A DNA stretch of 54,674 nt, taken from Opitutales bacterium (GTDB lineage: Bacteria; Verrucomicrobiota; Verrucomicrobiia; Opitutales; Opitutaceae). Below the pieces are notes generated by a model. It saw only the letters and a list, made by a program, of their open reading frames with translations, was not told the origin of the DNA and searched no databases. This document shows, one piece after another, positions 1-54,674 of the stretch (the stretch's first letter is position 1; every line of letters starts with the position of its first letter). The DNA lies in NCBI GenBank assembly GCA_018700525.1, contig JABITN010000192.1:1-54674 (forward strand), read 5' to 3'. The position numbers were made by a program, and so were the translations under genes.

Positions 1-1604
1 ATGGACGTTAGCACCGTCGTATCGCTAATCGGGCTACAATGATCGCCGAATATCGCTCCATCTAAAATCGCTGCTGCAGTAAGGAAAAATAGAATTTCTC
101 CCCCGGCTTCGTAGGCTCCCAACGAAAATGAAAGCGGCAGAATAATTGGTATCAAGATTCCCATGGCTCCCCAACTCGTACCCGTCGCGAAAGACATCGC
201 AGCCGCTACAGCGAAAGTAAACAAGGGCAATGTCCACACCGGCATGTCATCTCCTAGCAACGCAATCAAATACTGCGCGGTTCCAAGGTTTTCGCAAATC
301 GCCCGCATCGCCCAAGTCATCATCAAAATGTAGATAGCCATCCACATCGTGGGCATTCCGCTAATGTAAGTTCTACACGACTCCCGAACGCTCATCAACC
401 CTTGCCCCAAGGTCAAAGCGAAGGCAACGATGCCGCCCACCAAAGACGCCAAAAAAAGCACTGGCATCGCACCCGCTCCATCGGCATTGCTCATCGTCAC
501 GCCAAAGGCCAATCGCCAATCCTCGAAACGTGCTAAGGAAAATGCTCCACCATTTTCGAGAACTCGATAGCGCCCAAGAAATAGAATTCCAAATACAATT
601 CCAAAGATTACGCAGAAAATAGGAATTACCGCATTATACCAGCGCTTAGGCGTATCCGCCTCTGGCTCTCTATTTTCCGTAGCCTGTATCCCCAAGGCTT
701 CGCTGCTATCGTCCCGAACTTTGCCTTCCAAAGCCGCGCGACGCTCAGCCTTATACATTGGCCCGAAATCACGCCCCAGGGCAGAGCTCATGAACATAAA
801 GATCAACGTACCGATGCAGTAGAAACGCATAGGCAAGAGCTCGAGGAAAATTTCGTATCCAGAAAGATCTATTCCGAGCTCTTTCGCTTCGCCCCCCAAG
901 AGCATCGCCTCGAAAGCGATCCAGGTTGAGAGCACTGCCAAACCCGCAACCGGCGCCGTGGTCGAATCGACCAGGTAAGCGAGCTTTTCTCGCGAGATAC
1001 GCCACTTGTCCGATAGCTTCTGCATCGTATTGCCCAGTACCACCGTATTCGAGTAGTCATCGAAAAACATCACCACGCCCGCAAGACCGATCGATACCAA
1101 AGCCTTCCGACGGCTTGTCGCCACTTTTCCCAGTCCAGCGACCAAACCGGCCAAGCCGCCATTCTTCGACAGCAGATGCACCATGCCTACCAAGGTAAAC
1201 AAGAAGAGGAAAATGTAGAGATTGAAGCTCGATGTCAGGGTCTCCCACACATAATCGTGGAGCGCCAAAGTCGCCACCACCAAAGGATTCAGTCCGAACG
1301 ATAAAAACGAACCAGCGACGAACGCCGAAATCAAAGCAAAGACCATAGATCTGAAAAACAAGGCAACCAATACCGCCAGCATTGGCGGAGCCAAGGATGT
1401 CCAGTGCCCGATCACCGTTGGAGCCGCCGCGCCCTCGCGTAGCTGATCCACGAAACTATTCGTCTCCCCGCTCAAAACCACTCCCAACTCGGCCTTCAAT
1501 TGGGGATCGACCGGAACCATCGCCAAAAACGAACAAGTCGCCAACAATGTCATAAAAAACGCCAGCCAGCGTTCCGGTCGTTTCCAATGTGGGATGGGCT
1601 CCAT
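1..1604 (-). CDS. NhaC-family Na+/H+ antiporter (3' end outside window)
   Basis: The minus strand has an open frame from an ATG at 1604 to the window edge, so the C-terminus is missing (about 534 residues present). It encodes a polytopic inner-membrane protein with many Leu/Val/Ile-rich helices. Close to the visible end is the motif FGDHCSPISDTTVLTS, which is characteristic of the NhaC-type antiporter family (Na_H_antiporter). A second conserved patch, FFDDYSNTVVLGNT, lies near residue 180. The expected role is exchange of cytoplasmic Na+ for H+ in salt and pH homeostasis, which fits a marine organism. The frame stays open upstream of 1604 without another ATG, so that start is the most likely one. 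The gene is downstream of the phosphofructokinase gene on the same strand but separated from it by a strong terminator. Family assignment is secure; the transported ion is inferred. Confidence 0.85.
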   Translation of the reverse strand, partial: MEPIPHWKRPERWLAFFMTLLATCSFLAMVPVDPQLKAELGVVLSGETNSFVDQLREGAAAPTVIGHWTSLAPPMLAVLVALFFRSMVFALISAFVAGSFLSFGLNPLVVATLALHDYVWETLTSSFNLYIFLFLFTLVGMVHLLSKNGGLAGLVAGLGKVATSRRKALVSIGLAGVVMFFDDYSNTVVLGNTMQKLSDKWRISREKLAYLVDSTTAPVAGLAVLSTWIAFEAMLLGGEAKELGIDLSGYEIFLELLPMRFYCIGTLIFMFMSSALGRDFGPMYKAERRAALEGKVRDDSSEALGIQATENREPEADTPKRWYNAVIPIFCVIFGIVFGILFLGRYRVLENGGAFSLARFEDWRLAFGVTMSNADGAGAMPVLFLASLVGGIVAFALTLGQGLMSVRESCRTYISGMPTMWMAIYILMMTWAMRAICENLGTAQYLIALLGDDMPVWTLPLFTFAVAAAMSFATGTSWGAMGILIPIILPLSFSLGAYEAGGEILFFLTAAAILDGAIFGDHCSPISDTTVLTS

Positions 1605-1755
1605 AAAATAGATCGGCTGCAGAACAGGAGCAAAACACCCGACTACATTTCCCACCCTCGCGTCGAAGAGTCTAGAAATCAACGGCTTTTCATCACCATT
1701 GCGGGGAATTTTACAAAATTCACCTTTCAACGCCGCCTAGCTATTCAAACTATGC

Positions 1756-1793
1756 AAAAAAGACCCCTTGGATCTCAATCGATCCAAGGGGTC
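1756..1793 (-). terminator. Rho-independent terminator of the phosphofructokinase gene
   Basis: Perfect 12-bp inverted repeat (1762-1773 and 1782-1793, arm GACCCCTTGGAT) with an 8-nt loop. Read on the minus strand it is followed by six T residues. It lies 30 nt past the stop of the phosphofructokinase gene and before the antiporter start, so the two genes are probably transcribed separately. Confidence 0.85.
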
Positions 1794-1822
1794 CGGAAAT
1801 TTGCTAATTCGATATTCAGCAC

Positions 1823-3082
1823 CTACTGCTCATAAGCGGCGAGCTGCTTATCAACTCGGACGCGCTTCAGCTTCGTGAACGCTGGGAGACCATTTTCAAA
1901 CGGAGCCTTCACTTCCCCTTGGATCAAAGGAGTCGCGTATTTGATGAACGGATAGTTCATGCTCACTCCATCGTCATTGATCCAGTCTTTGGGAATACGT
2001 TTCGTGCCTTGCGAAACCTCGCCGAGATCCGCCAATCCAGTTTCGCAAGCGTACGATTCCGATTCAGTGCGCTGCAGACTGATCATCTTGCCCGACTCGC
2101 CCTTTTGAACTGCTGCGATCACCGCATCCTGACCGACCAAATACGCCTCGTCGGAATCAGTCTTCGATGCGCAATGCGTCGCCGAGCGCTGAGCGATGCC
2201 CAACTTACAAGAACGAGCACTCACATTGAGAGTCTTATCAACTAGGTTGCGTAAGTACTCCCCCGAGCCGCCTAATTGTACGTTGCCGAACGCATCGGTA
2301 CTGGAAGAACCTAAAGCCACGTAGTTTCCGTCGCTGTCGACCAAACCTTCGCCTACCACGATCACGCAGTACTTTTCGCATTGAAGCACGCGTTGCACGT
2401 CTTCGATGAATTTCTCATTCGAGAAAGGCACCTCTGGAATATAAATCAAATGCGGCGGATCGTGCGGATAGTCGCGGCGCTTGCAAAGCGAGGCTCCAGC
2501 GGCGATCCAACCGGAATTTCGCCCCATCACTTCCAGAATCGAAACATAGTCGCCTTGCCCGACAGCCTCGCTATCCGAGGCCATCTCGCGAACCGTCGTC
2601 GCGACATACTTGATAGCGCTACCGTAACCCGGCGTGTGATCCGTACGAGTGATGTCGTTGTCAATCGTCTTAGGAATGCCGATCACGCGCAATTCGTAGC
2701 CTTGTTCGATCGCGATGCTGTTCAGCTTCGCCGCAGTCGCCATCGAATCGTTATCCCCTATGTAAAAGAAGTAGCGAATATCGTGCGTCTTGAACACTTC
2801 CAAAGCACGCTCGTAATCAGCCTCCTTTTTAAACTGAAACCGGCAGGTTCCCAAGGCCGCTCCAGGAGACGCCCTTAAACCTCGAATCGCTTGCTGCGAC
2901 TCCGATGCCAAATCGATGAAATCCTCATTCAGAATGCCAAGCACTCCATTGAGACTTCCATAAATCTCTTCGATGCACTCATAGTTGAGCGCTTCGTCAA
3001 TGACGCCTGCGAGTGTTGCGTTGATAACGGCTGTCGGTCCGCCCGACTGCCCAACGAGACAATTTCCTTCTAATTCGGCCAT
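1823..3082 (-). CDS. pfp: Pyrophosphate-dependent 6-phosphofructokinase
   Basis: A 419-residue protein of the phosphofructokinase family, phosphorylating fructose 6-phosphate to fructose 1,6-bisphosphate in glycolysis. The nucleotide/phosphate loop GQSGGPTAVIN is at residues 11-21. PKTIDND at 137-143 carries the Lys that is typical of PPi-using enzymes (ATP enzymes have PGTIDND). The donor-site motif is GDNDS at 109-113; the Asp replacing the Gly of ATP enzymes (GGDGS) again points to pyrophosphate. EVMGRNSGWIAA is the sugar-phosphate binding loop. PPi use makes the step reversible, so the enzyme may serve both glycolysis and gluconeogenesis. The GDNDS form differs slightly from the commoner GGNDS or GGDDS. 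The gene is monocistronic, divergent from the glycyl-tRNA synthetase gene, and ends at a clear terminator. Donor specificity is inferred from motifs. Confidence 0.9.
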   Translation of the reverse strand: MAELEGNCLVGQSGGPTAVINATLAGVIDEALNYECIEEIYGSLNGVLGILNEDFIDLASESQQAIRGLRASPGAALGTCRFQFKKEADYERALEVFKTHDIRYFFYIGDNDSMATAAKLNSIAIEQGYELRVIGIPKTIDNDITRTDHTPGYGSAIKYVATTVREMASDSEAVGQGDYVSILEVMGRNSGWIAAGASLCKRRDYPHDPPHLIYIPEVPFSNEKFIEDVQRVLQCEKYCVIVVGEGLVDSDGNYVALGSSSTDAFGNVQLGGSGEYLRNLVDKTLNVSARSCKLGIAQRSATHCASKTDSDEAYLVGQDAVIAAVQKGESGKMISLQRTESESYACETGLADLGEVSQGTKRIPKDWINDDGVSMNYPFIKYATPLIQGEVKAPFENGLPAFTKLKRVRVDKQLAAYEQ

Positions 3083-3226
3083 GGTAAAAAAATCAGGTTC
3101 TTACTGTAGCTGGAGAGTCAAAGATGATCCAAACTCGCTTGGCAACCAAATTACCGAACTCAATCGCCTTGTTGGAGAAGTATTTCCAAAAAAACCCTGT
3201 TCTGCCACGCGAGCCCATCGCAAAGC

Positions 3227-3255
3227 TTGACCCCCATCACCTTCCCAACCATTTA
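3227..3255 (+). promoter_or_regulatory. Possible promoter of the glycyl-tRNA synthetase gene
   Basis: TTGACC, a 17-nt spacer and CATTTA lie just upstream of the ATG at 3266. The -35-like box is good but the -10-like box is poor, and the implied leader would be only a few nucleotides. Listed as a weak candidate. Confidence 0.2.
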
Positions 3256-3265
3256 AACACGCCTT

Positions 3266-4771
3266 ATGTCCAAAGCCAAAGCATCGAGCAATCCTCTCAT
3301 GGATGCCATCGTAGCCCTCTGTAAACGTCGTGGGTTCATTTTTCAATCATCGGAAATCTACGGCGGCTACAACGGCTTCTTCGACTTTGGCCCTCTCGGC
3401 GTTGAGCTTAAGAAGAACATCAAAGACGCCTGGTGGAAAGATATGGTCCATCGCCGCGCCGATATCGAAGGACTCGACTCGTCGATCATAATGTCGCCCA
3501 AGATCTGGGTAGCCTCAGGCCACGTAGGTGGGTTCTCCGACCCGATGGTCGACTGCAAGGTATCCAAAATGCGCTACCGTGCCGACCAGTTTTTCTTCGC
3601 TCCCGTTCGCGTGAACAACGAGACAATCGGCTACATCTCTATTCTAGAAGACGGCAAAATGCAGGCCGAAGCTGAAGCCGCCGCCGAAAAGATGAAGCGC
3701 AAAGGCGGTCATCAAGGCGAACTCGGCCCCATCGAGCTGAAGGACTACACAGAGGCCGACCCTTCGGAGTATGAGCTCATTCCATCTCCCGCAACCGGAG
3801 AACCAGGATCGCTCACGCCTCCGCGCGAATTCAACCTGATGTTCGAAACCAAGGTCGGCGCCCTCAGCGACAGCTCCGACGTCGCTTACCTGCGCCCCGA
3901 AACCGCCCAGGGCATTTTCGCCAACTACCGAAACGTCGTCGACACCGGCCGCGTTAAGATTCCCTTTGGCATCGCTCAGATCGGTAAAGCCTTCCGCAAC
4001 GAAATCACGCCGAAGAACTTCATTTTCCGTTCCCGCGAATTCGAGCAAATGGAGATCGAATACTTCATTTCTCCAGAAGCCGACTGGGAAGCCATCCATC
4101 AAGACTGGATAGCTTGCTGCCAAAACTGGCTGCTATCAATTGGCCTTCCTGAAGAAATGCTTGGCCGCGACGTGCACGAAAAACTCGCTCACTACGCGCG
4201 AGCCTGCACCGATATCACTTTCGAGTTTCCGTTTGGAAAACAAGAGCTTTGGGGCATCGCGGCCCGGAGCAACTTCGATCTCACCCAGCACGCCGAGCAT
4301 TCTGGCAAGCCTATGGAGATCTTCGATGAAGCGGCCAAGAAGAAATACATCCCGCACGTCATCGAGCCTTCGCTTGGCGTCGACCGCTTGCTTCTCGCCC
4401 TGCTCACAGCAGCCTATACCGAAGACGAAGTCGGCGGGGAGAAACGCTCGCTCATGAAATTTCATCCGCGGATAGCCCCTTACAAGGTCGCTGTACTACC
4501 ATTGCTCAAGAACAAGCCCGAACTCGTCGAACGTGCGCACGGGATCTACGAAAAACTCCAAAAGCGGTACAATACGTTCTGGGATGCCTCCGGTGCCATC
4601 GGCCGACGTTATCGCCGCATGGACGAAATCGGAACGCCTTGGTGTGTTACCATCGATTTCGATACCATCGAAAAAGACGGCACCGTCACTCTCCGCGATC
4701 GCGACACAACCGAACAAAAGCGCGTCACCGAAGAGGAATTGTACACCCTGCTCGACGCTTCCCTGCATTAG
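3266..4771 (+). CDS. glyQS: Glycyl-tRNA synthetase, alpha2 type
   Basis: A 501-residue class II aminoacyl-tRNA synthetase that charges tRNA-Gly with glycine in the cytoplasm. It is the single-chain homodimeric type, not the alpha/beta type. Near the N-terminus are [16 protein letters not shown] and the conserved [15 protein letters not shown]. Motif 2 is visible as [21 protein letters not shown] (about residues 245-265) and motif 3 as [14 protein letters not shown] (about 371-384). The C-terminal anticodon-binding domain starts near residue 400 ([11 protein letters not shown]). Length and motif order are normal. The ATG at 3266 starts a typical N-terminus. The gene is divergent from the phosphofructokinase gene with a 183-nt intergenic region and stands alone, 139 nt before the helicase gene. 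Confidence 0.96.
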
Positions 4772-4910
4772 AGCGAAACGCTTCTAGCATCAGCGAGGAC
4801 CATGGCATCTGTTAAATTATCTCCAATCTGACCGCACACTATTTCCTATTGCATCGCTCTGGGCGACTTGTACCGTCCAGATCAAAAGCCTTCAGAGGCT
4901 TAACTGCCGC

Positions 4911-7900
4911 ATGGGGAAAACGATAAAAGAATGGAAAGACGAGGTCGAGAAGACCGCCGGACGGGCGCTTTCCAAAAATGAGAACGAGTACTTCGAGGTC
5001 CTAACCGAACTGCTCGACATGCTCGATTGGAAAGATGCCTTGCACGTCAAGGATATCGCCCTGCTCGACTCCAAAATCCTTTTTGTAGAGAAAGACCCTA
5101 AAGCTCCAGTCACCAACGGACTCTGGATCGAACAACCGGAAGACGAGTATTCGCTATGGCAATACATTGCGCTCCTTTTGAACGACCGCAAACTCGTCAT
5201 CCCAAAATTCCTCGAAGAACACACTCAAATCGATGCTACCCGTTCGGAGATTCTCTCCCGCCAACGCCAGAAAGAATCACGCCTTTGGAAAAACCGACTC
5301 GGCAACCTATCCCAGCGACGCGAGTTCAGCCACACAGGATCGCTCGACGTTCGGCTAAAACTGCAAGGACGTTCGCTCAAGTGGGAAGGCAAAGCCACTG
5401 GCTATTCCGATTACGCACCGCTAGCCGCCAAAGAAATGGCCCAGTGGCTCGCTAAGGACTTCGGCTTTCTCGATCGTTTTGCAGCACCAAGTCTACCGCT
5501 ATGCGCACTTTTCCAAGAATACTACCGCTCGACCCAAAGAACCCGAATCGATTTAGACAAAGCGGAGGATTGCTCCTTTCTCAATCTTCTTATCCACCGA
5601 GCCGATACCAGCACCCGTATTGTCAACAAAGAAGGCATTACCCTCGCCATTCGCGAAGAGCGTCTCAAATGGACCGGTTCGGAGAGTGGCCCTAATCGCT
5701 CGGGCAACTACCAGCTTACCCTTATTTTCGAAGACGGCCAACCCGCACCGTACTCGATGGTCTATCTTCCCGGTTCCCAAGCACTCTACCTGCAAGGCGA
5801 CGCCCTTTATCGCGGCCCAGGCTCCCTAAAAACCGACGCCGACCCGAACCAACCTTTCAATATTCCGCAAGAAGCGATCGAAAGCCCGGAAGGCTTGCTC
5901 TTTCTTAGGAATCAGAGCCTCGAACTTCCCGAACAACTCAAAGGTCAAATCGTCGCCGTGCCCCTTCAATCGCGTATCTATTGCGATGCAATTGAGAACC
6001 AGGATGCGCTCAATCGGCATAGCATGCTGCGGGTTTCCCTCGCAGCCGTCTCCCGCGATCAAAAACATTGGTTTGTCCTAACAGACCAAGGCTGGGCCCC
6101 GTCGCCGAATCTCGAAACCGAAGAAGAATCCTCTCAAGCCGAAAAAGGAGCCCTGTTCGAGTATCCGGATGCTACGCCATACCTAACCCCTTTTCACGAA
6201 TTCGAGCTGACCGAAGTGGACCAAGGCGTCTGGCAACGCCCAATCGACCTTGATTTCCCCAGCGCCTTCACTCACTGGATACAACGCTTCCCCAGCGAGC
6301 TCCAAATTGTCGCCGACGACGAGCTCGATACTTTAGTCGATGGAAAACCAATCGGCCGCTACGCCCTTCGCATCGATTCCAACGACAACCAGGACTGGTT
6401 CGACGTTCGCCTGGAACCTGAATTGCTCGACGTCAACCTGACCGAAAACGAGCAGCAGTTGCTCCTTAAGGCCAAAGGCGACTTCGTCCACCTTCCCGGC
6501 AAAGGCTGGAAACGCTTCGACCCAACCGTCGCTCCCTCCCAGCAAGAGCTACTGCGCCAACTGGGACTAAACAACGACGAGTCCGCAACCGACTCCCATT
6601 CCTTTCACGCGATGCAGCTCGCTGAAACGCGCCTCGAAGACGCCGCCGACAAGGCACTTGTTCGCAATATCCGCAAACGGGCCAGAGACATCTCCGCCAA
6701 AACGCCGGCTAATCTTCCCAAGGGAATCAACACTCAGCTCCGCCCTTACCAAGAAGAAGGATTCCGTTTTCTATCTTTTCTCTCCCATAACCGATTCGGA
6801 GGTATCCTCGCCGACGATATGGGACTGGGTAAAACGCTTCAGGCTCTGACTTGGCTGACTTGGCTCAAATTGCACCGCTCTCCCGAAGAGCCATTCCAAG
6901 TTCTCGTCGTCTGTCCGAAGTCCGTGATGCACGTCTGGAAAAAGGAAGTCGAACGTCACACGGAACTCCTTTCGATCGCCGTTTTCGACCCAGCCTTGGT
7001 TCACTCGGCATCATGGAGCGCATCAGGAATCGATATCCTCGTCGCCAACTATTCGCAACTACGGATCAATCGTTCCTTCTTCTTGGAACAACAATGGACC
7101 GTCGCAGCTCTCGACGAAGGACAATACATCAAAACCCCTCAATCGCAAACGGCCAAAACAGCATGTGCCCTCAAGTCTGAATACCGTATCATCATAACCG
7201 GTACGCCGATTGAAAATCGGATCCTCGATCTGTGGAGTCTCTTCGCCTTCGCAATGCCAGGACTCCTGGGAAATCAAGCGTTATTCAAGCGCCAATACAA
7301 GGAATCCGATTCAGACTCCCCGCGGCGCCTATACGCACGGACGAGACATTTCATGCTGCGCCGCAGCAAGGGTCAAGTTGCGCCAGATCTCCCAGATCGT
7401 ATAGAAGAAACACTTACATGCGAACTCGAGGGAGATCAGAAGGACCTCTACACCGCCGAACTTAAAAGCGTTCAACAAAGCCTCCGCAGCATTCAATCTG
7501 ACGCCGAGTTCGAGAAAGAACGCTTCAACATCCTTTCCTCTCTACTCCGACTCCGTCAAATTTGCTGCCATCCCCGTCTCATCGATCCCGCGTACGCCGA
7601 CATGAAAAGCGCGAAGATGGAAGCCTTGCTCGACCACGTATCCGAACTAATGGATGAAGGTCACAAAGTGCTAATTTTTAGCCAGTTCGTCGAAATGCTC
7701 GAGATCATTCGCGGCGAGCTCGACGCCCTCGGATGCAAGCATCTCATGCTCACCGGCAAAACCAAGAATCGAGAAGAACTGGTTGATCAGTTTCAAGAGG
7801 ACGAATCCATCACCGCCTTTCTCCTCTCGCTGCGCGCAGCCGGCTCCGGCTTGAACCTAACCTCTGCATCCTACGTCATTCTCTACGACCCGTGGTGGAA

Positions 7901-8114
7901 CCCAGCCGTAGAAGCGCAAGCTATCGACCGGACTCACCGCATCGGCCAAGAAAATGCCGTTAACGCCTACCGCCTAATTGCGCGAGGAACCGTCGAAGAC
8001 AAAATCCAAAGCCTACAGCTCAAGAAAGAGACGCTGGCCAACGAAGTCGTCCAAGAGGAATCCCTCAATCAGATCCTCAACCTCGACCGCCTCACAAGCA
8101 TCCTTCAAGCGTAG
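4911..8114 (+). CDS. SNF2/Rad54-family helicase-like ATPase
   Basis: A 1067-residue SWI2/SNF2-type ATPase. The catalytic half starts near residue 600: LRPYQEEGFRFLSFLS, Walker A DDMGLGKT near residue 636, Walker B-like DEGQ near 731 (DEAH/DEGH is commoner), motif III ITGTPIEN and the helicase-C part with IFSQFVEMLEIIR, LLSLRAAGSGLNLT, DPWWNPAVEAQA and DRTHRIGQ. Such proteins use ATP to translocate on DNA and move or remodel bound proteins; the bacterial target is not known (related to the RapA/HepA group in fold, but without its full architecture). The first 600 residues have no domain I recognise and no Cys-rich SWIM motif. The protein is cytosolic. It is convergent with the M16 peptidase gene, 60 nt apart. 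Function beyond ATP-driven DNA translocation is unassigned. Confidence 0.88.
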   Translation: MGKTIKEWKDEVEKTAGRALSKNENEYFEVLTELLDMLDWKDALHVKDIALLDSKILFVEKDPKAPVTNGLWIEQPEDEYSLWQYIALLLNDRKLVIPKFLEEHTQIDATRSEILSRQRQKESRLWKNRLGNLSQRREFSHTGSLDVRLKLQGRSLKWEGKATGYSDYAPLAAKEMAQWLAKDFGFLDRFAAPSLPLCALFQEYYRSTQRTRIDLDKAEDCSFLNLLIHRADTSTRIVNKEGITLAIREERLKWTGSESGPNRSGNYQLTLIFEDGQPAPYSMVYLPGSQALYLQGDALYRGPGSLKTDADPNQPFNIPQEAIESPEGLLFLRNQSLELPEQLKGQIVAVPLQSRIYCDAIENQDALNRHSMLRVSLAAVSRDQKHWFVLTDQGWAPSPNLETEEESSQAEKGALFEYPDATPYLTPFHEFELTEVDQGVWQRPIDLDFPSAFTHWIQRFPSELQIVADDELDTLVDGKPIGRYALRIDSNDNQDWFDVRLEPELLDVNLTENEQQLLLKAKGDFVHLPGKGWKRFDPTVAPSQQELLRQLGLNNDESATDSHSFHAMQLAETRLEDAADKALVRNIRKRARDISAKTPANLPKGINTQLRPYQEEGFRFLSFLSHNRFGGILADDMGLGKTLQALTWLTWLKLHRSPEEPFQVLVVCPKSVMHVWKKEVERHTELLSIAVFDPALVHSASWSASGIDILVANYSQLRINRSFFLEQQWTVAALDEGQYIKTPQSQTAKTACALKSEYRIIITGTPIENRILDLWSLFAFAMPGLLGNQALFKRQYKESDSDSPRRLYARTRHFMLRRSKGQVAPDLPDRIEETLTCELEGDQKDLYTAELKSVQQSLRSIQSDAEFEKERFNILSSLLRLRQICCHPRLIDPAYADMKSAKMEALLDHVSELMDEGHKVLIFSQFVEMLEIIRGELDALGCKHLMLTGKTKNREELVDQFQEDESITAFLLSLRAAGSGLNLTSASYVILYDPWWNPAVEAQAIDRTHRIGQENAVNAYRLIARGTVEDKIQSLQLKKETLANEVVQEESLNQILNLDRLTSILQA

Positions 8115-8174
8115 TCTTTTACACGTAAGGCCGGCGGGCGGGCGGTGCCGCAACAGCTGTTATCCCCCTATTCC

Positions 8175-10991
8175 CTATTCGGACTTTGGATTCAGCTTTG
8201 CAACGACGACGTTTTCGAAATTAAAGTACTTCTTCGCAGCTTCCTGAATCTCGTACGGATCGAAGACTTTAACCTGTTCAGGGAAATCGATGATTTCTCT
8301 AAACGGCCGTCCTTCACTCGCAGCAGAAGCCAAGTTACGTAGCCAAAAGCTATTTTCCTTCAAGCTCCGTTGGTAGCCCCGCAAGTGAATTTCCTGCACC
8401 TTCTCTAAGTTCTTAACCCGTACACCTCGTTCTTGGAGATCCATGATTTGCTGGATTCCCGCGCTAATCAGCAAATCCGCGTTAGCGGGTTCACAGGAAA
8501 ACGCGAACCCCGTCGAATAACGCTCGGTTGGCTCTCGAGAAAGCGAAGCGTAAACGCCAACTCCATATGTGCCTCCGTTTTCCTCACGCAAGGATTCGCG
8601 CATCCGAATGTTCAACAAATCCCGAACCACGCTCATAATGTATCGATTTTCTGACGACCATTCAGCCTCGCCATTGAATAGAACGCGAACACTCGTTTTC
8701 TCTTCCAAACCAAACCCAATCGTTACGTTGCTCTGCCCTGGAGCAGGGTCGTCATTCAAATGCCTTCCACGCTCTTCTCGACCAGTCGACGGAAGCGACG
8801 CCAAGTAGGTTTTCGAAAAGCTCTTCAACTCCTCCAAATCGATCGAACCAACGAAGACGAATGTGAAATCACTGAAATCTTTAAATCGACTCCTATAAAT
8901 AGCCAAGGCCAAGTCCGGATCGATATCGTCTAGAAGCTCCATATTTAAAGGCATGTGACGCGGATGATCGCCATAGAGTTTTTTTTCAATCGCATCTTGA
9001 AAAACCGACTGAGGCGATTGCGCGCGATTGATGACCATCGCTTTCAATCGAGATTCCAACGATGAAAATGCAGCCTTATCGAGACGCGGGTTTGTCGCTT
9101 GAAGATGAAGCAACCTGAAAAACGCGTCCGCGTCTCTCGGCGAATACGACCCGCGAAACCCCTCGTATTGACCATTTATATACGGAGACACATTAATGCT
9201 TTTCCCTGCCAAACGCTTTTCCAACTGAAGCGAATCAAATTCGCCCGCTCCGCTTTCGCCAAGAATCATGGTAGACATCGCTGCCGATAAGTATTCGTCG
9301 TCCATCACCAGGCTATGCCCACCCGGACTGAACGATTCCATCAAAACCTCGTCATTCTTAAAATCCGTATTCTTTACAATAACTTTCGCCCCATTGGAAA
9401 GTTCCCAGGTATGCGTATCCACGGATTCATCATACGACTCCGATACGACCGACCCATCGCTTGGCTCTTCAGCCAGCAAAGGCGCATCCAGGAAGCGATC
9501 GTCATAGGGGTCTAACTCAATCATCCCCGCCGACTCGACTGCTGCAATCAGCTCATTCTCTTTCGGAATTTTCCAACCAGCTTTTTCTGGTCCACTGAAC
9601 AAAGCCACCTGACTAGTCTTCTGGGCAAATCCATTGCCAATCGCATTCACTTCCTGAATCGTAATATCGGACAAGAAGCTCTCAGTCATTCGGAGCTCCA
9701 TCTCGATTCCTGGGATTGGCTCGTCAACAGTGTAGGCCCGAGTGTACTCGTCAGCGTAAGTGTTCGATTCTGTTTTATCGATCTCATCGAAAGCATTTTC
9801 GAGCGAACGCAAAACATCCGCTTTCACTCGTTCCAATTCTCCAGCAGTGAAACCGTCCCGAACAGCCCGATTGGTCTCGCCCATCAAAGCATCCAAGCCT
9901 TCTTGATAACGTTCTTCTCTAAAAATCACCGATTGCTGCAATGCCTCTTTTTCTCGAGCAATGCGGCTATTCGTCGCGCTCGCCTGAATGTAAGGAGGAT
10001 TCGGCTCACGAGCTCGCTCATCCAAGCGACGATTCAGCATCCCAAAATATAGTCGTTCCACAATCATCTGCCTATAATCTCGAGCGCTCTGGTCGGGACC
10101 TACCGGGCGCTTCAAAAGCATTCTAAATGAGGCAATCGTCAGCTCCGGATCCGTATCGATTGAATACAAAGCCTCGTCGTGGTCCGGCACTTCTGAAGGC
10201 GTCCTCTCAACCGCATTCTCATCGCTCTCAAGCTTACTGAAAACATCCTTAATGCGCTGCTCCACATCTTCGCCATCGATATCTCCCACCACTATCACTC
10301 CCATTAACTCGGGCCGATACCACTGCTTGTAGAATTCCTCAAAGCGTTCCCGCGGCGCGTTTCGTACAACAATCATGGAACCGATTGGCTTTCGCTGAGC
10401 GTATCGAGACTTGTAGAAAATATACGGGAATTGCTTCTCACTCAAACGCTCCCCAGCTCCCTGGCGAGAGCGCCATTCTTCCAAAATGACGCCTCGCTCC
10501 TTCTCAATCTCAACAGGATCCAGGGTCATCGAAGTCGCCCAATCCTCCAGAATCTCGAACCCAGTGCTCAACAACCCAGGTTTGTCCGTCGGCAATTCCA
10601 GCATATAAACCGTCTCGTTGTGCGACGTATAAGCATTTACATGGGAACCGAATCGCATCCCTGCCCGCTCCATGAAATCGATGATCGAGTTCTTCGGAAA
10701 TCGCTTCGTTCCATTGAAAGCCAAATGCTCCAGGAAGTGAGCTAATCCACGCTGCCGATCATTCTCTTGCAGCGAGCCCGCGTTCACAACCAATCGAAGG
10801 TATACACGCCCTTCGGGTTTCTTATTTTCGCGGACGTAATACTTCAACCCATTGTCCAACTGGCCAACAATCATGTTGGAGTCGACTGGCAACGGAGCAT
10901 CCAAGTCCGAAAAATCCTGAGCTAAACCCGAAGCCCAAAGGCTCAGACCCACGAAAATGGCTACTATACGAAAGGTACGAAAATCGATCAT
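8175..10991 (-). CDS. Exported M16-family zinc metallopeptidase (pitrilysin/PqqL-like)
   Basis: A 938-residue protein starting at the ATG at 10991; a longer frame to 11111 exists, but the shorter form begins with a good signal peptide (MIDFRTFRIVAIFVGLSLWASGLAQ). The inverted zinc motif HFLEH is at residues 85-89, and the third ligand is the expected Glu in the VILEEWRSR region about 75 residues later. The length matches the two-repeat M16 architecture (two active-site-type halves and two inactive halves), as in periplasmic PqqL-type proteases. Expected role is degradation of peptides in the periplasm. It is divergent from the CobW-type gene with a 225-nt shared upstream region. Substrate is unknown. 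Confidence 0.92.
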   Translation of the reverse strand: MIDFRTFRIVAIFVGLSLWASGLAQDFSDLDAPLPVDSNMIVGQLDNGLKYYVRENKKPEGRVYLRLVVNAGSLQENDRQRGLAHFLEHLAFNGTKRFPKNSIIDFMERAGMRFGSHVNAYTSHNETVYMLELPTDKPGLLSTGFEILEDWATSMTLDPVEIEKERGVILEEWRSRQGAGERLSEKQFPYIFYKSRYAQRKPIGSMIVVRNAPRERFEEFYKQWYRPELMGVIVVGDIDGEDVEQRIKDVFSKLESDENAVERTPSEVPDHDEALYSIDTDPELTIASFRMLLKRPVGPDQSARDYRQMIVERLYFGMLNRRLDERAREPNPPYIQASATNSRIAREKEALQQSVIFREERYQEGLDALMGETNRAVRDGFTAGELERVKADVLRSLENAFDEIDKTESNTYADEYTRAYTVDEPIPGIEMELRMTESFLSDITIQEVNAIGNGFAQKTSQVALFSGPEKAGWKIPKENELIAAVESAGMIELDPYDDRFLDAPLLAEEPSDGSVVSESYDESVDTHTWELSNGAKVIVKNTDFKNDEVLMESFSPGGHSLVMDDEYLSAAMSTMILGESGAGEFDSLQLEKRLAGKSINVSPYINGQYEGFRGSYSPRDADAFFRLLHLQATNPRLDKAAFSSLESRLKAMVINRAQSPQSVFQDAIEKKLYGDHPRHMPLNMELLDDIDPDLALAIYRSRFKDFSDFTFVFVGSIDLEELKSFSKTYLASLPSTGREERGRHLNDDPAPGQSNVTIGFGLEEKTSVRVLFNGEAEWSSENRYIMSVVRDLLNIRMRESLREENGGTYGVGVYASLSREPTERYSTGFAFSCEPANADLLISAGIQQIMDLQERGVRVKNLEKVQEIHLRGYQRSLKENSFWLRNLASAASEGRPFREIIDFPEQVKVFDPYEIQEAAKKYFNFENVVVAKLNPKSE

Positions 10992-11216
10992 AAAATCTAA
11001 ACTTGAAATTAGAAAAGGATAAATGCCAACCGAGAATTGAGCAACGCCACGCCAAGCACCCACCCAAAGACACCAACTGCGAGATGATGATCCCCGTCGG
11101 CTCGAACGCAAGCCTACGGTCTACCGCAACGAATCCAAAGTTCATGAATGACTGTGTTTCAAAACTCGAATGAACGATTGCACCCGACAAGCGCCCCGCA
11201 TTCAATTACGCAAAAT

Positions 11217-12443
11217 ATGGCACACGCTGATAGAAACGGCCTACTTCCAGTAATCGCCTTGTCTGGGTTTCTCGGAGCAGGCAAAACCACTTTGCTCAAT
11301 CACCTGATCCGCAACGCAGATGGCGAACGCATAGCGATCATCGTCAACGATATTGGCGAAGTGAATATTGACGCAACCCTCATAAACTCAGAGGTGAAGC
11401 AACTCGATGGAGAAATCAATCAGGTCATCGAGCTCAGCGGCGGATGTATTTGCTGCTCTATCCAAAGCGACCTGGTCGCCGCGGTGTCGGAGCTCACCGA
11501 AAATCTGAAAGTCGACAGACTAATAGTCGAATCCACAGGCGTTGCTGAGCCGGTCTCGGTCGCCCAGACCTTTCTCTCCGAAGACATTGCTGGACGCCCG
11601 CTCGAAGAAAGCGCTCGCATAGATTCCCTCGTGACGGTTGTCGATGCCGCGTTCTTTCTCGAAGAGTGGCGAGCTCACGAGCTTAAAAGACCTTCTCGCT
11701 CCCTGCTCCGGCAAGAAGACGATCGCTCGATTTTCGAACTCGTTATTGAGCAAATAGAATGCACGGACATACTCGTAGCTAACAAAATCGACCTGCTGGA
11801 CCCCCCAGATCGAGCCAAACTAAAAGCGATTCTCCAAAGCCTTAACGAACGAGCCCACTACCACGAGGCGACTCAAGGCCAGGTACCCAAGAACGCCTTG
11901 CTCGGGCTCTTTCTGTTTGATTTGAAACAGACCCTTTCCGGTGCGAATTGGTTAAGGCACATCGAAAGCAGCCACGCGAAAATCGACCTAAACGATCGGT
12001 TTCGAAAAGTCCAAATACCCCAGTCTTCGCTCATTCAACCCAATCTCGGCAAAACGATCAATTCTAACAACCCAATTAAAAGCTCCATTAATACCTTCGT
12101 CTACCGTGCCAGACGTCCATTCGATGCTGATAAATTTGCCGCTGTAATCAATCGATCAATACCGGGCTTACTGCGCGCCAAAGGCTATTGCTGGATCGAA
12201 GATCAAAACGAAGCGGTAGGATTCCTATCCATCGCCGGATCCACAACACGTTGCGATTTTCTCGGCAACTGGTGGGCTGCAGCCCTCGAAAACGGTAAAA
12301 TCGACAGATCCCAACTTCCCGCCGAAATCGAGTGCAAGTGGGAAGCACCTCACGGCGATCGTCGCCAAGAACTTGTATTCATCGGCATCAACCTCAACGG
12401 GGAAGCCCTAAAAGACCAAATCGACGCTTGTTTGATCGATTAA
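11217..12443 (+). CDS. CobW/G3E-family metal-chaperone GTPase
   Basis: A 408-residue P-loop GTPase. Walker A GFLGAGKTTLLNHL is at residues 17-30, the metal-binding GCICC motif at 76-80, the ESTGVAEP switch motif near 105, and ANKIDLLD (guanine specificity, NKxD) near 185. A CobW C-terminal domain follows (FVYRARRPFDADKF to the end). G3E GTPases of this type deliver metal ions, often zinc, to client proteins. No zinc-responsive operator or zinc-related neighbour is visible, so the metal is open. The start is chosen at 11217 because the family begins just before the P-loop; an in-frame ATG at 11148 would add 23 residues with no clear function. Convergent with the glucokinase gene. Confidence 0.88.
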   Translation: MAHADRNGLLPVIALSGFLGAGKTTLLNHLIRNADGERIAIIVNDIGEVNIDATLINSEVKQLDGEINQVIELSGGCICCSIQSDLVAAVSELTENLKVDRLIVESTGVAEPVSVAQTFLSEDIAGRPLEESARIDSLVTVVDAAFFLEEWRAHELKRPSRSLLRQEDDRSIFELVIEQIECTDILVANKIDLLDPPDRAKLKAILQSLNERAHYHEATQGQVPKNALLGLFLFDLKQTLSGANWLRHIESSHAKIDLNDRFRKVQIPQSSLIQPNLGKTINSNNPIKSSINTFVYRARRPFDADKFAAVINRSIPGLLRAKGYCWIEDQNEAVGFLSIAGSTTRCDFLGNWWAAALENGKIDRSQLPAEIECKWEAPHGDRRQELVFIGINLNGEALKDQIDACLID

Positions 12444-12614
12444 CGAATCCCAACACATTGAAGAGCAAATCCAACGGAGGGCCGGCGTTTGCTCAGCGAC
12501 GCTATAGAAACTAAAAAGCCCCCATGCACATTCAAGTTCGGATGCATCGAAGCACATAAGAATTCTAGTCCAATTTGATTTAGCAAAGCCACCAAAGCAG
12601 CCCTCCTCTTGAAA

Positions 12615-13694
12615 TTACCGCGCAGCCCAGCCTGCGTTAGCCGCGCCAAGCAAAGATATATTGTAGTTGCGAATTATATACACCGGAATATCCTTCAAGA
12701 TATTCCTAACCTGTACACATTCATTTTGCTCGAAGAAACGAATAAACTGATTGCCGTCCAAAAAGAACTCTTCATTTTTTCCGACGATCCCTCCGGCCAA
12801 GAAAAGCCCCCCTTTCGGCAACACGATACTAGCAAAATCCGCAGATACGCGGCCGTAGATTTTTACGAACAATCGTATCACGCCTCTACATACGGGGTGA
12901 TTTGAAGCGTACCGAGAAACTAATCGAGGTTGATCCGACGCACTCGCATTGAGAATTTCCTCGAGGGTTTCGTCAATTTGCGAACCGTGCGACTCCATAT
13001 AATATCTCAAGAGTGCCACGATCCCCTTGCCTGAAAGCAAATCCTCGTTTTCAACAACCCAGCCCACTTCTTTGCGTAGCTGATCCAAAATCTCTTGAGT
13101 TTCTCGGTCAAACGACGAGAAGCTTGCATGTCCGCCTTCCGACGGCACAGATCGGGCCGCTTCGCTATCGCCTAGCATAATGCTCACGCCCAACCCCGTT
13201 CCGGCCCCAACAATCAAACGCGTATCGCCTTCCGGCTCCGGCCGATTTCCATTTGTGTGAGGCATAACCGTCACTTGATCCGGATCGTCTAGATCCAATA
13301 GTGGTACGCCAAAACTAATCGCTTCGAAATCATTAATCGCGCGGATCGGAAAACCGAATTCTCGAGTCAACGCATCCCCGTCGACACCCCACGGCAAATT
13401 CGACATCGAGCAGCAATTGCCATTAACCGGACCCGCTCCGCTGATGCATCCTAATTCCGGGCACAAATCCGGATAGCGGACATTAAGCTCCTCCAAGCCC
13501 CGAACAACCAAAGGGCCGATCGCATCAATGTCCAAACTAGAGGCGCTCACTTCCATTAGGATACGGAAACCCTCGTCACCCTTCATAACAAAAGCGAGGT
13601 TCGCATTGGTCCCGCCAATATCACCCGACAAAATCACCGTTTCACCAGCCCAGGCATTCTCGCTCCAATCAATCGTTACTTCGCGATCCATCAT
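12615..13694 (-). CDS. glk: Glucokinase
   Basis: A 359-residue ROK/glucokinase-fold enzyme of the proteobacterial Glk type, phosphorylating glucose to glucose 6-phosphate with ATP in the cytoplasm. ATP-binding SGDIGGTNANLAF is near residues 23-35. ISGAGPVNGN, SNLPWGVDGDAL and AINDFEAISFGVP are characteristic of the Glk family, and VGAGTGLGVSIM and PSEGGH are the second phosphate loop and the sugar-binding Glu-His patch. It is somewhat longer than the E. coli enzyme (321 residues), mainly at the N-terminus. Two adjacent ATG codons at 13694 and 13691 are both possible. It lies alone between the CobW-type gene (convergent) and the rhodanese-thioredoxin gene (divergent, 173 nt). Confidence 0.9.
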   Translation of the reverse strand: MMDREVTIDWSENAWAGETVILSGDIGGTNANLAFVMKGDEGFRILMEVSASSLDIDAIGPLVVRGLEELNVRYPDLCPELGCISGAGPVNGNCCSMSNLPWGVDGDALTREFGFPIRAINDFEAISFGVPLLDLDDPDQVTVMPHTNGNRPEPEGDTRLIVGAGTGLGVSIMLGDSEAARSVPSEGGHASFSSFDRETQEILDQLRKEVGWVVENEDLLSGKGIVALLRYYMESHGSQIDETLEEILNASASDQPRLVSRYASNHPVCRGVIRLFVKIYGRVSADFASIVLPKGGLFLAGGIVGKNEEFFLDGNQFIRFFEQNECVQVRNILKDIPVYIIRNYNISLLGAANAGWAAR

Positions 13695-13867
13695 AGGCCT
13701 CTACGATCCGAACGCTCTCCTGGGATTCAAGGCTAATCAATTCTATGAGAACGCTTTTCCAACGAGAAGCCTAGGGTTTCTAGGCTAATTAACGATCAAT
13801 GGGAACTTTGACAATTAAACTGCTTTCCTATTCAATTTCCCAATCGTTTAAAACCACCTTACCTGAA

Positions 13868-14593
13868 ATGAGCTCAACATCTATTCTCCGATCGACCTTG
13901 ATCGCCATCGCTTCTTTCCTGTTCTCCGTATCCTCCCAAGCTGGGATCGAAAACGTTCCACCAGCAAAGTTCCTCGAACTCGCGAATCGAAATAACGGTA
14001 TCATTCTCGACGTACGCACCCCCGAAGAAGTCGCTCAAGGTCACATTTCAGGAGCCAGCGTCCTGAATATCTACGACAAGGATTTCGAGCGAAAACTCAA
14101 TTTAATGCAAAAGGACAAGCCAATCTACGTCTATTGCCGATCAGGCGGCCGAAGTTCCAAAGCTGCTCAGACCATGAATGCCAACGGATTCAAATCCATC
14201 TACAATTTAACTGGCGGTATCGGAGCCTGGAACAACGCCAAGCTCCCTCTAGAAAAAACGGATAACGTGCCCGCCGAAAAAGCGGCCCCTCTTTCCCGAA
14301 ACGATTTCGAAGAAAAGCTAGCCGCTAAATCCGTGGCGCTAGCGGACTTTCACACAGAATGGTGCATGCCCTGCAAGCAAATGGCTCCGATAATCGATAA
14401 TCTTGAAAAGGAATTTGCAAACCAAGCGTCTATCATTCGAGTCGACCTAGACAGCAGCCCTGAGCTTGGGTCGAGCTTCGAAGTCCAAGGTGTCCCCGTT
14501 TTCATTCTCTTCGTAGACGGCAAAGAACAATGGCGTCACTCTGGGACTATCGACGTGCACGTTCTTCAAGCGAAAATCGCAAGCGCCCTATAG
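13868..14593 (+). CDS. Exported rhodanese-thioredoxin fusion protein
   Basis: A 241-residue protein with a signal peptide (MSSTSILRSTLIAIASFLFSVSSQAG) and two domains. The rhodanese domain (about 28-127) has its active Cys at 90 in YVYCRSGGRSS and the substrate loop LDVRTPEEVAQGH. The thioredoxin domain (about 143-241) has WCMPC at 165-169. The first domain can bind a persulfide and the second can reduce or exchange it, so the fusion could pass sulfur or electrons in the periplasm. Start at ATG 13868 is preferred over 13799 because the signal peptide then lies at the N-terminus. It ends 19 nt from the convergent end of the next gene. It is near, but not part of, the bacillithiol operon. Confidence 0.88.
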   Translation: MSSTSILRSTLIAIASFLFSVSSQAGIENVPPAKFLELANRNNGIILDVRTPEEVAQGHISGASVLNIYDKDFERKLNLMQKDKPIYVYCRSGGRSSKAAQTMNANGFKSIYNLTGGIGAWNNAKLPLEKTDNVPAEKAAPLSRNDFEEKLAAKSVALADFHTEWCMPCKQMAPIIDNLEKEFANQASIIRVDLDSSPELGSSFEVQGVPVFILFVDGKEQWRHSGTIDVHVLQAKIASAL

Positions 14594-14612
14594 TCCTAAA
14601 CGATAGAGCACT

Positions 14613-15206
14613 CTATTCCTTCTTCTTCGGCGCCTTATTTTTCGGAGGCGTAATCATAATGTGGGCACGATGCGTTCCCGCGTCCATAATCCAAGGAGCT
14701 CCAGGAACAACTGCAGCGAGTGGCAAGCCCGTACTTTCAGGAGTCGCAAATGGGATGTAGAACACCCAACGCAAAAACGTATTCTCGATCTCCTTAGTTT
14801 CATTATTCACCTCGCCCGTCATCACGTTTAGCAATGCGCGCTCGGGCATCGAGAGTTTACCCGATCTCACCTCGTCCTCGCGGATTTGAAAAATCTCTTT
14901 CGTCTTCTTGCCTTCCTTTTTCAATTCACGCCCACGAGCCATAAAGGACTCTAAACTGTCATGGTAGCAAGCGACGCTAAACCCTTTACGAGCCGGATCG
15001 TCGGCTAGGCAAATGAGGTCGTTAGTCCCCTCTCGCAAAACAGCAAAGGTCCCATCACTCTTATAACCAAGAACAGTCGATTTCGCGTGCTCATGCTCAG
15101 GAGCCGCTAATACCGCAGTGGCGATTTGCCAATCTTCGGAGGGATAATTTTGAGCGAACGACGCAACCGTCGCAGTTAGGGTAATTAAAAAAACGTAAAA
15201 CTTCAT
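14613..15206 (-). CDS. Exported protein of unknown function
   Basis: A 197-residue protein with a signal peptide (MKFYVFLITLTATVASFAQ). The mature part has an ICLADDPARKGFSVACYHDSLE segment with two Cys residues, a middle with many charged residues, and ends in a Lys-rich tail (PKNKAPKKKE). GTHRAHIMI near residue 180 holds two His that could bind a metal. I do not recognise the family. It follows the bshA gene on the same strand after 69 nt, so it may be the last gene of that transcript, but the spacing is looser than inside the operon. Confidence 0.7.
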   Translation of the reverse strand: MKFYVFLITLTATVASFAQNYPSEDWQIATAVLAAPEHEHAKSTVLGYKSDGTFAVLREGTNDLICLADDPARKGFSVACYHDSLESFMARGRELKKEGKKTKEIFQIREDEVRSGKLSMPERALLNVMTGEVNNETKEIENTFLRWVFYIPFATPESTGLPLAAVVPGAPWIMDAGTHRAHIMITPPKNKAPKKKE

Positions 15207-15275
15207 AAACGAAGACGTAATTGTATTTAGTACAGAGAGGCAATCCGTATTTTCGAGAGACCTTCACGGCGCGAA

Positions 15276-16400
15276 TTAAGCCAAAACGTCCCGGTAAGCT
15301 GCGAGATAGGATTCCACGACCGTAGACGCTGAAAACATTTCAACTGCTCTTCTTTTCGCCCTATCTCCCATACGGTATCGTAAAAAACCATCCTGCGCCA
15401 AGCGAGCAATCGCTTGACCCAGACGGTCGGTATCCTCGAAAGGAACTAGAAAACCGGTCTCTCCATCCTCAACCACTTCAGGAATTCCGCCAACATCGAA
15501 TGACACGCTTGGCAAGCCATGACGCATACCCTCCAAAATTCCGAGGCAGAAACTTTCGTACTCCGACGAGTAGACAGTAAAATCAGAAGCCGCATAGTAG
15601 TCGTCAACCTCATACACGTCATCGATTACGATCACTCGATCCGTTAAGCTATACCTTTCTATTTCCGGCAATATCCGCGACGAATCCGCACCCGCCAAAA
15701 TCAACAATTTCCCGTCATGCTCAGCAACCGTCGATTGAAACCCAGCTAAGAGTAAATCCACCCGTTTAATTAAACGAAGATTCGACGCATGAATAGCCAA
15801 CGGTTCGTCGCCAATATCCAATGACACTCTAATTTGCTCCCGCGAACGGACTACGGTTTTGGGCTCGAAGAAATTTGGAATCACGTCGATTTTCTTCTTT
15901 AGCTCAAAGAGCGCTAATGTACGCTGCTTCAAATTCTCGGAAACGCATGTCACCTTATCCGATGCTTCTAGAACATGTTGAAGCAATAATCGGTACTCCG
16001 GCATTGCTCCCAAATAAACGATATCGGTCCCATGTAGCGTCGTCACGATTGGCGGCGCGGCCAGCCCAATCAATTCCCTAGCGATCCAAGCTGCAGCTGC
16101 GTGCGGGATCGCGTAGTGAGCATGAACCACGTCGATCTCGTACTGCGAACAGACCTCCGCAATCCGTGTTGCCAAAGGCAAGGTATGGTCGGGACTTTTG
16201 AAAAGCGGGAATTCGACCGGAGTCGACTCGCAAAAATGAACTCTCGGATAATCATCCTGCATCCGAAAAGGCGGTCGCTCGGAAATAATGAACACCTCAT
16301 GACCCAAATCCGCCAACCGGTGACCCAATTCCGTAGCCAGGATTCCACTACCTCCGACGGTCGGATGACAAAGCAATGCGACTCTCAGTAATTTACCCAT
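15276..16400 (-). CDS. bshA: N-acetyl-alpha-D-glucosaminyl L-malate synthase (bacillithiol step 1)
   Basis: A 374-residue GT4-type retaining glycosyltransferase that joins UDP-GlcNAc and L-malate to form GlcNAc-malate, the first step of bacillithiol synthesis. The N-terminus LLCHPTVGGSGILATELGHR (residues 9-28) is the distinctive BshA glycine-rich loop. LHGTDIVYLG near residue 122, SDKVTCVSENLKQ and VIPNFFEPK are further BshA signatures. SEYESFCLGILEGMRHGLP near residue 280 carries the nucleotide-sugar binding Glu residues. Length matches the family. The ATG at 16400 follows AGGA by three bases; the preceding bshB ends 3 nt upstream, so translation is probably coupled. Last gene of the tight operon. 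Assignment is strong. Confidence 0.92.
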   Translation of the reverse strand: MGKLLRVALLCHPTVGGSGILATELGHRLADLGHEVFIISERPPFRMQDDYPRVHFCESTPVEFPLFKSPDHTLPLATRIAEVCSQYEIDVVHAHYAIPHAAAAWIARELIGLAAPPIVTTLHGTDIVYLGAMPEYRLLLQHVLEASDKVTCVSENLKQRTLALFELKKKIDVIPNFFEPKTVVRSREQIRVSLDIGDEPLAIHASNLRLIKRVDLLLAGFQSTVAEHDGKLLILAGADSSRILPEIERYSLTDRVIVIDDVYEVDDYYAASDFTVYSSEYESFCLGILEGMRHGLPSVSFDVGGIPEVVEDGETGFLVPFEDTDRLGQAIARLAQDGFLRYRMGDRAKRRAVEMFSASTVVESYLAAYRDVLA

Positions 16401-16403
16401 TTC

Positions 16404-17117
16404 CTACAAACGCGGGCTCCTTAAAGAGCTCAGATCAGCTGAAGAAGCAACGATCAAGGGCCCTTCCGAATAAAGCCGCAACGCAGATCCCACTCCCATT
16501 TGAATCCCTAAAGTCCGAGCCCGCGAAAGCTGAAGATCGGTATAATCCAAATTGCTCGTCTGACTCGAATGACACTGCATCAACGTTTTCCACTTCTCAA
16601 CCTGCGGCGACACATCCACCAAAATAGGCGTCAAACCATCTGTCCCCAACGCCTCGCTCGAAATATCATAAAACAACAAAGCCTCTACCGCATGAGGATC
16701 AAGATCCTCTAAACCAGGCGTTTTCCCATATCGAGCCAATCGATGCCCATCGCGAACGATGCGACTCGTTTCACGATGATCCGGGTGTTGATTCAAATGC
16801 CCTGTCGGTGCAAGAATCAGATTGGGCCGCAATCGGCGAATCATTTTCGCAGCAAGCAAAGTCGTATCCAAGTCCGCCCGTATTCGCGTATCTCCTGCGG
16901 TCGACGGAAAATGAATCTCCGCCCCCAGCATCTCAGCCGCTTGACGGGCTTCGTCCTCGCGCTTCGAACGATCTCCATGAGTCCCCGCTTCTCCGCGAGA
17001 CAAAACCGCCAAATCCAAATGCGCTCCTCGTTCGGCAACATCCAAAAGCAACGCTCCGCAACCAAACTCAATATCGTCGGGATGTGCACCAAAAGCTAAA
17101 ATTCGTTTACCATTCAT
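16404..17117 (-). CDS. bshB: GlcNAc-malate deacetylase (bacillithiol step 2)
   Basis: A 237-residue LmbE/PIG-L-family zinc hydrolase, BshB1-like, removing the acetyl group from GlcNAc-malate. The metal and catalytic motif AHPDD is at residues 11-15 (LAFGAHPDDIEFGCG) and the second metal site is HPDH (LNQHPDHRET), with GEAGTHGD between them as in BshB1. No signal peptide, so cytoplasmic. The ATG at 17117 is preferred over an upstream one at 17189, since it begins right at the conserved MNGKRILAFG; it overlaps the end of the preceding gene by 11 nt. Followed after 3 nt by bshA, which makes the function very likely. Confidence 0.9.
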   Translation of the reverse strand: MNGKRILAFGAHPDDIEFGCGALLLDVAERGAHLDLAVLSRGEAGTHGDRSKREDEARQAAEMLGAEIHFPSTAGDTRIRADLDTTLLAAKMIRRLRPNLILAPTGHLNQHPDHRETSRIVRDGHRLARYGKTPGLEDLDPHAVEALLFYDISSEALGTDGLTPILVDVSPQVEKWKTLMQCHSSQTSNLDYTDLQLSRARTLGIQMGVGSALRLYSEGPLIVASSADLSSLRSPRL

Positions 17118-17886
17118 GTTCGCATTCCGCGTAAGCCTCCCCTGATCGATCGATAAAATCGCGCTGGACGTACTCGATTTCCGGAGCATCTTCCTTATTT
17201 AAATACCGAATCTCTCCTTCGCCAGCAACGTATTGCGTACAATGAATGACGGATTGCATCCAACGCAACCGCGTATCGCGCGTTGGACTTATCTGCGATT
17301 TGCTGGGATTTTCCACCGCTACCTCAATATACCGATCGCCTCCCTTGTAGATAAAATAGCCACCATTGCGATACCGTGCTCGCACAATCTCGCCCTCGTA
17401 AGGCGTATCCACAAAATAATCGTCTACATCAATTGCTTTTTCGCGAAAGGTCGGATCGCTCGATCGAACGATTTCTACGCCATCGAGCAGCCCCATCTTC
17501 CGATACATTTCAATACAGAATTCCGTAACGTTGTCCGTCTTGACTGAATCGAATAGCTCAACCAACTCCCTATCTACCAAATTCGGCAAGCAACGACGCG
17601 TCTTTTTCCTCCAACCCGGACGAATCGTTTTGCAGTAAAGTGGCGAGTAGCGTTTCTGGATAGCATTGCTTACTTCGAAATTAATCCGTTCAATCTTACC
17701 CGAATGACGATTCGTTAACGCAACGCTGGTTTCCCTGGAGTCATGATCGCTATCGTGAAGAAAGAATACTATACTCCCGCCAAGCTCGGATTGCAGGCGT
17801 CGCGCCGTTTTGATCTTAGCATACACAAAACGATTCGGAAAGATTCCACAAGGCTGCTGACCTAAACAGATAATCGGATCAGACAT
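17107..17886 (-). CDS. Compact BshC-like protein, candidate cysteine-adding enzyme (bacillithiol step 3)
   Basis: A 259-residue soluble protein. Seen: GQQ at 9-11, followed by a Lys/Arg helix (VYAKIKTARRLQSELG) and HDSDHD at 44-49; near the C-terminus SPTRDTRLRWMQSVIHCTQ (200-218) and YVAGEGEIRYL (219-229). Known of the family: BshC (about 540 residues) has a GQQ-GLF-GPLY start, an EDHD motif and a late SPN-LLRP...YVAGPGEIAY motif in its Rossmann-like core. The same motifs occur here in the same order in about half the length, with no room for the C-terminal coiled-coil and connecting helices. With bshB and bshA directly downstream, the inference is a minimal BshC. Start at ATG 17886 follows GGAGG and overlaps the symporter stop by 8 nt; an earlier in-frame start at 17904 lies inside the symporter gene. 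Catalysis is unproven; the first Asp-for-Glu in EDHD is notable. Confidence 0.68.
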   Translation of the reverse strand: MSDPIICLGQQPCGIFPNRFVYAKIKTARRLQSELGGSIVFFLHDSDHDSRETSVALTNRHSGKIERINFEVSNAIQKRYSPLYCKTIRPGWRKKTRRCLPNLVDRELVELFDSVKTDNVTEFCIEMYRKMGLLDGVEIVRSSDPTFREKAIDVDDYFVDTPYEGEIVRARYRNGGYFIYKGGDRYIEVAVENPSKSQISPTRDTRLRWMQSVIHCTQYVAGEGEIRYLNKEDAPEIEYVQRDFIDRSGEAYAECEHEW

Positions 17887-19579
17887 TTGCTTTCTTCCCT
17901 CCAATTACTGACTGTAATAATAGACTCAATACAATCACAAGGAAACAAGCAATTAGATTGTACCAAAGATATCCAATCTCCACAAAATCCGTAAGGTAAA
18001 CAACCAATACGGTCACCTGAGCGATCAAAGCCGCCACGAAGGCAGCATTCGCCCTGACGCGTTTAATGAAAAACGCCGCGAGAAAGAGGCCCAAGACTGT
18101 GCCGTAAAAAAGCGATCCCACGATATTTACCGCTTCGATCAAACTCTCTACCATACTTGCAAATAGCGCGAAGAGGATAGCCAATCCACCCCAAATCGCG
18201 GTGAAGATTCGCGAGATCAATTTCGTGTGAGCATCATCCGATCGCTTATTTATATAACGCTGATAAAAATCCACCGTCGATATTGTCGCCAACGCGCTGA
18301 GCTCCGATGCTGTCGAGGACATAGCAGCACACAAAATCACCGCCACAAGCAGACCGATTAAACCGACCGGCAGTTCATTAAGAATAAAATGGATGAACAC
18401 GTAATCAGAATCCTTCATAGACGCTTCCCCTGCCATGTCAGCTATGTGATCCTTCAAATTCGTTCGTGCATCGCGGATTTCCTGGCCCGACGTTTCCACG
18501 CGTGCCCTGACCTCCTCGACGCTCGCCTCATCGCCTGAGCGAACCGCATCCACGTAATCCGCTAACGCAATCCGCTGACGATCGAAAACCACATCAAACT
18601 CACCTTCCAGGTTCCGGTAGGCATCGGTTTCAGTGGCGACGATTTTCTGAACCATCGAATCCGGCAAGAAAGTTGCCGGTGGTTTCTCCCATTGATAAAA
18701 GACGAAGACCAAAACCCCTAATAGGAGGATCATAAACTGCATCGGCACTTTTAACAGTGCATTGAACATAAGCCCCAATCGGCTATCACGGACGGACTGA
18801 CCTGACATGTAACGCTGAGCTTGTGACTGATCCGTCCCAAAATAAGATAGGGAAAGGAAAAACCCTCCCAGCAATCCTGACCACAAAGTGTAACGCTTAT
18901 CGATATCGAACGAAAAATCGACCACGTTCAAGCGACCCAAAGAACCCGCAATTGTCAGATTTTCGCTAAAACTAGCATGTCCTGAGATTTTGTAGACAAC
19001 GATCCCGAACGCTATAGCCATACCAGTCAATATGACGCTCATCTGGTATTTATGCGTCAGACTCACTGCGTGCGATCCGCCAGTCACCGTATAGATAACC
19101 ACTGCCAACCCAACACCGACAACCGTCGCATTCATGTTCCAGCCAAGTACGCTCGTCAGAATGATGGATGGAGCGTAAATCGTAATACCTGCCGAGAAAC
19201 CACGTTGTATCAAGAATATGATACTCCCCAAAGTCCGCGTTTTCGAATCGAAGCGATGCTCCAAAAATTCGTAAACCGAGCATAACTCTAGCTTGTAATA
19301 CATAGGGACGAACACGACGGCGATGAGGATCAAAGCCAATGGCATGCCGAAGTAATTCTGCACGAAAGCCATCCCGCTATCGTAAGCAAGGCCGGGGGTC
19401 GACAGAAAGGTAATCGCGCTCGCCTGAGTCGCCATAACCGACAAGCCGATCGCTCCCCACTTATTGGAACTGCCCTTTAGAAATTCATCCAGTTTCTGAT
19501 CGTTCCGCGTCTTCCAGACACCGAAAAATACGATCGCGATCAAAGTCGCACTTAGCGTTGCAATATCAAATCCACTCAT
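17879..19579 (-). CDS. Sodium:solute symporter (SSS family)
   Basis: A 566-residue inner-membrane transporter with the SSS/LeuT-type fold: FLKGSSNKWGAIGLSVMATQASAITFLSTPG at residues 34-64 is the typical first core helix, and CAAMSSTASELSALATISTVDFYQRYI near 425 is the typical Na+-site helix with the conserved Ser-rich segment. About 13 hydrophobic segments are visible. Between two of them (roughly residues 310-395) lies a long charged, helical stretch rich in Glu, Arg and Asp that most family members lack. The substrate cannot be read from sequence. Position between an exported LmbE hydrolase and bshC/B/A genes suggests a bacillithiol-related or amino-sugar-malate compound (inference). It starts 6 nt after the 47-residue membrane protein gene and overlaps the next gene by 8 nt. 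Confidence 0.88.
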   Translation of the reverse strand: MSGFDIATLSATLIAIVFFGVWKTRNDQKLDEFLKGSSNKWGAIGLSVMATQASAITFLSTPGLAYDSGMAFVQNYFGMPLALILIAVVFVPMYYKLELCSVYEFLEHRFDSKTRTLGSIIFLIQRGFSAGITIYAPSIILTSVLGWNMNATVVGVGLAVVIYTVTGGSHAVSLTHKYQMSVILTGMAIAFGIVVYKISGHASFSENLTIAGSLGRLNVVDFSFDIDKRYTLWSGLLGGFFLSLSYFGTDQSQAQRYMSGQSVRDSRLGLMFNALLKVPMQFMILLLGVLVFVFYQWEKPPATFLPDSMVQKIVATETDAYRNLEGEFDVVFDRQRIALADYVDAVRSGDEASVEEVRARVETSGQEIRDARTNLKDHIADMAGEASMKDSDYVFIHFILNELPVGLIGLLVAVILCAAMSSTASELSALATISTVDFYQRYINKRSDDAHTKLISRIFTAIWGGLAILFALFASMVESLIEAVNIVGSLFYGTVLGLFLAAFFIKRVRANAAFVAALIAQVTVLVVYLTDFVEIGYLWYNLIACFLVIVLSLLLQSVIGGKKANV

Positions 19580-19585
19580 AATCGC

Positions 19586-19729
19586 CTAATCAAAGGTCTT
19601 GGTCAGCCAAGCGAAAAACGCAATTTGCGCCGCCAGGAATCCTACAACGATCAGGTATAACCTGGTCCATCCTTTAGAGCTCTCGTCTTCGAAAGACGAC
19701 GAGGTTTCATTGTTCGAATCAGTTTCCAT
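19586..19729 (-). CDS. 47-residue single-helix membrane protein
   Basis: A short open frame, ATG at 19729 to TAG at 19586. The product has an acidic, Ser/Glu-rich N-terminal tail (METDSNNETSSSFEDESSKG), then GWTRLYLIVVGFLAAQIAFF as one membrane helix, and a short WLTKTFD tail. The start codon overlaps the end of the upstream LmbE gene by 11 nt and the stop is 6 nt before the symporter start, which is what a real, translationally coupled gene looks like. By position it may be a small partner or stability subunit of the symporter. I do not know a named family for it. Confidence 0.7.
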   Translation of the reverse strand: METDSNNETSSSFEDESSKGWTRLYLIVVGFLAAQIAFFAWLTKTFD

Positions 19730-22238
19730 GACCTAGTGATATGAGATTTACAAATAAACGAATAGCGCCTGCGTTGCCCTCCGGAAGTTGCCTGAAAAAC
19801 GAAAGCCCCGTGTAAGCGTACCACCCTTTCCCGTACTGGGCAACCAGAAGGCCACCGTCTCTAGCGGGTTCACCTCGGTCGTTAGCCGACAGAAGCGATG
19901 CGTAGGAATCATCCCATGAAGATGCGTAGTACAAGCCGCGTTCCTGTATCCAATTATCGAAGTCGCCTTTGACAATTCGATTGGGAATATTGAAAATCGG
20001 ATGGTCAGGCTGCAAAATGCGCATCTCTACTTTTTCCTCGGATACGCGATCTCTGGACAATTTAATCGGATAAGGGGCAGTGAAACTCGATTTGGTTCGA
20101 AAGCTGGTTGTGTTGAACTGCGAAATCACAGTCCCGCCCGCTTCCACATAGGCGAGTAATTCATCGAATCGCTTATCAAGACCCGCATGGGCATCGAAAA
20201 CCCGTGGTCCCAAGATGACCGTGTCATATCCGACGAGGCGTTCCCGGGCGATTTCCTCCACCGGAATACGATCGATTTCATAACCAATTCGCTGAAGCGT
20301 CTCCGGAATAGTATCGCCAACGCCAACAATGCAAGCAATTCGATTTCCAGCCCGCTTCAGATCAAGTCGTACCAATTTCGTTTGGACTTTCGACAAGATC
20401 GCCTGACGACCAATGTGCTCGTAATCGATAGGCTGAGACCCCAACTCGAAGCGTGCTCCTTTCGCATTCGTCGCATGAAAGGACAACAAACCCTCGGATC
20501 CCTCTTCTGGCGGCGTCACTGTAACGCCAATCACCGCGCTTGGATTCCGTTTCGTTAAAGCGAAATCCGGATTCTCAACCTCAATTGTCCAACCGTTCGG
20601 AGCAATGACGTTCAATGATCCGCTCTGATCGCCAACATTACTCGTCACAGATACCTCAATCCACTTCGGTTTCGTATCTTCGAAAAGCGTTACGGCGGAA
20701 TCGGTTGCCAAAACCAGCTCCGGACGGATAGCCACGATCTTATGAACTTCGCCCTTGATCGGGTCGCTCACGCGCTCGATTGCGGGAACCGAAAGCGGAA
20801 TCACCCTACCCTCAATTTCGAGTTCCGCGGTCACCTCGATCGGCGACGGCACATTCTCCAATTCCAAAAGACGTTCATTCTCAAAGTGATATATACCCGC
20901 ATCAGGCGGCGTCTTCAGCCAAAACGGTTGCGTCAACGGGACATCGGCAGGAAGCTTAAAGCCCAACTCCACATTTTCAACACGATCAGCCTCAAGGGAC
21001 TTATTCAATTTCTCAATACGTTCTAGACCAATACTAGCTGGCCATTGATCGCTATCGAACAAACGAGCTTCAAGGCTTCGAAGAGTTACCCCAACCGGAG
21101 AACGATTGACAAGCTCTACTTCCAAAACGACGTCCTCGCCTGGAGTTAAGTACGAATTCTCAGATCGTGCTTGGACATGAATTCCCATCGATGCTATAAT
21201 AACCCGATGCAAGGCAGCTCGTTTCGATCGCGTCAGTTTAGACTCTGGCAGAGTTTCCATCAAGGCGTCTAGCTTGGCCAATTCCGGAACCGTTTTCCAA
21301 GGTGCCGCAAAGTCGAAATCGCCAATCGCCTTCTCTAGCAAATCATTCAGCTTCTCTCCATCCGGAAAGCGCTTCCAACTGGTATCCACTCCATTCAGGA
21401 AATCGCCTTCGGCAGCAGCGCCTTCCAGCAAAACCAATCGCTCCAATTGGCCGCCGCGGCTACCAGCCCGGCCGAAACCTTGGCTCTTATGCATACTCCG
21501 ACTACGTGCGGAAATTTCCGTGTAGGAAGTTCCCAAATACGGATTGTACTTCCCGATTTCCAGTTCCACGATTTCCCGCTTCTCGCTGCTCAAACCGCCT
21601 CCCCCGCGACGACCGTAGCCATTCCAAAAAATTCGTTTTGCCTGATGAATTCCGACATGCTCCAGCTGCTCGGGAAATTGCGTTGAGTCCGCTGCCAGCG
21701 AAAATGCCTTCAAGGCCAACTGTGCCGAAACCGTGTGATGCCCATGCGTGGGACCTGCAGCAGGGTTAAAGCGCGTGATAATCACATCAGGCTTAAAAGA
21801 GCGAACCGCGTAAACCACGTCGCCCAAAACCTTCTCTTCCTGCCAATTCTCCAAAGTATCCTCCGGGTTCTTAGAATAGCCAAAATCTCGAGCTCGAGTG
21901 AACAGCTGCTTAGCTCCATCGAGCTTTCGAGCCTGAAACAATTCGTTCGCCCGAATCAGCCCCAATCCCTCCTTCAGCTCCGAACCGATCAGATTTTGTC
22001 CTCCACCTCCGCGCGTTAGAGCCAGATAAGCCGTATCGAGCTTCTCCTCTTGGGCCAAGTAAGCCAACAAGGCCGTGTTCTCATCATCAGGATGAGCAGC
22101 CACAAACAAAACTGATCCAACAGTCTTCAGTTTGTGCAGTTCATGGAGGATTTCCGAAGATGGCAGCGATTGACCAATTAAGACAGGCGAAAGCGACATA
22201 GCGGTTAAGATGAGTACCGTTCGGGGCGAATACGACAT
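19719..22238 (-). CDS. Exported LmbE/PIG-L-family amidohydrolase with C-terminal amidotransferase-like domain
   Basis: An 839-residue exported protein. A signal peptide is visible (MSYSPRTVLILTAMSLSPVLIGQS). The LmbE domain (about 35-270) has AAHPDDENTALLAYLA and the second metal site THGHHTVSAQLA. A middle part (about 370-620) looks like beta-rich, Ig/NEW3-like domains. The C-terminal 200 residues (GYDTVILGPRVFDAHAGLDK, then VEAGGTVISQFNT) resemble a ThuA/glutamine-amidotransferase-like fold. LmbE enzymes cleave acetyl or amide groups from GlcNAc-type substrates; this one would act in the periplasm. First gene of the operon that includes bshB, so it could process extracellular bacillithiol-like or GlcNAc-malate conjugates (inference). 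Start at ATG 22238 is preferred over a TTG at 22250. Confidence 0.85.
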   Translation of the reverse strand: MSYSPRTVLILTAMSLSPVLIGQSLPSSEILHELHKLKTVGSVLFVAAHPDDENTALLAYLAQEEKLDTAYLALTRGGGGQNLIGSELKEGLGLIRANELFQARKLDGAKQLFTRARDFGYSKNPEDTLENWQEEKVLGDVVYAVRSFKPDVIITRFNPAAGPTHGHHTVSAQLALKAFSLAADSTQFPEQLEHVGIHQAKRIFWNGYGRRGGGGLSSEKREIVELEIGKYNPYLGTSYTEISARSRSMHKSQGFGRAGSRGGQLERLVLLEGAAAEGDFLNGVDTSWKRFPDGEKLNDLLEKAIGDFDFAAPWKTVPELAKLDALMETLPESKLTRSKRAALHRVIIASMGIHVQARSENSYLTPGEDVVLEVELVNRSPVGVTLRSLEARLFDSDQWPASIGLERIEKLNKSLEADRVENVELGFKLPADVPLTQPFWLKTPPDAGIYHFENERLLELENVPSPIEVTAELEIEGRVIPLSVPAIERVSDPIKGEVHKIVAIRPELVLATDSAVTLFEDTKPKWIEVSVTSNVGDQSGSLNVIAPNGWTIEVENPDFALTKRNPSAVIGVTVTPPEEGSEGLLSFHATNAKGARFELGSQPIDYEHIGRQAILSKVQTKLVRLDLKRAGNRIACIVGVGDTIPETLQRIGYEIDRIPVEEIARERLVGYDTVILGPRVFDAHAGLDKRFDELLAYVEAGGTVISQFNTTSFRTKSSFTAPYPIKLSRDRVSEEKVEMRILQPDHPIFNIPNRIVKGDFDNWIQERGLYYASSWDDSYASLLSANDRGEPARDGGLLVAQYGKGWYAYTGLSFFRQLPEGNAGAIRLFVNLISLGHGN

Positions 22239-22451
22239 GTTACGTTTCAAATTTTAGGAGATAATAAGAGTCTTTGACTTTCTCTCACTCTCTACGAGCC
22301 AAGATCTCTATTTAATGCCAACTTTTTCGAATTTGCGAACAAACCCGCTTCGCAGCCAATATGACCGTTTCAAGAAATCAACCTTCCCATTAGTCCGTTC
22401 TTGGAATGGCATTCCAATCCCAGCGGTTTTCATTCAATCTTACCTAACGCT

Positions 22452-23576
22452 TTGAGCTTAAAAAAACGTCTCTCCCCCAATCTTACAGCCTTCGTAGTCG
22501 GAGCTTGGCTTCTATCCGCTACCGCTTTAGCCGACTTCGCTATTTCGGGATCCCTCGATCATCTAGAGCCGGGATCCAAGGTTCAACTCCTCAGAGAGGA
22601 TCTCGACCAACGAAACCGCACCCTTGAAGGTGGGTTAGTTATTCAAGCAAACCGCTCATTTGATGCGACCTTCACAGGCGAACCCGGCCTGTTCAGTCTC
22701 GTTTTGCCCACAGGTGAGACCATAGCCCTAGCGATCGATGACGGCCAAAAGATTTCAATAACCGCTACCACGGGAAGCCCTATCAAAATCACCGGCTCGC
22801 CTGACACCGATGTCCTACAAGCCTACGAAACTTTCCGCAAAGGCTCGCTCGCCCGCCTCGTTTATCCTCCAAGAGCGGAGTTGAACAAAGCGAACGATAC
22901 CGGTGCCGACGCCGCAACGATGGCACACCTTTCCGCAGGCGAAGTAGAAGGCTACGCAGCGCACAAACGCGAATTGAACGATTTCTCGATCGATCAAGCC
23001 AAAACCTCGATCGCCCTCTACGCTACCTCTTTGAGGTGGGATGGAGATCACCGGAGCAAAGCCCTCGAAGCGCAGGTCGATATGTTTGCGAAATCCCATC
23101 CCGATCTCGTTATCACCCGCAGTATGCTCGAGCGCATGCGTCTCTTAAAACTCACCTCTATTGGGTCCATAGGCTCCCCTATTTCAGGAAAATCGATCGA
23201 CGGAAAGGAGCTATCACTCAAAGACTTCCGTGGAAAAACCGTACTCCTCGACTTTTGGGCTTCATGGTGCGTCCCCTGCCGCGTCGAAAACCGGCACTAC
23301 GCATCGCTCCTCGAAAAGTACTCTTCAGCAGGATTCGCGATATTCGCCGTCAACCTAGACGAGAGCCGCACCTCATGGGCTATCGCCTCGAAACGGGACG
23401 GCGTTTATTGGCCGCAAATCTCAGATCCCCTAGTCTGGAATTCACCGGCAGCACTCGCTTACAATGTCGGGGCCCTGCCAGTGAGCTTCCTACTCGATCC
23501 AGAAGGGCGAATTATCGCGCGCAACCTCCGCGGCGAGCAGCTTAATGCAAAACTTGAAGCGTTGTTTGAGGAGTAG
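22452..23576 (+). CDS. Exported TlpA/ResA-like thioredoxin-family protein
   Basis: A 374-residue exported thiol-disulfide protein. N-terminal part (about 30-240) resembles the DUF4369-type domain found ahead of Bacteroidetes/Verrucomicrobia TlpA domains. The C-terminal thioredoxin domain (about 245-374) has LLDFWASWCVPCRVENRHY with the WCVPC active site and the cis-Pro region ALPVSFLLDPEGRII. Such proteins keep periplasmic cysteines reduced, for example during cytochrome c maturation, though no such genes are nearby. No ATG is available: TTG at 22452 gives a typical signal peptide (MSLKKRLSPNLTAFVVGAW), and a TTG at 22401 would add 17 residues. A weak inverted repeat (GTCTCC/GGAGAC, 23576-23600) follows the stop. 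Confidence 0.85.
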   Translation: MSLKKRLSPNLTAFVVGAWLLSATALADFAISGSLDHLEPGSKVQLLREDLDQRNRTLEGGLVIQANRSFDATFTGEPGLFSLVLPTGETIALAIDDGQKISITATTGSPIKITGSPDTDVLQAYETFRKGSLARLVYPPRAELNKANDTGADAATMAHLSAGEVEGYAAHKRELNDFSIDQAKTSIALYATSLRWDGDHRSKALEAQVDMFAKSHPDLVITRSMLERMRLLKLTSIGSIGSPISGKSIDGKELSLKDFRGKTVLLDFWASWCVPCRVENRHYASLLEKYSSAGFAIFAVNLDESRTSWAIASKRDGVYWPQISDPLVWNSPAALAYNVGALPVSFLLDPEGRIIARNLRGEQLNAKLEALFEE

Positions 23577-23765
23577 TCTCCCTCAACTTCCGAAGGAGAC
23601 GGATATTTGTAAAATGTAACAAACCGTAGAGTGGTTCGCTGACCCGCCAGCAGACAAGAAATGTCGCCTCAGCGAGACGACCTACAACAGGTACAAGGAA
23701 CACGACGAGACTGACCCCAAATTCCTATTGCCGACCGCAAGCGAAACACTCTTAATACGCCACTT

Positions 23766-24827
23766 ATGAAATTTTCTCTCCTTAAGACAATCGCCATCGC
23801 ACTACTTGCGCTTGCGGCTTTTTTCGCCGGATGCTCCAAAAAGCCGACCACTCTCGTCGCCCGCATGGAAACGAACAAAGGCACGATCGTGATCGAGCTT
23901 TTCGAAGAGGAAACCCCCATCACCGTAGAAAACTTCGTCGGATTAGCCGACGGATCTAAGACTTGGACCACTCCCGACGGCGTCGAGAAAAACGAGCCTT
24001 TCTACGACGGCCTCATTTTTCACCGCGTAATCAACGACTTCATGATCCAAGGCGGATGCCCACTCGGAACGGGAACTGGCGGTCCTGGCTATCAATTCCA
24101 AGACGAATGCTACGCCGGTTCGCTCGAACCGCTTGAAGGAGCAATCACCGACGCCGACAAAGCCAATGAGGTCTTTTCCGCCCTGCTCCGCCCACATTTG
24201 ATGGAACACCAAGGGCAAAGCCCCATTCCTGAAATCGCAGCGATATTCCAATCCATGCAAACCGCCCAAAGCGTCGAACCTCTCGTCGGTAAAACCGTCG
24301 AAGAACTACAGGAGCTGCTTGGGTCCACCGAAAAACTCACGAGCTTTAAACCGGAACTCGCTACCATTACCGGCGAAATCACCGACGAAGATATCGCTAA
24401 CGCCGCTTTCCAAAGCCTCTTCGCTCCCCACCTCCAAGAGAACCAAGGCCAAAGCCCGATTCCTGAAGTCGCATCTCTCTTCGAAGAAATCCAAGCCTCG
24501 AACTCCATTCAACCACTCGTAGGCAAAACCATCGAGGAACTGCAAACATTGCTGGGCACCGACGCTGCTGTGGAGCAACCCAGCCTCATTGCTAAAGTCG
24601 ACTACGGCACGCTTTGCATGGCAAACTCCGGTCCCGGTACCAACGGTTCGCAATTCTTCATCGTCACCAAAAAAGACGGCGCTCAATGGCTCAACGGCAA
24701 GCACACGGTATTCGGTAAAGTCATCGAAGGCATGGAAATCGCCCAGGCGATTCAAGGCGTCGAAAAAGAAAACGACAAACCTCTCGAAGACATCTCGATC
24801 GTCAATATCACGATCGAACGAATTTAA
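23766..24827 (+). CDS. Lipoprotein peptidyl-prolyl cis-trans isomerase (cyclophilin) with duplicated insert
   Basis: A 353-residue cyclophilin. The N-terminus is a lipoprotein signal (Cys 23 in FFAGCSKK), so it should be anchored in the periplasm. Cyclophilin parts: [20 protein letters not shown] (34-53), [13 protein letters not shown] (85-97) with the catalytic Arg, then [18 protein letters not shown] (283-300) and [11 protein letters not shown] (309-319). Between the two halves, after GYQFQDE, there are about 155 extra residues made of two similar units: 125-186 ([11 protein letters not shown]... ELLG) and 203-264 ([11 protein letters not shown]... TLLG), each with HQGQSPIPE or NQGQSPIPE and PLVGKT-EELQ. 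The insert splits the catalytic fold at a known loop, so activity is still plausible. Insert function unknown. Confidence 0.88.
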
Positions 24828-24840
24828 GAAATTCTCCCTT

Positions 24841-24899
24841 CAGGAGCGGCTTTATGCTGCTATCATTCGACTGAAATCACGGGATAAAACAGCTCCTAA
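24841..24899. repeat. REP-like imperfect palindrome
   Basis: Arms AGGAGCGGCTTTAT (24842-24855) and ATAAAACAGCTCCT (24084 offset: 24884-24897) pair at 12 of 14 positions, around a 28-nt centre that itself has weak inverted pairing (TGCTAT... and AATCACGGG). The AGGAGCGGC...GCTCCT form resembles extragenic palindromes seen in several Gram-negative phyla. It sits 14 nt after the cyclophilin stop. A single copy in this window, so its repetitive nature is unproven. Confidence 0.4.
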
Positions 24900-25177
24900 A
24901 AATTCGCTCGCCATCCATTCGGTGTTCGACCAATTAGGGTTCGATCTGCTTTCGCCGCTTCGTGTTGATCCCATAGATCAGTGTTAGCAACCCGTCGACC
25001 GACCCGATCCCAGCTGGGGTTATCGAAATGATAAAGATGCGATCCCAAACTAGCAGCTTTGAATTTGTTCGCAAATTCTCGCAAAACCGCCTCACTCACA
25101 CGCTAACCTGCGACATTTCCGCTTTTTCGGAACCCAACTTGCCACCGAGATTGGAGAGCGACGCAAATAATTCCAAA
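24900..25177. other. Non-coding stretch after the palindrome
   Basis: No convincing gene. A 67-codon minus-strand frame (24896-25099) has no ribosome site and no family I recognise. No clear promoter for the downstream broken gene. Confidence 0.4.
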
Positions 25178-25838
25178 ATGAAGCCCACAGTACCGGCATT
25201 TCTTGCGATTATTCTATGCGGAGTCCTTAACTTCTACTGGTTCCAGAGCCGGCAGTCCAATCCCGCTTTGCCTCCCCAAACGCCTCAAAGCAGAACCCAA
25301 GCCGATTCGAAAGCTTCGCCCTCAATTCCCAAGCAGGAATCCGTTTCGAAAATCGAAATCGCAGTAAACGGAATAGCCCAAAAAATAACGGCTTCTCCCC
25401 TTGGCCACTCCGCTATCATTCTATTCGTTTTCGACGAAAACAGTGCTAATCCCCCAGCCCGGGCCAACACACATATCATCCAAGAATGGAAGGGACAATT
25501 CTCGCCCCGCATCCAAAGCTTGTCTTGCAAATTCAGGATTCGCCCACCAGTTGACAGCCCATCTGCCTGATGGCAAAGACCCCGACATCACCCAAAATAC
25601 CCGATTCGACAAAAACCGTGGCGTGTTCACTGGACGCGTACTCGGAAGCCAACACAGCGAAGCCATTTTCTCCTACGTGAATCAAGCCGTATCCAACTCC
25701 ATGACCATGCCGCAAACCTGAGAAATCCTCGATATCAAAAATGCCGGCGAAGGCTTTCAGTGCCTCGCGCAAATCGACGCCAACAAACTAGGCAGTTGCG
25801 GGCTATGCGCCCCTAACAGTGAAACCGAAGAATTATAA
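25178..25838 (+). pseudogene. Broken pro-peptide-like gene upstream of the metalloprotease
   Basis: From ATG 25178 the frame codes for a membrane or signal segment (MKPTVPAFLAIILCGVLNFY) and about 100 further residues, then loses sense near 25510-25540. The next frame continues with HLPDGKDPDITQNTRFDKNR and GVFTGRVLGSQHSEAIFSYV, meets an in-frame TGA at 25719-25721, and carries on with LDIKNAGEGFQCLAQIDANK and LGSCGLCAPNSETEEL to a TAA at 25836-25838. VFTGRVLGS...AIFSYVN and the later Cys pair look like the pro-domain of reprolysin-type metalloproteases. One frameshift plus one stop codon indicates a decayed gene. It ends one base before the start of an intact metalloprotease gene. Confidence 0.65.
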
Positions 25839-25839
25839 G

Positions 25840-28242
25840 ATGACCGAAACCGCCTACGAATCCAACGCGAAACATCGACGCTCGCGTTTTTCGCGTATTC
25901 GACGGGTCGCGGCATCTTTAGTCCTTACTCTCACCGCCCTCTCCGCCGCCCAAGCGGAAACCGCCTCGATCGACGTGCTCGTTGTCTATACGGCCGCAGT
26001 TAAAGCCGACCAGGACAATCACGACGGAGTCGAAGCGACAGCTCGGGTCATGATCGCCAAAGGCAATTTTGGTTTCCAAAACAGCCTGATCGACGCCGAG
26101 TTCAACCTCGTTCATGTCGAAGAGATCGAGTACACGGAAAGTGCTAGCTTCAATACCGACCTCGACACCCTCACCAACGACGAAGACGTCCTCACGCTGC
26201 GCGAAGACTGGGGAGCCGATATCGTCTGCCTCCTAAGAAGTGGCAGCATCGGCGGAACCGCCGGACTCGGCTGGGTCCTTAAAGACGAAACAGGACGCGA
26301 TACGACGGGATTCAGCGTAGCATCCGTCCAGTCATCCGTATCGGCAAACACCTTCACCCACGAGGTCGGACACAATCTCGGCGCAGCGCACGATGCCGAC
26401 AATTCCGCCGTCGATGACGGTCTCTACCTCTATTCCCACGGCCAACATTTCGATGGCGGTACCCCCGATAGCCACCGGACAATCATGGCCTATCAGAAAA
26501 ACTTTAACACTCAGGTAAACTTCTTCTCCAATCCCAACGTCTCTCACCTGGGGTCTCCAACCGGGAACGCCGAAGGAACCGCGAATCCCGCTGACAATGC
26601 GAAGACCCTAAACGTCACAACGTCTGTTGTAGCGGCATATAGAGTCAACCAAACGCCCATCCCCTCCTTCCCTACCCCCTTTCCTAATTTAGCCTTTGTC
26701 GAAGGCCAATCTAAAACGATTCTCGCCCAAGCCGTCGGCACGCCCGACCTCAGCTACCAATGGTACGAAGGCGTCTCCGGAGAAACCAGCAATCCCGTTG
26801 ACGGAGCTACCGAGTCATCTTTCACCACTCCAATTCTAAACGACACGACCGTCTATTGGGTAAGAGCGACAAACCCAAATGGCTCCAGTGACAGCCTGAG
26901 TATCATTTTAACAACTACATCGATCCCTATCGAAGATAATGTTCTTGACCAAAACCACGACCCAGCCAACGATCCATTTCTACAATTCAGTGTAGCCAAC
27001 GGTGTCGTTTGGCAAGAATTCGTCCCTTCGGCTAGTTACCTTCATCAAATAGAAGTCCGTATTTGGAAAGACGGTACACCAGGAAGAATGAGTCTGAATT
27101 TCACCGACGAAAACGGCGTCGTCCTTTTTAGCAAAATATACGAAGAAGGCGATATCACTAGTACATTCCAGTGGTTTACAATCCCTCTTCAAATGTACGT
27201 AGACACCGGCAAGGCCTACCGTATCTCAATGCAGCGCCTCGACGAAGGATCAGGATTCTACGCTTGGCAACAATCGACAAACGACACCTATCTAGCCGGT
27301 TCATCCAGCCGGGACGATGGAGACGATCTCTATGACTACTACTTCCGTACAACTGGCTCCAGCGCAACTCCTCCGACCGCGGATATCAACCCTAATCAGA
27401 AGACGATTGCAGGTGGCGCGGGCAACTACGACATTACTGTCACGTCCACTGGCGATTGGAACGCGGCTGAAGCTCTCGACTGGTTGAGTCTAGATCCTAC
27501 TAGCGGCAACGGCAATGGTACCGTCACTGTCACGGTAACCGCCAACAATACCGGATCCGACCGACTGGGCTCCATTCTCGTCGGTGGAAACAATCACTCG
27601 ATAACACAGTCCCCTTCCGCGTTCGAAGGCAGCCTCACTCCCCTCGAAGCCAGTTTTGCAGCGGCCGGCGCAAACGCCTCCCTTGCTCTGACTACAGAAC
27701 ATCCTTGGAGCGCGACGAGCGATTCCTGGATTACGATAACCAGCCCGACTTCCGGCACAGGCGATGCAACCGTAGACTATACCTTTTCCGAGAATACTGC
27801 GCCAACTCCACGAACAGGAACCATAACCATCGAAAGTCTCACACACACGGTTCAACAATTCGGAACCGTTCTCACTTTCAACGAATGGCTTCTCGCCTAC
27901 TACACAAGCGAAGAGATCGCCGCCCAAACGCCTTCAGCAGGCAAGGCCGATCCTGACGGGGATGGCCTAAACAACAATGGCGAATTCCTCTTGCTTCTCG
28001 ATCCCAGCTCCCGCCATTCAGGACCGCAAATCGTCGCAACGAAAATCTCCAACGGAATTGTCCTCACAATCTCCCCTCGAGTCGACGGCGTAGTCTATCG
28101 CCTAAACTCTAGCACCAACATGATAACCTGGACTCCAGAGCCTTCGCTAACGCCGACTGTAGTCGGAGACACCGTCACGTTCACCATACCAGCGGGATCC
28201 GAAAAATTCTTCCAATTGGAAATCCAGGCCGCCGCTCCTTAA
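25840..28242 (+). CDS. Secreted reprolysin-like (M12-type) zinc metalloprotease with Ig- and BACON-like repeats
   Basis: An 800-residue secreted protein. Signal peptide with an Arg-rich n-region (RSRFSRIRRVAASLVLTLTA). Catalytic domain about 42-275: zinc motif HEVGHNLGAAHD at 174-185 and Met-turn IMAYQ about 30 residues later. Then an Ig-like domain (EGQSKTILAQAVGTPDLSYQ), a jelly-roll-like segment, and two BACON-like repeats (LDWLSLDPTSGNGNGTVTVT and SDSWITITSPTSGTGDATVD). The C-terminus has the calcium-binding type motif DPDGDGLNNNGEF and a conserved-looking tail typical of verrucomicrobial exported proteins. Expected role is extracellular protein degradation. ATG at 25840 directly follows the stop of the broken upstream gene; a GTG at 25819 is an alternative. 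Convergent with the sulfatase gene, 12 nt apart. Confidence 0.88.
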   Translation: MTETAYESNAKHRRSRFSRIRRVAASLVLTLTALSAAQAETASIDVLVVYTAAVKADQDNHDGVEATARVMIAKGNFGFQNSLIDAEFNLVHVEEIEYTESASFNTDLDTLTNDEDVLTLREDWGADIVCLLRSGSIGGTAGLGWVLKDETGRDTTGFSVASVQSSVSANTFTHEVGHNLGAAHDADNSAVDDGLYLYSHGQHFDGGTPDSHRTIMAYQKNFNTQVNFFSNPNVSHLGSPTGNAEGTANPADNAKTLNVTTSVVAAYRVNQTPIPSFPTPFPNLAFVEGQSKTILAQAVGTPDLSYQWYEGVSGETSNPVDGATESSFTTPILNDTTVYWVRATNPNGSSDSLSIILTTTSIPIEDNVLDQNHDPANDPFLQFSVANGVVWQEFVPSASYLHQIEVRIWKDGTPGRMSLNFTDENGVVLFSKIYEEGDITSTFQWFTIPLQMYVDTGKAYRISMQRLDEGSGFYAWQQSTNDTYLAGSSSRDDGDDLYDYYFRTTGSSATPPTADINPNQKTIAGGAGNYDITVTSTGDWNAAEALDWLSLDPTSGNGNGTVTVTVTANNTGSDRLGSILVGGNNHSITQSPSAFEGSLTPLEASFAAAGANASLALTTEHPWSATSDSWITITSPTSGTGDATVDYTFSENTAPTPRTGTITIESLTHTVQQFGTVLTFNEWLLAYYTSEEIAAQTPSAGKADPDGDGLNNNGEFLLLLDPSSRHSGPQIVATKISNGIVLTISPRVDGVVYRLNSSTNMITWTPEPSLTPTVVGDTVTFTIPAGSEKFFQLEIQAAAP

Positions 28243-28254
28243 ACGGAGCCAACA

Positions 28255-29748
28255 CTAGTGTTTGTCGTAAACTAAACGGTCGATTTCCTCAGCCGTATCG
28301 TAAAGCAGCGAACGAGGATTGTACCCATCGAATGGATGCGGTCGCGTAGGACCGCCCCAGGACTTAACTCCCTGATCGCGCCACACGCGATTCTTCCACT
28401 GCGGACCCCTGAAAGGATCTCGCGTACGATCCATCCATGCGGTGATTTCGTCATGCAGTCCATTTCTCACCTCAGCTAGCGCCGGTTCATCGATTAAGTT
28501 TCGCATCTCGCCCGGATCAATCTCTAGATCGTAGAGCTCATCTTTATCCGTGAGATTAATCGCCAGCTTATACCGCTGCGTCACGACACATCGAATCAGA
28601 GACAGCGCTCCGAATCCATCGTGATCCAACTCGAATCGATTGAACTCCAGAAACGCCTGCTCTCGAGAACAAGAACTCGGTTCAACAAAAGTTGGCAACA
28701 AACTCTCGCCTTGCAGAATCTCAGGAACCTCCTGATCGAAAAACTCCAAAAACGTCGGCGCTAAATCGATATGCGAAATCGGTCGATCGACACTACTGTT
28801 CTCTGGAGCGGATCCTTTCCATCTTACTACAAACGGAATTTTCGCGATCTCATCGTACATCGTAGGCCCCTTGCCCAGTAGGCGATGAGCCCCCAGCATA
28901 TCTCCATGATCCGATGTGTACACCGACAATGCATCCGGTATCCACTTTTCAATAGCGCCCAGAACCCGTCCAACTTCATAGTCGCAATAGCTATTGCACG
29001 CAAAAAATGGATCCAATCGAAACGTCTCCCCATCTCCCATAAACTCGGCCACATGCTCCGCCCAATCTCGTTGGCTCTGCGGCTTTTCCGCTAAATCGTC
29101 TTTCGCATTCAGGCCGAGCTTAAACTCGAACCCTTCGAAAGCCTCCAAATACTCCGCTGGACATATAAATGGATGATGCGGCTCGTCGATAGAAACGACC
29201 AAAAAGAAATCTTCGTCTTTGTAGCGCTCTATGAACTCGATCGCCTTATCCACGCTTCGATGGGCCATCGTAAACGTTTCGTCGAGTCCCCGGTCGCGCA
29301 TGTCTTGAGCCGTTGGCACGAACCTGGAAAAATCGCGCTCGGACTTATCCTTCAAACTCTCCAGGTAACAGCGTCCATCGAACCAATATTCAGGATCCCA
29401 ACCTTCTGGGCAAATTCCATTCCCGAAATAATCCGTCCCATCCAAATGCCACTTGCCTACGAATCCCGTTCGTACGCCGGAATCCGACAAACGCTGCCCA
29501 AGCGTCTTCATGTCTATAGCCGGGGCCATGTCATTTCCCAATACGCCATTGGAATGCGGATACACGCCCGTAAAAATCGCCGAACGCGCAGGACCGCATA
29601 CGGGCTGTGTCGAATACGCTCGATCGAAACGAATGCCTTCCGAGGCCATCCGATCAATATGCGGCGTCTGCATTTCAGAGCGGCCATAGCAACCGATGAC
29701 ATCGGTTCCCTGGGTATCCGTTAGAATAAAAATTGCTTGGCGAGGCAT
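28255..29748 (-). CDS. Sulfatase (type I, formylglycine-dependent)
   Basis: A 497-residue sulfatase hydrolysing a sulfate ester. The active-site signature CGPAR is at residues 51-55 (QPVCGPARSAIFTG); Cys 51 must be converted to formylglycine by a maturase not found in this window. N-terminal FILTDTQGTDVIGCYG holds metal-binding Asp residues (here DT rather than the usual DD), GKWHLDG supplies the conserved Lys and His, and YTSDHGDMLGAH the later metal ligands. No signal peptide is seen, so it may act in the cytoplasm on imported oligosaccharides, as do some marine Verrucomicrobia and Planctomycetes sulfatases. Start at ATG 29748 is chosen over a TTG at 29778. Substrate is unknown; no glycoside hydrolase lies nearby. 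Confidence 0.88.
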   Translation of the reverse strand: MPRQAIFILTDTQGTDVIGCYGRSEMQTPHIDRMASEGIRFDRAYSTQPVCGPARSAIFTGVYPHSNGVLGNDMAPAIDMKTLGQRLSDSGVRTGFVGKWHLDGTDYFGNGICPEGWDPEYWFDGRCYLESLKDKSERDFSRFVPTAQDMRDRGLDETFTMAHRSVDKAIEFIERYKDEDFFLVVSIDEPHHPFICPAEYLEAFEGFEFKLGLNAKDDLAEKPQSQRDWAEHVAEFMGDGETFRLDPFFACNSYCDYEVGRVLGAIEKWIPDALSVYTSDHGDMLGAHRLLGKGPTMYDEIAKIPFVVRWKGSAPENSSVDRPISHIDLAPTFLEFFDQEVPEILQGESLLPTFVEPSSCSREQAFLEFNRFELDHDGFGALSLIRCVVTQRYKLAINLTDKDELYDLEIDPGEMRNLIDEPALAEVRNGLHDEITAWMDRTRDPFRGPQWKNRVWRDQGVKSWGGPTRPHPFDGYNPRSLLYDTAEEIDRLVYDKH

Positions 29749-29829
29749 ATGGGGGAAACAGTTGGCCGAGCCTGACAAAAACTCAAACTACAATTTAAAG
29801 AGATTCCAATTCTCCAAGAAATGAAAGCC

Positions 29830-30624
29830 TCACACCCGCCAATGCCCTAACATGACCGAAGCGGCCATTGCTGCGTTAAGCGATTCCCCGCGACCGAACT
29901 TGGGAATCTGCAATCGTGTATCCGCAAGATTCAATACGCGCTGCGAAACGCCTCGAGCTTCATTGCCTATCACCAACACCGTTTTAGACGGCCAATCAAA
30001 CCCTGACAGAGATTCGGATTCCCCCAAAGAACTCGTCACGATGCGATAGCCGTTATCCTGCAAATCCTTCAACGAATTCGGTAACGACTCCACCTTAGCA
30101 AGGGGCAGATGAAAGAGTGCTCCCATTGTCGCCCGAACGAATTTGCCGTTTTCAACCTCCGAACAGCCCATTCCCAACAAAACTGCATCCGCCCCAAACC
30201 AATCGCAAGCGCGAATAATCGAACCGCAATTCCCTGGATCGCTAACTCCATCCAAAGCCACCACAAAACTGCGCTCCTTCCCGCCCAAAGCCGACAATAC
30301 TCCGTCCAAATCGCTTCGCACGCGACCAACTGCTGCGATCACTCCCGGACTCGTCTGCGTATCGCTCAAAGCCCGAATCTGCGACTCGCTCGCCGCGAAA
30401 ACCGCCGCCGACCGACCGATCGCCATATTCTTCACCCGCAGATCATTGCCCTCAAGCTCTCGCGTCTCATCGTAGATAACCGCTTGTAAAGGAACCCCTC
30501 CCACCATTGCCTCCTCTAACAAATGCCAACCTTCAATCAGAAACCGATCCTCGGATTCCCTAATTTTCTTCGATTGTAATTTTCTGTACGCAGAAAGCTT
30601 TGCTTTGGAAAGTGGGTTTGCCAT
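29830..30624 (-). CDS. SpoU/TrmH-family RNA 2'-O-methyltransferase
   Basis: A 264-residue SPOUT-class enzyme moving a methyl group from S-adenosylmethionine to a ribose 2'-OH in rRNA or tRNA. The N-terminal substrate-binding part has FLIEGWHLLEEAM (residues 28-40). The catalytic knot has DGVSDPGNCGSIIRACDWFG with the conserved Asn and Arg (about 125-144), VIGNEARGVS (motif 2) and IPKFGRGESLNAAMAASVML (motif 3). Length fits the family. The exact RNA target cannot be told from sequence. Divergent from the DNA polymerase IV gene with 68 nt between start codons. Confidence 0.9.
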   Translation of the reverse strand: MANPLSKAKLSAYRKLQSKKIRESEDRFLIEGWHLLEEAMVGGVPLQAVIYDETRELEGNDLRVKNMAIGRSAAVFAASESQIRALSDTQTSPGVIAAVGRVRSDLDGVLSALGGKERSFVVALDGVSDPGNCGSIIRACDWFGADAVLLGMGCSEVENGKFVRATMGALFHLPLAKVESLPNSLKDLQDNGYRIVTSSLGESESLSGFDWPSKTVLVIGNEARGVSQRVLNLADTRLQIPKFGRGESLNAAMAASVMLGHWRV

Positions 30625-30692
30625 CGTCGATTCATGAGCCAGGTCGGCGGGCCATGTCCACTGAAAAGCGTGCGGCAGCTCGAAGGGGAAAT

Positions 30693-31754
30693 ATGGAACG
30701 GAAAATCATTCACTTGGATATGGATTGCTTCTACGCGGCGATCGAAGTCCGCGACCGCCCTGAACTCCGCTCGGAGCCGGTAGCCGTCGGCGGACTCAGC
30801 ACTCGTGGCGTATTGACTACTTGCAACTACGCCGCCCGGGCATTCGGCATTCACTCGGCCATGCCAACTTTCATGGCTCTCAGGAAATGCCCGCACCTAA
30901 TAATCGTCCCTATTCGATTCGACGTCTACCGCTTCGAATCCAAGCGTATCCGCTCCATCATGCAAGAATACACCAACCTCGTCGAACCGCTCTCTCTCGA
31001 CGAAGCCTACTTGGACGTTAGCGATTCCAAACGCTCCGTCACAACCATCGCCCAGGAGATTCGCCGTCGCATCCGCAAAACCACCGGACTCGTCGCATCC
31101 GCGGGAGTCGCTCCAAACAAAATGCTGGCTAAGATCGCCTCCGACTGGAAAAAACCCAACGGCCTCTTTCGTATCGCCTCCGATGAAATCGACTTATTCA
31201 TGACTGATCTTCCTGTATCCAAGATATGGGGTATTGGGAAGAAAACCGCCGAAAAACTACTCGCCAAAGAAATAACGACCTGCGGCCAACTTCAAACCTT
31301 CAGCTCCCTTGAGCTTACCCACATGTTCGGCAAATTCGGCGGCAACCTCTACGAACTCTGCAGAGGGATAGACAATCGCTCCGTAACCCCAAATCGAATA
31401 CGTAAGTCCATAAGCGTTGAGCGTACTTTTTCCTCCAATCTCGGATCCCTCGATCAATGCATCGACAAAACGCGAGAAATCTACCAAGAACTTCAGGAGG
31501 ATCTCTTCAATCTGAAATCGGACCGCCCTCTCGCCAAACTCTTCATCAAAGTGAAGTTCTCCGACTTTTCGCGCACGACCGTCGAACGAGCCGGGCTCGA
31601 GATTAGCGAACCCTCTGCCCTCGAACTGCTGAAAGAAGCTTTCAAACGCAAAAACCTGCCCATTCGCCTCATAGGTCTAGGTGTAAGATTCGCTATTTCA
31701 CCCAACGCCCAATCCCATCAGCTCGAATTCGCCTTTCAAGCCAAGGTGCATTAA
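30693..31754 (+). CDS. dinB: DNA polymerase IV (Y-family translesion polymerase)
   Basis: A 353-residue Y-family polymerase that copies past damaged bases. Catalytic acidic residues are visible in HLDMDCFYAAIE (residues 6-17) and LSLDEAYLD (about 101-109). Other signatures are YAARAFGI, SAGVAPNKMLAKIASDWKKP and the helix-hairpin-helix region KIWGIGKKTAEKLL. The little-finger domain follows (SVERTFSSNL). The C-terminus lacks a clear beta-clamp motif, though LEFAF near the end might partly serve. ATG at 30693 is preceded by AAGGGG at a good distance; an earlier start at 30600 would overlap the divergent neighbour. No LexA-type box that I could recognise. CoaBC gene follows after 53 nt. Confidence 0.93.
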   Translation: MERKIIHLDMDCFYAAIEVRDRPELRSEPVAVGGLSTRGVLTTCNYAARAFGIHSAMPTFMALRKCPHLIIVPIRFDVYRFESKRIRSIMQEYTNLVEPLSLDEAYLDVSDSKRSVTTIAQEIRRRIRKTTGLVASAGVAPNKMLAKIASDWKKPNGLFRIASDEIDLFMTDLPVSKIWGIGKKTAEKLLAKEITTCGQLQTFSSLELTHMFGKFGGNLYELCRGIDNRSVTPNRIRKSISVERTFSSNLGSLDQCIDKTREIYQELQEDLFNLKSDRPLAKLFIKVKFSDFSRTTVERAGLEISEPSALELLKEAFKRKNLPIRLIGLGVRFAISPNAQSHQLEFAFQAKVH

Positions 31755-31807
31755 AACTTCCCAATCCAGCGTTATTCGCTAAACATTGTTTCCGCTACGA
31801 ATCCGCC

Positions 31808-33013
31808 ATGCTTCAAGGAAAACGCATTCTCCTGATTATTACCGGCAGCATCGCCGCCTATAAATCGCTCGACCTCATCCGACTGCTTACCAAAGCAGGC
31901 GCGACCGTCGAAGCCGTCCTCACCAAAGGCGGCAAGCAATTCGTAACCCCCCTCTCAGTCGAAACGCTCACCGGAAAGAAAGCCCATATCGAAATGTGGG
32001 ACGAAAACTCCTACAAGATGAACCACATCGAGCTCTCCCGCCGAGCCGATCTCATCGTAGTCGCTCCGGCCACTGCAGATTTCCTTTCGAAAATGATCCA
32101 TGGAGAGGGCGATGACCTCGCTTCTTCGATCATGTTGGCGAAGAACAAACCTGTCATTTTCGCTCCAAGCATGAACGTCGAAATATGGGACAACCCTGCA
32201 TTCCAGCGCAATTTGACCGCCGCCCAAGCCGATGGCGCTCAGCTTGTCTCACCCCAAGTCGACATGCTCGCCTGCGGCGAAGTAGGAATCGGGAAAATGG
32301 CCGAGCCCACGACCATATTGGATACGGTCGAAGCTCATTTCGCCCTCGAGTCCAGTCTTGAAGGCAAAACCGCCATTGTCACATCCGGAGCTACCATAGA
32401 ACGGATAGATAGCGTCCGCTTTCTCAGCAATTTCTCATCAGGCAAACAAGGCAACGCTATTGCTCTCGCGCTCGCCAAAGCTGGAGCGCAGATCACTCTC
32501 GTTTCAGGGAAAAGTAGCGAAGCGCCACCGCTCCACCCGAGAATCGCTATTATTCAAACCGAATCTGCTGCCGACATGATGAAGGCCGTTCACCAAGCTC
32601 TGCCAGCAGATGCCTTCGTTGGTTGCGCAGCTGTGTGCGACTTCGCAATTGCCAACCGAAGCGATCGCAAAATCAAAAAATCCGAAGGACTCCAAATCGA
32701 GTTCGAAGAGAACCCCGATATCGCCCGCTCTATTGGTACACTCCCCCAAACCGAGCGACCCCCAGTCGTCGTCGGTTTCGCTGCCGAAACCGATCAGCTA
32801 ATCAATTATGCCCGAAAAAAACTCTTCGACAAACGTTGCGACCTAATTGTCGCCAACGATGTATCCGGAGGAGCCGTCTTCAGCAAAGATGAGAATCAAG
32901 CAAATTTCGTGACTCGAGACTCTATAGAAGTGCTAGAAACGATGAGCAAAGAAGCCCTAGGACACGCAATTGCTTCCTGGATCGCCCAATCGCTCCAAAC
33001 AGTCGATGCGTAG
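31808..33013 (+). CDS. coaBC: Bifunctional phosphopantothenoylcysteine decarboxylase/synthetase
   Basis: A 401-residue fusion for coenzyme A synthesis. The N-terminal CoaC half (1-180), a flavoprotein decarboxylase, has ITGSIAAYKSLDLIRLL, the active His in NHIELSRRADLIVVAPATAD, PSMNVEIWDNPA (PAMN is usual, here Ser) and ACGEVGIGKMAEP with the conserved Cys. The C-terminal CoaB half (190-401) joins cysteine to 4'-phosphopantothenate and has VTSGATIERIDSVRFLSNFS, SSGKQGNAIA, KIKK near residue 285 and ANDVSGG. Both halves look intact. Together with dinB upstream it forms a possible two-gene transcript. Confidence 0.94.
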   Translation: MLQGKRILLIITGSIAAYKSLDLIRLLTKAGATVEAVLTKGGKQFVTPLSVETLTGKKAHIEMWDENSYKMNHIELSRRADLIVVAPATADFLSKMIHGEGDDLASSIMLAKNKPVIFAPSMNVEIWDNPAFQRNLTAAQADGAQLVSPQVDMLACGEVGIGKMAEPTTILDTVEAHFALESSLEGKTAIVTSGATIERIDSVRFLSNFSSGKQGNAIALALAKAGAQITLVSGKSSEAPPLHPRIAIIQTESAADMMKAVHQALPADAFVGCAAVCDFAIANRSDRKIKKSEGLQIEFEENPDIARSIGTLPQTERPPVVVGFAAETDQLINYARKKLFDKRCDLIVANDVSGGAVFSKDENQANFVTRDSIEVLETMSKEALGHAIASWIAQSLQTVDA

Positions 33014-33068
33014 CCTTTGTCTATCGAAAGCTCGATTGTAAAACCCACCTAGGTTTCGATACTTTTTA

Positions 33069-33078
33069 GGTTTAAACC
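33069..33078. promoter_or_regulatory. Palindrome GGTTTAAACC upstream of the HDOD gene
   Basis: A perfect 10-bp palindrome within TAGGTTTAAACCCTAACCTAA, about 140 nt before the HDOD start. A similar TAGGTTTAAA occurs upstream of the oxidoreductase alpha gene at 51487-51496. Could be an operator, or chance in AT-rich DNA. Confidence 0.2.
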
Positions 33079-33216
33079 CTAACCTAATTGTGAAAATCTG
33101 ATCAAAGCAGTCAAACCCTTGAGCAAAATCCGTTTCCCAATCTCATTTTCAGACGAAGAGACCGTATAAACACTTACGCGCGACTCGCACTAAACTAAGT
33201 TATCCTCGACAACTTC

Positions 33217-34407
33217 ATGAGTTCCAAGGCCAAAAAAGCCATCAGCCTCCTCTTGGCCGATAGCGACACCAAATTTCTCCAATTGATCTCCAACCATCCT
33301 GCTCTTCAAGAAGCGGGCTGGAACATAAAAACCGTTAAAAGCGGCGACGAGGCCCTATCCGCTCTCAAACATTCCCAATTCGACATCCTGATCGCCAACC
33401 TTATTCTACCAAAAACGCCAGGGGATATTTTACTAGCCCACACCAAGCGTGATTATCCCAATTCCCTAAGATTCCTGATTCACGAAGCTGAGGACTCCAA
33501 TTCTCTTCAAAAAGGCACCGGTCTCGCCCACCGATACCTTGAAAAGCCGATCACTCCTGAGAGACTCGTACAATCAGTCGATCAAGTCCTAAGAACTCAG
33601 CTTCGCATACGGCGTAAGGAAGTCGTCCAAATCGTCCGCGACACAAAGGAGCTACACATCAATACTCGTCCAATGCAGGAACTTCTCAAAACTGCGGACG
33701 ACCCCAATTGCAACATCGACGATCTCATTCCGGTAGTATCGCAACACCCTACGGCTGTCGCAACCATTTTCCAAATAGCCAATACCGCATTCTTCGGAAC
33801 CGGCGGAAGAATTGAGACCATCGGCGAGGCAATTCAAATGCTAGGAATGGATTTCGTCCGCAATTTAGCCATTACCGAACTAGCGAAGAAACAACTCTCA
33901 CTGCCACCGGGACTTCAGGAAATAGCCAATGCCATCCTGAAACACTCGATCGACACTAGCCAATGCGGACTGCAAATGCGCCAATTCGATGTGAGCATGA
34001 AACAAGTCCAAAGATTAAGTAGCCTCGCGCTTCTGCACGACCTCGGAAAACTCGTATTGCTTAAAAATAAGGGCGACGACTACGCCGACATTTTGGGACG
34101 CTCCATCGAGAACAATCGGCCTTGCTGGCGGCTCGAACAGGCCCTCTTCGGCTGCGATCATGCTGCGATCGGCGCCTTCCTATTCGCAATGTGGGGATTA
34201 CCCGAAAACATCATTCGAGCCGTCGCTTGGCACCACGAACCACTCGCATTGCCATCCGACGGTTTTTCATCCATTTCGCTACTTCACCTCGCCAATTGTA
34301 CGGCACACATAAAGAACGAAATGCCCTTCTATTTCGGCGACGAACTCAATCCGGATATAATCAACAGCCTTGGGCTGCCAAAAGACTTCATCAAAGAATT
34401 CGATTAA
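33217..34407 (+). CDS. Receiver-HDOD signalling protein with degenerate receiver
   Basis: A 396-residue protein. Residues 9-128 form a response-regulator receiver fold: LLLADSDTKF with acidic residues, and YLEKPI with the conserved Lys. The normal phosphorylated Asp is replaced by Asn 61 (DILIANLILP), so ordinary phosphorylation is unlikely. The HDOD domain (about 150-370) has VVSQHPTAVATIFQIANTAFFG, IGEAIQMLGMDFVRNLAI, LLHDLGKLVLL and AVAWHHEPL. HDOD proteins are signalling relatives of HD hydrolases, often without enzymatic activity. Cytoplasmic. Its TAA and the TAA of the convergent glycosyltransferase share bases in TTAA at 34404-34407. Confidence 0.88.
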   Translation: MSSKAKKAISLLLADSDTKFLQLISNHPALQEAGWNIKTVKSGDEALSALKHSQFDILIANLILPKTPGDILLAHTKRDYPNSLRFLIHEAEDSNSLQKGTGLAHRYLEKPITPERLVQSVDQVLRTQLRIRRKEVVQIVRDTKELHINTRPMQELLKTADDPNCNIDDLIPVVSQHPTAVATIFQIANTAFFGTGGRIETIGEAIQMLGMDFVRNLAITELAKKQLSLPPGLQEIANAILKHSIDTSQCGLQMRQFDVSMKQVQRLSSLALLHDLGKLVLLKNKGDDYADILGRSIENNRPCWRLEQALFGCDHAAIGAFLFAMWGLPENIIRAVAWHHEPLALPSDGFSSISLLHLANCTAHIKNEMPFYFGDELNPDIINSLGLPKDFIKEFD

Positions 34408-36398
34408 CCAAGCGCCCTCTCCAGAGCGTCGAGAATACCCTGGCGACTATAGTCCCGTTTTACGCGAGCCAAAGCGCCCGCTCTCAAGCCCTCCCATAAG
34501 GCTTCGTCCTTGTAAGCTTCAATACAGGCTTCGGCAATTGCTTCCGCCGAATCCGCCGAGAGCATCTCATCCAACTCCCAACCCAACTGCTCGCGAGCCA
34601 ATCCGGTCCCTATCACAGGAATTCCACGCGACGAAGCTTCAATTATTTTAAGTGGAATTCCAGCCGCATAGCGTACCGGAGCTATGAATACGCGGCATCG
34701 ATCATACCATTTATCCAAATCTTCGACAAAACCAAGAAATCGTTCCGATTCCGTCGCATAAGCCTCAAGCAACTTCGAGTGATTCCTTCCCGCAAAGTAA
34801 AGCGTAACATCCTGCCCGATTCGATCTCGAATAAGCGGCAGCGCGTTTTCGATAAACCAAATCAACCCTAGTGCATTGGGCGCCTCATCCGAATGAACAG
34901 CTCCAACGAATAGAATATCGCGCCGTTCCGAGAACCCTTTTGAGGTCGGAGCTATTTTCGAATGATGCCGCAACATCTGAATATTCGAAAACCCGAACGA
35001 TTCGAACTGAATACGTTCAGTCTCGGAAATAGCAAAAACCACATCTGCATTTTTCGCTGGGCCCAACTCCTCTTGCAAAAGTGTTTGCGCTTCGTTTTCC
35101 GAAAAAGGATTAGATCCATACCGCCGTTCGCTTATCTCTCGATTAGCGAAAATCGCTTCAGCATCGTAAATGAACCGAAACTCCGGTCTTATTCGTTTTG
35201 TATCCTCCATGTACTTACGAAATTTCTTCAAATTATTAGGCCGAGACAGAATCGCCACATCGTAGGCATCTCCACGACGATCCCAGAAAGCCTCAAAACG
35301 ACCTTCCCCTACGCCTAAAGCTACTTCGACTTCTCTGGGTGTTTCTCGATAGACATCCTCGAAATCGCTCTTCGTTATAAACGTCGGAAGTAAAGTTACG
35401 CTATTTCCCAATTCTAGCAAAGCCGAAAGCATTTCAAGCGTCCTCGGGAAACCTGCCCCCATGTGAGCGAACGGCGGAGAATCTTCGATCCACAGGATCC
35501 TCAACCCCTTGGCTTTTTCGAAAACAGCCTCCCCATTCCATTCTTCAAAAGTCGAGAATTCTAAAAGTTTCTTCGCCCATTTCCTGCTAAAAATCTCCAA
35601 ATTCAAAAGCATTCGCTCAGAGGCCAAACCCCATCCATACCGATATTCCGATTCGCGAATTGCCACGCTTTTAGGATCATACACAACCGAAAAACCTTTT
35701 TCCTCCAGACGCATGCACGCATCGACATCTTCGTAATACTCATCCGGATACGACTCATCGAATCCGCCAATCGAATCAAAGACTTTCCTTCGAAACGCTA
35801 AGTACGCGCCCGAACAAAAGCCAACAGCTCGTCTATACTGCAATCGATAGTCATCCGGATTCCAACCTCGACCAACGCCCTGACATGTTCCATCGGAAAA
35901 CAAAAGCGACCCTGCTTCGAGAGCGAACCCCTCTGAATCCAACAGCAATCCTCCTACCGCACCGACCGAATCGCTCGCCGAAAGACATTCCAAAGTCGAT
36001 CGAAGAGAACCACTAGATACGCGAACGTCTTCCTTCAAAAAAAGAATATTTTCGGAGCGAACCCTACGGGCACCTTCGTTGCAAAGCCTTGCGAAATTCG
36101 AATTCTTTCCTACTTCAACAACCTCGATACCATCCACTAGCGAAAGCAAAGCACCAATTTCGTCATCTTTTCGTTCAAAGACTACGATTACCTCCCATTC
36201 GCAATCAACACATGCCTCAAGTGCCTTCAAATTATTCCAGAGCAATCCCGCCGAATTCCATGAGACAATCACGACCGATAATCTCGGCGACGATGAGACA
36301 GGAAGCGCCAAGCGACATGACGATCTCAAAAAGCTCTTCAACGCCTCCTTCTCGTGACTCCGATTACTGGAATTCTCATGTAAATTCGATGGATCCAT
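34404..36398 (-). CDS. Two-domain glycosyltransferase (GT2 + GT4-like)
   Basis: A 664-residue cytoplasmic protein. The N-terminal GT2 domain (about 40-270) starts with LSVVIVSWNSAGLLWNNLKA, has ILFLKEDVRV at the DXD-like site, and CSGAYLAFRRKVFDSIGGFD plus EDVDACMRLEEKG, typical of rhamnosyl- or mannosyl-type GT2 enzymes. The C-terminal part (about 300-664) resembles GT4: RILWIEDSPPFAHMGAGFPR, ILFVGAVHSDEAPNALGLIW, FLGFVEDLDKWYDRCRVFIA and PLKIIEASSRGIPVIGT. Likely builds surface polysaccharide or glycan. ATG at 36398 is used; the frame also has an upstream TTG at 36422. Sugar specificity unknown. Lies near other polysaccharide genes at 41-43 kb. Confidence 0.88.
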   Translation of the reverse strand: MDPSNLHENSSNRSHEKEALKSFLRSSCRLALPVSSSPRLSVVIVSWNSAGLLWNNLKALEACVDCEWEVIVVFERKDDEIGALLSLVDGIEVVEVGKNSNFARLCNEGARRVRSENILFLKEDVRVSSGSLRSTLECLSASDSVGAVGGLLLDSEGFALEAGSLLFSDGTCQGVGRGWNPDDYRLQYRRAVGFCSGAYLAFRRKVFDSIGGFDESYPDEYYEDVDACMRLEEKGFSVVYDPKSVAIRESEYRYGWGLASERMLLNLEIFSRKWAKKLLEFSTFEEWNGEAVFEKAKGLRILWIEDSPPFAHMGAGFPRTLEMLSALLELGNSVTLLPTFITKSDFEDVYRETPREVEVALGVGEGRFEAFWDRRGDAYDVAILSRPNNLKKFRKYMEDTKRIRPEFRFIYDAEAIFANREISERRYGSNPFSENEAQTLLQEELGPAKNADVVFAISETERIQFESFGFSNIQMLRHHSKIAPTSKGFSERRDILFVGAVHSDEAPNALGLIWFIENALPLIRDRIGQDVTLYFAGRNHSKLLEAYATESERFLGFVEDLDKWYDRCRVFIAPVRYAAGIPLKIIEASSRGIPVIGTGLAREQLGWELDEMLSADSAEAIAEACIEAYKDEALWEGLRAGALARVKRDYSRQGILDALERALG

Positions 36399-36521
36399 AA
36401 CAGGCAAGTCGCTTCTGATCAAACCGAACGCATTCGCATTCGCAAGTCAAATACAAGATGAAACCTGGATCTATATTATCCGGGAACAGAGCAAACATCA
36501 TCAAGCCAACGACCAATGGGA

Positions 36522-39500
36522 CTAGTTCGCCAAATTCATTTTCTGATACGTATCAGAAATAGCATCGAGTAATTGGGACGGCTTGAAAGGCTTCGTCAGA
36601 TATTCGTCCATCCCAGCGCCAAAACAATTCTCCCTATCTTCTCGCATCGCATTAGCCGTTAGAGCGATGATACGCGGACGATCTTCGCCCCATCTTTCAA
36701 TAATCTGGCGCGTTGCCTCCAAACCATCCATCTCTGGCATTTGAATATCCATGAACACTAAATCGTATTCATTTTGTTCGAGAGATTTAAGAGCTTCTAA
36801 GCCATTATTCGCCACTTCAATTTTGTATCCAATTTTTGAAAACAAACGCGTCGCTACCTTCTGATTGACGACATTGTCTTCCGCGAGAAGAATAGACATT
36901 GGCATACTTTCTCCCGGCTTCACTTTATTCGTGGCGGCCTTCTTTACCTTCTGCGTATTCTGTCCCAAGGCTTCCAATAAGTATCGTTTCGTATTAGCCA
37001 ACTTAAAGGGTTTCAACAGAGAGAAGACATGATCGGAAGAACCGCTACTTGAATGTACCGACCCAAGTGGACCGCATATGACGACCGGCTTTTTGACATC
37101 GCCGCAAATCTTGCGGACGCGATCCACCAATTCATCAGGCTGCATACCATCTAATCCTTGCTCCACGAAAACCACGGATGAATCGGAAACTTCGCTGGTG
37201 TTGCTTTCAAATTCAACAATCGATTTGAATCCAGCGGTCTTCATCCCCAAGCTCTCGGATTGATTGACGAGCGAAGCTCGGCTAAAATCATTGTGCTCTA
37301 TAACTGCAGCCTTTCCCCCTTCGAGCACATCTAAGCGAACTTTATCAAGGGAATCCGAATTGAAAGCCGCTTCCCGAAGCTTGCATGTAAAGTGAAATAC
37401 CGACCCTTCACCCAATTCGCTTTCCACCCACATGGAACCTCCCATGAGTTCAGATAGATTCTTACTGATAGACAATCCCAACCCAGTACCACCATAATTG
37501 CGAGTAGTTGATGCGTCAACTTGGCTAAACGATTCAAACAATGAATTCAACCGATCCTTCGGAATACCGATTCCCGTGTCTCTAATGGAAATCTGCAACA
37601 TTATATTATCACCATTTTCCTGACACGAAGAAACCTGAACAGCAACCCCTCCCTTTGCGGTAAACTTAACGGCATTGCTAATCAAATTCACTATAACCTG
37701 ACGCAAACGTGTAGGGTCGCCTAAAAGCATTGAACCAACCGCATTGTCTATCATGTATGCAATATCCAAGCCCTTTTCCGTTGCCTGCAACGCAAGCGTA
37801 TCAACCGCTTCCTCCACGCAATCACGCAAGTCGAACATGATATTCTCCAGCTCTAACTTGCCCGATTCTATTTTCGAAAAGTCCAAAATGTCATTTATGA
37901 CAACAAGCAAGGATTCGCTACTAGCTCGTATCGTATCGACACATTCTCGTTGCTCGTGATTCAGCTCCGTATCACTCACCAATCCAGTCATTCCGATGAT
38001 GCCGTTCATTGGCGTACGGATTTCATGACTCATATTGGCGAGGAAATAACTCTTTGCTTTGTTCGCTTCTTCGGCTTCGCGCATAGCAGCGCGAAGCTGC
38101 TCTTCCGAACGTCTTTGCTCGGTAATTTCGTGAAAAAACCAAACCCGCCCATAAGATTCGCCAAGCGGTGAACAGATAGGGAAAGACGCTTGTTCGAAGA
38201 TCCGTCCGTCAGTGAACTCCAACACGTCCTTGATCGTTTCCGTTTCGCTTTCAGAAGTGGTCAAAGCGGTTTGATAAAACGCTTCCGAATCGGGTAGTAA
38301 TTTCGAAGCTACTTGCCAAATTTTCGTCGGATCTCCGGCGTCCATAACGCTAGGAGACAATGCCCAAATTTCATGGAAACGCTTATTGTAATTCGATACG
38401 ATACCGCGTTCATTCACAACGAGAATTCCGTCAGTCGAAGCTTCCGACTGCGCCTTCAACACGGAATTATAACGCTTGAGAAGGTTTTGCCGACGCTTGT
38501 TGTGCGTCACGTCTGTACCGGTCGCAACGAGGGCCGTAATGCGGCCTTTCTCATCTCTTACCGAAACAGTTCGGAAATATACGTCTAACACGCGACCGGA
38601 CTCAGCTACCATTTGAACGTCGCCCTGCCAGTGTCCGTATTCCTGAGTCTCCTGAACTATTTTCTCGAACAAACCACGATCATTAAACAAAGCGGTAGCC
38701 CCTCCAGAATTATTAAGCTGATCAGTAGAATTATACCCGAGAATACTTCCAAAAGAGTGATTGTGATAAACCCCTTCGCCTTCGACATTCATCATCAAAA
38801 TGAAGTCACTCGAGGCCTCCACCGCCGCAGAAACCATCCGAAGCCGCTCCTCCGATTCCTTGCGTAAAGTTACGTCCTCGAAAATCCCATACCAGATAAC
38901 CGTATCGTCTGGTAGCTTCTCCGGAACCGCCTTCGTCGATACCCATTTTTTGCGACCATTTGGTCCTTTAACGCGATATTCCAAATACAATGGGTTCAAG
39001 TTTTTCGAAGAAACCGCCAAGCTTTCATACACACGTTCCAAATCTTCAATGTAGACCGCTCCCATCGCTATTGACGCATCTTTCATGACGTCTCGAGCTT
39101 CCACTCCTAGTAGCTCTACAATCTTTTCGCTGATGAACGGAAACGAAGGATCGCCGCCACTGTTAACCTTTAAATGGAAATAGACCCCCGGCACCTGAAC
39201 GCTCAAACGCTCTAGCTCGTGCGGGCTTGTCTCCAATTGACGCTCTACCTGGCGAGCCTCTGTCACATCGACAATACTCAACGTATAATCGCCCTCGCCC
39301 GTACTTTTTACCGCAAGAATAACGCTCTTCGTCTGATTCTCGAGATCAATCACGATCTCTCGTCGAGACGTTTTTCCCTCTGAAGCCTCGCTCTCAGCGA
39401 CAAGAGCATCGATTCCCAAAGCATCGTACGAAGGGCAAATGCTTCTAAGCGATTCGCCTTCGATACGATCTGCCAAAACCAAAATTTCGTAGGCAGCCCG

Positions 39501-39938
39501 ATTCGCGAATTGAACCTGAAAATCCGTGCCGTCAAACTTTTTATTTAGAATGACAATCCCATCTGTCGAACGATCCAATGCTTCCGACAATGTAGTCTCC
39601 GAAATCAAATCGTTCGTTTCTTCGACCACCGGCTCGATCAACCATAAATTGTCGATATCGCTCAGACGTGTTATGCTCGCCCGAAGCACGACTGGTCCTT
39701 TTTCTGAGGGCGAGCTGAGCGCCAACTCGATCGATTCACGACTCGGCTTGATTGTTTTCGATAGATTCTCGAAGTAAGCCTCCAACGGCGTATCCGCAAT
39801 CGATGCTGCATCCGAAGATTGCACGAGCAACTTACTCGCCGCTCGATTCGCAACACGGATTCGACCCCTACTAGCTACGATTTGAGCGAAGGGGGATTTT
39901 AAGAAAGCGTTTTCGAATGGATCTGTGGGAGGCATCAT
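36522..39938 (-). CDS. Hybrid sensor histidine kinase with five PAS domains and two receivers
   Basis: A 1138-residue signalling protein without membrane helices, so a cytoplasmic sensor. It has about five PAS-type units in the first 600 residues (for example DGIVILNKKFDGTDFQVQFA, the PAC-like WYGIFEDVTLRKE and LVATGTDVTHNKRR). HisKA follows with the phosphorylated His in ANMSHEIRTPMNGIIG (about residue 638), then the ATPase boxes NAVKF, DTGIGIPKDRL and GGTGLGLSISKNL. The first receiver (about 890-1000) has Glu where the phospho-Asp should be (VVFVEQGLDGM); the second (about 1015-1130) is intact (LLAEDN, VFMDIQMPEMDG, TKPF). Signal and partner are unknown. ATG 39938 is used; the next codon is also ATG. 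Confidence 0.92.
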   Translation of the reverse strand: MMPPTDPFENAFLKSPFAQIVASRGRIRVANRAASKLLVQSSDAASIADTPLEAYFENLSKTIKPSRESIELALSSPSEKGPVVLRASITRLSDIDNLWLIEPVVEETNDLISETTLSEALDRSTDGIVILNKKFDGTDFQVQFANRAAYEILVLADRIEGESLRSICPSYDALGIDALVAESEASEGKTSRREIVIDLENQTKSVILAVKSTGEGDYTLSIVDVTEARQVERQLETSPHELERLSVQVPGVYFHLKVNSGGDPSFPFISEKIVELLGVEARDVMKDASIAMGAVYIEDLERVYESLAVSSKNLNPLYLEYRVKGPNGRKKWVSTKAVPEKLPDDTVIWYGIFEDVTLRKESEERLRMVSAAVEASSDFILMMNVEGEGVYHNHSFGSILGYNSTDQLNNSGGATALFNDRGLFEKIVQETQEYGHWQGDVQMVAESGRVLDVYFRTVSVRDEKGRITALVATGTDVTHNKRRQNLLKRYNSVLKAQSEASTDGILVVNERGIVSNYNKRFHEIWALSPSVMDAGDPTKIWQVASKLLPDSEAFYQTALTTSESETETIKDVLEFTDGRIFEQASFPICSPLGESYGRVWFFHEITEQRRSEEQLRAAMREAEEANKAKSYFLANMSHEIRTPMNGIIGMTGLVSDTELNHEQRECVDTIRASSESLLVVINDILDFSKIESGKLELENIMFDLRDCVEEAVDTLALQATEKGLDIAYMIDNAVGSMLLGDPTRLRQVIVNLISNAVKFTAKGGVAVQVSSCQENGDNIMLQISIRDTGIGIPKDRLNSLFESFSQVDASTTRNYGGTGLGLSISKNLSELMGGSMWVESELGEGSVFHFTCKLREAAFNSDSLDKVRLDVLEGGKAAVIEHNDFSRASLVNQSESLGMKTAGFKSIVEFESNTSEVSDSSVVFVEQGLDGMQPDELVDRVRKICGDVKKPVVICGPLGSVHSSSGSSDHVFSLLKPFKLANTKRYLLEALGQNTQKVKKAATNKVKPGESMPMSILLAEDNVVNQKVATRLFSKIGYKIEVANNGLEALKSLEQNEYDLVFMDIQMPEMDGLEATRQIIERWGEDRPRIIALTANAMREDRENCFGAGMDEYLTKPFKPSQLLDAISDTYQKMNLAN

Positions 39939-40155
39939 ACAGCACGATAAAAAATGACTAGCTAGCTCCAAATATCGGCAGAATAAGCCAATAGAAAAGC
40001 TCGCGATGCTATGTTTTTCGGTAATTTATGAATAGAGACTGCGACTGTAATATTTATCTTTAACGGCACATTTCGGTCTCATCTGAAAAAATATGCTTCG
40101 CGAGCCATTTTCCCTTCCGTCGAGGTTATTCGCGTAAAACAAACAATATCGAATG

Positions 40156-40470
40156 TTAGTTTTGAATCTCGAAAATTCGATGCAACCGCAACAATTCAAT
40201 GACTGACTGGACTGGCGCCTTAACATTCGTTAGGCGCATTACCCCCTCTTTCCCTGGAAGACGCTTATACAAACCCAACAAAGCCCCGACTCCCGAACTA
40301 TCGATAAAATCAACCTGATTGAAATCCATCTCCACGCTCGTCACATCAGTGGACCAAATGGTATCCACCTCTTTCTTGAAATCGCGAGACGCCGACGCGT
40401 CCAAGCGATTCACGCCAAGCTCGACACGCAGGATGTCTCTATCGATTTTACCTTCAATTAAACAATTCAT
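40156..40470 (-). CDS. STAS-domain anti-sigma factor antagonist
   Basis: A 104-residue single STAS domain. DFNQVDFIDSSGVGALLGLY (residues 49-68) is the classical SpoIIAA/RsbV phosphorylation loop with Ser in DSSG. Such proteins are switched by a serine kinase of the RsbW type and reset by a PP2C phosphatase. A protein with both of those domains is coded 2.7 kb away at 43140-44861, a probable partner (inference). ATG at 40470 is used instead of an upstream GTG at 40494. Transcribed divergently from the polysaccharide genes. Confidence 0.88.
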   Translation of the reverse strand: MNCLIEGKIDRDILRVELGVNRLDASASRDFKKEVDTIWSTDVTSVEMDFNQVDFIDSSGVGALLGLYKRLPGKEGVMRLTNVKAPVQSVIELLRLHRIFEIQN

Positions 40471-40593
40471 AGCAGTGGGAAATAGAATCAGCACTCGGGC
40501 CCCTATTCTCCTAAAGGCACGACCATTCTATTTTAAAACGACATCCCCGCTTAAGCCTTGAACAGAAGCCGACAATTTCTATACAAAAATCTC

Positions 40594-41229
40594 GTGCCTG
40601 CACCTTCATTGATAATAGGAATCGCCGGAGGCAGCGGCTCCGGAAAATCATGGTTCGCCCAAAAACTACGTGACGCCTTTCCAACCGAATCCACTTTGAT
40701 CGAACAGGATTGGTACTACCGCGATCTGTCGAGTTTGGCACCCGAAAAGGCGAATGCATTCAATTTCGATCACCCCGAATCAATTGAATTTTCCCTTCTT
40801 CTCGAACAACTCAAAACGCTAAGAAACGGTAATTCCGTCTGTGCCCCCGGATATAGATATGTAAATCATCAACGCATCGAAAACGCTCATCCGCTCGATC
40901 CAGCGTCTCTTATCATCGTGGAGGGTCTCTTCACACTCCACCACGCCGAATTACGAGAAGTCTTTGACAGAAAACTTTTTATCGATGCCGATCCGCAAGT
41001 GAGGTTCGACCGGCGCCTTCTTCGCGACGCCCAACACCGTGGCTATACGAGTAGCCAAATAACGCAAAGCTGGCACGAACAAGCGACCCCTATGTTCGAC
41101 CAATTCGTCGCTCCCAGCGCCAATCACGCTGACATCGTATGGAATCCCTTGAGAAATAAGGCTTTTGAAAACGTTTTTTTTGCCGATTTACGAAGTCATT
41201 TAGCCAACCATGGAAACCCAATCCAATGA
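40594..41229 (+). CDS. udk: Uridine kinase-like P-loop kinase
   Basis: A 211-residue (or 223) P-loop kinase of the uridine kinase/phosphoribulokinase fold. IIGIAGGSGSGKSWFAQKL carries Walker A, EQDWYYRDLSSL corresponds to the Udk DSYYKD motif, NFDHPESIEF matches the family motif NFDHPDAFD, and IIVEGLFTLHH is the Walker B strand, followed by RFDRRLLRDAQHRG of the lid. Uridine kinases make UMP from uridine; because it starts a polysaccharide-type cluster, a related substrate cannot be excluded. No ATG is available: GTG at 40594 fits the family N-terminus, and TTG at 40558 just after a stop is the other choice. The last 20 nt overlap the next gene. Confidence 0.8.
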   Translation: MPAPSLIIGIAGGSGSGKSWFAQKLRDAFPTESTLIEQDWYYRDLSSLAPEKANAFNFDHPESIEFSLLLEQLKTLRNGNSVCAPGYRYVNHQRIENAHPLDPASLIIVEGLFTLHHAELREVFDRKLFIDADPQVRFDRRLLRDAQHRGYTSSQITQSWHEQATPMFDQFVAPSANHADIVWNPLRNKAFENVFFADLRSHLANHGNPIQ

Positions 41230-41944
41230 ATCGAACACCGAACTCGCAGACTACTGGGCGAGAGCTGCCACCCCATCCGGGAGAGCAAGCCTAACCCTAC
41301 GTTCACGTTTCAAGCGATCTACTTGGAACGCGGTCACCGGAACGACAATCGGCCTAAAACGCCTCTTTGATATCTTTGGCTCTACGTGTGCCTTAATCGT
41401 CCTATCTCCGATTCTCGCTATAACCGCAGCATGCATCAAATTCGAGGATCCCGGTCCCGTCTTCTTCACTCAAAAGCGCGTCGGCCTTAAAGGAAACTCC
41501 TTCCTCATTTGGAAATTCCGCTCTATGGTCAGCGATGCTGAAAAAGTGGCTCAACACATGATCGAACTGCAACAAGTCCAAGATACAGTCGAAATGAAAC
41601 TTGCCGGCGATCCACGCGTTACCCGAGTCGGAAACTTCATCCGCAAATACTCCATCGACGAGCTGCCCCAATTTTGGAATGTATTCATAGGCGACATGTC
41701 CATCGTAGGCCCCCGCCCCGTAGTGACGGCAGAAGTGGTCGGCTATACTGTCGAGGAGCGTCAACGCCTGCTCGCGAAACCAGGATTGACCTGCTTCTGG
41801 CAAATAGGAGGTCGAACGGATTTGAACTTCGAAAATCAAGTGCGCTTGGATGTCGAATACATCCGCTCCAATAATATCTGGCTCGATATCAAACTACTCC
41901 TTCTCACCGTTCCCGCCGTTTTGCTCGGCAAAGGGGCCTATTAA
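41210..41944 (+). CDS. Undecaprenyl-phosphate sugar phosphotransferase (bacterial sugar transferase)
   Basis: A 244-residue polyprenyl-phosphate hexose-1-phosphate transferase of the monotopic PHPT class, starting surface polysaccharide or glycan assembly. A membrane segment [20 protein letters not shown] is at residues 46-65, followed by [38 protein letters not shown] (catalytic Asp-Glu pair) and [25 protein letters not shown] is the typical C-terminal loop. It is the short form without the N-terminal membrane bundle of WcaJ/WbaP. Overlaps the upstream kinase gene by 20 nt and precedes the next gene by 13 nt, so part of an operon. Confidence 0.92.
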
Positions 41945-41957
41945 ACAGAGACTACGA

Positions 41958-43133
41958 ATGAAGAAAAAGTGGAAGCTTCTAGTACCCGATTGGTGTTCTC
42001 TCGACGAACTCTGGCAGAACACAGATCCGTTTTGTCTCTGGCCAGTAGGCAACCAACCCCTCCTCGCCCATTGGATGGACCGAGCTGTCGACGAAGCGAT
42101 CGACGATATAGAAATTTTCATTTCCGACCGACCCACAGCCGTTAGACACTACCTAAATAGCGGGGCCTACTGGTCCCGGAAGATAAAAGTCACTCCCATA
42201 TCTACCGACGACAAAGCTCCCGATGATGCCATCCCACTAATCGGCCTTCCACACGACAATACGATAGACGAACCAATAGCGTCCAGTGCCGATTTACTAC
42301 GGCACTGGCTCAGTCTGAATCAAAGATGGCTCGAACAAATAGACCTATACAAACTCCGCGTTGAAACGCCACTCACCGAACGTGGCTGGGTCGGCTCTCA
42401 AGTACGGATTCACCCAAGTGCGAAACTAGTCGCGCCCTACTGGATACAAGGGAAATCCGATATCGGCGCCTTCGCCGAAATAGGCCCCTTCGCCTGCATT
42501 GGCGCCAATACGATTATCGATGAGAATGCCAGCGTCCGTAACTCTATCGTGCTTCCCGGAACTATGGTCGGACGGAACACCTCCCTTCATCAAGTCGCTG
42601 TCGAAGGGGGACTACTCCTCGACGCCAAACATGGCTGCCGCGTACCGATCACCGACGCCTTCATCCTGAGTAACCTAGGCCAACGCATATGCAAAACATC
42701 GATCAGCGAACGTTTATTGGCGATTTCGCTATTCGTCCTCGCCTCGCCCATTGTCGCTCTTTCCCATATCGACTGGACTATCATCGAGGCTCACGACGGC
42801 TCCGGCGGAGCGCTCGAGCTAAAAACCGGAGAGAACGGCTGTCTCCTAGCTCGCCGCTGGCATTGGCTAAGGGAAGTCTTCAAAGGCAGAATGCGCCTAA
42901 TCGGGATCCTCCCTCGCCCATTAGAATGGAACATCAACGATGATCGGGAGCTCGATCAGCGTCTGAAGGAGGCTCGCCCCGGAGTCCTATCGCTTTCAGA
43001 CCTTCACAACTGCCATAACGCCTACGAGCCCAATGAATGGATACATGCGTCCTATCAAGCTTTGAGCGGTGACAAAAACATCCGAAAGCTCATCCGAGGA
43101 AATTTCTGGAAGCTCGCTTTCATGAAGGCCTAA
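41958..43133 (+). CDS. Left-handed beta-helix protein fused to a degenerate sugar-transferase-like domain
   Basis: A 391-residue cytoplasmic protein. The N-terminus (LLVPDWCSLDELW, then DPFCLWPVGNQPLLAHWMDR) resembles nucleotidyltransferases (PVGNQPLL) but has lost the usual Gly-rich nucleotide loop. Residues about 140-235 have hexapeptide-repeat character (IHPSAKLVAPYWI, IGAFAEIGPFACIGANTII, ASVRNSIVLPGTMVG). The last 145 residues, with a short hydrophobic helix (LLAISLFVLASPIVALS), FKGRMRLIGILPRP and ARPGVLSLSD, recall the sugar transferase encoded just upstream, without the catalytic Asp-Glu pair. It may act as a scaffold or regulator of that enzyme (inference). ATG 41958 is used; the longer frame to 41850 lies inside the neighbour. 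The stop is 6 nt before the next gene. Confidence 0.72.
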   Translation: MKKKWKLLVPDWCSLDELWQNTDPFCLWPVGNQPLLAHWMDRAVDEAIDDIEIFISDRPTAVRHYLNSGAYWSRKIKVTPISTDDKAPDDAIPLIGLPHDNTIDEPIASSADLLRHWLSLNQRWLEQIDLYKLRVETPLTERGWVGSQVRIHPSAKLVAPYWIQGKSDIGAFAEIGPFACIGANTIIDENASVRNSIVLPGTMVGRNTSLHQVAVEGGLLLDAKHGCRVPITDAFILSNLGQRICKTSISERLLAISLFVLASPIVALSHIDWTIIEAHDGSGGALELKTGENGCLLARRWHWLREVFKGRMRLIGILPRPLEWNINDDRELDQRLKEARPGVLSLSDLHNCHNAYEPNEWIHASYQALSGDKNIRKLIRGNFWKLAFMKA

Positions 43134-43139
43134 TTTGAA

Positions 43140-44861
43140 ATGAGCGAACTAAAACACGAAGTTGTTTCCCACTGCCAAGTCCCTGGATCGCTGTGCCATG
43201 TCGCGGAGGCGGCAAACTCGCTCCGGGACTTCTGCGAGCGACGACTAATAGACGCGAGCCTTTGGCCGACAATCGAATTGGCATTCTGCGAAGCGCTCAA
43301 CAACGCGATCGAGCATGGCTGCAACGAAAACGAATCGCTGATCGTTCGCATCCTCTGGAAATGGGAAGCCGAATGGCTGACAATCGAAATAGAAGACCCT
43401 GGCAACTGGCCTGCAACCAACGAAGATACAAGCCTTCCGGAGAACCCGCTCGACGAATCCGGACGCGGATGCTTCATAGTCGATTCAGTATTCGATCAAA
43501 CCGATCACCATAGTACTCAATACGGGCATAAATTCGTATTAAAAAAACAACTTCATCATCCCTATAGTGCAGTCGAAAAGCTTCAAGAAACATACGCATC
43601 GCTCCAATCGACAGTCGGGAATCTGAACCGCAGCTACGCCCATACAATCGTCATCCAAGGATTAGCCACCGATCTTGCGACAATTCCCTTTCCCAACGAC
43701 TTCATCTCCAAAGGCATCGAACGAATCCGAACTGCCGCCGATCTACCTCAAGTTGAGATTTGGATGCTAGAAGAGAACAAACTTAGAAACTACTATTCGG
43801 ATGGACCCGACACATTCGGACTATCTAAGCGAATCATCGACCCTCAGGGCAAGAACCCTTTTGCAGCCGTTTTAAAAGAACAGTGCAGTCACATTATTTC
43901 CGACTGTTCAACGCTTCTCAATAAAAATTGCATGTATTCGACATTCGAATTCGCGTACCTAGAACCGATCGTCTATCAAAGCGAAAGCCTAGGCGTAATC
44001 GCTATTCGATATTCGCAGAAAGATTCTGCCAATATAGAATCCCACACTGCAGACCTCATCCAAGTCCTTGCCCAGTTCGCTGCAATAGCCTTCGCAAACG
44101 CGGCGACCTACAATCAGCGCAAAGAACACGAACGAACGGAAACGCAACTAGAAGTGGCCTCGGAGATCCAACGCTCTCTCCTTCCCTCTAAATTTCCCGA
44201 TAACGAACACTGTCGCCTCACCGGGAAATGCGTAACGGCTCTGGCAGTCGGCGGCGACTACATAGACGCTATCGAGATTCGGGACCAAGGCCTGCTTCTC
44301 ATCATCGCGGACGTAATGGGTAAAGGCGTTCCCGCTGCCTTGCTCGCCACGATTTTCAGAACAGCCATTCGTTCGCGCCTAAATCTAGCGGAAACGCCCG
44401 GGTGGCTTCTTTCGAAAATCGACGAGCAATTTCACGAAGAACTAGGCCACCTCAATATGTTCATCACCGCTCAGGCAGCTTACTTTTCCTACGAAAAGAA
44501 GACCCTCAAGCTTTCCAGCGCCGGACACTGCCCCGCTTTTCTGACTAAAGCCGACGGGGCACAAGAGGAACTCACCGCTGAGGGAATTCCCCTCGGAATC
44601 AATCCAACCAATATTTATGAAGAACGTATAGTGAATCTCAGTGCAGGAGATCGCGTGTTATTCATTACCGATGGGATCTATGAAACGGAAAACGAGGCTG
44701 GCGAAATGCTCGGCATCGAAGGATTCTCGAAACGTCTCCCTGAAATCTGGAACGACGGCCTAGACGCCGTTCCAAACAAAGCCCTCGCCGTCGTGGCTCA
44801 ACACTCGCACGGAGACGAATTTCAAGACGATAAAACGCTAATGGCCTTGGAAGTCCTCTAG
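43140..44861 (+). CDS. RsbW-like kinase / GAF / PP2C (SpoIIE-type) phosphatase fusion
   Basis: A 573-residue cytoplasmic regulator. Residues 10-140 are a GHKL ATPase of the anti-sigma kinase type (ELAFCEALNNAIEHG with the N-box Asn, then ESGRGCFIVDSVFD). Residues about 170-330 form a GAF-like sensor, followed by a short coiled coil. Residues 345-573 are a PP2C/SpoIIE phosphatase: ASEIQRSLLPSKFP, GGDYIDAIEI, IADVMGKGVPAALLA, SAGHCPAF and FITDGIYETEN. One protein would therefore phosphorylate and dephosphorylate a STAS antagonist, fitting the STAS gene at 40156-40470. Starts 6 nt after the beta-helix gene, so it is the last gene of the polysaccharide operon and may control it or respond to it. 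Confidence 0.9.
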   Translation: MSELKHEVVSHCQVPGSLCHVAEAANSLRDFCERRLIDASLWPTIELAFCEALNNAIEHGCNENESLIVRILWKWEAEWLTIEIEDPGNWPATNEDTSLPENPLDESGRGCFIVDSVFDQTDHHSTQYGHKFVLKKQLHHPYSAVEKLQETYASLQSTVGNLNRSYAHTIVIQGLATDLATIPFPNDFISKGIERIRTAADLPQVEIWMLEENKLRNYYSDGPDTFGLSKRIIDPQGKNPFAAVLKEQCSHIISDCSTLLNKNCMYSTFEFAYLEPIVYQSESLGVIAIRYSQKDSANIESHTADLIQVLAQFAAIAFANAATYNQRKEHERTETQLEVASEIQRSLLPSKFPDNEHCRLTGKCVTALAVGGDYIDAIEIRDQGLLLIIADVMGKGVPAALLATIFRTAIRSRLNLAETPGWLLSKIDEQFHEELGHLNMFITAQAAYFSYEKKTLKLSSAGHCPAFLTKADGAQEELTAEGIPLGINPTNIYEERIVNLSAGDRVLFITDGIYETENEAGEMLGIEGFSKRLPEIWNDGLDAVPNKALAVVAQHSHGDEFQDDKTLMALEVL

Positions 44862-44875
44862 CAGGTCAACTCCAC

Positions 44876-45154
44876 TCAAACTTCGTCCGGACTATCCTTG
44901 TAGAAAATCCGGCGCTTGCCAACGCCGCCAACGCATTGCGAATGGGTTTTAGCCACGAGCTCCTCAACCAAGGCAGCGATCCCTTCCCGGTCGGCTTTAA
45001 ACGCGACCTTGACGAGATTATCCGCCACTAAAGCCTTATCCATTTCATCGAGCAATGGGCGCGTAATTCCTTTTTTCCCTACCAATATTGCAGGCTTCAA
45101 ACGCTGCGCAGTATTCCTTAGCACCGCCTTTTCTTTACTCGATAATTCGCTCAT
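44876..45154 (-). CDS. yhbY: CRM-domain RNA-binding protein YhbY
   Basis: A 92-residue protein consisting of one CRM domain, associated with pre-50S ribosomal particles in other bacteria. LSSKEKAVLRNTAQRLKP and the GKKGIT motif (residues 27-32, family GxxG loop) are typical, and EELVAKTHSQCVGGVGKRRI follows the family pattern ending in the basic strand IFYKDS. Length is normal. Convergent with the preceding phosphatase gene, 14 nt apart, and divergent from the trhO gene. Confidence 0.93.
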   Translation of the reverse strand: MSELSSKEKAVLRNTAQRLKPAILVGKKGITRPLLDEMDKALVADNLVKVAFKADREGIAALVEELVAKTHSQCVGGVGKRRIFYKDSPDEV

Positions 45155-45270
45155 TGCGGCTTCATTGACGCATCACGACTCCAAGGTCAATCCCTCCTTC
45201 CCACGTATATTAAGCCTATCGAACGTTCTTTTCTTGTCCTCCCAGCTTACCTTTGCAAAACCCTCTCTTC

Positions 45271-46254
45271 ATGAGTTCGGAAGCAATTACCATCGTTGCC
45301 TACTACAAATTCGTTCCACTGCCAGACTTCGAACGGCGGCGCCAACCATTGCTGGAAGTATGCGAAGCCAATGGAGTCAAAGGCACAATCCTGCTCGCCG
45401 CCGAAGGCCTCAATTCGACTATTGCAGGCACCGAGAAAGGTATCGAAGCAGTCCTCGACTTCCTTCAATCCGATCCCGTGATCGGTCCGCTCACCGTTAA
45501 ACGTTCTCAAGCCGATGAAATCCCGTTCTATCGGATGAAAGTTCGTCTCAAGAAAGAGATCGTGCGCCTCGGGATGCCGGAAGTTAATCCAAATGACCAA
45601 GTCGGCGAATACGTCGCCCCGGAAGATTGGAACGCCCTCATCTCGGATCCCAACGTCATCCTCGTCGACACCCGCAACGACTACGAATACGAGATCGGTT
45701 CCTTTGAGGGTGCCCTCAACCCCAACACCAAAAGCTTTCGCGAATTTCCGGAATACGTCGCAAAAGAATTGGTCGACAAAAAAGACCAACCCGTTGCCAT
45801 GTTTTGCACGGGGGGAATCCGCTGCGAGAAATCAACTTCTCTCTTACTCAAACAAGGTTTCAAAAAAGTCTATCACCTCGATGGCGGCATCCTCAACTAT
45901 CTCGAAAAAGTCGATGCCGGCAAAAGTCTCTGGAATGGCGATTGTTTCGTCTTCGACAATAGAGTAACCGTCGACCATCAGCTCGAGCCCGGCGACTACG
46001 AAATGTGCCACGCCTGCCGCCACGCCATCACCGACGAAGACAAACGCTCCCCCCATTACCAGGAAGGCATCAGCTGCCCGCACTGTCACGATTCGCTTTC
46101 CGAAGAGCAACGCGAGCGAGCCGCGCAACGCCAAAAGCAAGTCGAGATCAGCCAAAAACTCGATCGCAAGCACATCGGCATGACAGAAGTCGAACGGCTC
46201 GCATGGCGCGATAAAAAGCTCGAGACGAAACGTAAGAACGCGGCAAAACAGTAA
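45271..46254 (+). CDS. trhO: tRNA uridine-34 hydroxylase (rhodanese-family TrhO)
   Basis: A 327-residue UPF0176/YceA-family protein. TrhO enzymes oxidise uridine 34 of some tRNAs to 5-hydroxyuridine. The N-terminal ferredoxin-like part has VKGTILLAAEGLNSTIAGT. The rhodanese domain (about 120-220) has VDTRNDYEYEIGSFEGAL and the active Cys in MFCTGGIRCEKS. The C-terminus has CHACRHAITDEDKRSPHY and GISCPHCHD, a Cys-rich, probably zinc-binding part, then a charged tail. ATG 45271 is preferred over a TTG at 45253. Confidence 0.94.
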   Translation: MSSEAITIVAYYKFVPLPDFERRRQPLLEVCEANGVKGTILLAAEGLNSTIAGTEKGIEAVLDFLQSDPVIGPLTVKRSQADEIPFYRMKVRLKKEIVRLGMPEVNPNDQVGEYVAPEDWNALISDPNVILVDTRNDYEYEIGSFEGALNPNTKSFREFPEYVAKELVDKKDQPVAMFCTGGIRCEKSTSLLLKQGFKKVYHLDGGILNYLEKVDAGKSLWNGDCFVFDNRVTVDHQLEPGDYEMCHACRHAITDEDKRSPHYQEGISCPHCHDSLSEEQRERAAQRQKQVEISQKLDRKHIGMTEVERLAWRDKKLETKRKNAAKQ

Positions 46255-46278
46255 ACTGATCCCTTGGCCGGTTATTCC

Positions 46279-46587
46279 TCATCCACCCGATCGACGTCGG
46301 GCCTTTTTCTTCGGCAACCGCCCCCACATTCTCAGGAGATATTCCGACAGATTAAGCATGCTAATCTTTGGCTCCCCATCGTGAAATCTTAAATCTCGCA
46401 ACACCGGATCGAATCGAGCACGTTCCTCAAAATAATCCCAAAGCTGATCGTTCAGCCCCAAAACGAGCCCCTCGAGTCGACCCCCTTGGCGGCCTATTTC
46501 GACAACGCGCCCCTCCCAAAAGCGTTTCTCCTCATCATTGCGATCGATGTAATCGTATAAAAGCTGCTCGTAGCGATTGAAGCTCAT
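46279..46587 (-). CDS. Hypothetical protein, 102 residues
   Basis: A small soluble protein rich in charged and aromatic residues (FNRYEQLLYDYIDRNDEEKR), with an RLPKKKARRRSGG basic tail that could bind nucleic acid. No motif I recognise. It has an ATG at 46587, and the coding strand matches the downstream-oriented neighbour at 46672. Ends 24 nt after the convergent trhO stop. Confidence 0.6.
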   Translation of the reverse strand: MSFNRYEQLLYDYIDRNDEEKRFWEGRVVEIGRQGGRLEGLVLGLNDQLWDYFEERARFDPVLRDLRFHDGEPKISMLNLSEYLLRMWGRLPKKKARRRSGG

Positions 46588-46671
46588 GAATGAGCCAACT
46601 CAATTCCACTCTCGCGCAAAATCAATCCCTAAGAATCTCGACCCATTTAAAAGCCCGCAACGAAGCGTACC

Positions 46672-47595
46672 TTACCGATTCGATTCGCCGTGGCGATTAA
46701 CGGTTTTCATATCATCGCGCACGCCTTCCGTAAATTCGAGCAGACGCGGGATATCTTCCGGTGAATCATAAGCTTTAACAATATCGACTTTCAACAACTT
46801 GCCGCGCACGAGAATAAAGGACGTCGTGGCAATCAAGGGCCTTACAAACGCCTGCCGCTTCCTCTCCACCAAAAACTCGGAAGTGTAGAAATAAGTCAAA
46901 TGGTAATCGCCTTCATTCGCCTCGATCCAAAATCCATCGACGAAATTCTCGATCTCATCGTCCCGCCCGAATTTAAACGCCACGTAATCCTGAAATGTAT
47001 CGAACTGATCGCGCCGCGCATAGTTCTTGCGAGCTTTGACGATAGCCTCTCTGACGCGGTCCTTCACGGGCCCGAAACTATTCGGCTGAAAAAGTGTAAA
47101 AGCATACTGCTCCGGCACCCAATAAAGGATGAAGTAATTTACGAACTCTTTGCCCGTCTCCCTATAGTAGCGCTCATTGTATATCACGCTGGAAAGCGTA
47201 AAACCCGGCTCGCCATCCTTAACGAAATCTTCGTAGAGCCCCTTCACCTTTCGGCCATTCGCCCATCCTTCGTAAAAGGGTGGATACAGTTGAATCACCC
47301 CCGATTTAAACCCCAAACTATCGCGATAAGCTACGCCATCTTTAAAATAGAGATCGATATCCCCCATCTGCCGCTGAGCCCTCAACCGATCGATAGGCAT
47401 CATATCTTCCATGGGAGACCTACTCCGCCGCCGTTTTTTCGACGAAGCTCTCTCCGGATCCGTTTCCGTTTCCAACCTCTCCGACATCTCTTCCAGACTT
47501 TCAGAAGAACCCAACTCCCGGGCCCAAACTGGACAAATCCCCGCGATCCCTAGAGCGAGGAAGTAGAAACGAAAACGGTAAATGAAGCGGGCCAT
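46672..47595 (-). CDS. Exported protein of unknown function, 307 residues
   Basis: The N-terminus is basic and then hydrophobic (MARFIYRFRFYFLALGIAGI), ending near VWARE, a probable signal peptide. It is followed by an acidic then strongly basic low-complexity stretch (residues 30-65, ASSKKRRRSRSP) and a 230-residue folded part with many aromatic residues (LYPPFYEGWANGRKVKGLYE, NYFILYWVPEQYAFTLFQP). I recognise no family. It precedes the 102-residue gene on the same strand by 84 nt, so the two may be co-transcribed. Confidence 0.65.
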   Translation of the reverse strand: MARFIYRFRFYFLALGIAGICPVWARELGSSESLEEMSERLETETDPERASSKKRRRSRSPMEDMMPIDRLRAQRQMGDIDLYFKDGVAYRDSLGFKSGVIQLYPPFYEGWANGRKVKGLYEDFVKDGEPGFTLSSVIYNERYYRETGKEFVNYFILYWVPEQYAFTLFQPNSFGPVKDRVREAIVKARKNYARRDQFDTFQDYVAFKFGRDDEIENFVDGFWIEANEGDYHLTYFYTSEFLVERKRQAFVRPLIATTSFILVRGKLLKVDIVKAYDSPEDIPRLLEFTEGVRDDMKTVNRHGESNR

Positions 47596-47804
47596 TGTAT
47601 TATTCTCCGCTCGTATACGGGCGGCACCTTATCCACATTAAATCTTACGAAAAGGATGCACCGTAGCAAGAATTCCCGCTTTCTCCATAAGATTCAAAAG
47701 CTACCCACTTTATCCTTTCTCCAGAACATCTACAATACTCTATTATTAGGAAATTAGCAGTTATCCTATTCGGCTATGGCGAAATTCGCGAAACAGTCCT
47801 AACC

Positions 47805-48151
47805 CTAATCCCGATCAACTAAGCCAAGGCCATTTAGGATTACTTTACTCCTACCATGAACCACTGCCACGTCTTCAATTACCTCGACCGTACCATTTTC
47901 GAAAACGAAACGCGCAAGATTCTCCAGGAATCTTCTTACATAGCCTGAGGAGAAATCAAATTCCTTTCGAACCTAGACCTAACAACCTAGTATCCAATTG
48001 ATCTTTCAGGAGTATTCAGGGCTGCCAAGAACCTACCCAGCTTCGCCTTCGACTCTAGTAACTTGATTGTGGATACGTAACCCGAACAGTCACTCCCAAA
48101 AAGCGCATGAGCTAAAAACCGATTTCCTTCGCTAGTGCTCTTGAGAAACAC
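47805..48151 (-). pseudogene. Possible decayed gene remnant
   Basis: Two adjoining minus-strand frames without a common start: 48151-47987 (GTG start; FLKSTSEGNRFLAHALFGSD then CSGYVSTIKLLESKAKLGRF) and 47972-47805 (EFDFSSGYVRRFLENLARFV then FENGTVEVIEDVAVVHGRSK). Their amino-acid make-up is protein-like, and they are separated by a stop and a frame change. No family recognised, so this is a weak call. Confidence 0.25.
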
Positions 48152-48613
48152 AAGCTGAACCTGTGAGCGAAGCCTAGGCAGAAATTAACAAAATGATCGC
48201 CGATCATCCCGGACCGAGCCTAAGCCAATCCCCTTGCCCATACTCGGGAACGATTTACCTTTTTCTCAAAACCAATTCCATCGAATATCCACCTTGTGAA
48301 ATCGAAGTAAACGAAAGTACTGATGCAGGCATTTCCGCATTTACTTTCACGATTCCTATTATTAAAGAAGAAGGTCCGCTCGATTGAGCCCGCCTTCGTA
48401 GTACATAAACACGTATCCAGTACGCATACTCTCTCAAGCTTTCACATCGGATACCCTTATGCTTTCAAGGATTAATGTTGTTTGGCGTAAAGCCCAACTT
48501 TCTCCAAGCCGATTAAATCTTAGACAATTCTACTTCTTTCGAACACCAGCGAAGCGTCGATCTCGAAGGCCTACCGTGCTCGTGTAATATTACTCGTTGG
48601 TCGGTTAAATTAC

Positions 48614-48650
48614 AAAAAGCCCAACTCCATTCCGAAGTCGGGCTCTCATT
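48614..48650 (-). terminator. Rho-independent terminator of the oxidoreductase operon
   Basis: Arms AGCCCAACT (48618-48626) and AGTCGGGCT (48636-48644) form a 9-bp stem with one G-T pair; read on the minus strand it is followed by a T run (TTTTTG). It lies about 50 nt past the korB stop. Confidence 0.7.
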
Positions 48651-48699
48651 TAAAATTTATCGGCGTGGAAGGAAACGTAGCCCCCCTGTATCCAAACAA

Positions 48700-49605
48700 C
48701 TACTTCATCGCGGCGAAAGTCGCCTTGAGCAAATCCAGGTCGCTAGCTCCTTTGGACTTAATACGTGCCTTTTCGATATTCGCTTGCTCGAGCTCGTTCT
48801 TGGTCGGCTCCTTCTTTTGATAGTAGACTCCGAATTTACCGGGCCATTCCTCTTCCGCCAAAGCCAGAGCTGATGCCATATTCGTCACGTCGTGCTCCTC
48901 TTCGTCGATAACCTCAAAGGCCCCGCCTTTACGTGGAATAGCGGCATCGAAAGCCCCTTTGTAAAACTCGACACACTCGCTCAAACATTCGACAACCGAG
49001 AAACCATCGTGATTGATGGCCCGCTCGTACATCGCCATCATATGCTTGATCTGCGTGGCGTGGGTACGCCCCACGAACGTAGCTCCACTAGAAAGAAGCT
49101 TGCGCATCGGATTTGTCGGCCGGTCAATCGCCCCCATCGGATCCGTCTTCGACTTAAAGCCCTGAGGCGAAGTCGGCGAAGTCTGCATCTTCGTTAATCC
49201 ATAAACGAAGTTATCCATAATCACATATGTCAGCCGAATATTCTTACGGCCAGCGTGATCCAAATGATTGCCTCCAATTGAGAACCCATCGCCATCGCCA
49301 CCAAACACGAACACGTGCAAATCGTCGCGGCCGAGGCTCACTCCCGTAGCGAATGGAAGCGAGCGTCCGTGGATGAAATGCCCCCCGTGCGTATTCACGA
49401 AATACGGAAACCGCGACGAGCAACCGATGCCCGCTAGAGTCACTATCTTCTCCTGGGGAAACTGTAGTTTCTCGAGTGTCTTGAAAAAGGCGGCTAATAC
49501 AGCGAAATCGCCGCAACCAGGACACCAGGTAGGATGATCAGCGGCGATCCCCTTTTTGGTGATCGTTCCGCGTTCGATTTTTTTGGGGGCAGAAGGTGCG
49601 CTCAT
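48700..49605 (-). CDS. korB: 2-oxoacid:ferredoxin oxidoreductase, beta subunit
   Basis: A 301-residue thiamine-diphosphate subunit, 2-oxoglutarate:ferredoxin type. It converts 2-oxoglutarate and CoA to succinyl-CoA with reduction of ferredoxin. HPTWCPGCGDFAVL (residues 24-37) has two of the Cys residues for the iron-sulfur cluster, GIGCSSRFPYFVNTHGGHFIHGR holds another Cys, and GGDGDGFSIGGNH is the ThDP/Mg2+ motif, followed by DNFVYGLTKMQTSPTS. No C-terminal ferredoxin domain. ATG 49605 follows AGGAA at a good distance. Downstream of korA with a 45-nt gap. Confidence 0.93.
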   Translation of the reverse strand: MSAPSAPKKIERGTITKKGIAADHPTWCPGCGDFAVLAAFFKTLEKLQFPQEKIVTLAGIGCSSRFPYFVNTHGGHFIHGRSLPFATGVSLGRDDLHVFVFGGDGDGFSIGGNHLDHAGRKNIRLTYVIMDNFVYGLTKMQTSPTSPQGFKSKTDPMGAIDRPTNPMRKLLSSGATFVGRTHATQIKHMMAMYERAINHDGFSVVECLSECVEFYKGAFDAAIPRKGGAFEVIDEEEHDVTNMASALALAEEEWPGKFGVYYQKKEPTKNELEQANIEKARIKSKGASDLDLLKATFAAMK

Positions 49606-49650
49606 TTTAAAATTCCTGAAAAGGTTTAAAGGTTTCGATTGCTGTTTTGG

Positions 49651-51444
49651 CTACGCTTGCTCGGTCTGCTCCTGAACGCCCTTCATAATCTCACGAATTT
49701 TGAAGGTGAGTCCATCGGTTTTCGTCAGGCTGCGAATGGCTGGATTACATGTCTGAGCACGCAATAGCGTCGCCAGTTGACCATAACCATAAAGCCCTTC
49801 GTCGTTCATTTCAACCACCACAACGTTTTCGTAGCGTTTGAATATTGCTTCCAAATCATTCGGCAACGGATTTACGTGCCGAATCTGTAAATGCCCCATC
49901 GCCTTGCCATTGCTGCGCTCCCGAATAACCGTTTCACGAATTGGTCCCCAAGTAGAACCCCAGCCAACAACCAGCGTCTCCCCTTCCTGATCACCGAATA
50001 TCTTCGACGGCGGAAACGAATCAGCCAGTTTCTTGATCTTGTCCCGCCGCTTCGACATCATCTTAACATGCATCTCGGGGTTTCCAGATGGATGCCCGGT
50101 TTCGTCGTGCTCCAAGCCCGTTACTTGAGGAAATTTACCGCCTTCGATCCATGTTCCCGGAGGAGCGTGGCGCGTCATCCGCTTCAAATCATAAGGCTTG
50201 TAGCCTTCAGGGCGATCTTCCAGGTCGAGCGTTGGCTCGACCGTCAATGCCTCCAAGTCCGGCTCGTCGAACGCTTCGATACGCGAAGCCAAGGCCATAT
50301 CGGACAAAACGAAAACCGGCACGCTGTACTCGCGCGCGATTTTGCACGCTTCCAAAGCCGTATAAAAACAGTCTTTCACATTTTGCGCAGCCAATACCAC
50401 GCGAGGGCAATCGCCATGACTGCCGTAAATCGCCTGAAGTAAATCACTCTGCTCCACGTTAGTCGGCAAACCCGTACTCGGACCGCCACGCTGGACATTG
50501 ATCACGACCAATGGAATTTCCGCCATCGTAGCCCAGCCAAGAGCTTCCTGTTTCAGCGAAATCCCTGGACCCGAACTGCCTGTGATCGCCAAACGTCCAC
50601 TGTAGGCGAATCCAATAGCAATAGACACCGCCGCTAACTCATCTTCCGCTTGAACGAAAAGACCGCCGTACTTCGGCAATTGAGCTCGCAGCATTTCCAT
50701 GATCGTCGACCAAGGAGTGATAGGGTAGCCCGATCCGTAACGAACGCCTCCCGTAAGCAAACCAAGCGTGATGGCCGTATTCCCGTCCATCGTAACCTGA
50801 GGCGGTCCCGATTCGTCCGGAGCTTGGAACGAGTAGTAGCGATCCAAAACATTATCAATCGGGAACGAATAACCTGAATCGAATGCCAAATTAGCATTAC
50901 GCAAAATATCCTCAGACTTGCCGCCGAAACGGTCCTTGAAAATCCCTCGAAGCTTTTCGACATCCAATCGGAAGATTCGCGCAAGCAAGCCAAGCGTGAA
51001 AAGATTCTTCCCCTTCTCTCGAGCTGAACCGCCTAAAGCCTCGACCGTCAAAGCCGCAATCGAAACGCCGACCTTCAAATACTTCTTATCCTCTTCTTTC
51101 GGCTCTACATGGTCCGAATCGTAGAGGAGAATACCACCGTCTTTCAGCTGATCTATGTGATTCTCGTAGCTGTGCTGGTAAAAAGCGACCAAAACATCCG
51201 CCTCGTCTCCAGCAGACAACACTTCGCCAGACCCCATGCGGACCTGGAAAATCGACGGACCGCCGGATATCGTAGCCGGGATCGTCATGTACGTCATGAC
51301 CTCCTGTGCGCTACGGCCAGCCAAGCGAGCTAAAAAGCCGCCTATCGACTGGATGCCGTCTTGCGAATTACCTGCAAGTCGAATGACTGCATCGTGAACA
51401 AGTTCCTCGGAGCGAGGCGGGGAAGGAGAAACATCTGATGACAT
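49651..51444 (-). CDS. korA: 2-oxoacid:ferredoxin oxidoreductase, alpha subunit (gamma-alpha fusion)
   Basis: A 597-residue subunit in which the gamma domain (about 20-195, IRLAGNSQDGIQSIGGFLAR) is fused in front of the alpha domain. The alpha part has DGNTAITLGLLTGGVRYGSG, YPITPWSTIMEML (substrate loop), EDELAAVSIAIGFAYSG and VINVQRGGPSTGLPT, then the C-terminal domain with GWGSTWGPIRETV and VVVEMNDEGLYGYGQLATLL. Together with korB it forms the complete enzyme of a reductive or ferredoxin-linked TCA step. No ferredoxin gene lies next to it. The ATG at 51444 has no good ribosome site. Confidence 0.93.
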   Translation of the reverse strand: MSSDVSPSPPRSEELVHDAVIRLAGNSQDGIQSIGGFLARLAGRSAQEVMTYMTIPATISGGPSIFQVRMGSGEVLSAGDEADVLVAFYQHSYENHIDQLKDGGILLYDSDHVEPKEEDKKYLKVGVSIAALTVEALGGSAREKGKNLFTLGLLARIFRLDVEKLRGIFKDRFGGKSEDILRNANLAFDSGYSFPIDNVLDRYYSFQAPDESGPPQVTMDGNTAITLGLLTGGVRYGSGYPITPWSTIMEMLRAQLPKYGGLFVQAEDELAAVSIAIGFAYSGRLAITGSSGPGISLKQEALGWATMAEIPLVVINVQRGGPSTGLPTNVEQSDLLQAIYGSHGDCPRVVLAAQNVKDCFYTALEACKIAREYSVPVFVLSDMALASRIEAFDEPDLEALTVEPTLDLEDRPEGYKPYDLKRMTRHAPPGTWIEGGKFPQVTGLEHDETGHPSGNPEMHVKMMSKRRDKIKKLADSFPPSKIFGDQEGETLVVGWGSTWGPIRETVIRERSNGKAMGHLQIRHVNPLPNDLEAIFKRYENVVVVEMNDEGLYGYGQLATLLRAQTCNPAIRSLTKTDGLTFKIREIMKGVQEQTEQA

Positions 51445-52034
51445 TTATCGCGAGGACTAGTAGGATGATTTTGCACAGTCAATAAGTAGGTTTAAATTTA
51501 GGAAAAAACCTGCTTCTTGGCCCTCTTTTCGAGGATCCAAGCGGCTCCAGACGCTCTTTGAAGCCCGAGATGTCGATATTCTTACAAAAAACGCTCAAAA
51601 AACGCCATTCTCAGTACCCGATCCGCTAATTTCCGCCGAAAAGCGAAGTAATTTGATTTCTATGCTGTATCACTCCTTCAAATACCCATCAATTCATAGA
51701 ATCTCTACAACCAACAGTTTAAATACAGATCGAACCTTGCTCTGTAAATAACGTGTGAATAACTTTTTGTACTTCTATCTACTTACCGTCAGAAAACTTT
51801 CAGCAGGGGAATTAGGGATCCTTTTAATGTCAGCCAAATCGACGATGCTATACCAAACTAAACTCCCAGTAGACCTTCCCCTCTATTTAAAATTTATCGC
51901 TCAATCATTTTTCGAATTCCCCATGCCTAGTCCCTCCACCCTAAGGTCGGGCGATTCCAAAATGCGGGATCGAGCTCAGCCTATGGGTGAACACCAAATC
52001 GCAAGCATGCACCTACACCGCTAGCGTTTCCCGA
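51445..52034. other. 590-bp intergenic region between korA and the PAS/ATPase gene
   Basis: AT-rich, no convincing gene. A 90-codon plus-strand frame at 51755-52024 begins with GTG and has no family likeness. TAGGTTTAAA at 51487-51496 and the paired AAAAAACGC words near 51588-51604 are the only notable words. Should contain the divergent promoters of korA and the downstream gene. Confidence 0.5.
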
Positions 52035-53798
52035 ATGCCTCGCACCAAGTCTCCAAGCCATAAAGACAACGTCGACCTCAGTCAGTCCGCGATCCATGGG
52101 ATCCGCGGGACGCTTTTCCTTCTCTCCATCGTCAACGACGAAGACGATGCAGCCACTCTTCGAACCGACCTAAAGCGGTCGCGATTGAACGAATACAAAC
52201 TTCAGCGCTGCACTTCCCTCGAACAAGGTTGCAGCATGCTTCGGGCCTGCGCTTTCGATGTGCTCTTCCTTGACCTGGAAGAACTCGAAGAACCCAGCGA
52301 CGCTATCGAACGGATTCGTCAATCCGAATACAAGAGCCCTATCGTAGGACTCGTTTCGCGCCGTACCCTGAATATTCCGGAATACAATCGCCCAGTCGGC
52401 ATCGACGATACACTTTGCAAAGAGGACCTTTCTCCTTCTCTAGTCGAGCATACCATTCGTTCGACTCTCGCTCGCCACGCTCTTGCGTCCGAGCGCTCCC
52501 TGCTTGAGACCCGCTTGAACTTGGCCCTCGAGATCGGCGAAATGGGTTCCTGGACATACTTTCCGCAGCAACGACGTTTCGAGCTCGATGAAATCGGCCA
52601 GGTGATGCTCCAATCGCCAACGGGAACTACTGCTCGTCCACTCGACGAAATCGTAGCCCGCGTGTATCCAGACGACCGCTCCCAGTTTGCCGAAGCGATC
52701 GAACGCCTCCCTCTCCCAAACGAAATCGTCAAATGCCAATTCCGCGTCAATGGTGATTCGATGCCTCTAAAATCCTTCGAAATGCTAGGCCGCGTTTGGC
52801 AACCTTCTCCAGACGACGACGCAGCCATCATCGGCCTCTTTAGACAGACTTCCAAAACGAACGAACTCTTCGAGCGAATAGCCGAAGCGAATACAGCTGT
52901 CCAAGAAGCCTTCCAGGAACGGGAAGAAGCCATACAAAAAGCCAACCGAACACTCCAAGCGCTCGCATCTGAGTTTGGACAAGCTGAAAATGCCTCACCT
53001 GAAAGCATCCCCGAAAAGGCTGCACCGGTCCTCGAACCCTCATCAACTCCTTCGCCCGACCCGATCGAAGAAAATGAGAAGGTTGAAAACGTAGAGGAAA
53101 CCGAACTGGCCAAGCCAATAGAAGCCGTCGAAAAAACTACGACAGTAGAGCAGGTCGAACAACCAGAACCTCTCGAGCTAGAAAAACCAAAGGGAACGCC
53201 AAAGCCTAGCCCCGAAGAGCCCAGCGAAGCTCTCAGCATAGACAAGCTTAGCGCTTACGAAGAAGTGATGAAGTCGGTAGCCCGCCAGAAAGTGGCCAAC
53301 ACGACCCAAGAATCGCTTCCATTTGATTTCGCCCAAGAACCCGTAACGGATTTCAGCCCCCCCAATCCCGCCAAAGAAGGATTCATCAGCGCTGCCAAAC
53401 GACTGGTCGCGATGACCCGCAAGGAACACAATCTCGAAGCAAGCATCTCCGTAGCCGATCAGCAATCAATCGAACTCGAACAGCGCAAGGACATGCTCTT
53501 CGACATCTTAAAAGAGTTGCTAATCAATGTCGTGCGCCATTCACGGGCAAAGCTATGCATAATTACTCTCTTCAGAGATGAAGACGAATGGGTGCTTCAA
53601 GTCGAAGACGACGGCGTCGGCCTCGACGATAAACTCAAAAGCGTCAACGCTCCGCTCAACAAGATCGGCCTCTTCCAGATCCGCACCCAGCTCGCGCTCA
53701 AAGGCGGCCACCTCGACATGGTCCCAGCCTCGCCAACCGGCCTCATTGCACGCGTTCGCATTCCCGTCTCTATCCGCGACGGAGCGAAAACATCTTAG
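52035..53798 (+). CDS. Receiver-PAS-HATPase signalling protein lacking a clear phosphorylatable His
   Basis: A 587-residue soluble protein. Residues about 28-150 are a receiver (LFLLSIVNDEDDAATLRTDL; phospho-Asp in DVLFLDLEELEEPS). Residues about 165-275 are PAS-like (LALEIGEMGSWTYFPQQRRF). A coiled coil follows (ERIAEANTAVQEAFQEREEA), then an acidic, Pro/Glu-rich linker (about 325-405). The C-terminal ATPase domain (about 450-585) has DILKELLINVVRHSRAK (N-box) and VEDDGVGLDD (G1), like NarX/DegS-type HPK7 kinases. No ELHD-x-x-x-Q motif or other dimerisation/phosphorylation helix is visible. It may therefore be a kinase with a divergent phospho-site or a non-kinase ATPase regulator. ATG 52035 is used; a GTG at 51987 would add 16 residues. 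Confidence 0.8.
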   Translation: MPRTKSPSHKDNVDLSQSAIHGIRGTLFLLSIVNDEDDAATLRTDLKRSRLNEYKLQRCTSLEQGCSMLRACAFDVLFLDLEELEEPSDAIERIRQSEYKSPIVGLVSRRTLNIPEYNRPVGIDDTLCKEDLSPSLVEHTIRSTLARHALASERSLLETRLNLALEIGEMGSWTYFPQQRRFELDEIGQVMLQSPTGTTARPLDEIVARVYPDDRSQFAEAIERLPLPNEIVKCQFRVNGDSMPLKSFEMLGRVWQPSPDDDAAIIGLFRQTSKTNELFERIAEANTAVQEAFQEREEAIQKANRTLQALASEFGQAENASPESIPEKAAPVLEPSSTPSPDPIEENEKVENVEETELAKPIEAVEKTTTVEQVEQPEPLELEKPKGTPKPSPEEPSEALSIDKLSAYEEVMKSVARQKVANTTQESLPFDFAQEPVTDFSPPNPAKEGFISAAKRLVAMTRKEHNLEASISVADQQSIELEQRKDMLFDILKELLINVVRHSRAKLCIITLFRDEDEWVLQVEDDGVGLDDKLKSVNAPLNKIGLFQIRTQLALKGGHLDMVPASPTGLIARVRIPVSIRDGAKTS

Positions 53799-54180
53799 CC
53801 CCCACGAATTTCCGAAATATATTACCGTTCTTCAATCGAAACGGCCTGCAGTCTTTCAAAGTCTAGAATTTCTATCCGCGATCTAGATACCCTAAAAAAA
53901 ACCTTTTCGCGCAAGCTTCTCAGTTTTCTCGAAAACGTTTCGCTAGCCATATCCAATTCGTCTGCCACCTAGCGTTTCAGGCAACAAATATCGAACTAAG
54001 CAGACCCATCAGCCAATGCTCCGCCAGTCTCATCCAGTATCCACTTCGCCACTCTCGATTCAGGACTGAAAAATGCGCGAGCTTCTAATTGGGAAACCAA
54101 ATAGTCCAAATGGCGAACTAAAGAAGTCGACAGGCATTGTCGCAAAGCTTCGCTAGTTCGACCCAATCGCTGAATACCCA
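53799..54180. other. 380-bp intergenic stretch
   Basis: No convincing gene. A 61-codon minus-strand frame (53996-54181) has a fair ribosome site but no family likeness and lies where the front part of the broken AraC gene may have been. Confidence 0.45.
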
Positions 54181-54482
54181 TTTTTGTCTACCTTTGCCAA
54201 AACAGTCGGACAATCCGTGCAGGCATCCGCTGAGAAGCCGCCAAAGCCGTAAATACCAGCGTCCGCTACTTCTGCAAAGCCTTCAAAAAGTCGACCAGCA
54301 TGACCTTCGTCGACTACCTCACCCGATTAAGAATCGAGAAGTCGAAGTACATACTCCTCGACCCCAACAAACGGATCAGCGAGATCGCCTACGAAGTCGG
54401 CTTCGAATCGCTCACACAATTCAACCGCTCCTTCAAGAAACTCTCTGGCCAAACCCCCACCCAATACCGAAAAACCGTGTAG
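54181..54482 (+). pseudogene. Broken AraC-family regulator (C-terminal fragment)
   Basis: From ATG 54300 to 54482 the frame gives the second half of an AraC DNA-binding domain (FVDYLTRLRIEKSKYILLDP, RISEIAYEVGFESLTQFNRS, FKKLSGQTPTQYRK). The likeness continues upstream in the same frame to 54234 (EAAKAVNTSVRYFCKAFKKS), where a TGA breaks it. A second frame at 54181-54250 (FLSTFAKTVGQSVQASAEKP) looks like the linker before the helix-turn-helix in PocR-AraC regulators. The sensory part is absent. Interpretation: a decayed regulator with a frameshift and deletion. The fragment might still be translated as a 60-residue protein. Confidence 0.65.
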
Positions 54483-54674
54483 AAATAGCCCGACGACTCC
54501 GATCTTTTTAATAACATCTTTGTAATTCAGAAAGTCGCCGCAATCGACTTTGATACCTCATCCCTATCGAGCAATGCTCGAACCCTGCGTAGCCGAACGA
54601 GCCAAGCACGGGCCCACTTCTCAACCTTCATACTTATCAAACCGAACATCCTTATCGTAATGACAGACCAACAG

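Follow-up and report, generated by a model that had tools for sequence, protein, structure and literature searches.

A half-sized BshC-like protein probably catalyzes the missing last step of a protective-thiol pathway in Opitutales bacteria

Can a protein half as long as canonical BshC complete a bacillithiol-type pathway? The question arises from the window, the whole 54,674-nucleotide stretch of contig JABITN010000192.1 (Opitutales bacterium, assembly GCA_018700525.1) that was analyzed, in which a 259-codon gene stands next to bshA and a bshB-like gene. In the scheme proposed for this locus, BshA would join GlcNAc and L-malate, BshB would deacetylate the product to give GlcN-malate, and the short BshC would then form bacillithiol by coupling an amino acid (most likely cysteine) through its carboxyl group to the amine freed on GlcN-malate. 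Our reading of the short gene, to which we give a probability of roughly 0.75, is that it encodes a compact, coiled-coil-free ligase of the BshC superfamily that acts at this last step. This reading draws on a predicted fold, conserved residues, co-occurrence with BshA, and a canonical operon position. Ligation of cysteine is likely, and ATP use and bacillithiol as the product are both presumed.

The sequence-only reading of this DNA had described a 259-residue gene directly upstream of bshB and bshA, and both this arrangement and the positions of four strings within the protein, GQQ (residues 9 to 11), HDSDHD (44 to 49), SPTRDTRL (200 to 207), and YVAGEGEIRYL (219 to 229), were confirmed (Table 1). 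It had also called BshA and BshB clear. BshA scores above its model cut-off; for BshB, TIGR04001 was the best match, at 124.6 bits under its cut-off of 182.5, and PF02585 scored over its own. A ribosome-binding site, GGAGGG, lies at 17902 to 17897, 10 nt 5' of the short bshC start codon, and the start of the gene overlaps the symporter stop by 8 nt. The bshB reading frame is open from 17189; its start is likely the ATG at 17117, which gives an 11-nt overlap with the end of short bshC, and bshA follows bshB after a gap of 3 nt. Judged by this spacing, the symporter gene, short bshC, bshB, and bshA are one operon. The gap between the exported PIG-L gene and the symporter gene is 139 nt and contains two same-strand terminator-like sites, so the PIG-L gene may belong to a separate transcript. 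Across positions 15100 to 22450, terminator-like sites numbered 14 versus 8.2 in shuffled sequences, and a promoter scan found 9 sites versus 7.5 in shuffles, which is no excess. Near the cluster, on the opposite strand (13799 to 14593), is a gene for a rhodanese-thioredoxin fusion, a homologue of which occurs near 5 of the 80 best loci among 305 relatives.

Table 1. Coordinates of the short bshC gene, its conserved motifs, and neighboring genes in the window
Feature	Position	Strand	Basis or remark
Short BshC-type ligase gene (putative), 259 aa	17107..17886	-	ATG at 17886; fold and profile searches
GQQ, residues 9-11	17854..17862	-	Invariant in 73/73 short and 7/7 canonical BshC
DHD, residues 47-49	17740..17748	-	Invariant in 73/73 short and 7/7 canonical BshC
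YVAGEGEIRYL, residues 219-229	17200..17232	-	G222, E225, Y228 invariant in short and canonical
bshB-like PIG-L deacetylase	16404..17117	-	PF02585 over cut-off; TIGR04001 best match
bshA, N-acetylglucosaminyl-malate synthase	15276..16400	-	TIGR03999, 354.7 bits vs cut-off 273.7
Sodium/solute symporter, SSS family	17879..19579	-	Upstream homologue in 74/80 loci (best 80 of 305)
Large PIG-L hydrolase, apparent signal peptide (by eye)	19719..22250	-	AHPDDE and HGHH motifs

An AlphaFold2 model of the window protein, built from a 73-sequence input, had a pLDDT of 95.2 and a pTM of 0.91, and a Foldseek search of this model against the PDB returned a single match at an E value of ≤0.001, Bacillus subtilis BshC (4wbd; E, 1.5e-9). 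With VIA-align 2, 243 of the 259 residues aligned with 4wbd at 2.6 Å (Z, 20.2), with about 15% identity in the structural alignment. The runner-up was class I lysyl-tRNA synthetase (1irx), which aligned over 210 residues with a Z of 14.6, and the other matches listed scored 9.0 or less. At 507 to 508 residues, 1irx differs from the short form in length, as well as in gene context, which for the short form is thiol biosynthesis. MshC and cysteinyl-tRNA synthetase have a class I synthetase-like fold in common with the model, with a much weaker structural match (3sp1_B; Z, 8.4), and the window protein had no Pfam or NCBIfam match to MshC or cysteinyl-tRNA synthetase profiles at an E value of ≤1. 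The short protein is predicted to have the Rossmann-like core of BshC, the fold that the earlier proposal had named as a check on itself.

Canonical BshC (YllA, 4wbd) and the short form share this core, 14 invariant residues, a partnership with BshA and BshB, and a place before bshB-bshA that is also seen in canonical operons of the same phylum. The two differ in what surrounds the core. Canonical BshC is about 540 residues long (541 in the 4wbd chain), and the seven proteins compared here had 519 to 554 residues, except for one of 474 because its contig ends. The short form retains the nucleotide-fold core, including the beta insertion of BshC. Missing from it are roughly 80 residues at the N terminus, about 40 between DHD and the beta insertion (by hand pairing of F158 with F285), and nearly everything past canonical R377, where the coiled-coil of B. 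subtilis BshC is placed. This C-terminal coiled-coil mediates dimerization, according to excerpts of a 2015 review (PMC4360819). The earlier statement that canonical BshC has about 540 residues with a coiled-coil agrees with the 4wbd chain and these excerpts, and its statement that the coiled-coil is without counterpart here agrees with the 259-residue length and with a model that shows no long C-terminal helices. Among the window neighbors tested, no replacement for the missing part was apparent. In the absence of the coiled-coil, the short form should be a monomer or dimerize differently.

At 14 positions, the 73 short proteins and the 7 canonical BshC proteins aligned all had the same residue: G9/89, Q10/90, Q11/91, K24/104, D47/133, H48/134, D49/135, E52/138, R206/334, Q211/338, G222/350, E225/353, Y228/356, and R242/377 (short/canonical numbering), with 13 of the pairings taken from an hhalign alignment that has weak statistics of its own and R242/R377 paired by hand. 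The string SPTRDTRL, which the sequence-only reading had counted as a BshC hallmark, is not one, but its R206 does fall on a canonical invariant residue, as do Q211 and the G222/E225/Y228 set downstream of it. Other canonical invariants (G93, G97, P98, W128, and A130) are replaced in the short form, A130 by H44, and the first-loop region reads GQQPCGIFP instead of GQQAGLLTGP. Four residues, H44, D45, C124, and C216, were invariant in 73 of 73 short proteins, and H44 and D45 are outside the canonical invariant set.

Sequence profiles gave a weak signal. PF10079 (18.3 bits, cut-off 27; E, 0.0016) and TIGR03998 (14.5 bits, cut-off 265.8) were the sole Pfam and NCBIfam matches of the window protein at an E value of ≤1. 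PF10079 also matched 11 of the 73 short relatives at an E value of ≤0.01, the best at 8.5e-6, and going by these E values, none of the 73 would reach the PF10079 cut-off. An hhalign comparison of the short family with BshC gave an E value of 0.00086 with a probability of just 23.6. The expectation of a significant profile match to BshC was borne out by the PF10079 E values and not by the hhalign probability or by scores that stay under curated cut-offs. BshC was missed when the PDB was searched with a single sequence and with a profile, and a short-family HMM matched the 7 canonical BshC proteins only at E values of 1.5 to 45. In the other direction, a profile of the 7 canonical proteins, searched against 2056 open reading frames plus the canonical set, placed 16 short-family entries (some being the same gene in two loci) directly behind the canonical ones at E values of 0.024 to 0.85. 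The first unrelated frame followed at 0.96, and the remaining short-family entries were interspersed with unrelated frames. The ranking of the 16 entries is supportive, not decisive.

Nucleotide comparisons point to a functional gene. In eight relatives of equal length, 71 to 76% identical to the window protein, differences fell mostly at third codon positions; the gene at locus L031, for example, differed from the window gene at 45, 30, and 136 first, second, and third positions, respectively. By this measure short bshC is a real gene under purifying selection. Open frames around some relatives extend to 870 amino acids, and since many relatives have frames of 256 to 290 amino acids, the long ones were taken as stop-free upstream extensions.

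Of 150 genomes of the window's family, 91 carry the short form. In a phylum sample of 240 genomes with completeness of 90% or more, it was present in 14, comprising 12 from the window's family and 2 from another family of the order. In the order of locus L058, recorded as cyanobacteria/Obscuribacterales, 21 of 53 genomes also have it. A scan of 84,980 species genomes yielded 305 relatives, the best 80 of which are the named loci; the records of these 80 also name Chthoniobacterales, Spartobacteria, and Limisphaerales, which did not appear among the carriers in the 240-genome sample. Two record labels look wrong: Gemmatimonadetes for L039, which is 72% identical to the window protein, and Proteobacteria for L107, whose genome, G377, is assigned to the same order as L058.

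The distribution of BshA follows that of the short form. BshA was counted by its model cut-off, because at an E value of ≤0.001 the model matches glycosyltransferases in all 240 phylum genomes. Over the cut-off it was found in 16 of the 240, exactly the 14 genomes with the short form plus 2 with canonical BshC. In the 150 family genomes, BshA was present at an E value of ≤1e-70 in 90 (88 of them over the cut-off), and all 90 carry the short form. The single family genome with the short form and no BshA at this threshold, G028, is 84% complete. This partition strongly supports the earlier suggestion that such a short form could be the missing bshC of genomes with bshA. Canonical BshC over the cut-off occurred in none of the 150 family genomes; a single match, in G078 (20.1 bits; E, 6e-4), fell within the short gene of that genome. 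Likewise, canonical BshC was found in none of the 13 genomes that carry 13 of the 80 named loci. Within the same phylum, the class that includes G192 had it in 4 of 59 genomes. Viral contigs were also scanned, and no canonical BshC was found in them. A hidden full-length BshC was also considered for the window's own genome and rejected, as a search of that one genome gave no match.

Gene order was examined in the best 80 of the 305 relatives. BshA was encoded immediately downstream in 75 loci, and in the remaining 5 no more than 1.2 kb of contig is left. BshB was near the short gene in 55. In 22 loci, including L043, L051, and L060, bshA follows short bshC with no adjacent bshB, which may sit elsewhere. 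Four genomes from a single genus (G001, G079, G102, and G121) have bshA on contigs other than that of the short gene. Of the window's other neighbors tested, only two are widely kept: the symporter, upstream in 74 of 80 loci (of the other 6, the upstream flank is shorter than 600 bases in 3 and longer in 3), and the exported PIG-L protein, with an upstream homologue in 51 of the 57 named loci whose flank is 5 kb or longer, including one short partial match. The window PIG-L protein matches the mycothiol conjugate amidase model weakly (41.2 versus 277.15 bits). In the phylum's canonical loci the order bshC-bshB-bshA was found in 3 of 4; the fourth, L147, is a 5.8-kb contig with no bshB or bshA match. 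Neither the symporter nor the exported PIG-L protein had a match in the four canonical loci, of which L147, cut at bshC, could not show them. Three of these verrucomicrobial loci carry a methyltransferase-like gene directly before canonical bshC (L144, 6799 to 7554; L145, 7982 to 8776; L146, 9637 to 10389), which may resemble NmbA.

The usual redox partners of bacillithiol were also sought. Bacilliredoxin (PF06491) and YpdA over the TIGR04018 cut-off were each found in 0 of 150 family genomes. Weaker YpdA matches (E ≤ 1e-40) occurred in three, two of which (G008 and G090) carry the short form. YpdA was present in each of the three control genomes (of 14) that have canonical BshC, and PF06491 was found in B. 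subtilis only, leaving the Thermus and Deinobacterium controls with canonical BshC and YpdA and no bacilliredoxin match. Given the lack of bacilliredoxin and YpdA, the thiol, if made, would be reduced by other means, or the product would not be bacillithiol. One tentative extension, which we think rather doubtful, is that the exported PIG-L protein, Na+ symporter, short BshC, BshB, and BshA make up a thiol system of their own, with extracytoplasmic turnover and disulfide reduction without YpdA or bacilliredoxin. In such a system, the exported PIG-L protein would act on bacillithiol-type compounds, whether released or foreign, by cleaving their amide, the symporter would reimport the sugar-malate or cysteine part, and the minimal BshC would recharge it.

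These same absences bear on the specificity of the enzyme. A BshC-type ligase might attach another amino acid or an acyl group to GlcN-malate and yield a new glycoside instead of bacillithiol, and the missing bacilliredoxin and over-cut-off YpdA across 150 genomes would fit such a product, as would the invariant residues peculiar to the short set (H44 and D45), its invariant cysteines (C124 and C216), and an adjoining exported PIG-L gene and symporter gene that are unmatched in the phylum's canonical loci (one of them cut at bshC). We consider this unlikely, since the 14 residues in common with canonical BshC are fully kept, BshA scores over its equivalog cut-off, and Thermus and Deinobacterium, with canonical BshC, also have no bacilliredoxin match (though YpdA is present).

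Half length and an unusual first loop could instead indicate that the BshC-like protein is degenerate or has a regulatory role and that an unrelated enzyme carries out the ligase step. That would be hard to reconcile with canonical-shared residues that are invariant in 73 of 73 proteins, with the third-position differences that show purifying selection, or with the gene neighborhood, where, of the window's other neighbors tested, none apart from the symporter gene and the exported PIG-L gene is widely conserved, and we hold it to be very improbable. Still more improbable is an unrelated nucleotide-fold protein with BshC motifs by coincidence: the weak statistics of the PDB searches, hhalign, and the short-family HMM would be expected of one, but the Foldseek and Z scores to BshC, well above those to tRNA synthetases, and the bshA partition argue against it. 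The reading we prefer, a compact ligase for the last step of the pathway, assigns the short form to a compact subfamily that is new within the BshC superfamily, outside the BshC equivalog by length, domains, and curated scores.

Such a protein could have escaped earlier surveys. Excerpts of Hiras et al. 2018 (PMC6282198) place Verrucomicrobia among lineages without a documented or predicted low-molecular-weight thiol and give similar length plus 30% identity as criteria for orthologs; those of a 2025 survey (PMC12719100) give similar length plus coverage above 80%. Given these similar-length criteria, as worded in the excerpts, both surveys would probably miss a half-length form. A short BshC was not found described in titles or abstract openings of the open-licence literature, and a description elsewhere is possible.

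If the short gene encodes the last enzyme, a thiol is predicted in part of the Verrucomicrobia (14 of 240 sampled genomes, all in the window's order) and in the lineage recorded as cyanobacteria/Obscuribacterales (21 of 53 genomes). Pelagicoccus mobilis (KCTC 13126; locus L072) is a cultured carrier in which this prediction is testable. For BshC itself, excerpts of the 2015 review (PMC4360819) describe an activity not demonstrated in vitro and an unknown mechanism. A form that is naturally 259 residues long would define the minimal catalytic unit and would be easier to handle in studies of the BshC mechanism.
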